A stretch of DNA of 64,000 nt, taken from contig NZ_QZDU01000004.1 of assembly GCF_009917525.1 (NCBI RefSeq), forward strand, positions 62,001 to 126,000. Direction: 5' to 3'. How positions within the stretch are numbered: the first letter of the stretch is position 1; each line of letters starts with the position of its first letter. This document shows positions 1-64,000 of the stretch, piece after piece. Under the pieces are notes generated by a model. The model ran no database searches. It saw only the letters and a list, made by a program, of their open reading frames with translations, and was not told where the DNA came from. Made by a program: the position numbers and the translations under genes. This stretch comes from Acutalibacter sp. 1XD8-36 (GTDB taxonomy: Bacteria; Bacillota; Clostridia; Oscillospirales; Acutalibacteraceae).

Positions 1-1
1 C

Positions 2-505
2 GACGGGGAGTACCTGCAGAATATCCTGAGGATTTACAGGGATGCCCTTGGGATGCCGGAGGAGTTGCCGGAAGAGCTCCGGGGGGTGTTCATGAGGAAC
101 TATACCATGGAGTATGAGCCCGCGCCCGGGGCGGCGGAGACCCTTGAGATACTGAAGGCCCGGGGGCTCAGCCTGGGTATCGTCAGCAATAACACCTCAA
201 AGGTGCGCGGCGCGCTGGAGGGGCTTGGGCTGGACAGGTTCTTTGGCAGCATAGTCATATCAGAGGAGGCCGGGCTCTATAAGCCGGACCCGGCTATACT
301 GGAGCTGGCCTGTAAACAGCTCGGGGCCGCCCCCGGGGAAAGCGTGTACGTGGGGGACCACCCCTTTGACATACTCTGCGCCCACTCGGCGCATATGCCT
401 GTTATCTGGATGCCGGTAAACCTGTATATGAGCGTACCTGAGCATATAGGCCCGCCGGAGCACAGGGTGGAGTCCCTAAGCGAGATAGCCGGACTTTTAG
501 AGTGA
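2..505 (+). CDS. HAD-family hydrolase, 5' end outside the window
   Basis: The reading frame is open from base 2 with no credible internal start, so this is the C-terminal part of a longer gene. It is a haloacid-dehalogenase superfamily hydrolase of the phosphoglycolate-phosphatase/pyrimidine-nucleotidase type. Visible motifs are motif II (IVSNNTS), the motif III lysine in GLYKPDP, and motif IV (YVGDHPFDI), which binds Mg2+. The motif I nucleophile (DxDxT) must lie upstream of the window. Family members remove phosphate from small cytoplasmic metabolites. The substrate cannot be told from the sequence. A terminator follows directly. Confidence 0.85.
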   Translation, partial: DGEYLQNILRIYRDALGMPEELPEELRGVFMRNYTMEYEPAPGAAETLEILKARGLSLGIVSNNTSKVRGALEGLGLDRFFGSIVISEEAGLYKPDPAILELACKQLGAAPGESVYVGDHPFDILCAHSAHMPVIWMPVNLYMSVPEHIGPPEHRVESLSEIAGLLE

Positions 506-516
506 TAATAATAAAT

Positions 517-550
517 AAGCAGGTCCCGGTTTTCCGGGGCCTGCCTGTTT
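517..550. terminator. Bidirectional intrinsic terminator between convergent genes
   Basis: Two 11-nt arms (519-529 and 534-544, one mismatch) enclose a TTTT loop and are followed by a T-rich tail. It sits between the convergent HAD and FGGY kinase genes and can serve both. Confidence 0.7.
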
Positions 551-562
551 GTTTATCGGGTC

Positions 563-2161
563 TTATAGCTTTGCCTCACCGGCAAGCTGCTCGGCGGGCA
601 GTAGGGCCTTATACCTTTTAAGGAACCCTGCAAAGCCCTCTGTGTCCACAGGGTCCGGGGCCGAGGTGGAGCCCTTTGCCCCGGCGAAGACCTTTTGCTC
701 CAGATAGCCGGGGAGGTCCATGCCGCCGCCGTTCATACTGTACATTGCGAGGACTGCCATGCCCCAGGGCCCGCCCTCACCGGCGGTGGACATGACGCTT
801 ACAGGCACGCCAAGGGCGCCGGCCATAAGCCGCTGGCCCACCTCGGGTGTCTTGAACAGCCCGCCGTGGCCGGTGAGACAGTCCAGGGCGGCGTGTTCCT
901 GCTCCAGCAGCAAATCCATCCCCAGCTTCAGTGGGGCCATTGCCGCAAAGAGCTGGGCGCGCATGAAGTCCCCAAGGGTCAGGGGAATCTCTGGCTGGCG
1001 GGCGAGCAGGGGGCGGCCCTCCCTAAGGCCTATTACAGGCTCCCCTGAGTAGCAGTTATAGGCGGTCACCCCGCCGCAGTCCGGGGCCCCGGAGAGGGCC
1101 TCGTTATATAGCATATCGTAGAGCCGGGGCTTTGTGAGCTTTGTACCGGCCCTCTCCAAAAGCTGGGCAAAGAGGGACACCCAGGCGTCTAAATCCGAGG
1201 TGCAGGTGTTGCAGTGGACCATGGCTACAGGGGCCCCGGCGGGGGTCGTCACCATGTCCAGCTCCGGGTACACCCTGGAGAGGGGCTTCTCCAGTACCAC
1301 CATTGCGAATATGGACGTGCCGGCGGACACATTGCCTGTGCGGGGGGCGACGCTGTTTGTAGCCACCATGCCTGTGCCCGCGTCGCCCTCGGGTGGGCAT
1401 AGAGGTATGCCCGGCTGAAGGGTCCCGGTGGGGTCCAGGAGCCTTGCGCCCTCCTCTGTAAGGGCTCCGGCGTTTGCCCCGGCGGGCAGGACCTGGGGAA
1501 GTATGTCCGAAAGCCGCCAGGGTACGGCTTCATCGCTAAGGAGCCGGTCGAAGCTCTCCTCCATGCCCCTGTCAAAGGAGCAGGTTTCGCTGTCTATGGG
1601 GAACATCCCCGCCGCCTCGCCGACGCCCAGCACGTGCCTGCCGGTGAGCCGCCAGTGTATGTAGCCCGCAAGGGTAGTCAGGTGGGCAAGCCTCGGGATA
1701 TGGGGCTCCCGGAGCCTTATGGCCCTGTAGAGGTGGGCAATGCTCCAGCGCTGGGGTATGTTGAAGCTAAAGCGCTGGGTGAGCAGCCCGGCCTCCTCCT
1801 CGGTGATGGTATTGCGCCAGGTGCGGAACTCCGTAAGGGCCGCGCCATTTTCGTCAAGGGGCAGGTAGCCGTGCATCATAGCCGAAATCCCCAGGGCCCC
1901 AAGGGTGCGAAGCTCCGCGCCGCACTGCTCCTTCACACTGAGAGAGAGCTCCCTATAGGCGCTCTGTATGCCTGAGACCGTGTCCTCCAGCCTGTAGGTC
2001 CATACCCCGCCTGCAAGGCTGTTCTCCCAGTCGAAGGCCCCGGAAGCGATTGGGGAGAAGTCCGGGCCAATCAGCACGGCCTTTATGCGCGTGGAGCCCA
2101 GCTCTATGCCAAGGGCGGTTTCACCGGCGCTTATTGCGGCGGCGGTTTGAGTTACCGTCAT
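563..2161 (-). CDS. FGGY-family carbohydrate kinase
   Basis: This cytoplasmic sugar kinase of about 532 aa phosphorylates a sugar or polyol with ATP. Residues 15-30 contain the FGGY phosphate-1 signature ([15 protein letters not shown]). A second glycine-rich nucleotide-binding block ([13 protein letters not shown]) lies mid-protein, and GHGGLF plus [10 protein letters not shown] lie in the C-terminal domain. The frame is open for another 51 codons upstream. The ATG at 2161 is preferred because AGGAGG lies 8-9 nt before it and the family's first beta-strand starts shortly after. No sugar transporter or isomerase is adjacent, so the substrate is unknown. It resembles ribulokinase/xylulokinase-like proteins only in general. 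Confidence 0.85.
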
Positions 2162-2354
2162 AAAATATCCTCCTATAATCCCAAAGATTTTGCCTTGAAC
2201 TGACAGGCGGGATGTCATATAATAATAATATACCCTAAAGTGGAAGTTCGCAAGGGCGGGTAAAAATTTTTTGGAAAAAATTTTTTGAACCCTGCAACCA
2301 AAGGGGATTTTCATGTATTCTTATGGGTGAAACACTAAAAAAGGGGGCGAAGCC

Positions 2355-2897
2355 GTGCGCGGGGATTACGAGATGCTTATGCGCCTGAGGGACCGGGAGC
2401 AGGCGGCGCTGGAGAGGGCCATCCGCCAGTACTCGGGGTACGTTGCGGCGGTGGCTAAAAAGACCCTGGGGGAGTACGGCACCAGGCAGGACGTGGAGGA
2501 GCTTACCTCGGACGCATTCGTGGCGCTCTGGGCCAACGCCGGGAAGCTCAGGGACGACAGCGACCTGAAATACTGGCTGGCTGTGGTGGTGCGCAACGCC
2601 AGCCTGCGGCGGCTGAAAAAGGCAGGCGGCACCGTGCCGCTGGAGGAGAACCTGGTGTTCGACCGGTCCCCGTCTAACCAGGCCGAGAAGCAGGAGCGGA
2701 TTATGGCGGTGAGAGAGGCCGTGGACGGCCTGGAGCCGGTGGACAGGGAGATATTCCTGCGCCACTATTTCTGGCACCAGACAGTGCGGCAGATAGCAGA
2801 GGAGATGGGCAAGAACCAGGGGGCCATAAAGAGCCGCCTGCAAAGGGGCCGGGAGAAGCTGAAAAAAGTTTTGCTAAAGGAGGACTGCCCGCTATGA
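2355..2897 (+). CDS. ECF-type sigma-70 family RNA polymerase sigma factor
   Basis: This 180-aa protein has the two-domain plan of extracytoplasmic-function sigma factors. Region 2 (about residues 15-85) includes the segment around ELTSDAFVALWANAGKL, and region 4 (about 120-172) has the helix-turn-helix VRQIAEEMGKNQGAIKSRLQ. The called start is a GTG with a weak purine-rich site (aagggggcg). An ATG six codons in is an alternative. Its last codons overlap the next gene in an ATGA junction, so the two are translationally coupled. The partner is a single-pass membrane protein, as expected for a sigma/anti-sigma pair. The regulon is unknown. Confidence 0.88.
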   Translation: MRGDYEMLMRLRDREQAALERAIRQYSGYVAAVAKKTLGEYGTRQDVEELTSDAFVALWANAGKLRDDSDLKYWLAVVVRNASLRRLKKAGGTVPLEENLVFDRSPSNQAEKQERIMAVREAVDGLEPVDREIFLRHYFWHQTVRQIAEEMGKNQGAIKSRLQRGREKLKKVLLKEDCPL

Positions 2898-3715
2898 GTG
2901 AAATAGACAAGCTGATAGGAAAGGCCTTTCCCGACGAGCTGCGGGACGTTGAGCCTATAGCCGTGGACGAGGACGCCATACTGAAAATGACCCTTGATAC
3001 CCTTGGGCTGAAGCCCTCCCCAAAGCCCGGCCTGCCGGAGCCCGGGGCCCTTCGGCGGCAGAGGGGCACAGCCGGGGAGGACAGTAAGCCGCAGCCCGAG
3101 TTTGTAGAGGTGCCGGTGGTAGTCCACCACCGGTGGGTGGACTGGGCAGGCTGGGCCATAGCCGCCTGCCTGGTGCTGGTGCTGGCGGTGAACTGGGGGC
3201 CATGGTTTATAAACAACCTGGATTTCGGCCTGGGGCCAAGGAGCCCCGGGGGCGTCTCCTCCCGGAAGGAGGGGTCCGCCTCTGAAAACGGGCAGTGGGT
3301 TATGCAGAACGTGCTCGGGGCCAGCGTGGAGGAACTCTCGGCGGACTACGGGGAGGACGGCACGGTGACCTTCAGGCTGAGAATTGAGCCGGTGGGCAGC
3401 AGCCAGGAAATCGACCTTGACAAATTCGACATTCAGCTGGAGGGTAAGGACGGGGAGAGGCTTAACCGGGTCATCCGCAGCAGCTCCGGGAATGAGGTCT
3501 CCCTCACCTATGAGATGGGCAGGGACGTGGGGCTCGTGATGACCCTGCAGCAGCCGGTGCCCCTTAAGGACAGCAGCACCGGCATGGACATAGGCTATGC
3601 ATATGAGATGATTGACAAGCTGAGCATAGATATCAGCACCGGCACGGCATACAGCGTGTGGAAAAACGGCAGCTTCCGGTTTGAGAGCTACTACGAGTGG
3701 CAGAATGCCCAGTGA
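2894..3715 (+). CDS. Single-pass membrane protein, probable anti-sigma partner
   Basis: This 273-aa protein starts inside the stop of the ECF sigma gene (ATGA overlap). It has about 80 N-terminal residues without a signal peptide, one transmembrane helix at about residues 82-104 (WAIAACLVLVLAVNWG), and about 165 predicted extracytoplasmic residues rich in beta-strand-like alternation. The layout of cytoplasmic sigma-binding segment, membrane helix and outer sensor matches RsgI/DUF4179-like anti-sigma factors. I see no zinc-binding HxxxCxxC motif. The anti-sigma role is inferred from topology and coupling. The ligand is unknown. Confidence 0.6.
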   Translation: MSEIDKLIGKAFPDELRDVEPIAVDEDAILKMTLDTLGLKPSPKPGLPEPGALRRQRGTAGEDSKPQPEFVEVPVVVHHRWVDWAGWAIAACLVLVLAVNWGPWFINNLDFGLGPRSPGGVSSRKEGSASENGQWVMQNVLGASVEELSADYGEDGTVTFRLRIEPVGSSQEIDLDKFDIQLEGKDGERLNRVIRSSSGNEVSLTYEMGRDVGLVMTLQQPVPLKDSSTGMDIGYAYEMIDKLSIDISTGTAYSVWKNGSFRFESYYEWQNAQ

Positions 3716-3733
3716 CGGCAGAGGGTATAAAAA

Positions 3734-3771
3734 ATATAAGTGCCTCCCTTTTTATGGGGAGGCACTTATAT
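3734..3771 (+). terminator. Intrinsic terminator after the sigma/anti-sigma pair
   Basis: Arms of about 15 nt (3734-3748 and 3757-3771) built on AAGTGCCTCCC/GGGAGGCACTT surround a short T-rich loop. It closes the sigma operon. Confidence 0.75.
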
Positions 3772-3819
3772 TAAACCGAGGCAGCTATATATTATTCACG
3801 CTTTATTCACCTGTTTTTC

Positions 3820-3848
3820 TTGCTTTTGCCATATATCTGGGGTAAAAT
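3820..3848 (+). promoter_or_regulatory. Candidate promoter of the response regulator-kinase-HtrA operon
   Basis: TTGCTT and TAAAAT are separated by 17 bp, and TAAAAT ends 30 nt before the chosen ATG. The spacing is ideal but the -35 box is imperfect. Confidence 0.45.
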
Positions 3849-3878
3849 ATAGGGGAACATAGAATGAGAGGTGTTTTT

Positions 3879-4571
3879 ATGGGGTCCGGAAAGATTCTGA
3901 TAGTTGACGACGATACAAATATATGCGAGCTTCTGCGGCTGTATATAGAGAAGGAGGGCTTCGAGGCCGCCATCTCCAACGACGGCGAGAGCGCCCTTAA
4001 AAAGTTCGACAGCTTCTCTCCAGACCTTATCCTCCTTGACATAATGCTCCCCGGCCTTGACGGCTGGCAGGTGTGCAGGGAGATAAGGAAGAAGTCGGCC
4101 TGCCCTATTATCATGCTCACGGCAAAGGGCGAGGTCTTCGACAAGGTGCTGGGGCTGGAGCTTGGGGCGGATGACTACGTGGTGAAGCCATTTGAGACCA
4201 AGGAGGTCGTGGCCAGGATAAACGCCGTGCTGCGCCGGAGCGGCATGGGCGGGGACAAGCCGGACAATAAGGAGGTCTCCTATGACGAGCTGGTGATAAA
4301 CCTTACAAACTACGAGCTGAAGGTGAAGGGCGTGCAGATAGACACGCCCCCCAAGGAGATGGAGCTTATCTACCACCTGGCCTCAAACCCCAACAGGGTA
4401 TTTACCAGGGACCAGCTTCTGGACGAGGTATGGGGCTTTGACTACTACGGTGACAGCCGCACGGTGGACGTGCACATAAAGCGCCTTCGGGAGAAGCTTG
4501 AGGGGGTGTCAGACAAGTGGAGCCTCAAGACAGTGTGGGGCGTGGGCTATAAGTTCGAGGTGAAGGACTAG
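3879..4571 (+). CDS. OmpR/PhoB-family response regulator
   Basis: This 230-aa two-domain regulator has a receiver domain at residues 1-120 with acidic cluster DDD (10-12), phospho-acceptor Asp54 in LLDIMLPG and conserved Lys103 in VVKPFE. A winged-helix DNA-binding domain (about 135-228) carries the RTVDVHIKRLREKLE recognition region. The ATG at 3879 is chosen over the one at 3864 because AGAGGTG is well placed before it. The histidine kinase follows after 3 nt and an HtrA protease gene comes next. This mirrors CssRS-HtrA envelope-stress systems, so control of the operon itself is a reasonable inference. Confidence 0.93.
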   Translation: MGSGKILIVDDDTNICELLRLYIEKEGFEAAISNDGESALKKFDSFSPDLILLDIMLPGLDGWQVCREIRKKSACPIIMLTAKGEVFDKVLGLELGADDYVVKPFETKEVVARINAVLRRSGMGGDKPDNKEVSYDELVINLTNYELKVKGVQIDTPPKEMELIYHLASNPNRVFTRDQLLDEVWGFDYYGDSRTVDVHIKRLREKLEGVSDKWSLKTVWGVGYKFEVKD

Positions 4572-4574
4572 ACT

Positions 4575-6125
4575 ATGCAGAGGAGCATATTCAAGCGGTA
4601 CCTCTCCATAACCATGGCGATAATCCTTTTGGGCTTTACCATACTGGGCAGCATGATGATGGTGTTTTTCGGCAAATACTGGCGCCAGGAGAAGGAGGGG
4701 CTGCTCACACAGAACGCCTCCTCCATAGCCCAGACGGCGGGGCGCTTCCTCAAAGAGAAATCCGAGGGGAAGTACGAGCTCCAGGGGGACGTGCTCATGC
4801 ACTTTATGGAGAGCTTTTCAATGAGCATAGAGGCGGATATTTTCATCACGGACCTTGACGGTAACGTGCTCCTTGGGAGCTATGAGTGCAGTAGGGTAGA
4901 GGGCATTGAGAAGATACAGCCCTTCTATGCGGCGAGGGCTTCCGAGGGGCTCTATAAGGGCCGGGGAAGCTTTGAGGGGCTCTATAAGGAGAACTATTAT
5001 GTTATCGGCGTGCCAATGCTCGCGCCGGAGGGCACGCTCCCGGTGGGGGCGGTCTTCGCCACCACAAGCCCGGCCTCAATGAGCGCAATGCAGCTGGAGG
5101 CCTTCAAGATATTCCTGGTGGCGGCGGCGCTGGCTCTTGGTATCTCCTTCTGCGCAGTGGGCGTATTCGCCTACAGGATGGTAAGGCCCTTAAGGCAGAT
5201 GTCGGCGGCGGCAAGGAGCTTCGGGGCGGGGGACTTCTCCGTGCGGGTGCAGGTCACAAGCGAGGACGAGATGGGCCAGCTTGCCATGTCCTTTAACAAT
5301 ATGGCGAACTCCCTTACAAACTCCGAGGGAATGCGCCGGAGCTTTATAGCAAACGTGTCCCACGAGCTGAAGACCCCCATGACTACAATAGCGGGCTTTA
5401 TAGACGGCATTCTGGACGGCACCATACCCCAGGGGGAGCAGAGCAAGTATCTGCATATAGTCTCGGGGGAGGTAAAGCGGCTGTCAAGGCTTGTGAAGTC
5501 CATGCTGGACCTCTCCCGCATAGACAGCGGGGATATGCAGATACACCCCTGCTCCTTTGATATAACCAATACGGTGGTAAACACCCTGCTCACCTTCGAG
5601 CAGGCCATAGACGAGAAGGGGATAGAGATAGGGGGCCTGGAGGAGGCCGCCCCGGTCACTGTGTGGGGGGACCAGGACCTTTTGCACCAGGTAGTGTATA
5701 ATCTGCTGGAAAATGCCGTAAAATTTACAAATCAGGGGGGCTCTATAAGGGTCGGTATAATCGACAGCGTGGACCGCACCACGGTGACTATAGAGAACAC
5801 CGGCCCGGGCATAGCCCCCGAGGACCTGCCCATGATATTTGACCGCTTCTATAAGGGGGACAAATCCCGCAGCAGGGACAAGAACGGCATGGGCCTGGGG
5901 CTGTACCTTGTGCGCACGATACTGCAGCTCCACGGCGGCAATATACAGGTGAGCTCCATCCAGGGGCAGTACTGCCGCTTTGAGTTCTACATCCCCAAGC
6001 CCCAGGAGTCCCCGCGCCTGAAGGACGGTCAGCAGAAGGCCAAGGAGGGCGCGCCGAAGCTCAGGGAGCCAAGGGCAAAGAAAGCAAAGAAGCCGGAGAC
6101 CGAAAGGAGTAAGGAAGATGAGTGA
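4575..6125 (+). CDS. Membrane sensor histidine kinase
   Basis: This 516-aa sensor kinase has TM1 at about 13-32, an extracytoplasmic sensor of about 145 residues, TM2 at about 177-200 and a HAMP domain to about 250. The dimerisation/phospho-acceptor motif NVSHELKTPMT follows, with His263. The HATPase domain has its N box in VVYNLLENAVKFT and G boxes in NTGPGIAPED and GMGLGLYLV. The C-terminal 40 residues are very basic (Lys/Arg-rich). It should phosphorylate the response regulator just upstream. It overlaps the HtrA start by 8 nt, so the three genes form one operon. The stimulus is probably envelope or secretion stress, inferred from the HtrA neighbour. Confidence 0.92.
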   Translation: MQRSIFKRYLSITMAIILLGFTILGSMMMVFFGKYWRQEKEGLLTQNASSIAQTAGRFLKEKSEGKYELQGDVLMHFMESFSMSIEADIFITDLDGNVLLGSYECSRVEGIEKIQPFYAARASEGLYKGRGSFEGLYKENYYVIGVPMLAPEGTLPVGAVFATTSPASMSAMQLEAFKIFLVAAALALGISFCAVGVFAYRMVRPLRQMSAAARSFGAGDFSVRVQVTSEDEMGQLAMSFNNMANSLTNSEGMRRSFIANVSHELKTPMTTIAGFIDGILDGTIPQGEQSKYLHIVSGEVKRLSRLVKSMLDLSRIDSGDMQIHPCSFDITNTVVNTLLTFEQAIDEKGIEIGGLEEAAPVTVWGDQDLLHQVVYNLLENAVKFTNQGGSIRVGIIDSVDRTTVTIENTGPGIAPEDLPMIFDRFYKGDKSRSRDKNGMGLGLYLVRTILQLHGGNIQVSSIQGQYCRFEFYIPKPQESPRLKDGQQKAKEGAPKLREPRAKKAKKPETERSKEDE

Positions 6126-7839
6126 CTGGAAAGAGGATATTAACAACGGGGAAAATGTTCAGGCCCCGGAGGAGCCCGGGGAGGATATGCAGAAATCCGA
6201 AGAGAATATGCAGATACCGGAGGACGGCGTAGAGCCCGTGCCCCCGGAGCCGGTGGAGCCGGTAATGCCCCCGGCGCCGGAGGCTTACCCGGAGTACCCG
6301 GCGTACGGCGGGCAGTATCCGGGGCAGCAGGTCCAGTGGCAACAGCCGGGGGCGCCCCAGCCGCCGGTACAGCAGGGCTTCCAGCAATACCCGCCGTACT
6401 ATCCCCAGGGCCCCCAGCAGTTCGGGCAGTATCCCCAGCAATATGCTGCACAGCAACATGCTGAGCAGCAGGGAGCGCAATATAATGCCGTCCAGCAGTA
6501 TGGTGTACAGCAGACGGCCGTACACCAGTGGCAGGCGCCGTACCCGCCGTATCCGGGGGCATACCAGCCGCCTGCGCCGCCAAAGAGGAAGATGTCGGCA
6601 GGGGTCAAGGTGTTTCTGTGGATAGCGGGGATTCTGGCAGTGGCGGGTATGTCCAGCGCGGTGATGTACTTCGCCCTGGCGGCGGACAGGGGTATTGAGC
6701 CGGAGGAAAACTACCCGGGCTTTAGGGTGCCCTTTGACGAGGACGAAATCGAGCCCGACGGCCCGGAGGACGGGGAGCCCGGCCCGGAGCCATCTGAGGA
6801 GGCCCCGGAGGAGCCGGAGCGTCCCAAGGTGGACGTGACCCCCAACACCGAGGGCATTGCCATATCACCCAGGCCCTCGGGGGACACCCTTGACGCCGAG
6901 GCGGTATATAACAGGATAGTCACCTCCACGGTGACGGTGTCGGCACAGCTCACCCAGGACGGCAAGAAAACCGGGGAGAGCACCGGCACAGGGATTATAG
7001 CCACAAGCGACGGCTATATAATCACAAACTCCCATGTGGTGCTAAACTCCCGCTCGGCGGTGGTGACAATCACCACCCACGAGGGCCTGGAGTATGAGGC
7101 GGTGGTGGTGGGCGTGGACCGCACCACGGATTTGGCGGTGCTCAAGACCAACGACCACGACTTTGTCCCGGCGGAGTTCGGGGACGCAGACGAGTTGTCG
7201 GTAGGCGAATGGGTGCTGGCTATAGGCAACCCCGGCGGCGCGCGCTTCTCAAGCTCCCTGACCAGGGGCATCATCTCCGGCCTTGACCGGGAGGTGGGCA
7301 AGTACAGCGAGGAGGGCATGACCTATATCCAGACAGACGCCGCCATAAACCCTGGGAACTCCGGGGGGCCCCTGGTGAATATGTACGGCCAGGTGGTGGG
7401 CATAAACTCCTCGAAGATAGTCACCGAGGGCTATGAGGGCATGGGCTTCGCCATACCTGTCAGCCGCGCCCAGCCCATTATCAACAACCTGCTCTCCGAC
7501 GGCTATATCAAGGGCCGCACAAGGCTTGGGATAATGTGCATGGAGATAAGCGAGAGCATGGCCCAGATGTACAGTATCCCCAGGGGCCTGCAGATAACTG
7601 AGTTTAACGAGGGCTGCACCCTGGCGGGCACCGAGGCCCAGCCCGGGGATATTATAACCGCCATAGAGGGGGAGCGGGTGGAGAGCCTTAGGGACGTGTC
7701 AAACCTCCTGTTGCGCTACTCCCCCGGCGACCAGGTGACCCTCACCCTCTACAGGCCCTCCCAGACCTTCGGGCAGAACGGCAGGGAGCTGGAGGTGGAG
7801 ATAACCCTACTTGAAGATAAGGGCGAGACTCAGGATTAA
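6118..7839 (+). CDS. HtrA/DegP-like membrane-anchored serine protease
   Basis: This 573-aa S1C serine protease acts outside the membrane on misfolded exported proteins. Residues 1-155 are an unusually Pro/Gln/Tyr-rich low-complexity cytoplasmic region. One membrane helix follows (about 162-189), then an acidic Pro/Glu linker. The trypsin-like domain has His in TNSHVVLN, Asp in TTDLAVL and Ser in NPGNSGGPLV. A C-terminal PDZ domain includes AQPGDIITAIEGERVESL. It overlaps the sensor kinase gene by 8 nt. The long N-terminal low-complexity tail is larger than in typical HtrA proteins and may bind partners or affect clustering. That role is speculation. Confidence 0.94.
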   Translation: MSDWKEDINNGENVQAPEEPGEDMQKSEENMQIPEDGVEPVPPEPVEPVMPPAPEAYPEYPAYGGQYPGQQVQWQQPGAPQPPVQQGFQQYPPYYPQGPQQFGQYPQQYAAQQHAEQQGAQYNAVQQYGVQQTAVHQWQAPYPPYPGAYQPPAPPKRKMSAGVKVFLWIAGILAVAGMSSAVMYFALAADRGIEPEENYPGFRVPFDEDEIEPDGPEDGEPGPEPSEEAPEEPERPKVDVTPNTEGIAISPRPSGDTLDAEAVYNRIVTSTVTVSAQLTQDGKKTGESTGTGIIATSDGYIITNSHVVLNSRSAVVTITTHEGLEYEAVVVGVDRTTDLAVLKTNDHDFVPAEFGDADELSVGEWVLAIGNPGGARFSSSLTRGIISGLDREVGKYSEEGMTYIQTDAAINPGNSGGPLVNMYGQVVGINSSKIVTEGYEGMGFAIPVSRAQPIINNLLSDGYIKGRTRLGIMCMEISESMAQMYSIPRGLQITEFNEGCTLAGTEAQPGDIITAIEGERVESLRDVSNLLLRYSPGDQVTLTLYRPSQTFGQNGRELEVEITLLEDKGETQD

Positions 7840-7850
7840 GTTAATATGCA

Positions 7851-7880
7851 AAAGCCCCCGGGGTTTCCGGGGGCTTTCCT
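7851..7880. terminator. Intrinsic terminator, htrA operon end
   Basis: An 11-bp GC-rich stem (AAAGCCCCCGG/CCGGGGGCTTT) sits between the convergent htrA and GNAT genes. A flanking A run lets it act in both directions. Confidence 0.75.
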
Positions 7881-7905
7881 TATGCAGATACTAATAGCTT
7901 ATAAG

Positions 7906-8757
7906 CTATAGCTTATAGCTGTAGCCGAAATATGTGTCGATAGTGCGTATACCCACGCTGTTTACAGCCGGGCGGGACTCCTGGTCGTGGAAGAAGGTCA
8001 TGTCCTTCATGCCGTCCCTCTTGGATTCATTCAGCGCCCGGACCATCAGGGCCCTGAAGCAGCCCTCGTCAAAGCGGTCCCCTTCAAAGTCAATGCCGAA
8101 TATCTCCATGGAGCCGTCCACGTATCTGTAGTAAACGGCGGCAAGAGCCCGGCCCTCTTTCTGCACATAGTAGATATGCCAGTCGTCCAGGGCCTCAAGC
8201 AGGTGGGCGTTGTCCCAGTACATCTGGCCGTCCCACTGGGAGTGGAGCTCTGCAAAGGTACTGAAATTCTCCCGGGTCACAGGGACTACCCCCTCGGTTT
8301 CCGGCAGGGGGCTGTACTCCTCAAAGCGCATTACCCCCACAAGGCTCACCTCGTCCCGACTTGCTCCCAGGCCCTCCAGGGCCCCTACTGCCTCCGTATT
8401 CTTCTCGGAGACGCCGAAGTGCAGGGTATAGCCCGGGAGCTCCCTGTGCAGATACTCCGCGAACTCCTCCACGGCCCTGCCATAGTCCTGCTCTATGCAG
8501 AAGATGTCCGGCTGGACGTACTTGTCTTCATCCAGCACATAATACTGTATGAGCCCCAGGGCCTTGCCCTCCTGCTCATAGAGGAGCATGGTGTAATTAT
8601 CTCGCTTAAAAGGCCGCTTGGCAGCCTCGTCAAAATCCTGCCGGGTCTTGAGCCCATCCGCGTAGGTGGGGTAGCAGGAACGGCTCATATCCAGGGCCAG
8701 CCTGTAGGCGGAGTCCAAGTATTGGGCATAGCTGTCCTCATAGAGCTTCCTCAGCAT
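7906..8757 (-). CDS. GNAT-family N-acetyltransferase
   Basis: This 283-aa protein has the length and pattern of tandem-GNAT acetyltransferases that transfer an acetyl group from acetyl-CoA. The N-terminal half contains LIQYYVLDEDKYVQPDIFCI, and the C-terminal half contains a beta-strand pattern and SVGIRTIDTYFGYSYKL. The canonical Q/RxxGxG/A pyrophosphate loop is not clear, so catalytic activity is uncertain. It overlaps the 3' end of murF by 20 nt and is translated from within that message. A cell-wall role is possible from position only. A small palindrome (AGCTTATAAGCT) lies just beyond its end. Confidence 0.7.
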   Translation of the reverse strand: MLRKLYEDSYAQYLDSAYRLALDMSRSCYPTYADGLKTRQDFDEAAKRPFKRDNYTMLLYEQEGKALGLIQYYVLDEDKYVQPDIFCIEQDYGRAVEEFAEYLHRELPGYTLHFGVSEKNTEAVGALEGLGASRDEVSLVGVMRFEEYSPLPETEGVVPVTRENFSTFAELHSQWDGQMYWDNAHLLEALDDWHIYYVQKEGRALAAVYYRYVDGSMEIFGIDFEGDRFDEGCFRALMVRALNESKRDGMKDMTFFHDQESRPAVNSVGIRTIDTYFGYSYKL

Positions 8758-10108
8758 TAAAATTCCTCCTTATCATGTTTACGATTTCCTCTGTCTTCAT
8801 CCCCCTCGAGCCCTTCACCAGCACAGCGTCCCCGGGCCGGAGCACATCCCGAAGGAGCTCCCAGGCCTCAGGGTTGCCGGCGGCGCGAAGGGCCTCAGGG
8901 CCGAAGCCCTCGGCTATAATCCCGCCGGGCTCACCCACGGCGATAAGGGCGTCTATGCCACGCTCCCTAGCGTATGCCCCGGTGAGAAGGTGCCCGTCCC
9001 GGGTGTAGTCCCCCAGCTCGCGCATACCGGCAAGCACGGCTATCCTGCGCCCGGGGATGTCCCGGCCTGCAAGCAGGTCAATGGCGCTTCGCATGGAGTC
9101 CGGGCTGGCATTATAGCTGTCGTCAATAAGGCAGACTCCGCCCACGTCACTGATGACCTGGCGCATACTTGGGGGGGTATAGCCGCTAAGGGCCCGGGCG
9201 GCGCTCTCAAGGGGGACGCCCAGGAAGTCGGCGGCGGCAAGGGCGGCAAGGGCGTCGCAGGCGATATGGTCCCCCGGCACAGGCAGGCGTACCTGCTGGA
9301 CGCGCCCGTCCGGGGCATGGCAGGTGAAGGCCTGACCCTCGCCGTCCTCCCGGATATCAACGGCCCGCCACTGGCAGCTTTCACCCAGGCCGAAGGTCAC
9401 CACCCGGAACCGCCCCCCGCCGTCAAGGGAGGCTAAAAGGTCGTTGTCCCCGCAGACGAACAGGGGGGCTTCGGGAGTGAGATAGTCCGAAAGCTTCGCC
9501 TTCTCAGAGAGGATATTCTCCCTGGACTTCATGAACTCGATATGGGAGGTGCCGATGGTGGTGATTATCCCGCAGGTGGGCTTTACCACCCGGGCGATAC
9601 GCTCCATCTCCCCGGGCATGCTTACGCCCATCTCAACTACGGCGGCGGTGTGCCCTCCGTCTATGGCGCAGACGGTTATGGGCACGCCCACCTGGCTGTT
9701 GGCGTTGCCGGGGGTTTTAAGTACATTATGCCCCGCGCCTATAGCCAGGGCCGCAAGCTCCTTTGCGGTGGTCTTGCCCACGCTTCCGGTGACGCCCACT
9801 ATAGGTATGCAAAAGCGCTCCCTATGCTTCTGCGCCGCCATCTGCAGGGCCGCCCGGCAGTCCTCCACCAGCAAAAGGGGGCCGGAGGACTCTATGGGAT
9901 GGTCCGTGAAGCTGGCGGCGGCCCCTTTTTCAAGGGCCGGGGCTATGAAGCTGTGGCCGTCCAGGTTTTCGCCCCTTATAGGCACGAACATCAGGCCGGG
10001 CCGGGCCTCGCGGCTGTCTGTAAAAAAGCCGGTTACGGCAGTATCCGGGTCTCCCCCGAGTATTTTACCGCCGGTCATGGCGGCTATTTCCGAAAGCGTG
10101 TATTTCAT
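8738..10108 (-). CDS. murF: UDP-N-acetylmuramoyl-tripeptide--D-alanyl-D-alanine ligase
   Basis: MurF (456 aa) adds D-Ala-D-Ala to the muropeptide precursor using ATP, the last cytoplasmic step of pentapeptide synthesis. The Mur-ligase P-loop is GVTGSVGKTTAKE, followed by the substrate segment NVLKTPGNANSQVG and the central EMGVSMPGEME. DDSYNASPDSM and the C-terminal GSRGMKTEEIV are typical of MurF. The ATG at 10108 is preferred to the one two codons upstream because GAGGT is then correctly spaced. murE lies nearby on the same strand, separated by pepC and a broken gene. Confidence 0.95.
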   Translation of the reverse strand: MKYTLSEIAAMTGGKILGGDPDTAVTGFFTDSREARPGLMFVPIRGENLDGHSFIAPALEKGAAASFTDHPIESSGPLLLVEDCRAALQMAAQKHRERFCIPIVGVTGSVGKTTAKELAALAIGAGHNVLKTPGNANSQVGVPITVCAIDGGHTAAVVEMGVSMPGEMERIARVVKPTCGIITTIGTSHIEFMKSRENILSEKAKLSDYLTPEAPLFVCGDNDLLASLDGGGRFRVVTFGLGESCQWRAVDIREDGEGQAFTCHAPDGRVQQVRLPVPGDHIACDALAALAAADFLGVPLESAARALSGYTPPSMRQVISDVGGVCLIDDSYNASPDSMRSAIDLLAGRDIPGRRIAVLAGMRELGDYTRDGHLLTGAYARERGIDALIAVGEPGGIIAEGFGPEALRAAGNPEAWELLRDVLRPGDAVLVKGSRGMKTEEIVNMIRRNFNAEEAL

Positions 10109-10149
10109 TGACATTACCTCGTGACTGTTTTATTTGCCCCTGTAAAACC

Positions 10150-11484
10150 TCAGGCCAGGGAGCCCATGGGGTCCCAGGGCTCCAGCTCAATGGGGGCCTG
10201 CTCGAGCTCGGCCCTCTGGGAGTCTGTCAGGTACTTTTTATGTATCACCACCTGGTAGGTGTACTCGGTAAACCAGTCGTCGCTCATAACAAAGTAGCCC
10301 TTTTCCCCCAGCTCGTCGCCCCAGCTGTTTTCCACCTTCCAGCGGTCGGGGGCGCCGTTTTCGTCCAGGTTTACCCCCTGGAACACCATGGCGTGGGTCA
10401 TAAGGCTGTCGCAGTAGTCCAGGCGCTGGGCCTTATCCATGCCGAACTCCACCCCGAATAGCTGGTCGGGCCTCAGGGCCTCCAGGTCCATAATGCCAGT
10501 CTTCCTGGTGGAGCTCTTGCCCACGTCGCAGCCAAACCATACCGGTGAGCCGCCCTCAAGCTGGCGGACAGCCGCCTGCTTGAGCTCCTCGACAGGCAGG
10601 TTAAGGTACTTCACCGGGCGGCCCTCCTTCACGTTGCCCAGAAGCTTCACGGTGAAGGTCCTGTGGAAGGGCTTATCCTTGGTGGTGGCGTTTATAAGGC
10701 TCACATAGTCCGAGAGCTCCCAGCCCACGTACTTCTCATAGAAGCTTCTGCCGGTAAGCCCGGTGTCCCGGATAAACTTATTGTCCTTGTCCCTGATTTC
10801 AAAGGTGAAGGTCTTGGGCGGATTTCCGAGGGCTATGCAGAGCATATTGTAAATGCTGCAGAGCATGCCCTCCTTCATCTTACGGAGCTGCCCTATATCC
10901 CTGCCCTGGGCATAGCCTTCGCGCAGGGTGCAGGCAAACTCCCGGAGCCTGCGGGTCATATAGGAGGTTATCTCCCCGGTGGAGGAGGAGCAGGCGGTCT
11001 CGGGCATGGCGTCCTTGGGCACAACGCCGTACTTGTCGACTATATTGCACAGCATATCCCACTGGCCGCCGTCGTTCAGGGGCGCGGTGAGCAGGTGGGC
11101 TATGAGCCTGCCGTTTGTGGGCTCGTCCAGGGTCTCAAGGATACTCTCAAGGAAGTAGTTGGATTTCTCCAGCTTGTCGTAAAAGAGCAGGTAGTTCTGG
11201 GAGAGCTCGAAGTCCTCAAGGTTCAGCTTTTTCATTACCTCCATGCGCATGGTGTTCATTGCGGCGAACAGCCAGCAGCGCCCGGAGGCTTTCTGATTGG
11301 TGATATGCCCGGTCTTTAGCTCCACAGAGAACTGGAAGCGGTCACGGCGCAGGGTGAAGGGGTCCGCGGCGCTCTGGTTCACGCCGTTGGAGGTCACCGC
11401 AAGCTGGGCCACCCGCTTTGCCGGGTCCCTGTGGAAATCTTTCTCAAATTCCTCAAGCTGAGTAAAACTGATGCTTTTGTCCAT
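10150..11484 (-). CDS. pepC: C1-family aminopeptidase C / bleomycin hydrolase
   Basis: This 444-aa papain-fold cysteine peptidase is of normal family length. The catalytic Cys lies in QKASGRCWLFAAMN, the His in SLMTHAMVFQGVN and the Asn in KVENSWGDELGEKG. Homologues form cytoplasmic hexamers that trim N-terminal residues from peptides. There is no signal peptide. A GGAGGAATT ribosome site precedes the ATG. It stands between the GyrI-like pseudogene and murF on the minus strand. Confidence 0.95.
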   Translation of the reverse strand: MDKSISFTQLEEFEKDFHRDPAKRVAQLAVTSNGVNQSAADPFTLRRDRFQFSVELKTGHITNQKASGRCWLFAAMNTMRMEVMKKLNLEDFELSQNYLLFYDKLEKSNYFLESILETLDEPTNGRLIAHLLTAPLNDGGQWDMLCNIVDKYGVVPKDAMPETACSSSTGEITSYMTRRLREFACTLREGYAQGRDIGQLRKMKEGMLCSIYNMLCIALGNPPKTFTFEIRDKDNKFIRDTGLTGRSFYEKYVGWELSDYVSLINATTKDKPFHRTFTVKLLGNVKEGRPVKYLNLPVEELKQAAVRQLEGGSPVWFGCDVGKSSTRKTGIMDLEALRPDQLFGVEFGMDKAQRLDYCDSLMTHAMVFQGVNLDENGAPDRWKVENSWGDELGEKGYFVMSDDWFTEYTYQVVIHKKYLTDSQRAELEQAPIELEPWDPMGSLA

Positions 11485-11542
11485 AACTAAATTCCTCCGT
11501 AAAAATTATATATTCCCTTATTACACTTTAAGATAAGGCTGT

Positions 11543-12033
11543 TTATTTGCGGGGCTCTATAGGCACCCATACCTCGTACCGGCTGCCCTCCGGCGCGCCG
11601 GCGTACTCCTTCTCTATCCTGAATATCAGTGCCTGTGGACCGTCGGCCCGGACCCAGCCCTCGGGCGGTTCTACCCTGTCGGCGTATATATTGCAGCGTC
11701 CGTTGCCTCATTATTACTCTCCATCCACTCGGTGGTCACCGCCAGATAGTCCCCGCCGGGGAAGTCCATCAGCGTATAGCCCTCGGGGACCTCTGTCACG
11801 CCCTCCACAAAGAGCCCCTGGAAGTACACTGTCCGGCCATCCCCGTCATGGTACCACACTTGTACAGGGCTCCTCTCCACTGCATAGGGGCGTATGGGCC
11901 TATAGCCGCCCATCTTGAAGAAGCCGTCCCAAATCTGCCCGAAGTCGCTCCTCTCGTCCACCAAGTTGGTCTTGCCCAAAAACTTAAAGCCGTCCAGATG
12001 GAGCTGGTAGGTAATGATAGCTTTCTCACTCAT
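11543..12033 (-). pseudogene. GyrI-like/AraC effector-binding-domain gene, broken by a -1 frameshift
   Basis: The first 120 codons (12033 to 11671) end at a premature TAG after YTPTG. The adjacent frame continues without a stop to 11543, reading ADRVEPPEGWVRADGP and ending RYEVWVPIEPRK. The latter is the typical closing strand of GyrI-like small-molecule-binding proteins. The total span is 491 nt, one base short of 164 codons, so a single-base deletion near 11690-11710 explains the break. The start overlaps the murE stop (ATGA). There is no homopolymer or clear slippery heptamer at the site. It could be a true pseudogene or a sequencing error. Confidence 0.8.
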
Positions 12034-13484
12034 TTCAAACCCTCCAGTATCTCCCTTATGACCACCCGCTCGTCGAAGGGGTACCTGACGCCCTTTATCT
12101 CCTGGTAGTCCTCGCTGCCCTTGCCTGCCAGCACGATGATGTCCCCGGCCCGGGCGTTCTCAATACACCAGCGGATGGCCTCCCGGCGGTCGGGTATCTC
12201 GATATATTTCCCCTCGGTCTTTTTCATGCCTATCTTTATATCCTCGATAATGTCCAGCACGTCCTCAAACCGGGAGTTGTCGGCGGTTATTACAGACAGG
12301 TCCGCAAGCCTGCCGCTGGCCTCGCCCATCTCATAGCGGCGCACCTTGGGCCGGTTGCCTCCCGCGCCGAAAAGGCATATGAGCCGCCCGGGGTTATACT
12401 CCCTGAGGGTGGTGAGTATGCTCTCCATGCTAACGGCGTTGTGGGCGTAATCCAAAAGCAGGGTGTAGTCCCCCGGCACCGGCACCGGCTCCACCCGGCC
12501 CTTTACCTTCACGCCCTCAAGGCCATTTAGCATGGCCTCCTCTGGTATGCCCAGCTTATAGCAGCAGGAGATGGCGGCAAGGGCGTTATAGGCGTTGAAG
12601 CGCCCGGGTATGCCCACCTTGGGAGAGAGCTTTAAATCCCCGTCAATGTCAAACTCCACGCCCAAAAGCCCCGGCCTGTTCAGGTGGCGGCAGCCGCCGC
12701 CGTTCATGCTGCCCTGCCCCTGCATACTGAACCTGTATACCCGGCAGGTGCTCCCCAAGAGGAGCTTTTCTGCCGCCGGGTCGTCGGCGTTTATAACCCC
12801 GGTCTCACACATGGAGAAGAGCATGGCCTTGCACTGAAGGTACTCCTCCATGTCCTTATGCTCCACGCCGCCGATATGGTCCTCTGAGAAGTTTGTGAAA
12901 ATCCCGATTTTAAAGGGCAGGCCGTATACCCTGTCCTCCCTGAGGGCTATGGAGCTCACCTCCATGACGGCGTACCGGCACCCGGCGTCCGCCATGCGCC
13001 TTAGCTGGCGGAAGACCTCATAGCTTATGGGGGTGGTGTTGTCAAGGGGCTCTATATCCCCGCCGATATCCGCGCCGATGGTGCCCATAACGCCGGTTTT
13101 GTGCCCGGCGGCCTCCAGTATGGCCCGGACCATATAGGCCGTGGTGGTCTTGCCCTTGGTGCCGGTGACGCCGATTACCTCTATATCGGTTTTTGCAGGG
13201 TCCCCGAAGAAGGCCGAGCTCATCAGGGAGAGGGCCTTCTTTGTGTCGGGCACAAGTATTACCTGGGCGCCTTTAACGTCCACAGGCTCCTGGGCGACTA
13301 TTACAGCCGCGCCGGACCGGGCGGCCATGGGTGCGAAGCTGTGGCCGTCGGAGGCCGACCCCTTCAGGCACAAAAAGGCACAGCCGGGCACGGCCTTCCG
13401 GGAGTCGTAGGCTATGGCGGTGATGTCCGTATCGGTAAACCCCTCCTTTATGCCAAGGGGGGCGAGAAGCGCTGAAAGCAGCAT
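12030..13484 (-). CDS. murE: UDP-N-acetylmuramyl-tripeptide synthetase
   Basis: MurE (484 aa) adds the third stem-peptide residue to UDP-MurNAc-L-Ala-D-Glu. Visible features are the P-loop GVTGTKGKTTTAYM, EVSSIALREDRV, the Mur motif LLDYAHN and the C-terminal GKGSEDYQ. The amino-acid-selecting loop reads ADNSRFED, close to the DNPR form of diaminopimelate-adding enzymes but with Ser for Pro. Meso-DAP is therefore the better guess, with reservation. The ATG at 13484 has AAAGGA upstream. The longer upstream frame has no MurE-like sequence. It overlaps the next gene by 4 nt. Confidence 0.94.
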   Translation of the reverse strand: MLLSALLAPLGIKEGFTDTDITAIAYDSRKAVPGCAFLCLKGSASDGHSFAPMAARSGAAVIVAQEPVDVKGAQVILVPDTKKALSLMSSAFFGDPAKTDIEVIGVTGTKGKTTTAYMVRAILEAAGHKTGVMGTIGADIGGDIEPLDNTTPISYEVFRQLRRMADAGCRYAVMEVSSIALREDRVYGLPFKIGIFTNFSEDHIGGVEHKDMEEYLQCKAMLFSMCETGVINADDPAAEKLLLGSTCRVYRFSMQGQGSMNGGGCRHLNRPGLLGVEFDIDGDLKLSPKVGIPGRFNAYNALAAISCCYKLGIPEEAMLNGLEGVKVKGRVEPVPVPGDYTLLLDYAHNAVSMESILTTLREYNPGRLICLFGAGGNRPKVRRYEMGEASGRLADLSVITADNSRFEDVLDIIEDIKIGMKKTEGKYIEIPDRREAIRWCIENARAGDIIVLAGKGSEDYQEIKGVRYPFDERVVIREILEGLK

Positions 13485-13524
13485 GTAAAACAGTCCTTTC
13501 CGTTCTAAGATTATTGAGCAGGGC

Positions 13525-14172
13525 TTAACCGTTCCAGAGGGCCGAGGAGATAAGGTATAGCGCGGCCCAGTACAGTAGCATGATTGGCTTCTGCCATTTG
13601 CTGTCAAGGCCGCAGAGCTCAGCTTTAGCCACCATCATGTCCGAGACGAAGAAGCAGAGGGTCCCAAGGGCCAGGGGCCAGAAGCCCGCCCCGCCGGTGA
13701 AGGGGAGCAGGAGTCCCAGGGCCAGGGACCCGCCCAGCAGCCCGGGGTACAGGCAGAAGGGCAAAAGAAGTTTTCCCAGCTTTGGCAGCTCCCTTCTGAA
13801 GAGCAGGAAGGCGAGGCCGTAGGCCAGAAGCCATGCAAAAAGGCTCCACAGCCCCGGGGGAGCCAGCCCCCAGAGCCATATTATCAGGCAGGCATGGGCC
13901 CCGCCGAAGAGGAGCATTCCGGGCACGAAGCTTATCTCCAATAAAGCGTCGGCGGCGGTGCACAGGACAAAGAACCAGAACACCGGCTCCTGCAGGGGGA
14001 GCCTGCCGGAGATATAAAGGCCCACGCCCGCCGAGGCCACAGAGAGAAAGCTGCCAGAGCACTTTGCTATAAGGCTCTCCTTTATCAGCCCGGCCCGCCT
14101 TAAAATAAAGTACAGCGCGAAGGCCGAGCACCAAAGGGGCAGGGCAAAGGCCGAGTAGAGGGCAAAACCCAT
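13525..14172 (-). CDS. YhhN/TMEM86-family lysoplasmalogenase-like membrane protein
   Basis: This is a 215-aa polytopic membrane protein with about seven to eight hydrophobic helices. It carries family marks LIAKCSGSFLSV, CTAADALLEI, FVPGMLLFGGAHA and FVSDMMVA. The Asp/His residues in these loops form the metal-dependent active site in characterised lysoplasmalogenases, which hydrolyse the vinyl-ether bond of lysoplasmalogens. This would fit an anaerobe that makes plasmalogens. A GGGAGG site precedes the ATG. It is probably the first gene of the murE run, 40 nt upstream of murE. Confidence 0.8.
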   Translation of the reverse strand: MGFALYSAFALPLWCSAFALYFILRRAGLIKESLIAKCSGSFLSVASAGVGLYISGRLPLQEPVFWFFVLCTAADALLEISFVPGMLLFGGAHACLIIWLWGLAPPGLWSLFAWLLAYGLAFLLFRRELPKLGKLLLPFCLYPGLLGGSLALGLLLPFTGGAGFWPLALGTLCFFVSDMMVAKAELCGLDSKWQKPIMLLYWAALYLISSALWNG

Positions 14173-14342
14173 ATGGGCGCCTCCCTTCCAGTTTATTTAT
14201 AGTTGGCAGGTCTCAAAAGAATGACCGGGATTCTTTATCCCATTATAAGCCCAAACTTTGGTTTTATCAATGGGAAAATCCGCGGAAGGGTTACAAAATG
14301 GCAACAACTTTGTAAACAGAATGAAAATTCCTTTGGTTTCAG

Positions 14343-14371
14343 TTGCAAGCTTGCTGAAAATCGTGTACAAT
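14343..14371 (+). promoter_or_regulatory. Promoter of the RING/zinc-ribbon gene
   Basis: TTGCAA and TACAAT are separated by 17 bp, about 38 nt before the ATG. The rest of the gap (14173-14342) shows nothing else I recognise. Confidence 0.55.
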
Positions 14372-14408
14372 AACTGTAAACTAAATAAAAAGGGAAGGCA
14401 TTATCAGT

Positions 14409-15476
14409 ATGATAAACTTTACCGGGATAAAATGTCCGGTCTGCGGCAAGGCTTTCACGGACGAGGACGATATCGTGGTCTGCCCTGCCTGCGGCGCGCC
14501 CTACCACAGGGAATGCTACCAGGAGAAGGGGAAGTGCATATTTGACGACCTCCACGAAAAGGGGAAGGAGTGGGCCCCGCCGCCCCCGCCGAAGCCCCCT
14601 GTCACAGCAGAGGTGAAGGATACGGAGTGCCTGTTCTGCGGGGGGCTCAACGCCCGCAGCGCAAAGCTCTGTGCCCACTGCGGGGCTCCCCTTCCCATAA
14701 TGGGGGAGCGGGAGGTAAAATCGCCGCCGCCCTTTACCGGCGCAGGCCCAGCGGCGGGCAGGCAGCAGGCTCCAGGCCAGCAGGCCTATGGGACAGGCGC
14801 GCCCCAGGGGAGGTACTACGGGCAGGTGCCCTTTGTGTTCGACCCCATGGGCGGGGTGAGCCCGGCGGACACCCTGGACATGGGGGTGAGCTACGGCGAC
14901 GCCTCAAAGCTTGTAAGGCAGAACACCTCCTATTATATGCCCACCTTCCGCTATATGAAGCAGACCGGGCGCAATAAGTTCAACTTCAGCGCGTTTCTTT
15001 TCTCCGGGGCCTGGATGCTCTACAGGAAGCAGTATAAGTACGGCATAGTGGTGACGGCGCTGATGTTCCTTTTGTACCTTCTGTACCTTGCCTCCTCCAT
15101 ATTTGTGGCGACCCCGGCGCTGCTGGAGGTGATGAAGCAGGCGGGGATAGACGTTTCGGCAGGGCTCAGCCTTACCAACGAGCAGATTTTGGTCATAAGC
15201 CAGTTTATAGCCCAGGAGCCCTCCCTGTATCTGGAGCTGTGCCTGCCCATGATATGCCTGCTGCTTATGCTGTCGCTGATGATATTTATAGGCGTGCGGG
15301 GGAATAAGATGTATATGCGCCACTGTATTGTGACGGTGCGCAGGGTGAAGTCCGCAGATTTAGCAGCGGAGCCCAATATGACCCTGGACCAGAAGGGAGG
15401 GGTGAACACCTCTGTGGCTGTGTGCATGTTCGTATGCTATTTCCTGCTTGTAAACGTGGTGCCCCTATTATTGTAA
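14409..15476 (+). CDS. Prokaryotic RING-finger / zinc-ribbon / DUF2628-like membrane protein
   Basis: This 355-aa protein joins several parts. Residues 8-50 hold a cysteine-rich RING-type finger (CPVCGKAF, CPACGAPYHRECYQ, then KGKC). A second zinc ribbon follows (CLFCGGLNARSAKLCAHCG, about 77-95) and then a Pro/Gly/Gln-rich linker. The C-terminal region (about 190-355) has the DUF2628-like block FNFSAFLFSGAWMLYRKQYK and three or more membrane helices. The zinc domains are predicted to face the cytoplasm. Function is unknown; prokaryotic RING-like domains are suspected of protein-interaction roles. galU follows after 22 nt. Confidence 0.75.
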   Translation: MINFTGIKCPVCGKAFTDEDDIVVCPACGAPYHRECYQEKGKCIFDDLHEKGKEWAPPPPPKPPVTAEVKDTECLFCGGLNARSAKLCAHCGAPLPIMGEREVKSPPPFTGAGPAAGRQQAPGQQAYGTGAPQGRYYGQVPFVFDPMGGVSPADTLDMGVSYGDASKLVRQNTSYYMPTFRYMKQTGRNKFNFSAFLFSGAWMLYRKQYKYGIVVTALMFLLYLLYLASSIFVATPALLEVMKQAGIDVSAGLSLTNEQILVISQFIAQEPSLYLELCLPMICLLLMLSLMIFIGVRGNKMYMRHCIVTVRRVKSADLAAEPNMTLDQKGGVNTSVAVCMFVCYFLLVNVVPLLL

Positions 15477-15498
15477 GCTTCAGAAGGAGAGGATACAG

Positions 15499-16374
15499 GT
15501 GAAAAAGATACGCAAGGCCGTTATACCCGCCGCCGGGCTTGGCACCAGGGTGCTCCCTGCCACAAAGGCCATGCCCAAGGAGATGCTGACTATTGTGGAC
15601 AAGCCCGCCATCCAGTATATTGTGGAGGAGGCGGCGGCCTCGGGCATTGAGGACGTGCTTATAATCACCAACCGGGGCAAGGGCCTTCTGGAGGACCACT
15701 TCGACCGGGCCCCGGAGCTGGAGGAGCGCCTTGCGGCGGACCCGGGAAAGGCCGCGGTGCTGGAGGCGGTCCGGAATATATCAAGGCTCTGCAACGTCTG
15801 GTATGTGCGCCAGAAGGAGACAAAGGGCCTGGGCCATGCGGTGAACTGCGCCAGGTCCTTTGTGGGCGGGGAGCCCTTCGCGGTGCTCTACGGCGACGAC
15901 GTGATAATAGGGGAGGACCCCGCCTGCGCCCAGCTTATCCGGGCCTATGAGAAATACGGCCTGGGAGTGGCGGGGGTGAAGGAGGTCAGCGCCGAGGCTA
16001 TCAGGAAGTATTCCTCCCTGAAGGTACAGCCCTTGGAGGGCGGCTGTATGCGCTGCACGGACATGGTGGAGAAGCCGGGGCCCGGGGAGGAGTTCTCCCT
16101 CTACTCGATTCTCGGGCGCTGCATACTGCCGCCTGAGATATTCGACATTCTGGACAGCACCCCGCCGGGCTTCGGCGGGGAGATACAGCTTACGGACGCG
16201 ATGAAGGCCCTTGCCAGGGAAAAGGGCATGATAGCCGTGGACTTCACCGGCAAGCGCTATGATATGGGGAGCAAGCTGGGGGTCATGCAGGCAAACGTGG
16301 AGGTGGCCCTGGGGCACCCGGAGATAGGGGAGGCCTTCAGGGAATACCTGAGGGGCCTTGCCGGGAGTATCTGA
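15499..16374 (+). CDS. galU: UTP--glucose-1-phosphate uridylyltransferase
   Basis: GalU (291 aa, normal length) makes UDP-glucose from UTP and glucose-1-phosphate for glycolipid, teichoic acid and capsule synthesis. The nucleotide-binding loop is AAGLGTRVLPATKAMPKEML and the UTP/metal site is VLYGDDVI. Further signatures are GLGHAV, VEKPGPGEEFSLY and GGEIQLTDAM. The start is a GTG behind AGAAGGAGAGG. The preceding gene is 22 nt upstream, so cotranscription is likely, and a strong terminator follows. Confidence 0.95.
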   Translation: MKKIRKAVIPAAGLGTRVLPATKAMPKEMLTIVDKPAIQYIVEEAAASGIEDVLIITNRGKGLLEDHFDRAPELEERLAADPGKAAVLEAVRNISRLCNVWYVRQKETKGLGHAVNCARSFVGGEPFAVLYGDDVIIGEDPACAQLIRAYEKYGLGVAGVKEVSAEAIRKYSSLKVQPLEGGCMRCTDMVEKPGPGEEFSLYSILGRCILPPEIFDILDSTPPGFGGEIQLTDAMKALAREKGMIAVDFTGKRYDMGSKLGVMQANVEVALGHPEIGEAFREYLRGLAGSI

Positions 16375-16384
16375 AAGAACAAAA

Positions 16385-16424
16385 CCAGACGCACACGTCA
16401 TAAACAGTGCGTCTGGCTTTTTTA
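16385..16424 (+). terminator. Intrinsic terminator after galU
   Basis: A perfect 10-bp stem (CCAGACGCAC/GTGCGTCTGG) is followed by CTTTTTTATT. Confidence 0.85.
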
Positions 16425-16443
16425 TTGGCTTTAGGCCCGGGCG

Positions 16444-16908
16444 TTAATTCCCCTGCTTCTGGCTGATAATCTTGCTCAGCTCCTCCATGAAGCTGTTGAT
16501 ATCCTTAAACTGCCTGTAGACCGAGGCGAAGCGCACGTAGGCCACCTCGTCCACGCTCTTGAGCTTCTCCATGGCATAGGTGCCTATGCGCTGGGAGGAG
16601 ACCTCCTTATCAAGCGAATTTTGCAGGAGCACCTCTATCTCTCCCACAATATGCTCCAGGGTGTCCAGGGAAACCGGGCGCTTCTCGCAGGCCCTGAGAA
16701 GGCCGTTTAGAAGCTTCTGGCGGTCGAAGGCCTCCCGGGACTTGTCCTTCTTTATAACGACAATGGGCACGCTCTCTATGACCTCATAGGTGGTGAAGCG
16801 CTTTGAACACTTGAGGCATTCCCGGCGGCGGCGTATGCGCTCGCTCTCGTCGGTGGGGCGGGAATCTACGACCTTGCTCTCGGTATAACCGCAATAGGGG
16901 CATTTCAC
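16444..16908 (-). CDS. nrdR: NrdR, ribonucleotide reductase transcriptional repressor
   Basis: NrdR (154 aa) represses ribonucleotide reductase genes in response to the ATP/dATP ratio. The N-terminal zinc ribbon has CPYCGY and [12 protein letters not shown] (four Cys). The ATP-cone domain spans about residues 49-139 ([20 protein letters not shown]). No nrd gene is in the window, so targets are elsewhere. The length is typical. The ribosome site AAGGGAG is rather far (about 14 nt) from the ATG. Confidence 0.96.
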
Positions 16909-17023
16909 AGTGACTACATCTCCCTTAAAAAGAACTATTAGATTAGATTATACACTATATGTGGCGCAAAAGCAAGGCTTATTTATAAAATACTTTACAT
17001 AAAAAGCCCCAGGCCTCCCGGGT

Positions 17024-17254
17024 TCAGCCCCAGGCCCTCCTGGCGAAGCTCCGGGCGATAAGGCCGCACATTATGATACCCGCCCCATATGGTATGCAGT
17101 ACAGAAAAGCGGTGTCCGGCGGGGCGCTGCAGCCCAGGTACCGCCCGCAGTACTCCAGGGAGCAGTAGCTGTACGCCACCGTGGCGCACATGACGTTTGA
17201 GAGCAGTATGGCAAGGGCTGCAAAGATATAGGCCAACAGCCGGTGTTTTTTCAT
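17024..17254 (-). CDS. Small membrane protein of unknown function
   Basis: This 76-aa protein has two predicted hydrophobic helices (about residues 7-28 and 50-68) and a middle segment with four cysteines (CSLEYCGRYLGC plus a Cys after YLY). A good GGAGG site precedes the ATG. It lies 18 nt downstream of an XRE-family regulator with its own membrane segments, so the two likely form an operon. I do not recognise the family. Confidence 0.6.
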   Translation of the reverse strand: MKKHRLLAYIFAALAILLSNVMCATVAYSYCSLEYCGRYLGCSAPPDTAFLYCIPYGAGIIMCGLIARSFARRAWG

Positions 17255-17272
17255 TTTAAAGCCTCCTTATGT

Positions 17273-17707
17273 CTATTTCTTTCTGAATATCAGGACCGCC
17301 CCAAGCGCCATCAGCAGCACAAACAGGGCGGCAAGTATCCCTGTCCCGTTTATTACTATCACCGACGACCCGTTAATCTGGCTGGCGGCTGCGGGCCGGA
17401 TAAGGGTCAATGCCCCAAGCAGCGCCAGGCAGACCGCGCCGGTAAGGCAGAGGAAAATGCCGGCCCTGTTCTCCCGGCCCCTGCTGGGGGCAGGCCTGCC
17501 GCTGTCCTCCGGGACCCGGCTGCCGGTGAGCTCGTCTATGGTGACATGGAAGTATTCGCTCAGGGCCCTCAGCTTATCCAGCTCCGGGACGGACAGCCCG
17601 CCCTCCCACTTGGATATCGCCTGTCTTGAGACGCCGATTTTTTCCGCCAGCTGCTCCTGGGACAGCCCGCTTTTCCGTCTGAGGGCATATATATTTTCAG
17701 ACAGCAT
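17273..17707 (-). CDS. XRE-family regulator with C-terminal membrane anchor
   Basis: This 144-aa protein has a Cro/CI-type helix-turn-helix at residues 3-58 (LSQEQLAEKIGVSRQAISKWE, with SVPELDKLRALSEYFHV after it). Two hydrophobic helices follow at about 85-105 and 118-138. It resembles the many Clostridia HTH proteins with membrane tails that are paired with a small membrane protein. It is preceded by AAGGAGG. The small membrane protein downstream may be a target or partner. The signal is unknown. Confidence 0.8.
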   Translation of the reverse strand: MLSENIYALRRKSGLSQEQLAEKIGVSRQAISKWEGGLSVPELDKLRALSEYFHVTIDELTGSRVPEDSGRPAPSRGRENRAGIFLCLTGAVCLALLGALTLIRPAAASQINGSSVIVINGTGILAALFVLLMALGAVLIFRKK

Positions 17708-17872
17708 CCGTCTTTACCTCCTTGCCCAAATTATACCGTAAGCCCCTGTGGCACGCTATCAACCGCCCCTGTCATTTCAGCAACCGGCGGTTGCATTATT
17801 ATCATACTTCAATCCCGCACGTATTGCAAGGGCTGCGCCGGAGGGAATATGAAACGGGGGCCCCCAGCGCAT

Positions 17873-17901
17873 TTGACAAACTGCCGGGCTTTGGTTATAA
17901 T
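17873..17901 (+). promoter_or_regulatory. Near-consensus promoter for the ABC-F gene
   Basis: TTGACA and TATAAT have exact 17-bp spacing, with about 55 nt to the ATG at 17956. The 5' leader is short, so the leader-peptide attenuator often found before antibiotic-resistance ABC-F genes is not evident. Confidence 0.8.
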
Positions 17902-17955
17902 TATACCGTATGTCTATTTTAAAGATATCGGCCCCGGGCCGGAAAGGAAATATCA

Positions 17956-19881
17956 ATGGCTATCCTCACCGTAACAGACATCTCCCTTGCCTTTGGCGAG
18001 GAGACCATCATAAAAAATATAAGCTTCGAGCTGCAGAAGGGCGAGCATGTGGGCCTTGTAGGGGTCAACGGCTCGGGGAAGACCACCCTCTTTAAGACCA
18101 TCACCGGGGAGTACAGCCCCGACACCGGCTCGGTTGTCTTCTCTAAGGAGACCGTGCCCGGGTATATGGAGCAGCACGTCTGCCGGGATCTCCATAAGAC
18201 CGCCTTTGAGGAGGTCATGACGGTATTCGCCCATCTGACGGATATGGAGCGGGAGCTGGAGGAAATCACCGGGAGGCTAAACTCCTCTCCCCAGGGGGAG
18301 GAGCTGGAGGAGCTCATACTGCGCCAGGACCGGCTCAACGACAGGTATGCCGCCGAGGGCGGGCTCACCTGCCGCTCCAGGGCGCGCTCGGCGCTTATGG
18401 GCCTGGGGCTCACAGAGGAGCAGATACAGAATAGGGTCGGGGTTTTAAGCGGCGGGCAGAAGGCCAAGCTGCAGCTTGCGAAAATGCTCCTGAGCGGCGC
18501 CAACCTCCTGCTGCTGGACGAGCCCACGAACCATCTGGACATCCAGTCGGTGGAGTGGCTGGAGGGCTTCCTTCTGAACTACCAGGGGGCCTATATAGTC
18601 ATATCCCACGACCGCTATTTCCTTGACAAGGTCACGGAGCGCACCCTGCTCATGCAGGGGAAGACGGTGGAGAGCTATAAGGGCAACTACTCAAGGCACC
18701 TGGAGCTCAAGGCCGAGAAGCGCCTTGCGGCCCAGCGGGTGTATGAGAACACCAAGAAGGAGATAAAGCGCATTGAGGGCATTATAGAGCAGCAGCGCCG
18801 CTGGAACCAGGAGCGCAACTATGTGACTATAGCCAGCAAGCAGAAGTCCATAGACAGGCTGGAGGCAACCCTTGAGAAGCCTGAGGCGGACCCTGAGAGC
18901 ATACGCTTCCAGTTCCGGGCCAGCAGGCGGTCCGGGGACGACGTGCTCACGGCTGAGGATTTGAGCCTGAGCTTCGGGGGGCCTAAGATATTTGAGAACG
19001 TGGGCCTTGAGATAAAGCGCGGGCAGAAGATATTTTTAATCGGGCCAAACGGCTGCGGGAAAACAAGCCTGTTTAAAATACTCCTTGAGCAGTACAGGCC
19101 CGACACGGGCTTTGTGAAGGTGGGGGCGGGGGTGGACCTTGGCTACTATGAGCAGTCCCAGATGAGCCTGCACGACGGCAAGGAGGTCATTGACGAAATA
19201 TGGGACGAGCACCCGCGCATGACAGAGACCCAGGTGCGCAATGCCCTGGCGGTGTTCCTCTTTAAAGGGGAGGACGTTTTCAAGCCCGTGGGGGCCCTGT
19301 CCGGCGGGGAGCGGGCGAGGATACTCCTTTTGAAGCTCATGCTCTCAAAGGCCAACTTCCTGCTTCTGGACGAGCCCACAAACCACCTGGACATAGGCTC
19401 CTGCGAGGCCCTGGAGGAGGCTCTTTCAGGCTATGACGGCACGCTGTTTGTGGTGAGCCACGACCGCTACCTTATAAATAAGCTTGCCGATAAGGTGTAC
19501 GAGCTCTCTCCAAAGGGGGCGGAGCTCTATAACGGCAACTATGACTATTATATTGAGAAGCGGCAGGCACAGCTTGAGAGGCAGGAGCAGCAGGCCCCCC
19601 CCAGGGTAAACCTCTATAAGCTGCGCAAGGAGCGGGAGTCTGAGCTGCGGCGCATGCGCACGGCCCTTAGAAGGCTTGAGGAGGAGATAGAGGCGGCGGA
19701 CGCAAGGCGTGGGGAGCTGGAGGAGCGGCTAAACTCCCCGGAGGTATCGGCGGACTATGAGGAGCTTACAAGGGTGACAGGGGAGCTCACGGAGCTTAAT
19801 TCTAAAAGCGAGGAGTTGCTTATGGAGTGGACGGAGCTGTCTGTGGAGCTTGAGAGGCAGGAGGCTGAGAGTGAAGGTTAG
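17956..19881 (+). CDS. ABC-F family ribosome-associated ATPase
   Basis: This 641-aa protein has two ATP-binding cassettes and no membrane domain, as in ABC-F translation factors. Cassette 1 has Walker A GVNGSGKTT, signature LSGGQKAKLQL and Walker B LLLLDEPTNHLD. The basic linker of about 80 residues contains EQQRRWNQERNYVTIASKQK. Cassette 2 has GPNGCGKTS, LSGGERARILL and FLLLDEPTNHLD. The C-terminal 80 residues form a charged coiled coil, as in Uup-type members. Homologues act at the ribosomal E site in translation rescue or drug protection. Which role applies cannot be decided here. It overlaps mtaB by 11 nt. Confidence 0.92.
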   Translation: MAILTVTDISLAFGEETIIKNISFELQKGEHVGLVGVNGSGKTTLFKTITGEYSPDTGSVVFSKETVPGYMEQHVCRDLHKTAFEEVMTVFAHLTDMERELEEITGRLNSSPQGEELEELILRQDRLNDRYAAEGGLTCRSRARSALMGLGLTEEQIQNRVGVLSGGQKAKLQLAKMLLSGANLLLLDEPTNHLDIQSVEWLEGFLLNYQGAYIVISHDRYFLDKVTERTLLMQGKTVESYKGNYSRHLELKAEKRLAAQRVYENTKKEIKRIEGIIEQQRRWNQERNYVTIASKQKSIDRLEATLEKPEADPESIRFQFRASRRSGDDVLTAEDLSLSFGGPKIFENVGLEIKRGQKIFLIGPNGCGKTSLFKILLEQYRPDTGFVKVGAGVDLGYYEQSQMSLHDGKEVIDEIWDEHPRMTETQVRNALAVFLFKGEDVFKPVGALSGGERARILLLKLMLSKANFLLLDEPTNHLDIGSCEALEEALSGYDGTLFVVSHDRYLINKLADKVYELSPKGAELYNGNYDYYIEKRQAQLERQEQQAPPRVNLYKLRKERESELRRMRTALRRLEEEIEAADARRGELEERLNSPEVSADYEELTRVTGELTELNSKSEELLMEWTELSVELERQEAESEG

Positions 19882-21169
19882 GTTTTTTACGCTGGGGTGC
19901 AAGGTGAACCAGTATGAGAGCGAGGCCATGCTGGAGGCCCTGGAGGACAGGGGCTTTTCCATAGCGGGGGAGGGGGAGCCCGCGGATGTGCTGGTGGTGA
20001 ACTCCTGCACGGTCACGGCCCAGAGCGACCAGAAGGCAAGGCAGGCTTTGAGAAGGCTTAAGCGGCGGGAGCCGGGGGCAGTGACGGTGCTCACCGGCTG
20101 CTGGCCCCAGGCCTTCCCCCGGGAGGCTGAGAAGCTGGGTGAGGCCGATATAGTCCTCGGGAACTCCCGAAGGGGGGAGCTGGGGGACAGGATACTCCAG
20201 TACCTCTCCACCAAGCAGCGGATAGTGGAGGTGTCCCCCCACGGCAGGGAGGAGGGCTTCGAGCCCATGAGCGTGAGGGGGCTCGCGGGCCATACCCGGG
20301 CTTTTTTGAAGATAGAGGACGGCTGCGAGCGGTACTGCGCCTACTGCATAATCCCCTATGCCCGGGGCCGGGTGCGCTCGAAGCCCCTTGCCGACTTGGT
20401 AAAGGAGGTGGAGGGCCTGGCCCAGCGGGGCTATAGGGAGGTGGTGCTCACAGGGATAAACCTCCCCGCCTACGGGCAGGATCTGGGGCTCTCCCTCTGC
20501 GACGCTGTGGAGGCGGCCTGCGGGGTGGAGGGCATAAGCCGGGTGCGCCTTGGCTCCCTGGAGCCGGAGCGGCTGACCCCAGAGGTCATAGGGAGGATGA
20601 GAGCCCAGGAAAAGCTCTGCCCACAGTTCCACCTGTCCCTGCAGAGCGGCTGCGACGAGACCCTGCGGCGTATGCACAGGCACTATACCTCGGGGGAATA
20701 TATGAAGATTGTGGAGGATTTGCGCGCCGCCTTCCCCGGCTGCGCCATAACCACAGATGTGATGGTGGGCTTCCCCGGGGAGACCGGGGAGGAGTTTTCC
20801 CAGTCCCTGGACTTCTGCCGTCGGGTGGGCTTCTCAAAGGCCCACGTCTTCTGCTACTCCCGCCGCCCCGGCACCGTGGCAGACAGGGCCCCCTGCCAGG
20901 TGGAGGCCGCTGAAAAGGAGCGCAGGAGCCGCATACTGTCGGCGGCAATGGAGGAGTCAAGGCTGCGGTTCATGAGGTCCCAGGAGGGCCTTACGGAGGA
21001 GGTGCTCATAGAGCGGGAGGTCTGCCCCGGCCTGTGGGAGGGCCTTACCGGGAACTATACCCCCGTGCGCATAGAGGGGGGGGAGGGGCTTTCGGGCAGG
21101 ATACTTACCGTGCGGCTATTAAAAGCCCTGGACGGCTGCTGCATGGGGGAGGTTTTAGGGGGCTTTTAG
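19871..21169 (+). CDS. mtaB: tRNA t6A37 methylthiotransferase
   Basis: MtaB (about 432 aa) is a radical-SAM enzyme converting N6-threonylcarbamoyladenosine at tRNA position 37 to its 2-methylthio form. N-terminal cluster cysteines are in FFTLGCKVNQYESEAM, VNSCTV and TGCWPQ. The radical-SAM CxxxCxxC is in GCERYCAYCIIPYARG. The C-terminal part resembles a TRAM RNA-binding domain. The GTG at 19871 has AGGAGG upstream and begins just before the first beta-strand. It lies inside the end of the ABC-F gene, so the two translation-related genes are coupled. Confidence 0.93.
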   Translation: MKVRFFTLGCKVNQYESEAMLEALEDRGFSIAGEGEPADVLVVNSCTVTAQSDQKARQALRRLKRREPGAVTVLTGCWPQAFPREAEKLGEADIVLGNSRRGELGDRILQYLSTKQRIVEVSPHGREEGFEPMSVRGLAGHTRAFLKIEDGCERYCAYCIIPYARGRVRSKPLADLVKEVEGLAQRGYREVVLTGINLPAYGQDLGLSLCDAVEAACGVEGISRVRLGSLEPERLTPEVIGRMRAQEKLCPQFHLSLQSGCDETLRRMHRHYTSGEYMKIVEDLRAAFPGCAITTDVMVGFPGETGEEFSQSLDFCRRVGFSKAHVFCYSRRPGTVADRAPCQVEAAEKERRSRILSAAMEESRLRFMRSQEGLTEEVLIEREVCPGLWEGLTGNYTPVRIEGGEGLSGRILTVRLLKALDGCCMGEVLGGF

Positions 21170-21328
21170 CCCCTCTTTTCCCACAAAAAATAGTTTTTTG
21201 CAAAAAATTTTGAAAAAGTTACGGTTTCCTATGGAATTTTTCGGAAATCCTTGATATAATTGGACTGTAATCGGAGAGTAAAGATATTTTCAGATTCCGG
21301 TTGAGTATTCTTTAGGAGGTTGTTACCA

Positions 21329-23959
21329 ATGAGCCACAAGTATGTGTACCTGTTTACTGAGGGCAACGGTTCCATGCGCGAGCTGCTGGGCGGCAAGGGC
21401 GCGAACCTTGCGGAGATGACCAGTCTCGGACTGCCCGTGCCTCAGGGCTTCACTATCAGCACCGAGGCCTGCACCCAGTATTACGAGGACGGCCGGAAAA
21501 TCAACGACGAGATTCAGGCGGAAATTATGGAGTACGTGGGCAAGATGGAGGAGATTACCGGCAAGAAGTTCGGGGACAAGGAAAACCCGCTGCTGGTGTC
21601 CGTGCGCTCCGGCGCCCGCGCTTCCATGCCCGGCATGATGGATACCATCCTGAACCTGGGCCTCAATGAGGAAGTGGTGGAGTATATGGCAAAGGCCTCG
21701 GGGAACCCCCGCTGGGCCTATGACTGCTACCGCCGCTTTATCCAGATGTACTCAGACGTGGTCATGGAGGTGGGCAAGAAGTATTTCGAGGAGCTCATCG
21801 ACCAGATGAAGGAGAAGAAGGGCGTCACTCAGGACACCGAGCTTGACGAGAACGACCTGAAGGAGCTGGCTGAGCAGTTCAAGGCCGAGTATAAGGAGAA
21901 GATAGGCGCGGACTTCCCCACCGACCCCAAGGAGCAGCTTATGGGCGCAGTGAAGGCCGTGTTCCGTTCCTGGGACAACCCCCGGGCCAATGTGTACCGT
22001 CGCATGAACGAGATACCCTACAGCTGGGGCACCGCCGTCAACGTGCAGATGATGGCCTTCGGCAATATGGGCGACGACTGCGGCACCGGCGTTGCCTTCA
22101 CCCGCGACCCCGCCACCGGCGAGAAGAAGCTCATGGGCGAGTTTTTGACCAATGCCCAGGGCGAGGACGTTGTGGCAGGCGTGCGCACTCCCATGCCCAT
22201 CGCCCAGATGGCAGAGAAGTTCCCCGAGGCCTTTGAGCAGTTCCAGAAGGTCTGCAAGCTCCTTGAGGACCACTATAAGGACATGCAGGACATGGAGTTC
22301 ACCGTTGAGCACGGCAAGCTCTACATGCTGCAGACCCGCAACGGCAAGCGTACCGCCACCGCCGCCATCAAGATTGCCTGCGACCTTATCGACGAGGGCA
22401 TGAAGACCGAGGAAGAGGCCCTGCTGATGATAGACCCCAAGCAGCTTGACGCTCTGCTCCATCCCCAGTTCGACACCAAGGCCCTGAAGGCCGCCACCCC
22501 CGTGGCCTCCGCCCTGGCTGCCTCCCCCGGAGCTGCCTGCGGCAAGATTGTCTTCACCGCCGAGGACGCTGTGGAGCAGGGACAGGCCGGCGAGAAGGTC
22601 GTGCTGGTGCGCCTTGAGACCTCCCCCGAGGACATCGAGGGCATGCACTACTCCCAGGGTATCCTGACCGTGCGCGGCGGCATGACCAGCCACGCGGCTG
22701 TTGTGGCCCGGGGCATGGGCACCTGCTGCGTATCCGGCTGCGGCGCCATCAAGATGGACGAGGCCAACAAGAAGTTCACCCTGAACGGCCGCGAGTACCA
22801 TGAGGGCGAGTATATCTCCCTGGACGGCACCACCGGCAATATCTACGGCGAGGCCATCCCCACCGTGCCCGCCTCCACCGAGGGCGGCTACTTCGGCCGT
22901 ATTATGGAGCTCTCGGACAAGTACAGGACCCTCCAGGTGCGCACCAACGCCGACACCCCCAAGGACGCCGCCCAGGCCGTGGCCTTCGGCGCAGAGGGCA
23001 TTGGCCTGTGCCGTACTGAGCACATGTTCTTCGACCCTGACCGCATTGCCGCCATCCGCGAGATGATTTGCTCCGACACCGTGGAGCAGCGCAAGGCAGC
23101 TCTTGCAAAGCTTGAGCCCATGCAGCAGGGCGACTTCGAGAAGCTCTATGAGGCTCTCGAGGGCAAGCACGTGAACATCCGCTTCCTGGACCCCCCGCTG
23201 CACGAGTTCGTCCCCACCGACGAGAAGGACATCGAGCTGCTGGCAGAGGCACAGGGCAAGAGCGTTGAGGATATCAAGGCCATTATCGCCGGCCTGCACG
23301 AGTTCAACCCCATGATGGGCCACCGCGGCTGCCGCCTGGCTGTCACCTATCCCGAGATAGCCGAAATGCAGACCGAGGCCGTTATCAGGGCCGCCATAAA
23401 CGTGAACAAGGCCCATCCCGACTGGCATATCGTGCCCGAGATAATGATTCCGCTGGTAGGCGAAATCAAGGAGCTGAAGTTCGTCAAGAAGACCGTTGTG
23501 GAGACCGCCGACAGGATTATCTCTGAGGAGGGCGCAGACCTTAAGTACAAGGTGGGCACCATGATTGAGATTCCCAGAGCCGCCCTCACCGCGGACAAGA
23601 TTGCCGAGGAGGCCGAGTTCTTCAGCTTCGGCACCAACGACCTGACCCAGATGACCTTCGGCTTCAGCCGCGACGACGCGGGCAAGTTCCTCTCGTCCTA
23701 CTACGAGAACAAGATTTACGAGAACGATCCGTTTGCAAAGCTGGACCAGGAGGGCGTGGGCCAGCTGGTGAAGCTTGCCTCCGAGAAGGGCAAGTCCGTG
23801 CGCCCCGATATCACCCTGGGCATCTGCGGCGAGCATGGAGGCGACCCGACCACCATCGAGTTCTGCCATAACGTGGGCCTGACCTATGTGTCCTGCTCAC
23901 CCTTCCGCGTGCCGATTGCCCGCCTTGCCGCAGCACAGGCTGCTATTAAACAAAGATAG
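21329..23959 (+). CDS. ppdK: Pyruvate, phosphate dikinase with element-altered C-terminus
   Basis: PPDK (876 aa) interconverts pyruvate, ATP and Pi with PEP, AMP and PPi, serving glycolysis or gluconeogenesis in anaerobes. The N-terminal nucleotide-binding domain starts LLGGKGANLAEM. The phosphohistidine domain has GGMTSHAAVVARGMG, and the C-terminal PEP/pyruvate barrel has GTNDLTQMTFG and LGICGEHGGDP. The ATG at 21329 has AGGAGG 9 nt upstream. Codon use (many AAG, ATC, CGC) differs from neighbours rich in ATA and AGG, as in highly expressed genes. The last codons lie in an attachment core: the end now reads AAIKQR, whereas the displaced host copy at 36091-36119 reads AAIKSK. Confidence 0.97.
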   Translation: MSHKYVYLFTEGNGSMRELLGGKGANLAEMTSLGLPVPQGFTISTEACTQYYEDGRKINDEIQAEIMEYVGKMEEITGKKFGDKENPLLVSVRSGARASMPGMMDTILNLGLNEEVVEYMAKASGNPRWAYDCYRRFIQMYSDVVMEVGKKYFEELIDQMKEKKGVTQDTELDENDLKELAEQFKAEYKEKIGADFPTDPKEQLMGAVKAVFRSWDNPRANVYRRMNEIPYSWGTAVNVQMMAFGNMGDDCGTGVAFTRDPATGEKKLMGEFLTNAQGEDVVAGVRTPMPIAQMAEKFPEAFEQFQKVCKLLEDHYKDMQDMEFTVEHGKLYMLQTRNGKRTATAAIKIACDLIDEGMKTEEEALLMIDPKQLDALLHPQFDTKALKAATPVASALAASPGAACGKIVFTAEDAVEQGQAGEKVVLVRLETSPEDIEGMHYSQGILTVRGGMTSHAAVVARGMGTCCVSGCGAIKMDEANKKFTLNGREYHEGEYISLDGTTGNIYGEAIPTVPASTEGGYFGRIMELSDKYRTLQVRTNADTPKDAAQAVAFGAEGIGLCRTEHMFFDPDRIAAIREMICSDTVEQRKAALAKLEPMQQGDFEKLYEALEGKHVNIRFLDPPLHEFVPTDEKDIELLAEAQGKSVEDIKAIIAGLHEFNPMMGHRGCRLAVTYPEIAEMQTEAVIRAAINVNKAHPDWHIVPEIMIPLVGEIKELKFVKKTVVETADRIISEEGADLKYKVGTMIEIPRAALTADKIAEEAEFFSFGTNDLTQMTFGFSRDDAGKFLSSYYENKIYENDPFAKLDQEGVGQLVKLASEKGKSVRPDITLGICGEHGGDPTTIEFCHNVGLTYVSCSPFRVPIARLAAAQAAIKQR

Positions 23960-25719
23960 GCTATCGTCCCGTTAGAGGAAAACTGAATAGACTTATCATA
24001 TGTACGGTGAGAATGCTCGTCATTCTCACCGTATTCTTTTATGTCGGCAGTTGCTTTGCCCTTGCGCCCCTCAACAGAGCCGATAATAGCCTGTTTTTTA
24101 TTCTGCGTAAAGTTCAAATCCCAACGGTAGTGTCCGTTATCAATCGGAGTAATTCGGGAAACAAACTTTTCAATGATGTTTTCGTCGATTGTAGGTCCAG
24201 AAAAATCAATCATTTCTTCAAGGGCGGCTTTAATAGCGTTCATATCGAGGGATTCAACAGATTCATCCGAAACAGCATTTAGCTTGTCAAGTTCTTCGTT
24301 TAGAGTGGCGAGTTCGCTTTCTGCTTTTTGCCGTAATTCTCCAAATTTCTCTTTGGATATTTCACCGTCTGCACGCATGGCAATCAAATTATCCAACCTT
24401 GCCGTCGCACGAGAGATTTTGCCTTGAACGGCAGCAATAGTCGCCTTGTTATGACTTGTATCGGATTGATAACACTCTCCGAGAAGTTTATAGGCCTCCA
24501 TAACGGCATCTTTTCTGTCCGTCCAGATACTTTCAAAAATCTTTTTTGCCATAAGGTCGAGTTTCCAATCGCCAATCATGCGAATATCGCAATAGCCGTC
24601 GGTATCAAGACCATTTTTCTCTCGGAACGATTTACTGCCGTTATTTACTTGGTTGTAGCATTGATAGCCGAATACGGTATCGCCGCGCTGGTTGGTTCTC
24701 CATTTGTTTTTTCGGAAAGTAGAGCCGCAGGCACAGCGAAGTTTCCGCAGCCATACATCCTGTGAAGCCTTCTTTCCGTAGGTTCGTTCTCCCTTATTGA
24801 CAATCATTTTGGTTGTTCGGCTTTTGCGGATTTCCTCGCAACGCTTAAAAACTTCCTCTGAAATGATAGGTTCAAAGTCACCTTTTACATAAAGATATGT
24901 GCTTTCGTCAAGGTTCTTGATACGCTTTTGTTCCAGATAGTTATTGCTGTATGATTTCAAATAGCACTTGTAACCCATATAGGTTGCGTTTCGTAAAATG
25001 CGGCTGATTTTTGAAACGCTCCAGCTTACATTTCCGTGCCCGTCTTTTCTTTGGCGTCTGCAAAGTTCTTTACAAATTTTCGTTTCGCCAAGTCCCTCTA
25101 AATAAAGGTCAAAAATCATTTTCACGGTTTCGGCCTGATCCTCGTTTATAACATAAGTGCCGTCCACACGATCATAGCCGATAATATTTCCGCTGCCGTA
25201 AAGAACACCATTATCACGGCTGATTTTTTGACCTGCCCGAACACGCTCTGAAATTTTGCGGCTTTCTTCTTGGGCGAGAGTAGCCATAATCGTTAAGCGC
25301 AGTTCACCGTCGCCGTCCATAGTCCAAATATTATCCTCGACGAAATAGACCTCTACGCCGTAGTTCTTCAATTCCCGTGTCATAACAAGAGTATCAACGG
25401 TGTTACGAGCAAAACGGCACACCTCACGGGTAACAATTAAATCAAATTCTCCCTGCTTTGCGTCCTCAATCATTTGCATAAAAGCAGGGCGTTTTTTTGC
25501 CTGTGTGCCGGTTATGCCCTCGTCGATATACTTGTCAAGTACAGTCCAGTTCGGATGAAATTTTGCTTGGTCGTCATACCATTGCATTTGGTTTTCCAAT
25601 GCTGCTAACTGTGCCTCGTGCTCCGTAGAAACACGACCGTAAAATACGGCTTTGCGTTCTCTGTTTCTATCCAAAACAAAAGTATTTGGAATCCTAAAAG
25701 CTGTGTTTGTCTGATACAT
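23884..25719 (-). CDS. Large serine recombinase (integrase), C-terminus exchanged by integration
   Basis: As integrated this encodes 611 aa. The catalytic resolvase domain starts at VFYGRVSTEHEAQ (Ser31) and includes TREVCRFARNTVDT. The recombinase domain runs from about 190 to 300. A zinc ribbon uses LRCACGSTF and GYQCYN, and a Glu/Lys-rich coiled coil spans about 430-500. The frame runs through the attachment core (IAACA), so the last 15 residues (AARRAIGTRKGEQDT) are antisense ppdK. In the circular form the same frame would join the 65 codons left at 36091-35894, giving about 661 aa. The ATG has AAGGAGG upstream. As integrated it lacks its own terminator and would be transcribed antisense into ppdK. 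Confidence 0.93.
   Translation of the reverse strand: MYQTNTAFRIPNTFVLDRNRERKAVFYGRVSTEHEAQLAALENQMQWYDDQAKFHPNWTVLDKYIDEGITGTQAKKRPAFMQMIEDAKQGEFDLIVTREVCRFARNTVDTLVMTRELKNYGVEVYFVEDNIWTMDGDGELRLTIMATLAQEESRKISERVRAGQKISRDNGVLYGSGNIIGYDRVDGTYVINEDQAETVKMIFDLYLEGLGETKICKELCRRQRKDGHGNVSWSVSKISRILRNATYMGYKCYLKSYSNNYLEQKRIKNLDESTYLYVKGDFEPIISEEVFKRCEEIRKSRTTKMIVNKGERTYGKKASQDVWLRKLRCACGSTFRKNKWRTNQRGDTVFGYQCYNQVNNGSKSFREKNGLDTDGYCDIRMIGDWKLDLMAKKIFESIWTDRKDAVMEAYKLLGECYQSDTSHNKATIAAVQGKISRATARLDNLIAMRADGEISKEKFGELRQKAESELATLNEELDKLNAVSDESVESLDMNAIKAALEEMIDFSGPTIDENIIEKFVSRITPIDNGHYRWDLNFTQNKKQAIIGSVEGRKGKATADIKEYGENDEHSHRTYDKSIQFSSNGTIAYLCLIAACAAARRAIGTRKGEQDT
23931..23946 (+). repeat. Left attachment core, inside ppdK
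   Basis: This 16-bp core is identical to 36091-36106. It encodes part of AQAAI in ppdK on the plus strand and IAACA in the recombinase on the minus strand. The bases flanking it differ from those at the right copy, so these 16 bp bound the crossover. Confidence 0.9.
24004..24040 (+). terminator. Hairpin terminator supplied to ppdK by the element
   Basis: A perfect 12-bp inverted repeat (ACGGTGAGAATG/CATTCTCACCGT, loop CTCGT) is followed by ATTCTTTTAT, 45 nt after the ppdK stop. It lies within the antisense recombinase coding region and can replace the native ppdK terminator, now 12 kb away. Confidence 0.65.
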
Positions 25720-25747
25720 AAACTTACCTCCTTGATTTGGTATCTAT

Positions 25748-25776
25748 ATTGTACTTATAAACAGGCTGTTTGTGAA
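25748..25776 (-). promoter_or_regulatory. Candidate recombinase promoter
   Basis: On the minus strand, TTCACA and TACAAT have a 17-bp spacer, about 28 nt before the recombinase ATG. The rest of 25777-25913 shows no feature I recognise. Confidence 0.5.
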
Positions 25777-25913
25777 ATGTGCGAATTTAGCCGTTTCTTT
25801 GCATTTATATTATGTCTGCCTGTTTACAAGACATTTTTCAAAGAGAATTTCAATCAGAAGAACAGCTACATATTCATTATCAATCTGAATGTTGTATTTC
25901 ATAGGCAGCCCCC

Positions 25914-26438
25914 TCAACGGTTCTTCGGGATAATCTCGTAGTCATATCCTTTTCGCTGATTACAATAGGTGCAGGTGTCTTTCTCGGTCTGCTGCGGGTC
26001 AATCCTGCGTAAAGAGTAAGCGCCCGTACCGTAGAAATTGTCGGCACAAGCGCTGCAAAGGCAAAGGATTAACTTTTTCGGCAGGCTCTCGATCAGACCG
26101 ATACTGACTGCCAGAGCGTGATTGATACCGTGTATATGTTTTTCGGACAAGTGACCGATAAAGTCACCCAAGCGGCGTTTATCCACGGTTCGCAGTTGTT
26201 CTAAAAGAACGATAGAGGGCAATTCCAAGCCGTTCTCGGCGTCGATGTAGTAGTGGGTAGGTAGTTTCGGCTTTGCGTCCTTTTTGCTGGTGATAGAAGC
26301 GATAATCACCGTAGGGCTGTGCTTGTTGCCGACATTGTTCTGAATAATAACGACGGGACGGTAGCCCTCTTGTTCCGAGCCGATCCCTTGTCCCAAATCG
26401 GCGTAATACATATCGCCTCGTAAATATGTGTGGTTCAT
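25914..26438 (-). CDS. PemK/MazF-family toxin with zinc-finger-like tail
   Basis: This is a 174-aa protein. Residues 1-115 match the MazF/PemK fold (RGDMYYADLG, GYRPVVIIQNN, then LEQLRTVDKRRLGDFIGHLS). Family members are ribosome-independent endoribonucleases. The C-terminal 55 residues are an extra segment with two CxxC pairs (CSAC and CTYC), which could bind zinc. No antitoxin-like gene is adjacent upstream or downstream, so the usual two-gene module is not seen. A strong AAGGAGG site precedes the ATG. It may be a solitary regulator or stabiliser of the element. Confidence 0.85.
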   Translation of the reverse strand: MNHTYLRGDMYYADLGQGIGSEQEGYRPVVIIQNNVGNKHSPTVIIASITSKKDAKPKLPTHYYIDAENGLELPSIVLLEQLRTVDKRRLGDFIGHLSEKHIHGINHALAVSIGLIESLPKKLILCLCSACADNFYGTGAYSLRRIDPQQTEKDTCTYCNQRKGYDYEIIPKNR

Positions 26439-26478
26439 AGTGTTATGACCTCCTTTGAAAATTTAGGCGGTTTGCCGC

Positions 26479-26808
26479 CTATGTAGAGGTCAAGGGCAGA
26501 ACAGAATTAAGGTCGGAAAGATATAAACAATTCTCCGTTTCAGTAGACCCGTCCTGCCGTTTGACCTTGTATACAGAAACAATCCTATTTGTCCTCGACA
26601 CCCCGGATTGTTGCGGGAAGTCATCAAACGGCTGGCGGCTTGTCAGCTCCACGGGAATCTCACCCCCGGCAGGTTCTCTGTCGGCTGCTCTCATTGCCTG
26701 CGACGGATCACGCACGAAAAACGCTTCAACGCTCGGACTGTGACTGAACAGGAGTATCATTGTCCCTATTGCTTGTCGTCGCCATATCGGGAGCCGCCCG
26801 ATACTCAT
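26479..26808 (-). CDS. Uncertain hypothetical protein of the element
   Basis: This 109-aa reading frame lies 40 nt upstream of the MazF-like gene on the same strand. Its C-terminal half (IVSVYKVKRQDGSTETENC and following) reads like real protein; the N-terminal half does not. The AAGGAG before the ATG is about 14 nt away, which is too far. A plus-strand frame here (26608-26841) has two CxxC pairs and is an alternative. I do not recognise either, and coding status is uncertain. Confidence 0.3.
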   Translation of the reverse strand: MSIGRLPIWRRQAIGTMILLFSHSPSVEAFFVRDPSQAMRAADREPAGGEIPVELTSRQPFDDFPQQSGVSRTNRIVSVYKVKRQDGSTETENCLYLSDLNSVLPLTST

Positions 26809-26994
26809 AGCCGACTGTTATTCGCTCCTTGCAGGAAATGAAAGCCATAGACTTAAAAACATACAGATGAAATCTCGTTGCTTTCTTTCCAGCAGATCGT
26901 GGCGTAGCCGCTAATGTGGCTTATGCTCATCACAATAGCAATAGGAATGTGTTTGATGAATGGGTATTCAGTTTTCAAAGAACGCCGAGAAGTC

Positions 26995-27039
26995 AATAAA
27001 AAAGACCCCTCGCTGTATTTGCCGTTCAGCGAGGGGTCT
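26995..27039 (-). terminator. Strong intrinsic terminator after the sigma-like gene
   Basis: A 13-bp stem (AGACCCCTCGCTG/CAGCGAGGGGTCT) is followed on the minus strand by TTTTTTATTG. Between it and 26809 I see no gene. Confidence 0.85.
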
Positions 27040-27047
27040 GCACACCT

Positions 27048-27497
27048 TTATTCCAAAAGTTTTTTTAGTTTTTCAAGAATATGCATTTTCTTCTTATGAA
27101 CAGCATTGCGATATACGCCCAACTGTTCGGCATATTCCCGTTCTGTCATTTCTTCAAAGAACAATGCTTGAATCAAAGCCCGTTCCTTTTCAGTAAGCTG
27201 GGAAATCGCAGTATGTAGCTTGTCCACCATAATTTGCCGAAATACTACATCTTCAACGCTTTCCTGTCCGTTGGAGAATTGCTGTGCATTGTCCTCCATA
27301 AGCCTGTCTAATGAATCTTCGCGGCTGGGTATGATTTGTTCAAGCCGCCCGTCTTTAGTGAGAAGAAAACGCTCTGTTTTCAGGTCATTTTCAAAGTAAC
27401 GCATTTTTCGGTCGCCTTTTGTATAGGCGGCATAAACTTCATCCGTTACCTCGACAAGTTGACCGCTTATCCATATTCTTTTTTTGTTAGCACTCAC
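27048..27497 (-). CDS. Sigma-70 region-4-like regulator of the mobile element
   Basis: This 149-aa protein has its C-terminal 65 residues forming a sigma region-4 helix-turn-helix (LTEKERALIQALFFEEMTER and YAEQLGVYRNAVHKKKMHIL). The N-terminal part has a conserved-looking segment (WISGQLVEVTDEVYAAYTKG) often seen in proteins carried by Clostridia conjugative elements. No region 2 is present, so it is unlikely to be a complete sigma factor. It may regulate element genes. The start is a GTG with CGGAGG upstream. A terminator follows directly. Confidence 0.8.
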   Translation of the reverse strand: MSANKKRIWISGQLVEVTDEVYAAYTKGDRKMRYFENDLKTERFLLTKDGRLEQIIPSREDSLDRLMEDNAQQFSNGQESVEDVVFRQIMVDKLHTAISQLTEKERALIQALFFEEMTEREYAEQLGVYRNAVHKKKMHILEKLKKLLE

Positions 27498-28062
27498 GCT
27501 GTTTACCTCCGATCAATCTGAATTTTTTGAGATTCAGATTGACACGGAGGGCTGCGCCCACTATGGAATATCAAAAATCGGCATATTATGACATAAAAGA
27601 AACGCACCCACTTTACAGCGGGTGCGTCATTTTGTAGAGGGCTGCCATATATTAGCCTGTATGGACTGAATAGGCAAAACGGTGTCGAATGAAAAAATAC
27701 CGCAATCCCCTTAGAGACTGCGGTATGTAAAAATTGATATTTAAGTTTTTTATCAGGCGGTATTTTCGGCGGTTCGTTTTTTCTGCGTTTCATTATATCC
27801 CCTTTGCGGGGATAAGCCGACAGGTATTTTCAGTTTTCCCCTATCCGTTTTGTAGATAAAGGGATTATACTGTATGAAAAAGAGATTTCACCGAGATAAA
27901 ACCGAGATTACGCCGAGGAATATTGCAAGTTCAGACAATATGCGAAAGCAATCTGTCATACCAACGCAGAATATAGAGAACCGTTGAAAAATCGCTCGAA
28001 ATATCTTCTGTGGAATGAGAAAAGCAGCAGTCCAATGAAACAGACTGCCGCTTGAAATTGTT
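27498..28062. other. 565-nt gap in the element without a supported gene
   Basis: This gap holds two hairpins: an 8-bp stem at 27602-27627 (ACGCACCC/GGGTGCGT) and a minus-strand terminator at 27692-27726. Short frames at 27503-27793 (minus), 27874-27987 (plus, 37 codons) and 27888-28091 (minus) lack good ribosome sites and familiar sequence. The stretch looks like a deletion scar or regulatory spacer. Confidence 0.5.
27692..27726 (-). terminator. Minus-strand terminator below the winged-helix gene
   Basis: ATACCGCA and TGCGGTAT form the stem, followed on the minus strand by TTTTTTC. It probably ends the transcript of the winged-helix gene. Confidence 0.6.
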
Positions 28063-28467
28063 TTAATTATACTGAAACCGATACCCGACATCCCGAATAC
28101 TCTCTATCTGATAGGCGGGTTCTTGGTCGGTATCAAATAGTTTTTTCCGTAGATTTCTGACATGGAAACCGATTGTTTCCCGTTCGCTACCCGAAGAAAA
28201 ATCACCCCATACCTTTTCATAGATTTGGTCGTAGGTCAGCACACGGTTTTTATTAGCAACCAATAAACAGAAAATATCATATTCTTTTGCCGTCAATGAT
28301 ATTTCGTGTTCATCACTTTTGATCTTCCTGCGGGCAAGATTTATTTCAAGTCCGGGAAGTGATAATACCGGCTCGTCCCGAAGCTCCCATTTTTTCAAAT
28401 CAGGGTGGCGTGATAAAAAGGATAGAATATCCTCAAAAGCAGAACTGTCACGCTCTGTCAATTCCAA
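28063..28467 (-). CDS. Orphan winged-helix (OmpR-type) DNA-binding protein
   Basis: This 134-aa protein has an OmpR/PhoB effector domain at residues 45-133 (SLTAKEYDIFCLLVANKNRV, then TIGFHVRNLRKKLFD and YQIESIRDVGYRF). No receiver domain is present. The 45-residue N-terminus contains only a short helix-rich piece. The only in-frame start is TTG. The frame stays open upstream to a stop at about 28500 (adding QGADTIGRIII) with no ATG or GTG. Phosphorylation cannot control it in the usual way. Such short regulators are common in Firmicutes integrative elements. Confidence 0.8.
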   Translation of the reverse strand: MELTERDSSAFEDILSFLSRHPDLKKWELRDEPVLSLPGLEINLARRKIKSDEHEISLTAKEYDIFCLLVANKNRVLTYDQIYEKVWGDFSSGSERETIGFHVRNLRKKLFDTDQEPAYQIESIRDVGYRFQYN

Positions 28468-28552
28468 AATAATGATTCGTCCGATAGTATCAGCCCCCTG
28501 CTATGTTTTTTTATATCTTAATTGTAATGGTGTGCTTTTAAGACATTTACTG

Positions 28553-29098
28553 TTAAAATTTATCTGCCAAAACAGCCGCTTGATTGCATCCCTCTGTTTT
28601 ATCAATATCTCCTACATTGACAACTGCGGGAACTAATACCGTTCCTACCATTTTCCAGTTTAGCAATGCAGCAGAACGCTCTATCGGAACACGTACACCG
28701 TCAAAAACGGATTCATCATTTTCCTCACAACAGGAAATCAGCGCACATTCTTTACCCGATAGGTCAACCTTTGCATTGTAGAATGAAAACAGCTTATCTA
28801 TTACTGCTTTAATTTGTGACGGGATAGAGTACCAGTAAACCGGGGTTGAGAATACTACTGCGTCTGCTTCCTGAATAGCCGGGGCAATGGTATTAAAATC
28901 GTCATTAAAGGAACAGGCTTTCCCCGTTTTGAAGCAAGTTTCGCAGGCACGACACCCGCCTACATTCATTGTTGCAATGTCAAACCGGGTTATTGTATGT
29001 CCTTTTTTTTCTGCCGCCTTGATAAAAGCCTCTGTCATGGCAAAGCTATTTCCTTTTTTACGGGGGCTGCCTGTGATTACAACTATTTTTTTGCTCAT
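28553..29098 (-). CDS. Flavodoxin-fold NAD(P)H-dependent oxidoreductase
   Basis: This 181-aa protein is of the flavodoxin-like/FMN-reductase superfamily. The FMN phosphate loop is TGSPRKKGNSFAMTEAF. Cysteine-containing GGCRACETCFKTGKACSFND resembles iron-sulfur flavoprotein relatives. ADAVVFSTPVYWYSIPSQIK is the flavin-contact region. It probably reduces small quinone- or nitro-like compounds or serves redox defence; the substrate is unknown. It is divergent from an HxlR regulator with a palindrome between them. HxlR proteins often control such flavoproteins in response to electrophiles. Confidence 0.87.
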   Translation of the reverse strand: MSKKIVVITGSPRKKGNSFAMTEAFIKAAEKKGHTITRFDIATMNVGGCRACETCFKTGKACSFNDDFNTIAPAIQEADAVVFSTPVYWYSIPSQIKAVIDKLFSFYNAKVDLSGKECALISCCEENDESVFDGVRVPIERSAALLNWKMVGTVLVPAVVNVGDIDKTEGCNQAAVLADKF

Positions 29099-29179
29099 AA
29101 AATTATCCTCCTTTGATTGTGGGATTGACTTTTCCCATACAAGATATTATCATTATAGCAAGAATGAAACTAAAAGCAA

Positions 29180-29202
29180 GTACGCACATTTAAGTGCGAT
29201 AC
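29180..29202. promoter_or_regulatory. Candidate HxlR operator in the divergent promoter region
   Basis: A palindrome of CGCAC and GTGCG arms around ATTTAA (29183-29198), extended by outer GTA/TAC, lies between the flavodoxin-like and HxlR genes. Its position suits shared or autoregulatory control. Binding is inferred. Confidence 0.5.
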
Positions 29203-29242
29203 TAACATAAAGGTTATAAACTATCAGAAAGGAAAGTGTAAA

Positions 29243-29575
29243 ATGAGTGAACGGATTATTTCAAATGAATGTTTCAGAAGTACAGGATTTAGCTATACGT
29301 TGTCATTGATTAACGGAAAATATAAAATGACCATATTATATGTTTTAGCAGAATTTGGCATTGTCCGATTTAATGAAATGAAAAAGTACATTGAAGCGAT
29401 TTCCTACAAAACATTAAGTGCAACATTAAAAGAACTGGAAGCTGATAAACTAATTCATAGAAAAGAATATCCGCAAATACCACCTAAGGTGGAATATAGT
29501 TTAACTGAACGTGGCAAATCACTGATTCCAATACTTAACGCAATATGTGATTGGGGAGAAGAAAACGCATTATGA
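29243..29575 (+). CDS. HxlR-family transcriptional regulator
   Basis: This 110-aa winged-helix regulator has the HxlR pattern: INGKYKMTILYVLAEFGIVR, then FNEMKKYIEAISYKTLSATL, LEADKLIHRKEYPQIPPKVE and YSLTERGKSLIP. The usual N-terminal Cys is kept (NECFRST). Family members such as HypR and YodB sense disulfide or electrophile stress through that cysteine. It is divergently arranged with the flavodoxin-like gene. The ATG is preceded by GAAAGGAAAG. Confidence 0.9.
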   Translation: MSERIISNECFRSTGFSYTLSLINGKYKMTILYVLAEFGIVRFNEMKKYIEAISYKTLSATLKELEADKLIHRKEYPQIPPKVEYSLTERGKSLIPILNAICDWGEENAL

Positions 29576-29583
29576 TATATAAA

Positions 29584-29625
29584 AAGAAACGGACTGAAAC
29601 TGTTTGAGGTTTCAGTCTGTTTCTT
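29584..29625. terminator. Bidirectional terminator between hxlR-like and DUF1349 genes
   Basis: A long stem (AAGAAACGGACTGAAAC with GTTTCAGTCTGTTTCTT, one mismatch, 8-nt loop) with A and T runs on either side serves both converging genes. Confidence 0.8.
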
Positions 29626-29642
29626 AGGGACGATAAAGCCGT

Positions 29643-30233
29643 TTATTCACCCATACGAATATTTTTTACTGTTTTCTGTTCAAAAGTGAGGTCTGTATAA
29701 AACCTTGTCCCACCGTTTCCAACAGGAGCTTGCGGCAACAGTCCTACTTTTACCGTTTCGCCAACAGGAAGATTAAAAAATCTCGTCATGTAGAATTTTT
29801 TGCCGTCAACAGAATAATGGAACGCAAAGGATTTACCACATCTGCATACTTGCAGCCAAACTTCATTACCGTCAATGTTGCACCCATTTGCGTCGTCACA
29901 TTCCCCGTTTCTTGCAATAACGCTAACAACAGCGTGCGTACCAAAATCAGTCATTTCAAAACACGACTTCGCCCAGTTTTTCATATCCTGCATTACCATA
30001 ATGGAAGCGGAGTCATATGTATCTTTGAAATCATGGGACACTTTTACCCGCATAACGAAATCTCCGGCAATTTCAGTGTGGTAAAACGGAGCATTACATA
30101 AAGATTCCGGCGTAATTCCTTCTTCACTAACTGTACCGTTATTAAAGAAAAAATCACTTTGTGCCGGGGCAAACATTTCTATTCTGTTCCCTTCCTCTTT
30201 AACTTGTCCTTCATTTAACCATTTAAAATTCAT
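29643..30233 (-). CDS. DUF1349 (concanavalin-like fold) protein
   Basis: This 196-aa protein has DUF1349 features: the N-terminal FKWLNEG, FFNNGTVSEEGITPESLCNA, GDFVMRVKVSHDFKDTYDSA, then MKNWAKSCFEMTDFGTHAVV and HYSVDGKKFYMTRFF. The family is predicted to have a lectin/glucanase-like beta-sandwich and often accompanies sugar metabolism. There is no signal peptide, so it is cytoplasmic. Its start overlaps the MFS gene stop by 11 nt, so the two are an operon. The substrate is unknown. Confidence 0.85.
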   Translation of the reverse strand: MNFKWLNEGQVKEEGNRIEMFAPAQSDFFFNNGTVSEEGITPESLCNAPFYHTEIAGDFVMRVKVSHDFKDTYDSASIMVMQDMKNWAKSCFEMTDFGTHAVVSVIARNGECDDANGCNIDGNEVWLQVCRCGKSFAFHYSVDGKKFYMTRFFNLPVGETVKVGLLPQAPVGNGGTRFYTDLTFEQKTVKNIRMGE

Positions 30234-31443
30234 AATGTAAGTCCTCCTTGCATTTTTTATTTATATCTTTTCTCCGCATACCTTTCAGTATGAGAAGCGA
30301 TATTATAAGTATTAGCGGGAATATGCATCCTGTAAGCATTCCCATCTGTAAATTATTATTTGAACTTTGTGTGATTGCTCCAACAATACTTGGTCCCACC
30401 ATTCCACCTAAATCACCCGACATAGCAAGCAAGGCAAACATTGCAGTTCCTCCTGTCGAAATACGGCTGGAGCATATACTGATAGCACCGGGCCACATAA
30501 TCCCTACTGAAAAGCCGCACATAATACAGCCTATCAAACCTATAACGGGGTTGCTTGATACAGAAGCTGCAATATAGCATATCAGACAAAGACCGCCGGA
30601 GCCCAGCATAAATTTCATTAAATCCAGTTTTTCTCCATATTTCCCGTAAATAGCACGGCTTATCCCCATAGTTACCGCAAACATACAAGGACCAGCCAAA
30701 TCGCCAACTGACTTTGATAGTCCTAAAGCCGATTCTGCAAACGCAGAAGCCCATTGCGCCATAGATAACTCTGAAGCGCCTGCGCAGATCATTAGGACAA
30801 TCGCAATCCAAAATAGCGGGATATGAAGTAAGCTGCTTGTTTTCATTCCCTTTCCGTCTTCTGTAATGTGTTCGATAGGGCAGGCAGCAAAATTAAAGGC
30901 GTTATATATCGGAATCAACGCCCATACACAGGCAAGCCATCTCCAATTATCTGTTCCGAAAACTGCGAAAAAAACTGTTGATACAAGTATGACGCCCACC
31001 GAACCCCAACAATAAAATGAGTGTAACAGACTCATAGTGGCTTCCTTATGTTCAAAAGGACAAGCTTCTACGATGGGACTGCAAAGCACCTCAATCAACC
31101 CACTACCCAACGCATAAACAATTACACTTATCATAATGCCTATAAACGGCTCGGGCAAAAGTTCAGGCAGAAAGGCTAACCCTACCAGTCCAGCGGCAGC
31201 AAACACCTCTGAAGCTACAACACATTTACGATACCCTATGCGATCTACAAATTGCGTACACAAAATATCAACAATAAGCTGCGCAAGAAAAAGCACCCCT
31301 GATATAAGGGCAATTTTTCCTAAAGGTATATTATAATCGTTATGGAATTTCAAAAACAATAATGGAGCAAAATTAGCAGCGATTGCTTGTGTAATAAAGC
31401 CTAAATAACAAGCTTTTAATGTTTTTTTATAATCTTTAGCCAT
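30223..31443 (-). CDS. MFS transporter
   Basis: This is a 406-aa protein with about twelve hydrophobic helices. It has the MFS loop motif around QFVDRIGYRKCVVASE between TM2 and TM3 and a symmetrical region near GKYGEKLDLMKF between the halves. The ATG at 31443 has GAGAGGAAG upstream. It is translationally linked to the DUF1349 gene and divergent from an AraC regulator, suggesting an inducible uptake cluster, probably for a sugar or small organic compound. The substrate cannot be assigned. Confidence 0.88.
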   Translation of the reverse strand: MAKDYKKTLKACYLGFITQAIAANFAPLLFLKFHNDYNIPLGKIALISGVLFLAQLIVDILCTQFVDRIGYRKCVVASEVFAAAGLVGLAFLPELLPEPFIGIMISVIVYALGSGLIEVLCSPIVEACPFEHKEATMSLLHSFYCWGSVGVILVSTVFFAVFGTDNWRWLACVWALIPIYNAFNFAACPIEHITEDGKGMKTSSLLHIPLFWIAIVLMICAGASELSMAQWASAFAESALGLSKSVGDLAGPCMFAVTMGISRAIYGKYGEKLDLMKFMLGSGGLCLICYIAASVSSNPVIGLIGCIMCGFSVGIMWPGAISICSSRISTGGTAMFALLAMSGDLGGMVGPSIVGAITQSSNNNLQMGMLTGCIFPLILIISLLILKGMRRKDINKKCKEDLHYEF

Positions 31444-31478
31444 ATTGACTTCCTCTCTTTCCAGCACTATAATTAGAT

Positions 31479-31519
31479 TATATCGCATTATATTCTGAAT
31501 TTGAATCCACTATATCGCA
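31479..31519. promoter_or_regulatory. Direct repeats in the MFS/AraC intergenic region, candidate AraC operator
   Basis: TATATCGCA occurs at 31479-31487 and again at 31511-31519, same orientation, 32 bp apart (about three helical turns). AraC-family dimers usually bind direct repeats, and this pair lies between the regulator and its probable target. Confidence 0.5.
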
Positions 31520-31556
31520 ATATTATTACACAATATCCCAAAAATGAGGAAACTTG

Positions 31557-32501
31557 ATGAACATTAATGATAAATATAGCAAAATTGTTACAGACGAAAC
31601 ATTAAGAGAAACTGCTTATCACGGGAACGAGGAATATCCGTTTCAATACTATGAAGAGGATATTTGGCAATTTGATTTCCACTGTATAGATTGGCATTGG
31701 CACTCCGAGATTGAATTTGTTTTCGTTAAAAAAGGAACGGCTCAATTTCTGGTAGGCGGCAAAAGATATGTCCTAACTTCGGGAATGGGCATATTTATAA
31801 ATACGAAAGCCATTCACCGTTTTGAAGCGTCAGAAAGTGTCATTATCCCTAATATTGTATTTCTGCCAGATTTGTTATCTTCCAAAGAAAGTTTAATATA
31901 CCGGAAATATATTTGGCCTATTCTTAATTCAAATATAGATTGTTTTGTATTAACTCCCAATGTGAATTGGCAGAATACTGTTCTAAATTTACTGCTGTCA
32001 GTATTTTCTGCTCAAAAAACAACAAATTCCCATGAAATAAAAACTGTAGAATTACTTTTAAAACTATGGACTGTGCTATATGAAAATGTGGAGATAAAAG
32101 AGGACTCCTCCGTTTCAGAAGTATCTGCACGAACCACAGCGCAGCTGCAAATTATGATGCAATATATCCATAAAAATTATTCTGATCATATTTCGTTAGA
32201 TGATATTGCAAAAACCGTATCAATAAGTAAGAGCAGCGCATTAAATATATTTAATAAATATCTGAACACTTCTCCAATAAATTATTTAGTGAATTACCGC
32301 CTAAAACGTGCGGCAAGACTTCTTACAAATACAGATAATAGTATTTTTCTAATCGCACAGGCTACTGGCTTTGAAAATGTTGGCTATTTTTGTCGCAAAT
32401 TTAAAAAATTATTCCAACTAACGCCGAGCGAATACAGAAAAAAGGCAGGTTTTCCTTACTCTAATGTTGGTAAGTATCTATGTAAAAAAACTGAGAAATA
32501 A
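31557..32501 (+). CDS. AraC-family transcriptional regulator with cupin sensor domain
   Basis: This is a 314-aa protein. Its N-terminal AraC cupin domain (about 40-130) has DWHWHSEIEFVFVKKGTAQF and the LTSGMGIFINTKAIHRFEAS segment. The C-terminal AraC DNA-binding domain (about 205-305) has two helix-turn-helices (HISLDDIAKTVSISKSSALN, then IFLIAQATGFENVGYFCRKF) and closes LTPSEYRKKAGF. The ATG at 31557 with TGAGGA upstream is preferred to a TTG one codon earlier. It likely controls the divergent MFS-DUF1349 operon through the repeats between them. Base composition is strongly A+T-rich. Confidence 0.92.
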   Translation: MNINDKYSKIVTDETLRETAYHGNEEYPFQYYEEDIWQFDFHCIDWHWHSEIEFVFVKKGTAQFLVGGKRYVLTSGMGIFINTKAIHRFEASESVIIPNIVFLPDLLSSKESLIYRKYIWPILNSNIDCFVLTPNVNWQNTVLNLLLSVFSAQKTTNSHEIKTVELLLKLWTVLYENVEIKEDSSVSEVSARTTAQLQIMMQYIHKNYSDHISLDDIAKTVSISKSSALNIFNKYLNTSPINYLVNYRLKRAARLLTNTDNSIFLIAQATGFENVGYFCRKFKKLFQLTPSEYRKKAGFPYSNVGKYLCKKTEK

Positions 32502-32671
32502 ATCTCTCTGTTTTTCTTTTGCCCATTTTTTTATATTGTGGCACACCGCATCCAAGTATTTAATAATATTTTACTACATAATGATTTTCTCGGTAATTAT
32601 CACCAAAATAAGAACAGTAATAGTTCTCTTGTCGTTTTCCTTTTGTTAATTGCTTCGTAAAATTCCATCAT

Positions 32672-33133
32672 TTAATCCTCCTTGATTTCACTGAATCTTT
32701 TTGCCATTTGATTAGAAAACAGCGTTGTAAGCCGCACCAATTCGGCAATATCTTCGCCGGACAAATCCAACTCAGCCATTGCGTTAATCTCGGCATTAGC
32801 AGCAGGAGGAATAATTTTAGCGGTGTATTCCTTGCCTGCGTCTGTGAAGCGAACTATTTTATTGCGCCGATCCGTTTCGGATTCTGTTAAGGATATGTAA
32901 CCGAGTTTCCAAAACTTTTTGATAATAGCGCTGACGGTTTGCTTAGTAGCCGACAACCGTTCGCAAATTTCCGATTGCAGGCAACCGTCCGGCGCAAACC
33001 AAACAATATCAAGCACAAACAATTCTTTTGCAGTAAGGTTATACTTTCTTGCATACAATTCGTAGGCGGCAAACTGCACATCTCGCAGCCTGCAATATTG
33101 ATTGACATAGTTTCTGACTTCTTCCCAGTTCAT
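32672..33133 (-). CDS. MarR-family transcriptional regulator
   Basis: This 153-aa winged-helix protein has MarR features: LTAKELFVLDIVWFAPDGCL, then the recognition helix SEICERLSATKQTVSAIIKK and the wing YISLTESETDRRNKIVRFTD. The ATG at 33133 follows AGAGGAG. The upstream promoter has a palindrome at +10 or so, suggesting autorepression. No drug-efflux or oxidoreductase gene is directly linked, so a remote or lost target is possible. The neighbouring gap 32502-32671 has no gene. Confidence 0.9.
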   Translation of the reverse strand: MNWEEVRNYVNQYCRLRDVQFAAYELYARKYNLTAKELFVLDIVWFAPDGCLQSEICERLSATKQTVSAIIKKFWKLGYISLTESETDRRNKIVRFTDAGKEYTAKIIPPAANAEINAMAELDLSGEDIAELVRLTTLFSNQMAKRFSEIKED

Positions 33134-33153
33134 CAGTTCTCCTCTTTCTAATG

Positions 33154-33205
33154 TTAGACGGTCTAATATTGTACTTATTTTAACACAAACAGAGGAAGAT
33201 GTCAA
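33154..33205 (-). promoter_or_regulatory. marR-like promoter with palindromic operator
   Basis: On the minus strand, TTGACA (33205-33200), a 17-nt spacer and TAAAAT (33182-33177) form a near-consensus promoter. A perfect 6+6 palindrome TTAGAC-G-GTCTAA (33154-33166) lies just downstream, where a bound repressor would block transcription. Confidence 0.75.
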
Positions 33206-33274
33206 GGGAGATACTTCAAACAATATGTGAACTTATGTAAAAAGCTACCTGTGTTCGGCAGGCAGCTTTTTATT

Positions 33275-34321
33275 TTAGTATTGCGGCACACCGTACCCCA
33301 ATATCTCATAATATCCTATGGCATAGTGATTTTCTCGGCAACTATCGCCGGAATTGCCCTCCACGGTGTAAACTGTTCCGTTCTCGACTTTCTCAACGAT
33401 TCCCACATGATCGGATTCTCCGTCCTGCGAGCCTGACGAGCCTTTGTTGTCCCAATCAAAAAAGATAATGTCACCGGGGCGGGGTTCGTAGTTTCTGTTC
33501 TGCCAAAGTCCACGATCTCTGAACCATTCGACACCCCAGACGCAGCCTGCAAATTTCGGAATAACGCCTGCGTCAATATATCCGCACTCGTTAGCACACC
33601 ACGAAACGAAGCAAGCACACCATTCCACACGGGAGTTAAAGCCATACCACGACCAATACGGCTCACCGCCCACATTGCCGATCTGCGAGAGTGCGACCGT
33701 TACAATCTCGCCGTCGCCTGTGCCGATACCGTAAAGAACGGCGCTCCACATACTACGGTTTTCGTCGGCAAGAAGCTCGGCAAGCTGCTTTCGCTGGTCT
33801 GCATTGAAATTGTACTGATCCGCCATTTTCTCGGCGGTCTTATGGCTGACCGTGATATACAGATAGGTTCGTGTAACGGTGGTCGTTGTTTCCACAATAT
33901 TCCCGTGGCCGTCGTCGGTTTCGGTAATTACTTCCTCGGTCTTTGTTTCGGTCTGGGAAGATATTTCATTCATCTGCCAGAAAATATCTTTTAGAATCGC
34001 CTTTTTGGAATCGTTCATTGTGGCGACCTCCTGCGCATTGTCGGGATCGGTGGTGGTCTTGACCGCGTAAATAGCAAGCACTTCCGGCCAGACGGCGCGG
34101 GAGCCGGACATTTCCAACACATCATAGGAGATATTCGCCTTTGTCGTGTCAAGCTGCGTTTGATAGTCGGTGTTGATTTCCTGAACAACCACCTGCATGG
34201 TCTGATCCGCTTTGTCTTTGGTGCGGATATAGGCAGATTTCATACGCTCAGCGGCCACCGCTGATTTGTCAATCGCCTTGACCGTCCCTTTGGCAATCTC
34301 CATTGTCTTTATCTCCGGCAT
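33275..34321 (-). CDS. CHAP-domain mobile-element protein lacking its membrane region
   Basis: This 348-aa protein has an N-terminal 40-residue piece (MPEIKTMEIAKGTVKAIDKS and on) like the cytoplasmic start of CD1107-type element proteins. It runs directly into the outer part (VQEINTDYQTQLDTTKANIS) and a C-terminal CHAP amidase/endopeptidase domain with EWCACFVSWCAN (catalytic Cys), SDHVGIVEKV (His) and VEGNSGD. Relatives carry a long basic coiled region and a membrane helix between these parts. None is present here, nor a signal peptide. An in-frame deletion is the likely cause, so export of the hydrolase is doubtful. Its start overlaps the ParA chimera by 13 nt. Confidence 0.8.
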   Translation of the reverse strand: MPEIKTMEIAKGTVKAIDKSAVAAERMKSAYIRTKDKADQTMQVVVQEINTDYQTQLDTTKANISYDVLEMSGSRAVWPEVLAIYAVKTTTDPDNAQEVATMNDSKKAILKDIFWQMNEISSQTETKTEEVITETDDGHGNIVETTTTVTRTYLYITVSHKTAEKMADQYNFNADQRKQLAELLADENRSMWSAVLYGIGTGDGEIVTVALSQIGNVGGEPYWSWYGFNSRVEWCACFVSWCANECGYIDAGVIPKFAGCVWGVEWFRDRGLWQNRNYEPRPGDIIFFDWDNKGSSGSQDGESDHVGIVEKVENGTVYTVEGNSGDSCRENHYAIGYYEILGYGVPQY

Positions 34322-35775
34322 AGCGTCACCTCCGATCCGAGCCGTGAAAGCTCCTGCCGCAGAGCCGTATAAAACGCCCTGCTGCGGATATTGCCGCCGT
34401 TTTTCTGCCATTCGTCCTCAAAATCAAAACGGGCGGCAAGCTGACGGACGGAATAGTTTTTTAGAAATGTCCTCCAAGTGGAATTGTCCCATTCTTCAAG
34501 CTGCCGCCATAGGTCGGGAAAATGCCGATACAGCTTCCGCAGTTCCTCCAGACTTTGCAGAGGGCAGCACCAGCAGGAAACACGGCTGAAAATCTCATAT
34601 AAACCGCCCCAATCAAAACCCCGCCTGTAACAATAGGAAAGACAGTCCTTTTCTGTCATTCCCCATTCTACAAGCGGGTAATTTTTGTCCTTGATTCGCT
34701 TTGTTTCGTCGGCGGCGATTCCTACATACTCAATAACCGTATATTCCTCTTTCAGCTTTTTCAGATAGGCGGCGACGATACGGGTTTTGAGAATCCCCGT
34801 ACACCAGCGGCCACGGGGACCGGGCCAGCTCATACCCCTGTACTGCGATAGCGCGGGATTCTTTCGTTTCGGGGTGTATTCGTAAAAGTAGTATTCAAAA
34901 TCGCGCGCCGCTTTCAGCCGGATAATAGGTCTGCCGATATACGCCTCCAATCGGTCAACGGCGTCATTCCTAAATCTCTCGGTTTTACGCTCAATCTCCA
35001 ACACCTCCTTTGTCAGCGCGTGGTATGCGGCGGCAACCTTGCCGTTTTTGTCGTGAGCATAAATGCTCTTGCCTCTGCCGCTGGTTTCGGCGGCTCTCAC
35101 GGAAAAGGGGATTTCCGTCCCGAACACACGGATTTTCTCGCCGTAGTGAGCACGCAGAGAAGCGATGATTTCCTTTGCCTCGTTGGTGCGGCTATCTACC
35201 ATCGTAAAAAGAATCCCGTCGATTTTCAGCTTGGGATTGATCTGCCGTTTGACCTGTGAAATGGAGTGCATGAGCAAATCCAAACCCTTTGCCGAGAGAA
35301 ACGACGGCTGCGACGGAATGATAACGCTGTCCGCTGCCGCTAATGAGTTCAGCGGCATAATACCGAGTGACGGCATACAGTCAATGAGAATATAGTCGTA
35401 ATGGGGCTTTATCTCATTGATATATGTCCGCAGCGCCCGTTCACGGTTCATAGCGTTAATCAGCCGGATTTCCATACCCGACAATGTGATATTCGCAGGC
35501 AGCAGGTCAACGCCCTCGCCGTGGTGCAAAATACCGTGACCGTCGGGAATCGGCTTGTCGTCAATCACCGACTGTATAATGTCCGTAAGCGTAACGGGCA
35601 GATCGTCGGGTTTAAGATAACCGAGGGAGAGCGTCAAAGAATTTTGCGCGTCTGCGTCGATCAGCAAGACCCTTTTGTTTTCCTGTGCAAGACCGATTCC
35701 GAGGTTAGCGGTCGTTGTGGTTTTACCCACGCCGCCTTTTTGGTTCGTCACCGCTATTACTTTGCAATTCGCCAT
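34309..35775 (-). CDS. ParA ATPase fused to a PAPS-reductase-like C-terminus
   Basis: This is a 488-aa chimera. Residues 1-265 are a complete ParA/Soj ATPase (deviant Walker A TNQKGGVGKTTTTANL, Walker B YILIDCMPSLG, SQPSFLSAKGLDLL). From about residue 275 it continues as the C-terminal part of a phosphoadenosine-phosphosulfate-reductase-like protein (GRWCTGILKTRI, VGIAADETKRI, SCWCCPLQSLEELRKLYRHF). The PP-loop (SGGKDS) expected at the start of that family is missing, so that half is incomplete. The frame is uninterrupted. The fusion fits an in-frame deletion that removed intervening element genes. No ParB follows. The ATG at 35775 has AAGGAGG. Confidence 0.85.
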   Translation of the reverse strand: MANCKVIAVTNQKGGVGKTTTTANLGIGLAQENKRVLLIDADAQNSLTLSLGYLKPDDLPVTLTDIIQSVIDDKPIPDGHGILHHGEGVDLLPANITLSGMEIRLINAMNRERALRTYINEIKPHYDYILIDCMPSLGIMPLNSLAAADSVIIPSQPSFLSAKGLDLLMHSISQVKRQINPKLKIDGILFTMVDSRTNEAKEIIASLRAHYGEKIRVFGTEIPFSVRAAETSGRGKSIYAHDKNGKVAAAYHALTKEVLEIERKTERFRNDAVDRLEAYIGRPIIRLKAARDFEYYFYEYTPKRKNPALSQYRGMSWPGPRGRWCTGILKTRIVAAYLKKLKEEYTVIEYVGIAADETKRIKDKNYPLVEWGMTEKDCLSYCYRRGFDWGGLYEIFSRVSCWCCPLQSLEELRKLYRHFPDLWRQLEEWDNSTWRTFLKNYSVRQLAARFDFEDEWQKNGGNIRSRAFYTALRQELSRLGSEVTLCRR

Positions 35776-35842
35776 TTTGGGGTTTCCTCCTTTACATAGA
35801 TTTAGCCGCCTGCGGCGAAGCAGACGGCTATGTACGAGTATG

Positions 35843-35872
35843 AAAAAAGCCGCTTGCTTTTGCAAACGGCTT
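35843..35872 (-). terminator. Terminator of the displaced recombinase 3' end
   Basis: The stem AAGCCGCTTGC/GCAAACGGCTT has a TTTT loop and is followed on the minus strand by a six-T run. It lies 22 nt past the stop at 35894. A true terminator here supports the view that 35894 is the authentic recombinase gene end in the circular form. Confidence 0.8.
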
Positions 35873-35893
35873 CTTATATAATATGTATATATC

Positions 35894-36115
35894 TTAGAGG
35901 TACACATCAATGGTTAAATCTTCCCATTGGTTTTTACGGAGATAACAGCCAGCGGCTTTACGATATGCTTCGGCTTCTTCAAACTTTATATGTAAAGTGA
36001 GAAAAGGTGGAAAATAATCGTTGGGGTCATAAGCCAAGTGATTAGAGGGGTACGGTGCAGTCGTCCAAAAAGTCCTACCGGAGTACCGTTCAGCACAGGC
36101 TGCTATCAAGTCCAA
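35894..36115 (-). CDS. Separated 3' end of the recombinase gene (73 codons as it stands)
   Basis: As written it starts at an ATG in host DNA (antisense ppdK) and reads MDL then IAACA through the attachment core. It continues for 65 residues (from ERYSGRTFWTTAP to NQWEDLTIDVYL). The recombinase at the left end reads IAACA through its core in the same frame. Recircularising the element would fuse these codons to the recombinase as its natural C-terminus. A terminator follows 22 nt on. The fragment has no good ribosome site and is probably not translated in the integrated state. Confidence 0.8.
   Translation of the reverse strand: MDLIAACAERYSGRTFWTTAPYPSNHLAYDPNDYFPPFLTLHIKFEEAEAYRKAAGCYLRKNQWEDLTIDVYL
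36091..36106 (+). repeat. Right attachment core
   Basis: These 16 bp are identical to 23931-23946. The following 13 bases restore the original ppdK reading frame (AAIKSK then TAA at 36117-36119), showing that the host side lies to the right. Confidence 0.9.
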
Positions 36116-36150
36116 GTAATCAGCCCCTGATTTAAATTGATATAGACAGA

Positions 36151-36195
36151 GCGCACCCCCTGCCCGGGACTCTCCCGGCAGGGGGTGCGTGTTTA
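36151..36195. terminator. Original ppdK terminator, stranded beyond the element
   Basis: A very strong stem of about 18 bp (GCGCACCCCCTGCCCGGGA against TCCCGGCAGGGGGTGCGT) lies 32 nt past the ancestral ppdK stop. It now serves only the convergent FkbH-like gene. Confidence 0.85.
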
Positions 36196-37971
36196 CTCTA
36201 CGTTTACCTTTATCACGGTATTTTTGGGGGCATACCCGCTTATGGGGAGCTCCCAGACGGTGTCTTCGCCGTCCTCTGAGACCAGCTCAAAGCCGAACTC
36301 CTTATAAAAGTCCTTTACCATGCCGTTTTTTTGGGTTTTATAGTAGTACCCCCGGAGCCTTTTGGCCCCGGCCTTTTCCGCCGCCCGGATGAGCTCGTCC
36401 AGCATGGCGTGCTCCATGTTCCGCTTGAGCACCCGGCAGCTCATGAGCCAGAGCTCTATGTGGAGCAGTTCGCCGTCTATGCGGCCCATCACCACGGAGA
36501 TGACCCCGTTGTCGCCAAACTTGTCGGTGAGCTTGCCGTAGAGGGTTATAATATCAGGGTCCCGGGAGGCGGCCTGCATTTGGGACTCGGTGAAGCGGCG
36601 GGTGGTGAGGTTGAACTGGTTCGACTTGTTGGTGAGCTGGGCTATGCGGGAGATGTACACCGGCTCGAAGGGGCGTATCAGGGCGTGCATGTCAAGGGAG
36701 AGCAGGTAGTCTTCATAGCTCCTAAAGCTCTTCTGGAGCTTTGTGCGCTGGGCGTTCGCCTTGTACATCTCGTTGCGGGAGAGGTCGTCCTTAGAGAGCT
36801 TTGTGGCCTCGAAGAAGCCGCAGCGGTCTATGGCGGTGATATAGTGCTCGGGGGCGTCCATTAAGGGGGCACAGACCCCGGGTATCTGCCCGGTGACTAT
36901 GGCGCGCTCGGCGGGGTTGTCGTCGACGAAGACCATGCTCTCGGGGAGTATATTCAGCTCCCCGGCAATCTCGGCAAAGTTCAGGTCCTTGGGCTCCCAG
37001 TTGGCCTTGATGGAGATAAAGTCCTGGGGGCGCAGGGTGCCCTCGGGGTGGCTGAGCCCCGCGATTGCGTTCTCCTCGTCGTTTTTCGAGTCCACGTTGA
37101 GCATAATGCCGTAGCCTAAGAGCTCCTTCAAATAGGCCTGGAACTCGCTGTATACCTGGCCCATGGAGGTCTCGTGGCCTATCTCTATGCCCTCTGCGCC
37201 GTCGTCGCCTACTATGCCGCCCCATAGGGTGTTGTCCAAATCCAGCACAAGGGACTTCTTGTTTTTGCCGTATATGGACTTGATTATGCAGGCCACGCTG
37301 TATGAGAGGGCGGGGATTGCGTCTAAGTTCAGGCAGTATTTATACATATGCCAGTAAAAGGGGTCGGTCCACTTTAAAAGGCCGTAGTCGGCGCAGAGAT
37401 AGCTGATATCGTTGATATAGAAATCCTGGCGGGAGGAGGCATATTCATAGAGCTTCATATTGAGCCTTGAGACAAAGTTTGTATGCCCCCTATAGTCCCA
37501 GGCGTCCCGGTTGCCAAGGAGCCTGTAGAAGGGCGGCTCGAAGTTGTTCTGTATCACCGGGCAGCGGTACTCCTCGGCCAAATGCTCCCACATGGCTTCA
37601 AGGCGGGAGAACTGGGCGTCAAGGAGCTCCGAGACGAACTCCGGGCTGTCCGAGGGGGCGGGGAGGCCGGTGATGTTCCGGCGGGAGGTGTGGATATAGA
37701 TAAGGTCCGGGGAGAAGTCCCTAAGGGCCTCGCCGAACATTGCGTCCTCATAGTAGAGCCCGAACTCGGACTCGTAGAACTCCGGCTCTATGCCGAAATC
37801 GAGAAGGAACAGCTCTAAAACGGCGATTATGTCGTGGGTGGTGGAGCCGCCCAGCACGGCTATTTTCTTTTTTATGCGGGGCTCACCGGAGGCGAGGAGC
37901 TCCCGGCGTATGGATTTGCGCTTTTTCAGTATGGCCTGGGGGTCGAACGGATAGCATAACAGCTTGTGCAT
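36193..37971 (-). CDS. FkbH-like HAD-superfamily phosphatase protein
   Basis: This 592-aa protein has an N-terminal SGNH-like region (IAVLGGSTTHDI), then the HAD-IIIC/FkbH core with nucleophile motif LVLDLDNTLWGGIVGDDG and FVDDNPAERAIV. A C-terminal acetyltransferase-like region follows (FGDNGVISVVMGRIDGELLH, RLRGYYYKTQKNGMVKDFY). In polyketide clusters FkbH proteins load phosphoglycerate-derived units onto acyl carrier protein. No polyketide or carrier-protein gene is in view, so its role here is unknown. A single-gene transcript is likely, with GAAGGGAG before the ATG. Confidence 0.85.
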   Translation of the reverse strand: MHKLLCYPFDPQAILKKRKSIRRELLASGEPRIKKKIAVLGGSTTHDIIAVLELFLLDFGIEPEFYESEFGLYYEDAMFGEALRDFSPDLIYIHTSRRNITGLPAPSDSPEFVSELLDAQFSRLEAMWEHLAEEYRCPVIQNNFEPPFYRLLGNRDAWDYRGHTNFVSRLNMKLYEYASSRQDFYINDISYLCADYGLLKWTDPFYWHMYKYCLNLDAIPALSYSVACIIKSIYGKNKKSLVLDLDNTLWGGIVGDDGAEGIEIGHETSMGQVYSEFQAYLKELLGYGIMLNVDSKNDEENAIAGLSHPEGTLRPQDFISIKANWEPKDLNFAEIAGELNILPESMVFVDDNPAERAIVTGQIPGVCAPLMDAPEHYITAIDRCGFFEATKLSKDDLSRNEMYKANAQRTKLQKSFRSYEDYLLSLDMHALIRPFEPVYISRIAQLTNKSNQFNLTTRRFTESQMQAASRDPDIITLYGKLTDKFGDNGVISVVMGRIDGELLHIELWLMSCRVLKRNMEHAMLDELIRAAEKAGAKRLRGYYYKTQKNGMVKDFYKEFGFELVSEDGEDTVWELPISGYAPKNTVIKVNVE

Positions 37972-38066
37972 ACTGGTCTCCCTTCTTGATATAAACGTAA
38001 AATGTATACTTGAATTATAATTATATCAGTATAAAGGGCCCATTTCAAGGGCGGCGAGAAAATATC

Positions 38067-38095
38067 TTGAAACTGCTGTAATAAAGTGGTATAAT
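38067..38095 (+). promoter_or_regulatory. Promoter of the pheST operon
   Basis: TTGAAA and TATAAT have 17-bp spacing, about 63 nt before pheS. The leader is too short for a T-box and no T-box motif is visible. Confidence 0.75.
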
Positions 38096-38157
38096 ACGAA
38101 GGAACGCAGTTTTTTGCGTGTATACAGTAAATGAAGGCGTAGAAAGGACGTTTTAAG

Positions 38158-39186
38158 ATGAAGGAAAGGATAGAGGGGCTGCGGGAGAGCTTTGAGCAGG
38201 AGCTGAAGGCTGCAGGCAGCAGCGAGGCCGTTGAAAAGCTGAGAGTGGCCTACCTTGGGAAAAAGGGCTCGGTGACGGAGCTGCTGAAGGGCCTTAAGGA
38301 CGTGGGCGCACAGCAGAAGAAGGAGCTGGGCCAGCATGTGAACCTTTTGAAGCGCGCCGTTGAGCAGCGGCTTTCCGAGAGGATAGAGGAGATAAAGGCC
38401 GCCGAGGAGCAGCGGGAGATAGAGGGGGCCGAGCGCTACGACGTGACCCTGCCCACAGAGGGGGACCCGGGGTCCTACCACCCTATAACCGTGGTGCAGA
38501 GGCAGCTTGAGGAGATATTCACCTCCATGGGCTTTGTGGTGGAGGACTTTAGGGAGATAGTCACGGACTACGAGTGCTTCGAGGCGGTGAACATCCCCAA
38601 GGACCACCCCGCCAGGGACATGCAGGACACCTACTACCTGGAGAACGGCCAGCTATTAAAGACCCATACCTCCGCCGCCCAGAACTTCATCCTGCAAAAA
38701 TACGGCGCACCCTGCCGGGCCATCTTCCCCGGGAGGTGCTTTAGGAACGAGGCCACGGACGCCAGCCATGAGAACACCTTCTTTCAGATGGAGGGAATCA
38801 TGGTGGACAAGAATATCTCTATTTCAAACCTGATATATTTCATGAAGACCATGCTCAGTGAGGTCTTCCAGCGGGACGTGAAGGTGCGCCTTCGCCCGGG
38901 CTTCTTCCCCTTTGTGGAGCCGGGCTTCGAGCTTGATATAAGCTGCCTTATCTGCGGCGGCGAGGGCTGCTCCACCTGCCACCACTCCGGCTGGGTAGAG
39001 CTGTGCCCCTGCGGGATGATACACCCCAATGTGCTGAAAATGGGCGGGGTGGACCCTGAGGAGTACACGGGCTTCGCCTTCGGGCTGGGGCTCACCCGCC
39101 TTGTGATGATGAAGTACGGCGTTAAAGATATCCGGGATTTGAACAGCGGCAATTTAAAGGCCCTTGCCCAGTTCCGGCACGAGTGA
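38158..39186 (+). CDS. pheS: Phenylalanyl-tRNA synthetase alpha subunit
   Basis: PheS (342 aa) is the catalytic subunit of the alpha2beta2 enzyme that charges tRNA-Phe. An N-terminal coiled coil spans about residues 1-85. Class II motifs follow: motif 2 RCFRNEATDASHENTFFQME and motif 3 GFAFGLGLTRLVMMKYGV, with the substrate residues in FVEPGFELDI. A short insert with four cysteines (CLICGGEGCSTCHH) looks like a small zinc knuckle, seen in some Clostridia PheS. pheT follows after 16 nt. Confidence 0.97.
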   Translation: MKERIEGLRESFEQELKAAGSSEAVEKLRVAYLGKKGSVTELLKGLKDVGAQQKKELGQHVNLLKRAVEQRLSERIEEIKAAEEQREIEGAERYDVTLPTEGDPGSYHPITVVQRQLEEIFTSMGFVVEDFREIVTDYECFEAVNIPKDHPARDMQDTYYLENGQLLKTHTSAAQNFILQKYGAPCRAIFPGRCFRNEATDASHENTFFQMEGIMVDKNISISNLIYFMKTMLSEVFQRDVKVRLRPGFFPFVEPGFELDISCLICGGEGCSTCHHSGWVELCPCGMIHPNVLKMGGVDPEEYTGFAFGLGLTRLVMMKYGVKDIRDLNSGNLKALAQFRHE

Positions 39187-39202
39187 GAGGGAGGGATAAA
39201 AT

Positions 39203-41578
39203 ATGCTGATTTCAATGAACTGGATAGGCGACTTCGTGGACCTTCGGGGCCTTGACATACCGGCTCTCATACAGCGCTTCACCCTCTCCACCGCCGAGGT
39301 GGAGGATATATACGAGATGGGCCGGGACCTGCGGGGGGTGGTCGCCGGAAAGATACTCTCTGTCGAGAACCACCCGGACTCAAAGAAGCTGCACCTTTTA
39401 AAGGTGGACGGCGGGGATAAGGTATACGACGTGGTCTGCGGCGCGCCCAACGTGCGGGAGGGGCTTATAGTGCCCTTTGTGAAGGAAGGCGGCATGGTGG
39501 GCGGCCAGGAGATAGGCATGGCGAGGCTTGCGGGGTTTGAAAGCCACGGCATGTGCTGCTCTGAAAAGGAGCTGGGGATATCCGCCGACCACTCCGGGCT
39601 AATGGAGCTGCCTGAGGACACTCCTGTGGGCAGGGACGTGACGGAGCTCTACGGCATTATAGACACGGTGTTTGAGGTGGACAATAAGTCCCTTACAAAC
39701 AGGCCGGACCTGTGGGGGCATTACGGCATAGCAAGGGAGTTCGCGGCCCTCTCGGGCAGGGAGCTGAGGCCCCTTGAGACGGTTTCATTAGAACAGTTCG
39801 ACAGTCTTGAGCCCATTGACATAGACGTACAGGACAAGGAGCTCTGCTATAGGTACAGCGGCCTGAAGGTGCGCAATATCACAAAGAAGGTAAGCCCTGT
39901 GGACATGCGTATAAGGCTTTTCTACTGCGGGAGCAGGGCCATAAACCTCTTGGCTGACCTTACAAACTACCTTATGCTTGAGATGGGCCAGCCCATGCAC
40001 GCCTTTGACTGCGCCAAGGTGGACAGCATAAGGGTGAGGCGCTTTGACTCCCCCTTCACCTTCACCACCCTGGACGGCACGGAGCGCAGGGTGGACGAGA
40101 ATACTTTAATGATATGCACAAAGTCCGGCGGTGAGGATATCCCTGTTGCCATAGCGGGCATTATGGGCGGCCTTGACTCGGAGATTGAGGGGGACACGGA
40201 CAGCCTGCTTTTGGAGTCGGCCAACTTCGACGGGGCCTCTGTGCGCAAGTCCTCCACACGCCTGGGCCTTCGCACGGACGCCTCCATGCGCTATGAGAAG
40301 ACCCTTGACCCGGAGATGACCGTCCCGGCCATAGGCAGGTTCATGAAGCTGCTTTTGGGAATCGACCCCCAGGCCCAGGTGATTTCACGGCTCACAGACG
40401 TATATGTAAAGCACTACCCGAAGGTTGAGCTGGCCTTTGACAAGGCGTATGTGGACAGGTACACCGGCATAGAGATAGAGGACGAGAGAATAATGGGCAC
40501 CCTCAGCTCCCTGGGCTTTGAGCCGAGGCAGGAGGGGGACAGGTTCACAGTGGGCGTGCCCAGCTGGAGGGCCACTAAGGACGTGACTATCAAGGCCGAT
40601 ATCATCGAGGAGATAACCAGGATATACGGCTATGACAACTTCGAGATAGCCACCACCATGAGCCCACTGTACCCCAGGAGAAGGAGCGCGGGGGCCAAGG
40701 CCGACAACTTTGTGAAGGATATACTTGTGCAGACCTACCAGCTCCACGAGGTGCACTCATATATCTGGCAGGACGTTAAAAAGTGCCGGGCGCTGAATAT
40801 CGAGCCCGAGGAGAATATAAGGCTGATAAACGCCCAGACCCCGGACCACGAGGTGATACGCCGGAGCATGGGGCCAACACTCCTGTCGGTGCTGGGGGAG
40901 AACAGGGCCTTTGGAGCCCAGTTCGGCGTGTTTGAGATAGGCCGCGTGGCAGAGGGCGTGAGGAAAGAGGACGGCCTCGTAAACGAGCGCAAGAATCTGG
41001 GAATAGCCCTTTTCAGCAGGACGTCGGGGGAGAAGGAGCTGTACCTGAAGCTTGCGGGGATTATCAAGTCCCTTGGCAGGAGCGTGAAGCGGGTGGAGCT
41101 GGAGCTTGCCAACTGCCAGCCCGAATTCAAGTGGCAGCACCCCAGGAATACGGCTGTTATCATGGCGGAGGGCACGGCCCTCGGCTGGATATGCACATTA
41201 GTGCCCTCTGTGCTCAGGAGCATTGACCGGAAGGCGGCGGTGGTCTGCGGGCAGCTTGACATGGACGCGTTTGCAAGTCTCCCCGAGGGAGAGCTCAGCT
41301 ATAGGGAGCCCAGCCGCTTCCCGGGCATAGACATAGACCTCTCGGTGGTGCTGCCTGAGGGCATGAGGTTTGCCGATATGGAGCCCGCCTGGAAGGGGGC
41401 GGGGCACCTTGCGGGGGTGGGCCTTATCGACTCCTTCCAGCAGGCCGGGCGCAGGAGCCTTACGCTGCGCTTCAGCTTCTCCTCGGGGGAGAAGACCCTC
41501 TCCAAGGAGGAGGTACAGCCCATAGTCGACGGCATAATCGAGAGGCTGAGCGCCGGGGGCGCTGTGCTGAGAAGCTAG
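39203..41578 (+). CDS. pheT: Phenylalanyl-tRNA synthetase beta subunit
   Basis: PheT (791 aa, normal) has an N-terminal domain, a tRNA-binding (EMAP-like) domain at about 40-150 (VVAGKILSVENHPDSKKLHL), then the B3/B4 editing domain (NKSLTNRPDLWGHYGIAREF, HAFDCAKV). The B5 domain and catalytic-like core follow, with the ferredoxin-fold anticodon-binding domain at the end (FPGIDIDLSVVLPEGMRFAD). B3/B4 hydrolyses mischarged Tyr-tRNA-Phe. It is cotranscribed with pheS. Confidence 0.97.
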   Translation: MLISMNWIGDFVDLRGLDIPALIQRFTLSTAEVEDIYEMGRDLRGVVAGKILSVENHPDSKKLHLLKVDGGDKVYDVVCGAPNVREGLIVPFVKEGGMVGGQEIGMARLAGFESHGMCCSEKELGISADHSGLMELPEDTPVGRDVTELYGIIDTVFEVDNKSLTNRPDLWGHYGIAREFAALSGRELRPLETVSLEQFDSLEPIDIDVQDKELCYRYSGLKVRNITKKVSPVDMRIRLFYCGSRAINLLADLTNYLMLEMGQPMHAFDCAKVDSIRVRRFDSPFTFTTLDGTERRVDENTLMICTKSGGEDIPVAIAGIMGGLDSEIEGDTDSLLLESANFDGASVRKSSTRLGLRTDASMRYEKTLDPEMTVPAIGRFMKLLLGIDPQAQVISRLTDVYVKHYPKVELAFDKAYVDRYTGIEIEDERIMGTLSSLGFEPRQEGDRFTVGVPSWRATKDVTIKADIIEEITRIYGYDNFEIATTMSPLYPRRRSAGAKADNFVKDILVQTYQLHEVHSYIWQDVKKCRALNIEPEENIRLINAQTPDHEVIRRSMGPTLLSVLGENRAFGAQFGVFEIGRVAEGVRKEDGLVNERKNLGIALFSRTSGEKELYLKLAGIIKSLGRSVKRVELELANCQPEFKWQHPRNTAVIMAEGTALGWICTLVPSVLRSIDRKAAVVCGQLDMDAFASLPEGELSYREPSRFPGIDIDLSVVLPEGMRFADMEPAWKGAGHLAGVGLIDSFQQAGRRSLTLRFSFSSGEKTLSKEEVQPIVDGIIERLSAGGAVLRS

Positions 41579-41594
41579 GGCCCCATTAAAGGAC

Positions 41595-41623
41595 TTGATT
41601 TTTAGCGGGGAAACTGCTATAAT
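41595..41623 (+). promoter_or_regulatory. Promoter of ireB
   Basis: TTGATT and TATAAT have a 17-bp spacer, 48 nt before the ATG. Confidence 0.7.
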
Positions 41624-41670
41624 ATACTACCGACTTACTAAAACTTAACCTGATACGGAGGTGCCACACT

Positions 41671-41922
41671 ATGCCTGAGGACCACAGCACTATAACATTC
41701 TCCCTGGACGAGGTGCGGGAGGCCGATATGAAGCGCATACTTCTTACGGTCTATGACGCTTTGAAGGAGAAGGGGTATAACCCCATAAGCCAGCTGGTGG
41801 GGTACCTTCTCTCGGAGGACCCGACCTATATCACCACCCATAACAACGCCAGGAGCCTTATCCGGCGGATAGACCGGGATGAGCTTTTAAAGGCGATGGT
41901 GCGGTCATATCTGGGCGAGTGA
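41671..41922 (+). CDS. ireB: IreB family regulatory phosphoprotein
   Basis: IreB (83 aa, full family length) is a small cytoplasmic phosphoprotein. In Enterococcus it is phosphorylated on threonines by the PASTA kinase IreK and tunes cephalosporin tolerance. The whole sequence is family-like: [40 protein letters not shown] and [19 protein letters not shown]. In many Firmicutes it precedes ruvX; here the next gene is an unrecognised one 29 nt downstream. AGGAGG is not evident, but CGGAGG lies before the ATG. Confidence 0.95.
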
Positions 41923-41951
41923 GCTAAATATACAGAAAGGGAGGCGGAGTC

Positions 41952-42284
41952 ATGAGCGAAAAGAAGGGCGGCAGTAAGGAGACAAAAAGCGCCCCCAGGG
42001 CGAAGGGCGGATTCCCCAGCTATAAGGGAAGGCCGCTGGTGCGCAGCGGGGACACGCTTTACTATGGGAGCATGAGGGATAAGTACGTGGTGAAGCTGGA
42101 CGTGAAGTCCAAAAAGGAAGTGCAGGGCCTGGAGGTGGCGGACAGGGTGTCGGTGCAGCTTATGAGCACTGACCCGGAGATACGCAACCGCAAGCAGATA
42201 GTGAAGTCCAGCGAAAAAGACGGACTGTATCTGGCCCTGGACATAGCGGACGCCTGGCTCACCCGAGAGCTGAAGGAAGACTAA
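41952..42284 (+). CDS. Conserved-looking small basic protein of unknown function
   Basis: This 110-aa soluble protein begins with about 20 Lys/Ser/Gly-rich residues. A compact domain follows with alternating hydrophobic strands (YKGRPLVRSGDTLYYGSMRD, KYVVKLDVKSKKEVQGLEVA, DRVSVQLMSTDPEIRNRK). It has an AAAGGGAGG site and sits 29 nt after ireB, so it is probably in the same transcript. I do not recognise the family. The strand-rich core suggests a small beta-barrel, but that is a guess. Confidence 0.75.
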   Translation: MSEKKGGSKETKSAPRAKGGFPSYKGRPLVRSGDTLYYGSMRDKYVVKLDVKSKKEVQGLEVADRVSVQLMSTDPEIRNRKQIVKSSEKDGLYLALDIADAWLTRELKED

Positions 42285-42294
42285 GGCACGCGGT

Positions 42295-42315
42295 CAAGGG
42301 GCGTTAGGCCCCTTG
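42295..42315 (+). terminator. Possible terminator after the ireB operon
   Basis: An 8-bp stem CAAGGGGC/GCCCCTTG has a GTTAG loop but no T run, so it may be a weak or Rho-dependent stop. Further GC-rich repeats follow to 42379. Confidence 0.4.
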
Positions 42316-42379
42316 CAGGGGTTCGGGGGCAGCGCCCCTGAGGTCCTGTGCGCGAGCGAAGCAAGCGCAAGTTTGCGCC

Positions 42380-43222
42380 CTAGCTCAGCCTATAATCACT
42401 GGAATCCTCAAGAATATCAAACCCGATTTTCCGGTATACCCGGTTGGAAATCGGGTTTTTCTTGTCCACAAAAAGGGTAATATACCCCTTACCCGAGGCA
42501 AGAAGCTCCCGGCAGAGGGCGGCAACAGTAACCTGACAGTACCCCTTGCCCCGGTGCTCCGGCGGGGTGTACACACCGGAGACACAGGCCCAGCCCTCCA
42601 GCATACGCCCGGAGTTAGCCATAGAGACCGGCTCCCCGGCCCCGTTCTCCATGAGCCACACCACGGAGCGCTCAAGCTGGCCGATGGTGGTACTGCGCAC
42701 GCGCTGGGGCTCAGGCTCCTCGCCCACGGCCTCCCGAATCAGGGCGCATTTCCAGTTTGCTATAAGCTCCAGGTCGGAGAGGCCCGCCCTGCGGACAGTG
42801 CCATTGCAGGGGGGAGGCTCTATGAGCTTTTCCAGCACCATAATGTCCATAGAGGAGCGAAGGGCGAAGTCCCCGCCGTGGGCCTCCATAAAGGCCCGGC
42901 AGAGATTGTCCCGGCCTGAGACCCCGGCTATGGCTATATTGTTCTCACAAAGATATCCTGAAAGTTCCCGGGCGGCTTCGGGTACGCGCCTGTCGTCCGG
43001 GGCGGCGTTCAGGCAGAGGAAGTGGGGATGGGCGTTGCCGAAGAGCAGTACGGGCACGCTGCCCTGTTCCACCCTGCCGAAGAACAGCTTCGGGGAGCAG
43101 GGGGCGTCCCTGTGCAGGGCGGCGTTGTAGCAGTTGAGCTGGGCTTGGACCTCATATCTATGGAGAAAGTCACGGTTATCCCCAAGGAACTCCCCGGGGG
43201 TGGGGTATAGCTTTACTGTCAT
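42380..43222 (-). CDS. GNAT-family N-acetyltransferase
   Basis: This 280-aa protein has a C-terminal GNAT domain with the acetyl-CoA loop in VSGVYTPPEHRGKGYCQVTV (RGKGY), followed by LFVDKKNPISNRVYRKIGF. The N-terminal half looks like a degenerate second GNAT domain. AGGAGG precedes the ATG. It is not in an operon. The substrate is unknown. Confidence 0.85.
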   Translation of the reverse strand: MTVKLYPTPGEFLGDNRDFLHRYEVQAQLNCYNAALHRDAPCSPKLFFGRVEQGSVPVLLFGNAHPHFLCLNAAPDDRRVPEAARELSGYLCENNIAIAGVSGRDNLCRAFMEAHGGDFALRSSMDIMVLEKLIEPPPCNGTVRRAGLSDLELIANWKCALIREAVGEEPEPQRVRSTTIGQLERSVVWLMENGAGEPVSMANSGRMLEGWACVSGVYTPPEHRGKGYCQVTVAALCRELLASGKGYITLFVDKKNPISNRVYRKIGFDILEDSSDYRLS

Positions 43223-43321
43223 GCTCTTTGCCTCCTGAAAAAAATTTCTGACATTATATCACAAGGAACCCTTAATATCAAGAGGATAATGTAAAAATAT
43301 GAATAATTTGTAACAAAACAG

Positions 43322-43350
43322 TTGCTTTTCTTTGAATTACCAGTTATACT
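43322..43350 (+). promoter_or_regulatory. Promoter of the NCS2 permease gene
   Basis: TTGCTT and TATACT have a 17-bp spacer. A 9-bp inverted repeat (TTCCTGAAA/TTTCAGGAA, 43370-43392) lies in the leader, without purine-riboswitch sequence. Confidence 0.55.
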
Positions 43351-43423
43351 AATAGAGTATTCTATTATTTTCCTGAAAATAAATTTCAGGAATCACCTAC
43401 CAATTCAGAGGAGGATGTTTATT

Positions 43424-44800
43424 TTGGAAAAGCTTCTCGCACATTTTAAGCTCCGGGAGCACGGCACCGACGTAAAGACCGAGGTTATCGCCGGCATTAC
43501 CACATTCCTGTCCATGGCCTACATACTGGCGGTGAACCCCAGTATGCTGGCTGCCGCCGGGATGGACCAGGGGGCTGTTTTCACCGCCACCGCGGTTTCA
43601 GCGGCTATCGCAACCGTTATCATGGGCGTGTTTGCAAACTACCCTGTGGCCCTGGCCTCAGGCATGGGCCTTAACGCCTACTTTGCCTTCACCGTGGTGC
43701 CCATGGTGTCGGAGATGGGCATAACCGACCCATGGAAGGTGGCCCTGACCGCCATACTTATCGAGGGCATTATCTTCGTCATTCTCTCCATCTTCAAGTT
43801 TAGGGAGACCCTGGTGAACTCCGTGCCCGCAAACCTCAAGTACGGTATCTCCGCGGGTATCGGCCTGTTTATCTCCATTGTGGGCCTCAAGGGCGCGGGC
43901 ATTGTCTCCGCCGACCCCTCCACTTTGGTGGCCCTTGGAAGCATTGGCACGCCCCAGGTGGTGCTGGCCTTTGTGGGGCTTATCCTCATCGGCATTATGT
44001 GGCACTTTAGGATAAAGGGCGCAATACTGTGGGGTATCCTTGGCACATGGGTGCTGGGCATTATCGCGGAGCTCTGCGGCTGGTATACAGTGAACCCCGA
44101 CGCTGGGGTGTACTCCCTGATACCCAACTTCAGCAGCGGCATCCTGCCTCCCTCCCTGGCCCCCACCTTCTTTAAGTTCGACTTCGGGTTCGTGGCCGGG
44201 CACTTTGTGAGCTTCGCCGCCATAGTCTTCGCCTTCCTGTTTGTGGACCTGTTCGACACTGTGGGCACCCTTATAGGCGTGGCGGACCAGGGGAACCTCT
44301 TAAACGAGAAGGGCGAACTGCCCAACGCCGGCCCCGCCCTTATGAGCGACGCCGTAGGCACTGTGGCGGGCGCTGTGCTGGGCACCTCCACTGTCACCAG
44401 CTATGTTGAGTCCACCGCAGGCGTGGCAGAGGGGGGACGCACCGGCCTTACCGCCATCTCCACCGCTGTGATGTTCGTGCTGGCCCTGTTCCTTTCCCCC
44501 ATCTTCCTTGCAATCCCCAGCTTTGCCACCACCCCGGCCCTGCTGTTTGTGGGCCTTTTGATGATGAAGTCCGTGCTGAAGATGAAGTTTGACGGGGATA
44601 TCGCCGACGTGCTGGGGGGCTTCCTGGCCCTTATCATGATGCCCTTTACCTACTCCATCGCCAACGGCATCATGTTCGGCATTATCGCCTGGGTGGTGCT
44701 GAAGGTCTGCACCGCCAAGGTGAAGGACATCCACCCGGTCATGTGGGTCTCCTTCGGGCTGTTCGTGCTGAGAATCATCACCCTGGTAATGGGCGCATAA
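43424..44800 (+). CDS. NCS2-family (AzgA/PbuG-type) nucleobase permease
   Basis: This is a 458-aa membrane protein with about 13-14 helices. It has NCS2/AzgA signatures: TEVIAGITTFLSMAYILAVN, ASGMGLNAYFAF, FVDLFDTVGTLIGVADQGNL and STVTSYVESTAGVAEGGRTG. It imports purines such as adenine, guanine or hypoxanthine by proton symport. The ATG at 43415 directly abuts AGGAGG, which is too close. The TTG at 43424 sits 9 nt away and is preferred. No purine riboswitch is visible upstream. Confidence 0.92.
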   Translation: MEKLLAHFKLREHGTDVKTEVIAGITTFLSMAYILAVNPSMLAAAGMDQGAVFTATAVSAAIATVIMGVFANYPVALASGMGLNAYFAFTVVPMVSEMGITDPWKVALTAILIEGIIFVILSIFKFRETLVNSVPANLKYGISAGIGLFISIVGLKGAGIVSADPSTLVALGSIGTPQVVLAFVGLILIGIMWHFRIKGAILWGILGTWVLGIIAELCGWYTVNPDAGVYSLIPNFSSGILPPSLAPTFFKFDFGFVAGHFVSFAAIVFAFLFVDLFDTVGTLIGVADQGNLLNEKGELPNAGPALMSDAVGTVAGAVLGTSTVTSYVESTAGVAEGGRTGLTAISTAVMFVLALFLSPIFLAIPSFATTPALLFVGLLMMKSVLKMKFDGDIADVLGGFLALIMMPFTYSIANGIMFGIIAWVVLKVCTAKVKDIHPVMWVSFGLFVLRIITLVMGA

Positions 44801-44869
44801 CTAAAGCTAAGACGAAATCCGGGCGGGGGGCTGTGAAGTCTCCCGCCTTATTTTTTAAGGAGGAAGCTT

Positions 44870-45400
44870 ATGACAGAATATAGGAAAATCAGTGCTGAAA
44901 TGCTTGATACAGAGCTCTTTTCCGGCTTTATACGCCGCCAGGAGGTGAAGAAGTGCTGGCGGAAGTCGGGTGGCCGGTGGGTGATAAAGGACATAGAGTT
45001 TGTAGACGACTGGGATGCCGGGGACCACCGGCGGGTGCTGGGCCAGCTAAGGGACGTGCTCGGCAGCGGCGGCGCCGTGTGGGGGGCCTTCCGGGAGGGC
45101 AGGCTCAAGGGCTTTGCCAGCGTTGACGGCAGGCTGATAGGCTCAGAGAGGCAGTACGCGGTACTGGCGGAGCTCCATGTCTCTGAGGACTGCCGCAGGA
45201 TGGGCATGGGCAGGGAGCTGTTTTACAGGGCCGCGGAGTCCGCAAGGGGCCTTGGGGCCGGGAAGCTCTATATCTCCACTATGTCGGCGGTGGAGAGCCA
45301 GGCCTTCTATATCAGCATGGGCTGTGTGGAGGCTGTGGAGCCGGACCCCTGGCACGTGGAGAAGGAGCCCTGCGACGTGCAGAGGGAGTATGTTCTTTAG
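44870..45400 (+). CDS. GNAT-family N-acetyltransferase
   Basis: This 176-aa single-domain acetyltransferase has its acetyl-CoA loop in VSEDCRRMGMGRELFYRAAE and AQAFYISMGCVE-like closing strand (SQAFYISMGCVEAVEPDPWH). The arrangement is typical of family members that modify small amines or antibiotics. AAGGAGGAAGCTT precedes the ATG. It lies 69 nt after the permease, and no terminator is obvious between them. Confidence 0.87.
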   Translation: MTEYRKISAEMLDTELFSGFIRRQEVKKCWRKSGGRWVIKDIEFVDDWDAGDHRRVLGQLRDVLGSGGAVWGAFREGRLKGFASVDGRLIGSERQYAVLAELHVSEDCRRMGMGRELFYRAAESARGLGAGKLYISTMSAVESQAFYISMGCVEAVEPDPWHVEKEPCDVQREYVL

Positions 45401-45409
45401 GGAAAACCC

Positions 45410-45438
45410 TTGCATATAGGGGGAATATTTGGTATTAT
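45410..45438 (+). promoter_or_regulatory. Promoter of toxin cassette 1
   Basis: TTGCAT and TATTAT have a 17-bp spacer, which places transcription start near 45445. That is the exact point where identity with the second cassette begins. Confidence 0.7.
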
Positions 45439-45444
45439 GTATAC

Positions 45445-45583
45445 GGAGTCCGCCGCACGGTGGACGGTTGGCCCTTAACAGAGGGCCTGAAGCCTCTGAT
45501 TACATAGAAACCCATAATGGGAATCCTGTAAGAAAGGGGATGAGCTTATGAGCGTGCCGATAGGCGACGTCCTGGGGATGATG
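45445..45583 (+). repeat. 139-bp inverted repeat, left copy
   Basis: It is identical by eye over 139 bp to the reverse complement of 47586-47724. It covers the toxin 5' leader (about 103 nt) and the first 12 toxin codons. It begins at the predicted transcription start. Confidence 0.93.
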
Positions 45584-45655
45584 ACCGCGTTGATAGTAGG
45601 CTTTGTCAACATTATAGTCATCCTCTTGATGGCCTTGATTAACGCAAAAAAGTAA
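45548..45655 (+). CDS. Type I toxin-like hydrophobic peptide, copy 1 (35 aa)
   Basis: This 35-aa peptide starts MSVPIGDVLGMMTALIVG, continues with a hydrophobic helix and ends INAKK. A short N-terminus, one membrane helix and a basic tail are the architecture of Fst/TxpA/holin-like type I toxins, which damage or depolarise the membrane when over-expressed. AAGGGG precedes the ATG. The stop codon lies inside the terminator stem (45646-45689). A strong convergent promoter on the other strand yields a probable antisense antitoxin RNA. The protein is too short for standard gene callers. Toxicity is inferred. Confidence 0.75.
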   Translation: MSVPIGDVLGMMTALIVGFVNIIVILLMALINAKK

Positions 45656-45745
45656 CCGCCCCATGAGCAAGGTTAGCGGTTACTTTTTTAAACAGTAATC
45701 TATAAACCTGGGCCAGCCGTTCACCGGCGGGCTCCTCTTTTTTCT
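45646..45745 (-). ncRNA. Antisense antitoxin RNA, cassette 1
   Basis: On the minus strand, TTGACA (45780-45775), a 17-nt spacer and TATAAT (45757-45752) form a consensus promoter driving an RNA of about 100 nt. The RNA crosses the toxin 3' end and stops at the shared hairpin 45646-45689 (AAAAAAGTAACCGC/GCGGTTACTTTTTT), which terminates both directions. About 45 nt are antisense to the toxin message. The 5' part (CGGTGAACGGCTGGCCC) resembles the toxin leader (CGGTGGACGGTTGGCCC). The rest of 45781-45981 holds only the presumed MATE promoter. Confidence 0.7.
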
Positions 45746-45981
45746 ATCTTTATTATAGCCCCTTATTGGGGCATTGTCAAGGCCTTATTGGCCCTGCTGT
45801 TTTAGTGTATGCATTATGAGTGAATAAAGTTTGTTCATCTGAACGAATTTCATTTATGCACTATAACCAGGGTGTGCCGATTGTTCGGAGCCTAACTTTG
45901 TCGAATACGCGATAGAGCTTTTTCCTGGGTTTTATGGTATAATGAACTGATAAATTAAAACTGTGAAGGAAGGATGATTTT

Positions 45982-47388
45982 ATGGCAGGAAGGCTATCCT
46001 CGCTGTTCCAGGCGCAGGACATGACTGTGGGCAGCCCCACGCAAAACCTGATACGCTTCTCCGTGCCGCTGCTTATCGGCAATATGGCCCAGCAGCTTTA
46101 CAGCACCGTGGACTCCATTGTGGTGGGCAACTATGTGGGCGACAGCGCCCTTGCGGCTATCGGGGCCAGCGGGCCGGTTATAAACCTTTTGCTGGTGCTG
46201 TTTATGGGCGTTGCGGTTGGAGCGAGCGTTATGGCGTCCCAGTATTTCGGGGCGAAGGAGCGGGAGAACCTGTCACAGACTATCGGCACCACCATAACCG
46301 CCACATTTGCATGCACTGTTTTCGTGATGGTACTGGGGCCGATAATCACAAGGCCGATTATGTCAATGCTGGACACGCCGGGGGACATATTCGACATGGC
46401 CTGCGACTATATGCTCGTAATGTTCCTGGGCTTTATAGGCAGCGCCTTTTACAATGTGATTTCCGGCGTGCTCCGGGGCCTTGGGGACTCGATTATGCCC
46501 CTTGTGTTCCTTTTGACGGCGTGCATACTGAACATCGGCCTTGACATCTGGTTCGTGGCGGGCTTCAGGATGGGCGTGGCTGGGGCGGCCTGGGCCACCA
46601 TTATCTCCCAGCTTATTTCCGGCGCTATGTGCATGGTGCGCCTGCTGAGGATGAAGGAGCACTTTACCGTTACCCTTCGTACCCTCTGGCCCAAAAAGGA
46701 GTTTGTAATGCGCCTTTGCAAGCTGGGTCTGCCAAGCGGCCTCACCCAGGCCATATTCTCCCTTGCAATGATAATTGTGCAGAACCTGACGAACTCCTTC
46801 GGCACGGCGGTGCTGGCGGCAAATACTGTTGTAATGCGCGTGGACGGCTTTGCAATGATGCCAAACTTTACCTTCGGCTCCGCCATGACTACATACACAG
46901 GCCAGAACATGGGCGCAGGCAGGCTGGACCGCACAGAGAAGGGCGCAAAGTCCGGGATGATAATGGGCGTCTCCGTCTCGGTGGTGCTGGTGGGGCTGAT
47001 ACTTGTCTTCGGCAAGTACCTTATGCTCATGTTTACCGATACCCCCGAGGTGATAGAGCTGGGCCAGCGTATGCTGAACACCCTGGCCCTGGGCTACATA
47101 GCCATGAGCGTTACTCAGATACTCTCCGGCGTCATGCGCGGTGCAGGGGACACCATGACCCCCATGTGGATTTCCGTTGTCACCACAGTCATAGTGCGCG
47201 TTCCCGTGGCCTACGGCCTGGAGTTCCTCACCCGCCCCGAGGGCGGCGCAATGGGCTCCGGCAACCCCGACCCGCTGTTCCTCTCCCTGCTCATATCCTG
47301 GGTGGTGGGGGCGCTTTTGACGACTGCTGCATACCTTAGAGGCAGCTGGAAGAAGAAGGCCATCACCGAGAAGGCCGGGCAGGAGTGA
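45982..47388 (+). CDS. MATE-family efflux transporter
   Basis: This 468-aa protein has 12 predicted helices in two homologous halves. It has MATE signatures QNLIRFSVPLLIGNMAQQLY, STVDSIVVGNYVGDSALAAI, then MSVTQILSGVMRGAGDTMTP. It exports cationic drugs or toxic metabolites using an ion gradient. A GAAGGAAGG site precedes the ATG. It is the only gene between two inverted toxin-antitoxin-like cassettes, and its stop is 5 nt before the -35 box of the second antitoxin promoter. Co-selection or recombination-driven inversion is therefore possible. Confidence 0.92.
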   Translation: MAGRLSSLFQAQDMTVGSPTQNLIRFSVPLLIGNMAQQLYSTVDSIVVGNYVGDSALAAIGASGPVINLLLVLFMGVAVGASVMASQYFGAKERENLSQTIGTTITATFACTVFVMVLGPIITRPIMSMLDTPGDIFDMACDYMLVMFLGFIGSAFYNVISGVLRGLGDSIMPLVFLLTACILNIGLDIWFVAGFRMGVAGAAWATIISQLISGAMCMVRLLRMKEHFTVTLRTLWPKKEFVMRLCKLGLPSGLTQAIFSLAMIIVQNLTNSFGTAVLAANTVVMRVDGFAMMPNFTFGSAMTTYTGQNMGAGRLDRTEKGAKSGMIMGVSVSVVLVGLILVFGKYLMLMFTDTPEVIELGQRMLNTLALGYIAMSVTQILSGVMRGAGDTMTPMWISVVTTVIVRVPVAYGLEFLTRPEGGAMGSGNPDPLFLSLLISWVVGALLTTAAYLRGSWKKKAITEKAGQE

Positions 47389-47392
47389 GGGC

Positions 47393-47422
47393 TTGACAAG
47401 GCCCCCATGCGTGAGGTATAAT
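47393..47422 (+). promoter_or_regulatory. Antitoxin promoter, cassette 2
   Basis: A perfect TTGACA and a perfect TATAAT are separated by 18 bp directly after the MATE stop. This is among the strongest promoter sequences in the window. Confidence 0.8.
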
Positions 47423-47429
47423 AGAGACA

Positions 47430-47535
47430 GAAAAAGAGGAGCCCGCCGGTGAACGGCTGGCCCAGGTTGTGTTATTTCAATGTTAAATTAACAAAAAAGT
47501 AACCGCTATCCTTGCCGAGGGGCGGTTACTTTTTT
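47430..47535 (+). ncRNA. Antisense antitoxin RNA, cassette 2
   Basis: The transcript is predicted from about 47430 to the hairpin 47493-47535 (AAAAAAGTAACCGC/GCGGTTACTTTTTT). Its first 40 nt match cassette 1's antitoxin (GAGGAGCCCGCCGGTGAACG and GCTGGCCCAGGTT). It overlaps the 3' end of the second toxin, which is read in the opposite direction. Confidence 0.7.
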
Positions 47536-47621
47536 GCGGCAATCAACGCCATCAGTAGAATGACTATAAGATTGATAAACCCCATCATCATCCCCAGGAC
47601 GTCGCCTATCGGCACGCTCAT
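47526..47621 (-). CDS. Type I toxin-like hydrophobic peptide, copy 2 (31 aa)
   Basis: This 31-aa peptide starts MSVPIGDVLGMMMGFINLIV and ends IAAKK. The leader and first 12 codons are identical to copy 1. The membrane helix is four codons shorter with several substitutions that keep its hydrophobicity. The ribosome site AAGGGG is identical. The stop lies in the terminator stem, as in copy 1. Conservation of the start with drift in the helix suggests both copies remain selected. Confidence 0.73.
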   Translation of the reverse strand: MSVPIGDVLGMMMGFINLIVILLMALIAAKK

Positions 47622-47724
47622 AAGCTCATCCCCTTTCTTACAGGATTCCCATTATGGGTTTCTATGTAATCAGAGGCTTCAGGCCCTCTGTTAAGGGCCA
47701 ACCGTCCACCGTGCGGCGGACTCC
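47586..47724 (-). repeat. 139-bp inverted repeat, right copy
   Basis: This is the reverse-complement partner of 45445-45583. Outside it the promoters differ: here TTGCAA at 47759-47754 and TAACAT at 47736-47731 (minus strand, 17-bp spacer). The shared part therefore starts at the RNA 5' end. Confidence 0.93.
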
Positions 47725-47845
47725 TGTATTATGTTAGCAGATACCTTGGGAAATTGCAACAGCTTTTAGATTATTTCCCGGCGCGACCGCTTGCCAAACC
47801 GCCGCAAGTGCGCTATAATACCCTAAAAGGAGAGGGGGACGCTTT

Positions 47846-48469
47846 GTGAAGTCGTATGTCATACACATCCTGCGGGCCATGCCGTCCCAGGGGACGCTGG
47901 AGGGTAGGTACGTGGGCAGGGCACAGTCGCCGCTGCCCATGGGGGCGGTGTCGGAGCTGGCGGGGCTCAAGAGGGAATACAGGTACCCGGAGGGGGAGCT
48001 CTACTGCGCAAGCCCCGCGGTGTCCTGTGTGGACACTTTGAAAATACTGTACCCGAAGGCGGAGCCGGAGGTGGTGCTGGAGCTGGCTGAGTGCGACTTC
48101 GGGGACTGGGAGAACAGGACGGCTGAGGAATTGAAAGATGAGCCGGGCTTTAAGGAGTGGCTCATGGGCCGGGGAGCGCCTCCGGGCGGCGAGAGCGGGC
48201 AGGTGTTTTTCAGGCGGGTCTGCGGCGGGTTCCAGCTGCTGGTGAAGAATATGATGGCAAGGGGCTGCGCCTCGGCGGTGCTGGTGACCCACGCGGGGGT
48301 GATGACCTCCATACTTGCCGCCTTTGGCCTGCCGAAGGGCGAGCCCCAGGACTGGCTCTGCGACCCGGGCTTCGGGTACTCCCTGCGCATAACCCCAATG
48401 CTCTGGATGAGGGAGCCGGTGGCCGAGGTTTTCGCCAGGGTCCCGGAGGGAAAGGAGGGCAAAATATAG
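47846..48469 (+). CDS. Histidine-phosphatase-superfamily protein with altered active site
   Basis: This 207-aa protein has the phosphoglycerate-mutase/CobC fold. The N-terminal strand and motif read VIHILRAMPSQGTLEGRYVG, where active family members have RHG: the catalytic His is replaced by Ala and the Gly by Met. The second catalytic region (LVTHAGVMTSIL) and the acidic ECDFGDWENRTAEEL are kept. It is probably impaired as a phosphatase or has become a binding protein. The start is GTG behind AGAGGGGG. It stands alone. Confidence 0.8.
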   Translation: MKSYVIHILRAMPSQGTLEGRYVGRAQSPLPMGAVSELAGLKREYRYPEGELYCASPAVSCVDTLKILYPKAEPEVVLELAECDFGDWENRTAEELKDEPGFKEWLMGRGAPPGGESGQVFFRRVCGGFQLLVKNMMARGCASAVLVTHAGVMTSILAAFGLPKGEPQDWLCDPGFGYSLRITPMLWMREPVAEVFARVPEGKEGKI

Positions 48470-48499
48470 GGCGGGGGAATTAAAAAGTTTCAAATCCCC

Positions 48500-48528
48500 T
48501 TGACAAAACTTGCGAAGCGTGGTATACT
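48500..48528 (+). promoter_or_regulatory. Promoter of the cold-shock gene
   Basis: TTGACA and TATACT have a 17-bp spacer, which starts a transcript near 48535. Confidence 0.75.
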
Positions 48529-48534
48529 TTGCCT

Positions 48535-48728
48535 GTATTCTGATAGCACGAAAATGTACTCACAGTTTCTGTAGGTCATTGGGCGTCTGATGATTTACAC
48601 AAGCTGTGAGTTCTTCTTAGCCAGGGGTGTACGATGGAAGGTGCGTTGGCGCTTGCTCTATGGGCGGCTCTGGCCCGGGTAATCGTGAAGCATTCGGATT
48701 ACGAAACATTTCTATGGAGGTGCCAACT
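48535..48728 (+). promoter_or_regulatory. Long structured 5' leader of the cold-shock gene
   Basis: About 194 nt of untranslated leader contain a long-range stem (ACTCACAG at 48558-48565 with CTGTGAGT at 48604-48611) and more GC-rich pairings nearer the start codon. Long leaders are typical of cspA-type genes, where refolding in the cold opens the ribosome site. That behaviour is inferred here. Confidence 0.6.
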
Positions 48729-48938
48729 ATGAACGGTACAGTCAAGTGGTTCAACGCAGAGAAGGGTTATGGCTTCATTTCCAACGATGAGGGCGGCGAG
48801 GACGTTTTTGTGCATTTCTCCGCCATCCAGGCCGATGGCTTCAAGACCCTGGAGGAGGGCCAGAAGGTTACTTTTGAGACCGAGCCCGACCCCAAGAACA
48901 GCGAAAAGCTTCGCGCTGTGAATGTTGTGAAGCTGTAA
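48729..48938 (+). CDS. Cold-shock protein
   Basis: This 69-aa CSD protein has RNP1 (KGYGFIS) and RNP2 (VFVHFSAI) motifs. It binds single-stranded RNA/DNA and melts RNA structure. It begins [16 protein letters not shown], the classical CspA/CspB start. The frame is open upstream, but GGAGGTGCC before this ATG fixes the start. Codons are those of a highly expressed gene. A strong terminator follows. Confidence 0.97.
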
Positions 48939-48956
48939 GCTAAAGAGGTGAAAAGG

Positions 48957-48990
48957 GCCGGGTCTCCATTTGGGACCCGGCTTTTTTGTT
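48957..48990 (+). terminator. Intrinsic terminator after the cold-shock gene
   Basis: The stem GCCGGGTC/GACCCGGC is followed by TTTTTTGTT. Beyond it, 48991-49171 is low-complexity purine-rich sequence with repeated GATAGTGAAAGTGATAGT-like units and no gene. Confidence 0.85.
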
Positions 48991-49171
48991 GCCGCCCGGG
49001 CGGGAAAGGCTGACTAAAAGTCAGTATAAATGACAGTGAAAACGATAGTGAAAGTGATAGTATAAGTGCGACAGAAAACGCGACACATATATAGAATAAG
49101 AAAAAGATAAAGAAAAAGAAGAATACCCCCTGTATCCCCCAGGGGGGGCCATACATTTTTTTATTTCTCTA

Positions 49172-49200
49172 TTGACAAACAGACAAAAAAGGTGTATAAT
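49172..49200 (+). promoter_or_regulatory. Promoter of tRNA-Gly
   Basis: TTGACA and TATAAT, both consensus, have a 17-bp spacer, 14 nt before the tRNA. Confidence 0.85.
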
Positions 49201-49213
49201 ATAAAATATAAGC

Positions 49214-49289
49214 GCGGGCGTAGCTCATCTGGTAGAGCGCCACCTTGCCAAGGTGGAGGTAGCGAGTTCGAGCCTCGTCGTCCGCTCCA
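49214..49289 (+). tRNA. tRNA-Gly(GCC)
   Basis: A full cloverleaf is visible. The acceptor stem is GCGGGCG/CGTCCGC (one wobble), with a D-arm in GCTCATCTGGTAGAGC, anticodon stem CACCT/AGGTG with anticodon GCC, T-loop TTCGAGC, and an encoded 3' CCA. It decodes GGC/GGU. Confidence 0.97.
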
Positions 49290-49384
49290 ATTTAATAGCT
49301 CGAAAAGGAAGTAGAGGAGGCGCAAGCTTCCCTATTTTTTATTAGTACATGTATTTTTTATCACTCTTGAAAGGCGTGAGGGGA

Positions 49385-50323
49385 ATGACGCAGCCAAAGG
49401 CGCTGGGGATTATAAACGAGGTCCGCAAGACCATTGTGGGCAAGGACACAGTGGTCTGCAAGACCTTGATGGCAATTATCGCGGGGGGCCATATCCTGCT
49501 GGAGGACAACCCCGGCGTGGGCAAGACCACTATGGCCCTGGCCTTCTCAAAGGCCATGAGCATGAGGTTCTCAAGGGTGCAGTTCACCCCGGAGACCATG
49601 CCCAGCGACGTGGTGGGCTACTCCGTGCCCGGGCGGGAGGGGGGCAAGCCGGAGTACAGGCCCGGGCCCATTATGAGCCATATGTTCCTGGCGGACGAGA
49701 TAAACCGCACCAGCGCCAAGACCCAGAGCGCCCTGCTGGAGGCCATGGAGGAGGGTCAGGTCACGGTGGACGGGGTCAGCTACAGGCTCCCGAAGCCCTA
49801 CACTGTTATAGCCACTCAGAACCCCCTTGGCACCGCGGGCACCCAGCCCCTGCCCGAGAGCCAGCTTGACCGCTTCATGCTGCGGCTCTCCATCGGCTAC
49901 CCCACCGCCGAGCAGGAGATAGACGTGCTCCGGCAGACTGAGGGGGTGCGGCCCTTAGAGAATATCAGCCCCGCCGCCACCCTTGAGGAGGTGATGGGGA
50001 TGAGGGCCGAGGCCGCAAAGGTACACGTGGCAGACGACCTATACCGGTATGTGGCGGACCTGTGCACGGCAACCCGGGAGGACCCCTCCCTGAGGCTCGG
50101 GGCCAGCCCCCGGGCGGGACAGGCCCTGATAAGGGCCTCCCGGGCCTCGGCCTGGATGGGCGGGCGGGACTATATAGTGCCCGCCGACATACACCTGCTG
50201 TTCTTCGACGTGATGTGCCATAGGGTGGTGCTGGAGCCCCAGGCAAGGCTTGGGGGCAGCGACGCCCGCTCGGTGCTGGAGGGGACCCTCTCAAGGGTTG
50301 CGGCCCCCAAGCTGCTGCGCTGA
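49385..50323 (+). CDS. MoxR-family AAA+ ATPase
   Basis: This is a 312-aa ATPase with Walker A DNPGVGKTTMA, Walker B MFLADEINRTSAKTQSALLE, sensor 1 VIATQNPLG and the MoxR pattern PLPESQLDRFMLRLSIGYP. MoxR proteins act as chaperones that insert cofactors or assemble partner proteins, usually with the VWA/DUF58 protein encoded next door. The ATG at 49385 matches the family's start; an ATG 12 codons upstream has no ribosome site. It is the first gene of a three-gene operon. Confidence 0.92.
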   Translation: MTQPKALGIINEVRKTIVGKDTVVCKTLMAIIAGGHILLEDNPGVGKTTMALAFSKAMSMRFSRVQFTPETMPSDVVGYSVPGREGGKPEYRPGPIMSHMFLADEINRTSAKTQSALLEAMEEGQVTVDGVSYRLPKPYTVIATQNPLGTAGTQPLPESQLDRFMLRLSIGYPTAEQEIDVLRQTEGVRPLENISPAATLEEVMGMRAEAAKVHVADDLYRYVADLCTATREDPSLRLGASPRAGQALIRASRASAWMGGRDYIVPADIHLLFFDVMCHRVVLEPQARLGGSDARSVLEGTLSRVAAPKLLR

Positions 50324-50336
50324 GCAGGGGGCCTGT

Positions 50337-51497
50337 ATGCTCAAGAACCGTATCCTCTACCTGTTTATACTGCTGTGTACAACAGCTTTCTTTATCTGCT
50401 TCAACGGCTACTACTCCTGGTACGTGTTCCTGCTGTCCCTGGTGCTGCCCGGGGTGTCCCTTATACTGTCCCTGCCGGGTATGCTCACCTCCTGGGCGGA
50501 GATAGGCGTGCCGGGGGGCGGGGGCAGGGCCAAAAAGTCCGCCGCCGTACCCATACAGGTTGCCGCCGGGAGCCGCTGGCCCCTGCCCTCGGGGAGGATA
50601 AGGCTTCGGCTCAATATCCACAACACCCTCACAGGGGAGAGGAGGACCGAGGCCCTGGAGCTCTCCCAGGGGCGCATGCCCCAGGCCGTGGAGCAGAGGC
50701 TCACCTCACACACCTGCGGGAGGATAGTCTGCAGGCTGGACAAGGCCCGGGTCTGTGACCTGCTGGGCCTTTTTTCCCTGCCTATAAGGCTTCGGGAGGG
50801 GCGGTCCTGTGAGGTGGTAGTGCTGCCAAATATTTTTCAGACGGCAATAGGACTTAGGGACAGGAACATCCCCGACGCCGGGGGTGAGCGGTACTCCCCC
50901 ACAAAGCCGGGCCCGGACCCCACCGAGTTCTTTGGCCTTCGGGACTATAGGCCCGGGGACAAGCTCAACAGGGTGGACTGGAAGCTCTCTGATAAGGCCG
51001 GGGCCCTGCTGGTGCGGGAGGGCAGCCTGCCGGTGGCAAAGCGGGCCCTCTTTATTATCAGCCTCAATGGTGACGGCAATGAGGCCGACCTGCTAATGGA
51101 CACCCTTGCAACTTTGGGCCACAGCCTCTCGGGGCAGGGGGCCGGATATGCCCTGGCCTTCTCCGGCGGGGAGGGGCTGGTGTTCATAGACGTGGACAGC
51201 CCTGAGGACAGCGGGGGGGCCCTGGAGGCCGTGCTCCGCCACTGTGACAGGGGGCGGTTCCCGGGGCTCATTGCAGAGGGGGCCGAGGCCCCCCGGGACA
51301 TAGCAAGGGTAGTCTATATCTGCCCGGAGCCGGAGCCCGCCGCCATAGGCTTTATAGGGGAGCGGTACGCCTTTGCCGGGGCCACGGTGGTACATACAAG
51401 GCCCCTTACAGAGGGGAACAGGCTTGAGGGGGACATGTACCCTGTGCGGGTGCAGCCGGGGAGCTTAGCCGCGGACCTTGCGGGGCTGCAGATTTAG
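50337..51497 (+). CDS. DUF58-domain membrane protein
   Basis: This 386-aa protein has two N-terminal hydrophobic helices (about residues 5-50), a cytoplasmic middle part, and the DUF58 signature FFGLRDYRPGDKLNRVDWKL followed by a VWA-like region. DUF58 proteins pair with MoxR ATPases and transglutaminase-like proteins in a widespread conserved operon of uncertain role, probably cell envelope or protein maturation. It has a GCAGGGGG site 14 nt after the MoxR gene. Confidence 0.9.
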   Translation: MLKNRILYLFILLCTTAFFICFNGYYSWYVFLLSLVLPGVSLILSLPGMLTSWAEIGVPGGGGRAKKSAAVPIQVAAGSRWPLPSGRIRLRLNIHNTLTGERRTEALELSQGRMPQAVEQRLTSHTCGRIVCRLDKARVCDLLGLFSLPIRLREGRSCEVVVLPNIFQTAIGLRDRNIPDAGGERYSPTKPGPDPTEFFGLRDYRPGDKLNRVDWKLSDKAGALLVREGSLPVAKRALFIISLNGDGNEADLLMDTLATLGHSLSGQGAGYALAFSGGEGLVFIDVDSPEDSGGALEAVLRHCDRGRFPGLIAEGAEAPRDIARVVYICPEPEPAAIGFIGERYAFAGATVVHTRPLTEGNRLEGDMYPVRVQPGSLAADLAGLQI

Positions 51498-51517
51498 GGC
51501 CGAGGAGGTGCACTGTG

Positions 51518-54316
51518 ATGGACAAAGAGATACAGACTGGCCTGCAGCTTGACAAGCCACGGCTCCTCTTACAGGACGAGGCCCTTATAGGCCGGGGGAT
51601 ATTCTACGGGCTGATTATCCTGCTGGGGGGAGTAGGGGGCTGGGGGAGCTTTCTGACGGCCTTTAACATAGAGGTATACCCAGTAAGGCTCATTGCCGTG
51701 GGCGTTATATCCTGCGCCTTTGCAGTGTGGCGGCAGCTGGACTGTAATAAGGGCCGCTGGCGGCTGTCACTTATAGGGTGGATGATATGGCTGGCTGTGC
51801 TGGTGTTCGCCTTCGACACCATAGCCCACGGGGCCGTGCGCATAGGGAACACAATGCTTGACAGCTACGGCGCAAAGCTCAACTACGAAATGCCCAGCCT
51901 CTACCTGCCCTACCAGGCGGGCACAAGGGCGGGGATAGACGGCGTGGGGGAGAGCACCGGCTTTATATCCGTGCTGCTCCTGCCCTTCTTCTGGGCCATG
52001 TCCCGGATGTGGATAAGGAGCAGGAACAATAGGGGGCCCTTTGGCCTCACCGGTATCCTGCTGGTGCTGCCCATGAGCTTCTCCATAGTCCCGGCGGGCT
52101 GGGCCTTCGGGGCCCTGCTGTTGTTCTGGTGCATGCTCCTGCTGCTGGCGGCCACACTGGGCGGGCCCGAGGGTTCCTTCGGGCGAAGGAAAAGGGGCTA
52201 CAGGGCCTCGGGGGTGGGGGCGGCAAGGCCCCTGGCCCTCCTGCTGGCGGTTATTGTGGGGCTCAGCATGTGGGGGGTGTATTTATTTGCCCCTATTGAG
52301 ACCTATAAGCGCCCGGAGCTTGCGGAGAACCTGCGCACCGGCCTTAGGGAGGGCTTCGGCTCCTCCCGGTATATCCAGGGGGGCCAGGGGAGCAACAATA
52401 AGGAGGTACAGCTAAAGGGCCTTGGGACAAGGTACTACACCGGGGAGACCATGCTGCGGGTGAAGTTCGACTGGCAGGACGACCCGGAGCCTGTGGGGAT
52501 GTTTCAAAGGCAGGGCAGGGACGGCGAGACCTATTATGAGACCCTCACCGACACAAGCGGCACCCGCACCTCAAACGCCGGCAAGGAGTACCTTAAGAGC
52601 TTTGTGGGCACGGTCTACACCGGGGACAGCTGGGAGCGGATGGACTCTAAGGGGCGGGAGGAGCTTGCCGGACTGGAGCTAAGGGCCCAGAACCAGATAT
52701 CAAGGTATAAGCACGAGCTCTTCTCCATAGGGCGGGACAAGCGGAACTGCTATAGGCTCAGCGTTCAGAACCTTGGGGCAAATCCCAGGTGCGTGTATAT
52801 CCCGGCGAGCCTGAAAAGCGGCCCCGGGGAGCTCTCGGAATATAATATAGAGTTTGTGGACGACGGCTACGCCAAGTCCGGGAACTTTATAAACGGCACC
52901 AGGGAGTATGAGCTCTTCGGGGAAGCAATGAGCGAGGGATACAACTATTTCAGCCGGGTGGTGTCCTATCTTGCCTGTAAAAACTATGGGGTCACAAGTA
53001 TCGGCAATCTGGGCGCGGCCCGTCTGGGGAACACCGGCGGGAGCGAGTACGAGATTCCGGTGTTTGAGTACGGCTCGCGTATACTGTTCCTGGACGGCTA
53101 CACCTCGGTGGGGGACGACATCATGGGCCTTTTCGACAGCATAAACGGCCAGGCAAATATGGGCGGCTTCGGCTGGCCCGCGGACCTCTGGGAGGTGCCG
53201 GAGTTTGAGGCCTGGGAGGGCCTTGAAACCTATGAGCGGGAATTTCTGCGGGACATAGAGGCGTACAATAAGTTTGTCTATGAGCACTATACCCAGGTGC
53301 CAGAGGAGCTGGAGGGGTTCCTTGAGGACTTTAAGAACGCCTATAACCTGGACCCCAACGACCGCCTTGACTCCGGGGATTTTCGTCTGAGAGACGGCGC
53401 GGAGTGCTACGCGGCATATATAGCCATGTGCTTTCAGGACTATTTCGACTACAACTTGGACCCCCCCACTGTCCCACAGGGCATGGACTTTGTGAAGTGT
53501 TTTCTCAGCGAGACCCGGACGGGCTACTGCGTCCACTTTGCAAGCGCGGCGGTGCTGCTCCTGCGGGCGGCGGGGTACCCGGCAAGGTACGCCGAGGGGT
53601 ACGTGGTGCCCTCGGGGGAGAGCGGCTGGGTGGATGTGCCGGACTATAACGCCCACGCCTGGGTTGAGGTGTACAGCGGGGGCACAGGCTGGGTGCCGGT
53701 GGAGGTGACCCCCGCGGACGAGAATAATCCCGCGGCCTTTTACAACGCCACCGTCCCCGAGAACGCCCGGGAGATTATCCCCACCCCCAAGCCCTTTGAG
53801 GAGCGGCCCACCCTGCCCCCAAGGAGTAACCCCCTTATTGACGAGGAGCTTGCCTCCCCCACCCCAAGGCCCAGGGCCTCGGCAAAGCCCAGCCCCAGTG
53901 CCGGGGGTAGCCCGGCGGGGAGCGGCAGTAACGGTAAGGGCGGGGGCTCACCCCTGGTCAATGTTCTGTGGTGTATAGGGACAGCCGCCGGTATTATAGG
54001 GGCGCTCCTGCTACAGCGGGTGCTCAGGGTGAAGAAGCGGGAGCGGGACCTTGGACAGCGGGACAGGAACGCGGCGGGGCTGCGGGCGTATGCCTATCTT
54101 CTGAAGCTGTATGAGAAGGAATTGCTCTGCGGACAGCGGGAGGAGCCCCCTGAGAGGTGGAAGGAGCTGGCGGAGAAGGCCCGGTACTCGGCCCATATGC
54201 TGAGCCCCGAGGAGCTGGGCGGGCTCATAGGTGACTCGGAAAAGCTCAGGGCAAAGCTTAAAGCCCAGCTGCCCGGGGGACAGAAGCTGCTCTGCTGGCT
54301 GACAGGCTTGATATAA
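51518..54316 (+). CDS. Transglutaminase-like membrane protein of the MoxR/DUF58 operon
   Basis: This 932-aa protein has five to seven N-terminal helices (about residues 30-270) and a large extracytoplasmic part ending in a transglutaminase-like domain. The catalytic Cys is in TGYCVHFASAAVLLLRAAGY, the His in YNAHAWVEVY and the Asp in VEVTPAD. A Pro/Ser-rich linker (about 780-820), one more helix and a cytoplasmic tail follow. It may cleave or crosslink peptide bonds on the cell surface. The ATG at 51518 has GAGGAGG upstream. Confidence 0.9.
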   Translation: MDKEIQTGLQLDKPRLLLQDEALIGRGIFYGLIILLGGVGGWGSFLTAFNIEVYPVRLIAVGVISCAFAVWRQLDCNKGRWRLSLIGWMIWLAVLVFAFDTIAHGAVRIGNTMLDSYGAKLNYEMPSLYLPYQAGTRAGIDGVGESTGFISVLLLPFFWAMSRMWIRSRNNRGPFGLTGILLVLPMSFSIVPAGWAFGALLLFWCMLLLLAATLGGPEGSFGRRKRGYRASGVGAARPLALLLAVIVGLSMWGVYLFAPIETYKRPELAENLRTGLREGFGSSRYIQGGQGSNNKEVQLKGLGTRYYTGETMLRVKFDWQDDPEPVGMFQRQGRDGETYYETLTDTSGTRTSNAGKEYLKSFVGTVYTGDSWERMDSKGREELAGLELRAQNQISRYKHELFSIGRDKRNCYRLSVQNLGANPRCVYIPASLKSGPGELSEYNIEFVDDGYAKSGNFINGTREYELFGEAMSEGYNYFSRVVSYLACKNYGVTSIGNLGAARLGNTGGSEYEIPVFEYGSRILFLDGYTSVGDDIMGLFDSINGQANMGGFGWPADLWEVPEFEAWEGLETYEREFLRDIEAYNKFVYEHYTQVPEELEGFLEDFKNAYNLDPNDRLDSGDFRLRDGAECYAAYIAMCFQDYFDYNLDPPTVPQGMDFVKCFLSETRTGYCVHFASAAVLLLRAAGYPARYAEGYVVPSGESGWVDVPDYNAHAWVEVYSGGTGWVPVEVTPADENNPAAFYNATVPENAREIIPTPKPFEERPTLPPRSNPLIDEELASPTPRPRASAKPSPSAGGSPAGSGSNGKGGGSPLVNVLWCIGTAAGIIGALLLQRVLRVKKRERDLGQRDRNAAGLRAYAYLLKLYEKELLCGQREEPPERWKELAEKARYSAHMLSPEELGGLIGDSEKLRAKLKAQLPGGQKLLCWLTGLI

Positions 54317-54363
54317 TTTTATATTTATTATAATATATTATAAAATAATCAGGAGGTAATTTT

Positions 54364-55509
54364 ATGGTAAAGCTAGGCATTATCGGTATCGGCAATATGG
54401 GCTCCTCCCACTCCCTGAACGTGCTGGGGGGCAAGACCCCCGAGATTACCCTTGCGGCTGTAGCCGACAGAAGGGAGTCCCGGCGGGACTGGGCCAAGGA
54501 GAAGCTCCCGGGGGTGCCGGTTTTTAAGGAGGGCTCGGAGCTCATAGACAGCGGCCTCTGCGACGCGGTGCTCATAGCCGTGCCCCACTACCAGCACCCG
54601 GTGCTTGCAGGAGAGGCCTTTGAGAAGGGGCTCCACGTCCTCTGCGAGAAGCCCGCGGGGGTCTATACCAACGCCGTGAAGGAGATGAACGAGGCGGCCG
54701 ACAGGGCCGGGAAGACCTTCGGCATGATGTTCAACCAGCGGACCAACTGCGTGTACCGCAAAATGCACGAGATGGTGCAGAGCGGCGAGCTGGGGGCCCT
54801 TAAGAGGGTAAACTGGATAATAACCGACTGGTACCGCACCCAGATATACTACGACTCCGGGGACTGGCGGGCTACCTGGGCCGGAGAGGGGGGCGGGGTG
54901 CTTCTGAACCAGTGCCCACACCAGCTTGATTTATTACAGTGGATATGCGGCCTGCCCACCAAAGTACAGGCCTTCTGCCATGAGGGCAAGTGGCACGATA
55001 TCGAGGTTGAGGACGATGTGACCGCCTACCTTGAGTTTGAGGGCGGGGCCACTGGGGTCTTTGTCACCACCACCGGGGACGCCCCCGGCACCAACCGCTT
55101 TGAGATAACCGGCACCAAGGGCAAGCTGGTGTGTGAGGAGGATGTGCTCACCTTCTGGAAGCTGGGGGAGGACGAGCGGGAGTTCTGCCGGAGCTCGGAG
55201 GAGGGCTTCGCAAAGCCTCCCATGGAGAAGCTTATAGTTGAGACCGACGGGGAGAATCCACAGCATGTAGGGGTGCTCAATGCCTTTGCCGCGAATATCC
55301 TGCGGGGGGAGTCCCTTGTTGCAGACGGCAGGGAGGGCGTCAGGGGCCTGACCCTTTCAAACGCCATGCACCTGTCCGGGTGGCTTAATAAGCCGGTGGA
55401 GATACCCTTTGACGAGGATTTGTTCCAGCGTGAGCTTGACAAGCGCAGGAAGACCTCTAGGCGCAAAGAGGGCGGAGATATTACGTTCTCTACCGAAGGG
55501 ACATATTAA
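54364..55509 (+). CDS. Gfo/Idh/MocA-family oxidoreductase
   Basis: This 381-aa NAD(P)-dependent sugar dehydrogenase-like protein has an N-terminal Rossmann fold (GIIGIGNMGSSHSLNVLGGK), the EKPAG motif in HVLCEKPAGVYTNAVKEMNE, and the C-terminal alpha/beta domain (GGGVLLNQCPHQLDLLQWIC). It acts in the cytoplasm on an unknown sugar or inositol-like substrate. AGGAGG lies before the ATG. It is monocistronic, with a terminator immediately after. Confidence 0.92.
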   Translation: MVKLGIIGIGNMGSSHSLNVLGGKTPEITLAAVADRRESRRDWAKEKLPGVPVFKEGSELIDSGLCDAVLIAVPHYQHPVLAGEAFEKGLHVLCEKPAGVYTNAVKEMNEAADRAGKTFGMMFNQRTNCVYRKMHEMVQSGELGALKRVNWIITDWYRTQIYYDSGDWRATWAGEGGGVLLNQCPHQLDLLQWICGLPTKVQAFCHEGKWHDIEVEDDVTAYLEFEGGATGVFVTTTGDAPGTNRFEITGTKGKLVCEEDVLTFWKLGEDEREFCRSSEEGFAKPPMEKLIVETDGENPQHVGVLNAFAANILRGESLVADGREGVRGLTLSNAMHLSGWLNKPVEIPFDEDLFQRELDKRRKTSRRKEGGDITFSTEGTY

Positions 55510-55516
55510 AATAATA

Positions 55517-55558
55517 AAAGCAAGCGCTCCACCGTTAAGGTGGGGTGCTTGCTTTTTA
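55517..55558. terminator. Bidirectional terminator
   Basis: A stem of about 16 bp (AAGCAAGCGCTCCACC against GGTGGGGTGCTTGCTT) is followed by TTTTATATT. It lies between convergent Gfo and DUF4097 genes. Confidence 0.85.
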
Positions 55559-55572
55559 TATTAGCAGTTGAG

Positions 55573-57435
55573 TTATTGGCTTATGCCGTCGGCCTTGAGT
55601 ATGCTCATGCTCCCGGAGGTGGTGTGCAGCTCGATTTTGCACTCACCGTTCCCGAATACGGCCTGGCCCCTCTTTTGGTGCTTGCGGTCCGGGGTAATCT
55701 GGGCCGGGAATTCGCACTTGAACCCCCCCGAGGAGGAGCTGTAGTCCGCGGTAAAACCGGCGTACTCGGGAAGCCTGATTTTCAGGGAGCCGCTCACCGA
55801 GTGCATATTGGCCTTCTCCGGGCACTGGTCAACCATAAGGCTTGCAGAGCCCGAGACGGTGCTCACCTTGAACTTTTCGGCGTTGCCGTGGGCGTTCAGT
55901 GAGCCGGAGACTGTGGTGAGCTCGGCCTTTTCGGCGGAGAAGCCCTTGCAGAGGTTTGTGCCCGATACGGAGTGGGCGCGGAGCTTCTCGGCGGAGCAGT
56001 CCTCAAGGGTGAGCGTGCCGGAGACTGTACCCGCGTCCAGGGTCTCTGCCGATATGGAGCGCAGGACTACCGTGCCGGACACAGTCGAGAGGGTGAAGCT
56101 ATCCCCCGAAAGCTCCCTTGCCCGGATATTGCCGCTCATGCACTGCACCCGCAGCTTCCCGATATTATGGCACTGCTCCCGGGGCACCAGCACCTCCAGG
56201 CGCTTTGAGGGCCGGGTGACCGCGTTCCAGCCCTTTGAGAGTATCCCGCCGGTGCTGTTCTGAGGGTACTCCAGTATGGTGAGCTTTGAGTCCCGGACAA
56301 ATAGCGCGGAGGAGTGCTCCGGGGCCAGGGCCTTCTTGCTGTACTCCACTATATCTACGGTGTCACCGTCCCAGGGGGCTATGCTCACCTGGCCCGTGGG
56401 CCAGTTTATGTCCAGCTCCTCAAGGCTGCTTAGCACCGCCTGCTTCCTGTAGACAAACTCGCCGTCTATAAACTCGGGCCTCTCCGGGGACATATCCATC
56501 TGCTCCATGCCCTCCGTCCCCGAGGGGCCGTTAAAGGGGAAGCCCGGGTTAAAGTCCAGGAAGCTGTTCTCACCGGCGGCTTCGGCGGCTTCCTCCATCT
56601 CCTCCATAAGCTCCTCCTGTTCCTCCGCAAGCTCCTCCTGCCACTCCACCACAACGTCCCCGAGGGCCTCCTTCATATCGTCTATGGCCTCGGTAACGTC
56701 GTCCATGGCGCCGTCCAAATCCCTGCCAAGCTCCTGGCCTATTTCCTTGAGCCCCCGGCGTATCTCCTTACCTATCCCCGAGAGCCAGCCGGTCCAGTCG
56801 CCGGAGGTGGGGGCCTGGGGCCGGGGGGCGGCGCTGCCGGCAGCATGGTCCCGGAGCTCCTGGACCTGGGCGGCGTACCGGGCCATCTCAGCCTGGCACT
56901 GGGCGGTATATCTTGCCATCTCCTGCTGGTACTCGTTCATCTCCCGGCAGTAGCGCTCGTTGTTCTCCTGGGCCTCCCGCACATAGCGCTCCATATCCTC
57001 GGGACTGCCGTCGGCAGGCCTGGGTGGCGCGGGCGTGGCAGGGGGAACAGGAGGGGCCGGGGGTATGGGCCCGGCGGGGAGCTCCAGCCCTATCTCCCCG
57101 GGCTCGCCGTGGTTTACGTTCAGTTCCGCATGGTCAGGGTGCAGGGTCAGGTCTATCTTATGGCTGCCGCCGTCTATGACCATGGACTCACCTGTGCCGT
57201 GCTCCTGCACCTCGATGGTGCCGTCGGGGTATATGGTCGCTGAGCCGTCGGAGTCGTTGACGGTGATAGACGGCGTGACCGCCTGCTGTGCCGCGGCCTG
57301 GGCCTGGTCCGTTATCCTCTCAAGCTCGCTGTCCTCCCCGGTATCCCCCAGGGCCTCCAGAAGCTCTGCGGCCTGCTCCTCTGTAAGCTTCCCTGCCGAG
57401 AGCATTTCAAGTATCATGCGCTTCTCCTCGTTCAT
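55573..57435 (-). CDS. SHOCT-like/DUF4097 beta-repeat protein
   Basis: This 620-aa protein has an N-terminal SHOCT-like helical motif (ILEMLSAGKLTEEQAAELLE). A long Pro/Glu/Gln-rich middle (about 100-330) and a coiled, acidic part follow. The C-terminal DUF4097 right-handed beta-repeat (about 400-620) repeats units like TVSGTVVLRSISAETLDAG and TVSGSASLMV. LiaX of enterococci, which senses daptomycin and cationic peptides, combines similar domains. No signal peptide is seen. It is the last gene of the DUF2089 operon, joined to the 49-aa gene by an ATGA overlap. Confidence 0.85.
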   Translation of the reverse strand: MNEEKRMILEMLSAGKLTEEQAAELLEALGDTGEDSELERITDQAQAAAQQAVTPSITVNDSDGSATIYPDGTIEVQEHGTGESMVIDGGSHKIDLTLHPDHAELNVNHGEPGEIGLELPAGPIPPAPPVPPATPAPPRPADGSPEDMERYVREAQENNERYCREMNEYQQEMARYTAQCQAEMARYAAQVQELRDHAAGSAAPRPQAPTSGDWTGWLSGIGKEIRRGLKEIGQELGRDLDGAMDDVTEAIDDMKEALGDVVVEWQEELAEEQEELMEEMEEAAEAAGENSFLDFNPGFPFNGPSGTEGMEQMDMSPERPEFIDGEFVYRKQAVLSSLEELDINWPTGQVSIAPWDGDTVDIVEYSKKALAPEHSSALFVRDSKLTILEYPQNSTGGILSKGWNAVTRPSKRLEVLVPREQCHNIGKLRVQCMSGNIRARELSGDSFTLSTVSGTVVLRSISAETLDAGTVSGTLTLEDCSAEKLRAHSVSGTNLCKGFSAEKAELTTVSGSLNAHGNAEKFKVSTVSGSASLMVDQCPEKANMHSVSGSLKIRLPEYAGFTADYSSSSGGFKCEFPAQITPDRKHQKRGQAVFGNGECKIELHTTSGSMSILKADGISQ

Positions 57436-57581
57436 TTCAAAGCCCGCCTTTCAGTTTTATTTTTGAGGCATTTCTCCACCATCATGTCAAAGCGCTCCTG
57501 GGCGGCAAGCCTCAGGGCGGTTTCCCTGTCGTATGAGCCGTAGGGGTACATCTCGGGTGGTATATATTTATTCATGCACAT
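57432..57581 (-). CDS. Small conserved-position protein in the DUF2089 operon (49 aa)
   Basis: This 49-aa frame has AAGGGG well placed before an ATG two nucleotides past the DUF2089 stop. It reads MCMNKYIPPEMYPYGSYDRE, then TALRLAAQERFDMMVEKCLK and ends NKTERRALK. Its stop overlaps the next start (ATGA). It is soluble and charged with no recognised family. Coupling at both ends is good evidence that it is translated. Confidence 0.75.
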   Translation of the reverse strand: MCMNKYIPPEMYPYGSYDRETALRLAAQERFDMMVEKCLKNKTERRALK

Positions 57582-57582
57582 T

Positions 57583-57978
57583 TTATTTATCCCCTTTCAG
57601 TGACTTCAGGGCCTCCAGGGCCGCGTCCACGCTCATGTCCCCTCCCGACAGGCGGGAGAGTATCTCCGAGCGCTCCTCCTTCCTGCTCTCCTCCCGGAGC
57701 TCAGGCTTCCCGTCCAGGTGCAAAGCGGCAAGGGCCGCGTCAAGCATGTTCTTAACTGTGGGGTAGCTTACCCCCAGGGCCCGCTCCACCTCCTTGATGG
57801 ACCCCCGGCACCGGAGGAACACCTCCACGAACTGCAAATGCTTCTCCTCCAGTGTGCAGAAGCGGCAGGGGGCGAACTGCCCGGAGAGCTCCGTATGGCA
57901 GCTGGGGCAGCGGAGCTTTGTGACCTGCATGGGCTCCCCGCAGACCGGGCACTGGGATGGGGCATGATAGGTTTTCAT
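57583..57978 (-). CDS. DUF2089 zinc-ribbon/HTH regulator
   Basis: This 131-aa protein has an N-terminal zinc ribbon (CPVCGEPMQVTKLRCPSCHTE) plus a further Cys pair in FAPCRFC. A sigma-region-4-like helix-turn-helix follows (FVEVFLRCRGSIKEVERALG, VSYPTVKNMLDAALAAL), then an acidic helical tail. DUF2089 proteins are thought to regulate the operon they begin. The ATG at 57978 has GGAAAG upstream. It likely controls the downstream 49-aa and DUF4097 genes. Confidence 0.88.
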   Translation of the reverse strand: MKTYHAPSQCPVCGEPMQVTKLRCPSCHTELSGQFAPCRFCTLEEKHLQFVEVFLRCRGSIKEVERALGVSYPTVKNMLDAALAALHLDGKPELREESRKEERSEILSRLSGGDMSVDAALEALKSLKGDK

Positions 57979-58172
57979 AGTATAGTCACTTTCCTTTCTG
58001 TATGATATGAGATATGGTCTGATTAACTTCCGATTTGCTTTCCATGGTTGCATTATATACCCTGGCCTTAAAAATGTCAAGCACAAAATCAATTTTTTTA
58101 AGAAAAATCTTTAATTATTTTAAGTTTAGACTTTAACACTACAATAGTTGTGATAATAAAGGCCAAAAGAAG

Positions 58173-58203
58173 GCCCTCCCGGGATTTTAGGCCCCGGAAG
58201 GGC
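58173..58203 (-). terminator. Possible terminator below the sugar-metabolism genes
   Basis: The stem GCCCTCCCGGG/CCCCGGAAGGGC (one mismatch) is followed on the minus strand by CTTCTTTTGGCC. It would end transcripts coming from 58328. Between 57979 and 58172 I see only the promoter region of the DUF2089 operon. Confidence 0.5.
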
Positions 58204-58220
58204 GGGTGATAGCTGTGATT

Positions 58221-58336
58221 TATAGTAAACGCACTTGAAAATCGGTAAATACCGATTTTCAAGCAGAGCGGCGCGGGTACACCCGTGCCGCTAAGTTCAA
58301 AAGAGGTGTCACCTCTTTTGAACTGCGTTAACTATA
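58221..58336. repeat. Cloverleaf-like element of three palindromes within an outer inverted repeat
   Basis: The outer 13-bp arms TATAGTAAACGCA (58221-58233) and TGCGTTAACTATA (58324-58336) have one mismatch. They enclose three palindromes: 14-bp arms at 58234-58263, 12-bp arms at 58267-58292 (one mismatch) and 15-bp arms at 58294-58324. The right outer arm contains the stop codon of the Gfo-like gene. It could be a small mobile repeat (MITE/REP-like) or a structured RNA element. Confidence 0.8.
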
Positions 58337-59329
58337 TTTGCCCCGGGCCGCCTCGTAGACACTGAGCATGAGCTCCACGGTGTTTTTAATGCCGGGGATA
58401 TCGTTTTGGAAGGGCTCGTTATTCAGCGCGCAGCGGTAGAAGTCCCCAATGCAGCGCTGGTGGCTGCTGCCCCAGTAGGCCTTACCGGGGACGGTGGAGG
58501 CCGAGGTAAAGTCCTCCCGCTCCACCCTGCCGTCCTGCCAGAAGCAGGTGAACAGCTCCCCCTCAAGGCGGATGACGGCCTTTTCACAGGCCAGCTCAAA
58601 GATAACCGGCGCGTCGGTGCAGTAGGCGGTGGTGGCGTAGAAAAGCCCCCGGGCCTCCCCAAAGTCAAGGGTCGCCTCCAGGGTGTCCTCCACCTCGATG
58701 ACCCCCGGCAGGTGCCGGTTGGCAAGACTTGCCCCCAGCACCTTGCCCGGGCCCAGGAAGTAGGCCATCAGGTCCAGGGTGTGCACCGCCTGGTTGATAA
58801 GCGCGCCGCCCCCCTCGGTGGCAAGGCTCCCCCGCCAGCCGCTCTCGGTGTAGTAGGCCGCGTCCCGCCGCCAGGTGACAAAGCCCCGGGAGCCGAGGAT
58901 TTTCCCGGCCCTCCCCGAGTTTACAAGCTCCAGCATGGCCCGGGTGCTGCCGTTATAGCGGTTCTGGAAGCATATGCCCACGGGCACCCTGTCCCCAAGC
59001 GCCGAAAACTCCGCCCACTGGGAGCGGTCCGTCACAGGGGGCTTCTCGGTGAAGACCTTTATCCCCCGGTTTGCGGCCTCCTTTGCCATGGGGGTGTGCA
59101 GGTAGTGGGGGGTGCAGATGTGCAGCACGTCTATCGGCTCTCGGTCAAGGAGCTCCTCAAGGGAGCTGTAGGAGCTGCCGCCGAACTTTTCAGCCATGGC
59201 CTCTGCACGCTGGGGCACGATATCGGCAAAGGCTATCAAATCAGCCTCCTCCATAGAGGAGAGCGCCTGGGCGTGCACCTGGGCTATGCCCCCGCAGCCC
59301 ACTATTGCGCAACGGAACCTGCCGCTCAT
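58328..59329 (-). CDS. Gfo/Idh/MocA-family oxidoreductase
   Basis: This 333-aa protein has a Rossmann fold (CAIVGCGGIAQVHAQAL), EKPPVTDRS in place of the usual EKP-A motif, and the central TEGGGALINQAVHTLDLMAY. It starts within the stop of the sugar isomerase-like gene (ATGA), so the two act in one pathway, probably inositol or rare-sugar catabolism. The specific substrate is unknown. The 3' end lies in a palindromic repeat. Confidence 0.92.
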   Translation of the reverse strand: MSGRFRCAIVGCGGIAQVHAQALSSMEEADLIAFADIVPQRAEAMAEKFGGSSYSSLEELLDREPIDVLHICTPHYLHTPMAKEAANRGIKVFTEKPPVTDRSQWAEFSALGDRVPVGICFQNRYNGSTRAMLELVNSGRAGKILGSRGFVTWRRDAAYYTESGWRGSLATEGGGALINQAVHTLDLMAYFLGPGKVLGASLANRHLPGVIEVEDTLEATLDFGEARGLFYATTAYCTDAPVIFELACEKAVIRLEGELFTCFWQDGRVEREDFTSASTVPGKAYWGSSHQRCIGDFYRCALNNEPFQNDIPGIKNTVELMLSVYEAARGKYS

Positions 59330-60204
59330 ACCGGCGCCCCCTTTCCGTCCAGCCGGGAGAGTATCTCCCGCAGGGAATTGAGGGCCAGCTCCCAGGCCTT
59401 GGGGCCGCTGAGAGTCCCGGTGCGCTTATTGGGGTCCTGCTCCAGGGACTGTAGCCCCGCGAAATCGGTAAGGTGGGGCTCAAGGGAGAGGAAGCCCTTC
59501 CAGCCCGAGGAGAGGAGCCGCCCCAGTATCTCCTCCACCTGCCCTATGCCGTGGCCCGCCGGGACTATCTGCTTCCCGGCCGAGGCGTCCTTAATATGCA
59601 CATACTCTATGTACGGCTCCAAAATCTCAAAGGCCTCCACAGTGGGCTGGCCCACCTCCACGAAGTTTGCAAAGTCAAACACGGCCCTGAAATTCTCACA
59701 GCCCAGCTGCCTCATTATGTCCAGGCACCGGGGGGCGGTGTCGCCGTATATCCCCTTCTCGTTCTCGTGGAGCAGCACCGAGTCCCAGCCCTTTGCCTCC
59801 TCTATCATAGAAGAGAGCCGGTCCATGACTTCATTCCGGTACTCAGCCGGGTCCGCGCCCTTTGGCAGGTAGAAGCTGAACATGCGTATGTAGGGGGCAC
59901 AGAGCTCCTTCTGAATCTCCAGGGTCCTTTTGAGCTTGTCCATGTGCCGGGGGAAGTCGTCCTTTATATCTATCTTGCCTATTGGGGAGCCTATGGAGGA
60001 TACGGCTATCCCTGCTGAAGAAAGCCTTTCCTTAACCTCCCGGAGCTTTTCATCCGTAAGGTCGGACACGTTTATGTTGTCTATGCCCCGCAGCTCGATA
60101 TGGGACACCCCGAGGCGGCAGAGCGCCGAGAGCTGTTCCTTGAAATCGGGGGAGTACTCGTCGGCAAAGCCGCTTATAACGGCCTGAGCGTTTATGTCTG
60201 TCAT
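59326..60204 (-). CDS. Sugar phosphate isomerase/epimerase (TIM barrel)
   Basis: This 292-aa xylose-isomerase-like barrel protein has GVSHIELRGIDNINVSDLTD near the N-terminus. Metal-site residues are in VLLHENEKGIYG, VFDFANFVEVG, and YVHIKDASAGKQIVPAGHGI. Family members isomerise or epimerise sugars or act as inosose dehydratases. It is coupled to the Gfo-type dehydrogenase, an arrangement typical of inositol and keto-sugar pathways. No transporter is adjacent. Confidence 0.9.
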   Translation of the reverse strand: MTDINAQAVISGFADEYSPDFKEQLSALCRLGVSHIELRGIDNINVSDLTDEKLREVKERLSSAGIAVSSIGSPIGKIDIKDDFPRHMDKLKRTLEIQKELCAPYIRMFSFYLPKGADPAEYRNEVMDRLSSMIEEAKGWDSVLLHENEKGIYGDTAPRCLDIMRQLGCENFRAVFDFANFVEVGQPTVEAFEILEPYIEYVHIKDASAGKQIVPAGHGIGQVEEILGRLLSSGWKGFLSLEPHLTDFAGLQSLEQDPNKRTGTLSGPKAWELALNSLREILSRLDGKGAPV

Positions 60205-60258
60205 AATGACCCTCCTGCGTGATTTTCTGTGTCCATTATAGCACGCGGGGTGGGAATG

Positions 60259-61611
60259 TCAAGGGTGATTGACAAGGCCTATAAAGAGGGGGAAGCTGTT
60301 CTGGGACTGTATGAGGAAGATGAAGGGCCGGTCGAGGATAAAGTCTATCTCGGCCTCAGGCCTCGGCGGGTCCCCGGCCCCGGCAAACCCCGCCTCCACA
60401 TAGGACGCGGCAGTACAGCCGTTCTCGTCTATCATCACCCGGGCGGCATGGTTTATGCGGCTTATATAAATGGGTATATTGTTGAGGGTGAGGGGGTCGA
60501 AATTACTTTTCCGGGGGTCAAAGGCGTCGGTAATGCCAAGGTCTGTTAAGGTCTCGCTGAGCTCGCTTTGGAAGGAGACGTCAAACTTCGGGACGATAAA
60601 GTTTATCCTGGCCAGGGACTCGTCACCCCAGGGAGAGGAGCCCTCGTCCCGGCGGCTGACTATCCACCGGAAAAATTCCCACAGGCTGCTGTCCTCACTG
60701 AGCACCTGGTCGATACTGCTGTCCTCCCGGGGGAGTATAAAGGTCATGGAGGAGCCGTCGGACAGCCCCAGGGAGGCCGCGGTGAAAAGGGGGGCCCGGT
60801 AGAAGTGGTTTATAATACCGCGGCTGGTGTTGTCCATAAACTCACACTCTATGCCGCCCTCGGGGGAGTGGAACAGGCGGGTGGAGGTGCAGTCCTCGGG
60901 GAAGCGCTTGGACCAGCAGGAGTAGAAATACACGGTGCTCATAAGCTCCAGCACAGTTTCAGGGTCCATATTAAGGCCGCCGGTGCCAAGGAGGTCATGG
61001 GTCTTCTCGCTGGTCCACTCCCGCAGGAGGGCGTCGTATCCGGCAGTCCCCGGGTCCCCCCGGAAGCTCTCGGCAAAGTAGCTGTCTGCCAGGATGTCAA
61101 GGGTCTTTTGCTTATACTCAATGGAGTTATTGAGCCAGAGGGAGTTTGCAAGCTCGGTCTCGCCGCCGCTCCCGCTGTAGGCGTTCAGGACCCAAAGCTG
61201 CCGGGAGCTCTCCCGCAGGTCCTCAAGGCTGGCCCCAACTGCCTTTTCTATCTGCTCCCGGGTCTCGCCGCCGGTTATCTCGGCTGTCATAGCCAGGGCG
61301 ACAGTGAGGTTTACAGGGGAGTATACCCGGTTCTCTCCCTTATGCCCGGAGAGTATCAGCCGGGAGCTGTGGCTCCAGAAGGGCTGGAACAGCTTGTGTA
61401 TGCGGGGGATATTCTCCCAGGCACTATGGGCCTCGTCCTCAAGTGCGGCTTCTATATCAGGCTCAGGGCCCGCAAGCCTTGCGCTCCCTGTGAACAGCGG
61501 CCGGGTGCTGGTCCCCGCGCCGCTGAAGGCAACCGCCGCTGCCGTCACAGCTAAAATAACCGCCAGTACTATCAGCACTAACATAAGCTTTTGGCTCCTT
61601 TTCAGCTTCAT
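60259..61611 (-). CDS. Serpin, membrane-anchored (second of two)
   Basis: This 450-aa serpin has a short cytoplasmic start and one signal-anchor helix (about 9-30), then a full serpin fold. Core motifs are VYSPVNLTVALAMTAEITGG, ELANSLWLNN and AEIDFILDRPFIFLI. The reactive-loop hinge is DENGCTAASY: Gly at P15 and Ala at P12-P11 are those of inhibitory serpins. P1 is about an Ala in FAGAGD, pointing to elastase- or subtilisin-like targets. The ATG has GAGGAGG upstream and lies 14 nt after the first serpin. Confidence 0.88.
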   Translation of the reverse strand: MKLKRSQKLMLVLIVLAVILAVTAAAVAFSGAGTSTRPLFTGSARLAGPEPDIEAALEDEAHSAWENIPRIHKLFQPFWSHSSRLILSGHKGENRVYSPVNLTVALAMTAEITGGETREQIEKAVGASLEDLRESSRQLWVLNAYSGSGGETELANSLWLNNSIEYKQKTLDILADSYFAESFRGDPGTAGYDALLREWTSEKTHDLLGTGGLNMDPETVLELMSTVYFYSCWSKRFPEDCTSTRLFHSPEGGIECEFMDNTSRGIINHFYRAPLFTAASLGLSDGSSMTFILPREDSSIDQVLSEDSSLWEFFRWIVSRRDEGSSPWGDESLARINFIVPKFDVSFQSELSETLTDLGITDAFDPRKSNFDPLTLNNIPIYISRINHAARVMIDENGCTAASYVEAGFAGAGDPPRPEAEIDFILDRPFIFLIQSQNSFPLFIGLVNHP

Positions 61612-61625
61612 AATAAATCCTCCTC

Positions 61626-63083
61626 TCAGCTGTCTACGCGGTTTACCGCGCCCATATACACAGGCAGGCCCGCGGTGTTTATAATGGTGAACAGGAAGGG
61701 CCGGTCCAGGGTGAAGTCTATCTCCTCCTCCGGGGGCTCCTCGGATGTCCCTCCCAGCATTACCAGCACCGAGGCCCCCTCGCAGCCCTCCTCGTCTATA
61801 GAGACGCGGCAGGTGTGCCGCACGCTGGTGAAGGCAAAGTCCCGGTCGGTGATGGGTGAGAAGCTGCCGTAGCCTGCTTCAAAGATTCCGTTTACGCCCA
61901 GCTTCTTAAGGCCCAGGGCCATCTCCATGTCCGAGGCTATGTCAAACTTGGGGACGCTCATATTTATAATGGCCCGCCCGGCGTTCTGCCACAGGCCGGG
62001 GCTTTGGAGGTAGGCTGAGATAAAATCCCTGTACTCCCCGTCGGCCAGGAGCTCGTTTGTGGAAATATCCTCCCCGGGCAGGACAAAGAGCATGCTCCCG
62101 CCGAACATGGATTTTGATACCGCTGTAAAGCCCTCCCCCTTATAATAATACCCGGCGGCGGTCTCGTTCATGAAGGTGCAGGGCTGGTCCATATAGGCGG
62201 CGTGGAAATAGCCCTCACTATTCAGGGCGGGGTTGAACTCATCGGACCAGCGGCCCTTAAAGTACAGGGTGCTGTCAAGGCACATAACCGTGTCGGGGCT
62301 GAGGTCCAGCTCCGGGAGCCTGCCCTCAAGATAGCCGTTGGTCTTTTCACTGAGCCAGTTAAGGTGCATGAGCTGGTACTCGGAGCTGCCCATATCCCCC
62401 CTGAAGCTGTCGGCAAAGTAGTTTTCAGCCAAAATATCCAGCACCGGCTGCTTATAGTCCACGGAGTTTGAGAGCCACAGGGAGTTTGCCAGAAGGCAGG
62501 TGCTCTGCTCCAGGGAGAAGCTGGCGCACCAAATCTGCCGGGCGCTGTCCCTCAGGTCCTCTATGCCGGGGCTTTTCAGCAGGCTGAGGATTTCCTGCCG
62601 GGGCCCGCCCTCACAGAGCTCCGCGGACATCCCCAGCACGGTGTACAGGCTGACGGGGCTGAATATCATGTTCTCACCGTTCACGGCGGTGAGGAAGGTA
62701 CCGGCGCTGTCGGCCCAGAAGCTGCCCAGCCGCCGGGCATAGGCCTCCCTGTTGTCATAATATTCCTCACGGCCCCGCTCTATCTCCTCCCACTGGCTGC
62801 CGCTCCCATCAGAACAGCCGCTGCCGCCGGCATATGGGCCCGCCTCCGGGGCCTCGGAGCCGTCTGGTCCAGGGTACCGGGCCTCTGCAAGCTGGGCTGC
62901 GCCGGTATAGAGGGGCTGTGCGCCCGGTACCCTGGCCTTCAGAAAGGGCGCGGCAATAAGGGCCAGCACCAGGCAGGCGGCGATTGGGGTAATATACCAC
63001 AGGCGGGAGCGGCGGGGCTTGGCAAACTCTATCTGGTCGTCCCGGATACCTGTGATTGCGTCAAATATGTCCTCAGGCTTCAT
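61626..63083 (-). CDS. Serpin with anti-sigma-like N-terminus (first of two)
   Basis: This 485-aa protein has a 28-residue cytoplasmic segment (MKPEDIFDAITGIRDDQIEF), a membrane helix (about 30-50), a Pro/Gly-rich stalk (about 60-110) and a complete serpin domain. Serpin motifs include IFSPVSLYTVLGMSAELCEG, LANSLWLSNSVDYKQPVLDI and EIDFTLDRPFLF. The hinge is DEEGCEGASV, with Gly at P12 instead of Ala, so inhibitory capacity is less certain. It overlaps the ECF sigma gene by ATGA. The N-terminal arrangement is that of membrane anti-sigma factors; binding of the sigma factor is inferred. Confidence 0.87.
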   Translation of the reverse strand: MKPEDIFDAITGIRDDQIEFAKPRRSRLWYITPIAACLVLALIAAPFLKARVPGAQPLYTGAAQLAEARYPGPDGSEAPEAGPYAGGSGCSDGSGSQWEEIERGREEYYDNREAYARRLGSFWADSAGTFLTAVNGENMIFSPVSLYTVLGMSAELCEGGPRQEILSLLKSPGIEDLRDSARQIWCASFSLEQSTCLLANSLWLSNSVDYKQPVLDILAENYFADSFRGDMGSSEYQLMHLNWLSEKTNGYLEGRLPELDLSPDTVMCLDSTLYFKGRWSDEFNPALNSEGYFHAAYMDQPCTFMNETAAGYYYKGEGFTAVSKSMFGGSMLFVLPGEDISTNELLADGEYRDFISAYLQSPGLWQNAGRAIINMSVPKFDIASDMEMALGLKKLGVNGIFEAGYGSFSPITDRDFAFTSVRHTCRVSIDEEGCEGASVLVMLGGTSEEPPEEEIDFTLDRPFLFTIINTAGLPVYMGAVNRVDS

Positions 63084-63637
63084 ATTGTATAGCCCTCCTT
63101 TTCAAGGCAGTTTTTAAGTGATTTCCTCAGCTGGTAGGTGCGCTGGGCAAGCGCGCCGGGTGCCTCCTCCATCTCGGCGGCAATTTCCCCCAGGCTGTCG
63201 CAGAACCAGTAGCGCCGCACAAACAGCTCCTTATCCCTGGGGGGCAGGCCGTCCAGCCACCGGGTTATTATGCCGGTAAGAGCCCGGGAATCCACCTGGT
63301 CGTCTATAGAGCTGCCGTCCGGCAGGCAGTCCGCAAGCTCCGAGAGCATGCTGTCCATGCCGCAGGAGCGCTTTGAGGCCCTCCCCGAGCGGTACCTTGA
63401 AACAGACAGGTTTCTTGTGACCCGCCCCAGGAAGGCCCGCAGGGAGCGGGGTATAAGGGGCGGTATCTGCCTCCAGGCGGCAAAAAGCGCGTCGCTGACG
63501 CACTCCTCGGCGTCCTCAATGGAGCCCAGCAGGTTCAGTGCTATCTTATTACAGTACGGCCCGTACTTGCGGCGGGTCTCGCTGATAGCCAGCTCGTCCC
63601 GGCGCTTAAACAGCTCGATAATGCGCATATCCTCCAC
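63080..63637 (-). CDS. ECF-type sigma factor of the serpin operon
   Basis: This 185-aa sigma-70-family protein has region 2 in LLGSIEDAEECVSDALFAAW and region 4 in RRYWFCDSLGEIAAEMEEAP. The GTG at 63637 has AGGAGGGGG at good spacing. An ATG three codons on is possible. A longer ATG start at 63667 has no ribosome site. It is translationally coupled to a membrane-anchored serpin, an unusual partner. It presumably directs its own operon. Confidence 0.86.
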   Translation of the reverse strand: MEDMRIIELFKRRDELAISETRRKYGPYCNKIALNLLGSIEDAEECVSDALFAAWRQIPPLIPRSLRAFLGRVTRNLSVSRYRSGRASKRSCGMDSMLSELADCLPDGSSIDDQVDSRALTGIITRWLDGLPPRDKELFVRRYWFCDSLGEIAAEMEEAPGALAQRTYQLRKSLKNCLEKEGYTI

Positions 63638-63743
63638 AGGGTTCCCCCTCCTTGAAAGGCCTCTCATGTATATAGTCGCAGAAATTCGGGAAATATTGAA
63701 GGGAAATTGAAAAATTTTTCTTGAGATTTTTTCTTATAAGAGC

Positions 63744-63772
63744 TTGACAAATCAATTATATGCAGGTATCAT
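63744..63772 (+). promoter_or_regulatory. Promoter of the secreted-protein gene
   Basis: TTGACA and TATCAT have a 17-bp spacer. The leader to 63877 is about 98 nt and holds no recognised element. It is divergent from the sigma-serpin operon. Confidence 0.7.
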
Positions 63773-63876
63773 AACAGAAGGAATATTATGTAAAGTCAGG
63801 GGGAGATACCAATGGACCATGCAGGGCGCGCTGAAAGCACTAAAAAGTCAACTGAATTTGAGAAAGGCGGATAAAC

Positions 63877-64000
63877 ATGAAAAAAACAGTGAGCATCATA
63901 GCGGCTTTAGTTCTAATGGTTTCACTGGCAATTTCTGCACACGCTGCGGAGCAGGATTTTCCCAAAGACAGTGAAGACGTGAAAGAAAGGGTCACCCTTC
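63877..64000 (+). CDS. Secreted protein, cut by the window end
   Basis: The first 41 codons are visible. A clear Sec signal peptide MKKTVSIIAALVLMVSLAIS ends near AHA|AEQD. The mature part begins QDFPKDSEDVKERVTL. AGAAAGGCGG precedes the ATG. It is divergent from the sigma-serpin operon and shares its promoter region, so it may be a protease-related or sigma-regulated protein. The family is unknown. Confidence 0.8.
   Translation, partial: MKKTVSIIAALVLMVSLAISAHAAEQDFPKDSEDVKERVTL

Follow-up and report, generated by a model that had tools for sequence, protein, structure and literature searches.

An operon encoding an ECF sigma factor and two membrane serpins

At the end of the window, by which we mean the whole 64,000-nucleotide stretch of Acutalibacter sp. 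1XD8-36 DNA that was analysed, the minus strand carries an operon for an ECF sigma factor, a membrane serpin (serp1) and a second membrane serpin (Table 1), the only two serpins in this 3.2-Mb genome. The sigma and serp1 genes share an ATGA overlap that is likely to couple their translation, as judged from the sequence, and the second serpin gene starts 14 nt downstream of serp1. The serp1 protein consists of a basic N-terminus of about 27 residues, placed in the cytosol by the basic residues that precede the membrane helix, then one transmembrane (TM) helix and then a complete serpin. A preliminary description of this DNA had reported the overlap of a sigma gene with a membrane serpin, a complete serpin domain outside and a second serpin gene, and all of these hold up: the reading frames overlap as described, serp1 covers positions 18-368 of the 370 in the Pfam Serpin profile (PF00079, E 1.8e-46) and has a tengpin fold match, and the second gene is real (profile positions 17-370, E 2.8e-50), its product clustering with serp1 and the serpin of locus L005 in a supported clade of the serpin tree.

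Downstream of the operon lie a sugar-isomerase-like gene and an oxidoreductase-like gene, and upstream is a divergent gene for a small secreted protein of 220 aa, which we considered as the target protease and dropped because protease features were not obvious by eye. At window positions 2376-2885 (L115), a further ECF sigma gene, 31% identical to that of the operon, has an ATGA overlap with a different membrane partner, after which comes a response regulator gene. Further along the operon's strand (minus), a gene pair encodes a 620-aa protein with a repeated TVSGS/SVSGS motif (55573-57435) and a small zinc-ribbon-like protein (57583-58092).

Table 1. Features of the sigma-serpin operon, in window positions
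Feature	Position	Strand	Basis
ECF sigma factor, 185 aa, GTG start	63080..63637	-	PF04542 and TIGR02937 above cut-off, PF08281 just below; ortholog starts coincide
Promoter-like element, TTCAAT - 16 nt - CGACTATATA	63662..63700	-	24 nt upstream of GTG start
ATGA overlap, sigma stop / serpin start	63080..63083	-	Sequence; identical overlap in most fused pairs
Anti-sigma-like membrane serpin (serp1), 485 aa	61626..63083	-	ORF, Pfam, AlphaFold
Cytosolic N-terminal segment, residues 1-27 (MKPEDIFDAITGIRDDQIEFAKPRRSR), putative sigma-binding module	63003..63083	-	Profile A1
Transmembrane helix, residues ~30-48	62940..62996	-	Hydropathy; AlphaFold helix 31-49, low confidence
Conserved juxtamembrane strand, residues 61-71 (GAAQLAEARYP), predicted to dock	62871..62903	-	Column conservation; AlphaFold
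Serpin domain, residues 134-481	61641..62684	-	Pfam E 1.8e-46; solved serpins by sequence and fold
Hinge and reactive-centre loop, residues 433-457 (GCEGASVLVMLGGTSEEPPEEEIDF)	61713..61787	-	P15/P12 conservation; loop divergence
Second membrane-anchored serpin, 450 aa, without anti-sigma segment; serp1 paralog	60259..61611	-	Pfam, serpin tree

Sigma factor and candidate promoter

The sigma factor has the composition of the ECF group, with Sigma70 regions 2 and 4 only and a length close to the ~180 aa expected. It matches Pfam Sigma70_r2 (E 5.8e-9) and the NCBIfam sigma70-ECF model above their cut-offs, and region 4 just below (E 1.6e-5, 24.9 bits vs a cut-off of 25.7). The true start is probably the GTG at 63637, because the ortholog sigma factors begin at the same point and a AAGGAGGGGG Shine-Dalgarno sequence precedes it, while the ATG at 63667 of an alternative, longer reading frame abuts a promoter-like -10 element at a distance of two bases. 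The layout of the whole promoter-like element is identical in L003, L004 and L005. When the upstream regions of 46 sigma genes were searched with the loose motif AA[CT]-N15-18-CG[AT]CT, nine contained it against 1.1 expected from shuffles, a count that treats close orthologs as separate entries; strict matching upstream of sigma genes gave few sites, the enrichment being confined to the loose form. As a candidate autoregulated ECF promoter, the element is suggestive only.

The N-terminal segment as an ECF-partner module

Searches of Pfam and NCBIfam gave no match for the N-terminal segment of serp1, and we therefore made a custom profile (A1) of 50 positions, restricted to the cytosolic and TM segment with no serpin sequence, and ran it on 99 relatives. 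The aligned N-termini carry a motif like MKxEKLxDAIGxIDDxLIxxA, followed by a basic stretch and the TM helix. In 29 of the 30 best loci the match begins on the stop codon of the ECF sigma gene before it; the remaining locus lies at a contig edge. The ectodomain is a serpin in about half of the profile A1 loci and DUF4179 in L126 and L139, others having no known domain. Within the window's genome, the closest paralog of the sigma factor (48%) is paired with a DUF4179 protein encoded directly after it, and the second-closest (37%, at C1:70933) is followed by a profile A1 match (G000:C1:71490, E 8.6e-7) whose ectodomain has no Pfam match. DUF4179, an RsiV-type anti-sigma domain found in RsiV and BAS1627 (PMC6066255), was absent by Pfam from 40 of 40 fused sigma-serpin proteins and present only in partners of the sigma paralogs. 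The RsgI N-terminal domain likewise had no Pfam match in serp1 or the 40 fused relatives.

Because the segment stands beside an ECF sigma factor in 29 of 30 loci and is joined to many ectodomains, it reads as a module that can be exchanged among ECF partners, the simplest identity for it being an anti-sigma domain, and the sequence comparison supports this strongly. The serp1 gene lies directly beside the ECF sigma gene and its product has a single TM helix, a cytosolic N-terminus and a segment in common with other ECF partners of several ectodomain types, as anti-sigma factors of this kind do. The anti-sigma-like N-terminus of the preliminary description has in this way gained considerable substance, and the separate anti-sigma gene that it had named as contrary evidence was not seen at the locus, either among the window's ORFs or in the upstream neighbour. 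An anti-sigma role of the serp1 N-terminus is likely, with residues 1-27 as the part that would bind and inhibit the sigma factor; in single-chain folding by AlphaFold, residues 1-33 fall below 50 pLDDT.

Serpin domain, reactive loop and juxtamembrane strand

Full-length serpin folds are the rule in this family, with 40 of 40 fused relatives matching PF00079. The AlphaFold model of serp1 has a mean pLDDT of 79.8, with most blocks of the serpin domain at 85-95, and its top Foldseek match is native tengpin (PDB 2PEE; TMt 0.81, E 1.1e-25); corticosteroid-binding globulin, a non-inhibitory serpin, is also among the fold matches. For inhibitory serpins the hinge consensus at P17-P9 is ExGTEAAAA (PMC8233489). 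Across 40 aligned fused relatives, P15 is Gly and P12 is Ala or Gly in every sequence and P11-P10 are small in 37 to 40, but P14 is Cys, Val or Leu in place of Thr and P9 is mostly Tyr or Phe, also Val. With the hinge kept in part but departing from the consensus at P14 and P9, we consider loop insertion by the fused serpins likely, though their hinge is not canonical. The Cys found at P14 in half of the fused serpins is unusual for serpins and might conceivably serve a redox or disulfide function. When close relatives were compared in 15 mostly independent pairs, loop positions P7-P5' belonged to the more divergent parts of the serpin (median percentile 0.09; combined Fisher p ~1e-4). An inhibitor-like hinge together with a fast-evolving loop would fit a protease bait.

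Just outside the membrane, AlphaFold places a short strand at residues 63-66 of serp1 (block pLDDT 79), and in the L049 protein the same segment, AYAIC, forms a strand at 62-66 (block pLDDT 85) with the residues after it at 90-95. The strand has the family consensus xAYAxAEAxYP and is predicted to dock on the serpin core in the native state; the linker between it and the TM helix is of variable length and is modelled at low confidence. Such docking has a parallel in tengpin, whose native state is stabilised by an N-terminal tail bound close to strand s1A (PMC8233489). The docking motif is present also in serpins that have no N-terminal module and is therefore not specific to signalling. We considered the A-x-A within the strand as a conserved signal-peptidase site, a proposal weakened by its occurrence in strict form in only 19 of 40 fused proteins (22 of 40 when A-x-A-like versions are counted); serp1 has a degenerate A-A-Q.

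Distribution and evolution of sigma-serpin pairs

The preliminary description had proposed searching other genomes for sigma-serpin gene pairs, and the search found them in quantity. The pair is kept with the same overlap in L003 to L007, over which sigma identity falls from 92% to 38%; these loci include Acutalibacter sp. 1XD8-33, whose sequence recurs in L043, from the window's genus. Within the order, 394 genomes were searched with serp1, and the matches formed a strong group, in which the N-terminus was often aligned, and a weak group matching the serpin body only. Of the 119 serpin ORFs that we inspected, 55 begin where an ECF sigma gene ends, the overlap being 4 bases in most; the ORFs were chosen by serpin homology and include a few duplicates, so this fraction is no census. 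With 20 sigma-70 region-2 genes in the window's genome, the chance of finding one directly upstream of a random gene is below 1%, and the adjacency is not due to chance. We gathered some 60 sigma/serpin fusions, most of them from the window's order (fused pairs outside it: L146/L007 and L156) and a few from beyond its class (L176 and L177). By this sequence survey the arrangement is widespread and recurrent, extending over dozens of genomes.

Related operons are built in other ways. Split operons (L018, L024, L041, L129 and L142) encode the sigma factor, an N-terminal module without a serpin and a separate lipoprotein serpin. Directly 3' of the split-type serpins in L024 (172-1035) and L041 (232-1020) are lipoproteins with a ILQYTWDGWGISYKTIEDCDTLYNI motif in common, possibly further members of the split-type operon. 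Another ECF type (MDNGxSSYRRFL), whose partner is rich in arginine (RRSExRIxxRKRKR), lies upstream of lipoprotein serpins in L013, L020, L022 and L036; L027 has a similar partner and a truncated sigma factor, L032 has a module of the MDNGxSSYRRFL type fused to a serpin, and L095 a related fused form. Most loci have no second serpin and the fused serpin stands alone. Tandem serpins that both bear an anti-sigma N-terminus occur in L006 (2879-4411 and 5001-6377) and L074 (3052-4503 and 4520-6025), each with just one sigma gene detected, lying between the two or ahead of them; these serpins may be competing brakes. In L167 (280-2565) and L171 (244-2562), a serpin is fused to what by eye resembles an N-terminal amino-acid-binding (solute-binding) protein domain.

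The serpin tree, built by a quick method with SH-aLRT support only, has two deep supported clades, one with the fused serpins of L032, L012 and L014 and the other with the window type. On the sigma tree, the label 'fused' has to change 18 times, compared with 25 in shuffles, and supported branches force at least 11 of the 18. Because fused forms turn up in both deep serpin clades and on distant sigma lineages, sigma factor and serpin were probably paired on more than one occasion, and the repeated label changes indicate that sigma modules have acquired or lost serpins many times over. We rejected the idea of sigma factor and serpin as one strictly co-inherited unit, as the labels change several times on both trees. 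The recurrence itself suggests real selection for the pairing.

Comparison with known systems

The closest parallel is Sigma-V/RsiV of Bacillus subtilis (ECF30; PMC5014341, PMC6066255), which also joins an ECF sigma factor to a single-TM membrane anti-sigma factor. RsiV is sensor, anti-sigma factor and lysozyme inhibitor in one (PMC5014341), and signal peptidase cleaves it only once lysozyme is bound (PMC6066255). Its ectodomain binds and inhibits a host enzyme, a receptor-inhibitor role to which that of serp1 may be likened, and its site-1 and site-2 regulated proteolysis is the model that we propose for serp1. In the window's genome, the closest sigma paralog is paired with a protein bearing DUF4179, the RsiV-type domain. 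By analogy, an RsiV-like receptor-inhibitor is the best model for serp1. The two differ in that RsiV has DUF4179 and a lysozyme-binding domain where serp1 has a serpin, which would have a serine protease as its target and would inhibit it in a covalent, suicidal reaction accompanied by a large change of fold.

RsgI sensor domains range widely, each matching the function that is induced. SigI/RsgI of Clostridium thermocellum (PMC12484212) is similar in carrying exchangeable extracellular sensors on a common anti-sigma end; its sensors, however, are carbohydrate-binding modules, and Pfam finds no RsgI domain in the serp1 family. The cellulosomal serpins of C. thermocellum are dockerin-bearing effectors, unlike serp1. 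Siropins, the Bifidobacterium longum serpin and miropin share with serp1 the bacterial serpin fold and hinge and a host-associated setting, but the published accounts treat them as effectors and mention neither a sigma factor nor an anti-sigma segment (PMC5127057, PMC8233489). Tengpin, the nearest solved structure (PDB 2PEE), keeps its native state by means of an N-terminal extension docked on the serpin body (PMC8233489), but no cytosolic or anti-sigma part is reported for it, and the docking site in serp1, itself predicted, may differ.

Proposed mechanism and alternatives

We put at roughly 0.6 the probability that the operon encodes a sigma/anti-sigma pair with a protease inhibitor as its sensor domain, in which protease attack would release the sigma factor and lead to more serpin. 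From comparison with its relatives, the cytosolic N-terminus of serp1 would keep the ECF sigma factor inactive, and the outer serpin would be both bait and trap, so that a protease cutting the reactive loop would set off the stressed-to-relaxed change. This change after a loop cut is known serpin behaviour. In the native state the juxtamembrane strand, A-x-A-like in about half of the family, would be docked on the serpin body, as AlphaFold predicts, and the stressed-to-relaxed change would undock it. Signal peptidase and an M50 protease, both of which kinds are encoded in the window's genome, would then complete regulated proteolysis and free the sigma factor, which would transcribe its own operon from the TTCAAT element and put more serpin on the surface. 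With the fused serpin alone in most loci, receptor and effector would be one molecule; in this genome the induced set would include the duplicated serpin, which has no brake and fits an effector arm. Protease sensing by serp1 is proposed here by analogy. The more specific proposal, that the stressed-to-relaxed change itself is the transmembrane signal that frees the sigma factor, and that such proteins are widespread receptors of gut Clostridia that act once and covalently and are consumed by the protease that they trap and replenished in response to it, seems to us evenly balanced between right and wrong.

The alternative that survives best also takes serp1 for a true anti-sigma factor but has the serpin sense a ligand, as hormone-carrying serpins do, or envelope or folding stress that switches the metastable serpin. 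The service of the N-terminal module to many unrelated ectodomains, the hinge deviations at P14 and P9 and the fold match to corticosteroid-binding globulin would all suit it. Against these stand the retained P15 Gly and small P12-P10 residues and the fast-evolving loop, as expected of a protease bait, and the inhibition of elastase-like proteases by gut relatives, the siropins (PMC5127057); we consider this alternative unlikely.

Rather less probable still is that serp1 is a mere effector, its N-terminus a signal anchor, and that the sigma factor drives the serpin operon while being regulated elsewhere. Sigma operons often hold sigma-controlled effectors, the second serpin is anchored without the module, and some module-bearing serpins have no adjoining sigma gene (e.g. 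L093 and the second serpin of L074). This account leaves unexplained a conserved 27-residue pre-TM segment common to ECF partners with quite different ectodomains and encoded as a separate, serpin-free protein in the split operons, and it meets with no other anti-sigma candidate at the locus. Plain shedding, in which any surface protease cuts the linker or loop of a sensor and anti-sigma serp1 and the stump is degraded with no conformational role, would agree with the variable, low-confidence linker and with the site-1 then site-2 cascade that commonly frees sigma factors from anti-sigma factors (PMC7593790), but is just as improbable, as a whole serpin with a retained hinge would be superfluous and the membrane-proximal segment is predicted to be docked, not free.

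Implications for gut Clostridia

The preferred reading, a sigma/anti-sigma pair with a serpin as its protease sensor, belongs to a class that is undescribed as far as the open-access literature shows. That literature contained no description of a serpin with an ECF sigma or anti-sigma factor, matches being incidental, in agreement with the earlier remark that no pathway of this kind had been described. Bacterial serpins have so far been studied mostly as effectors. If the reading is correct, gut Clostridia use serpins as receptors, a metastable inhibitor having been turned into a signalling device, and the RsiV principle that receptor and inhibitor are the same molecule would extend to a second enzyme class. 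It would also offer a testable answer to how commensals sense the serine proteases of host or rivals, such as neutrophil elastase and pancreatic enzymes, a question that bears on inflammatory bowel disease.
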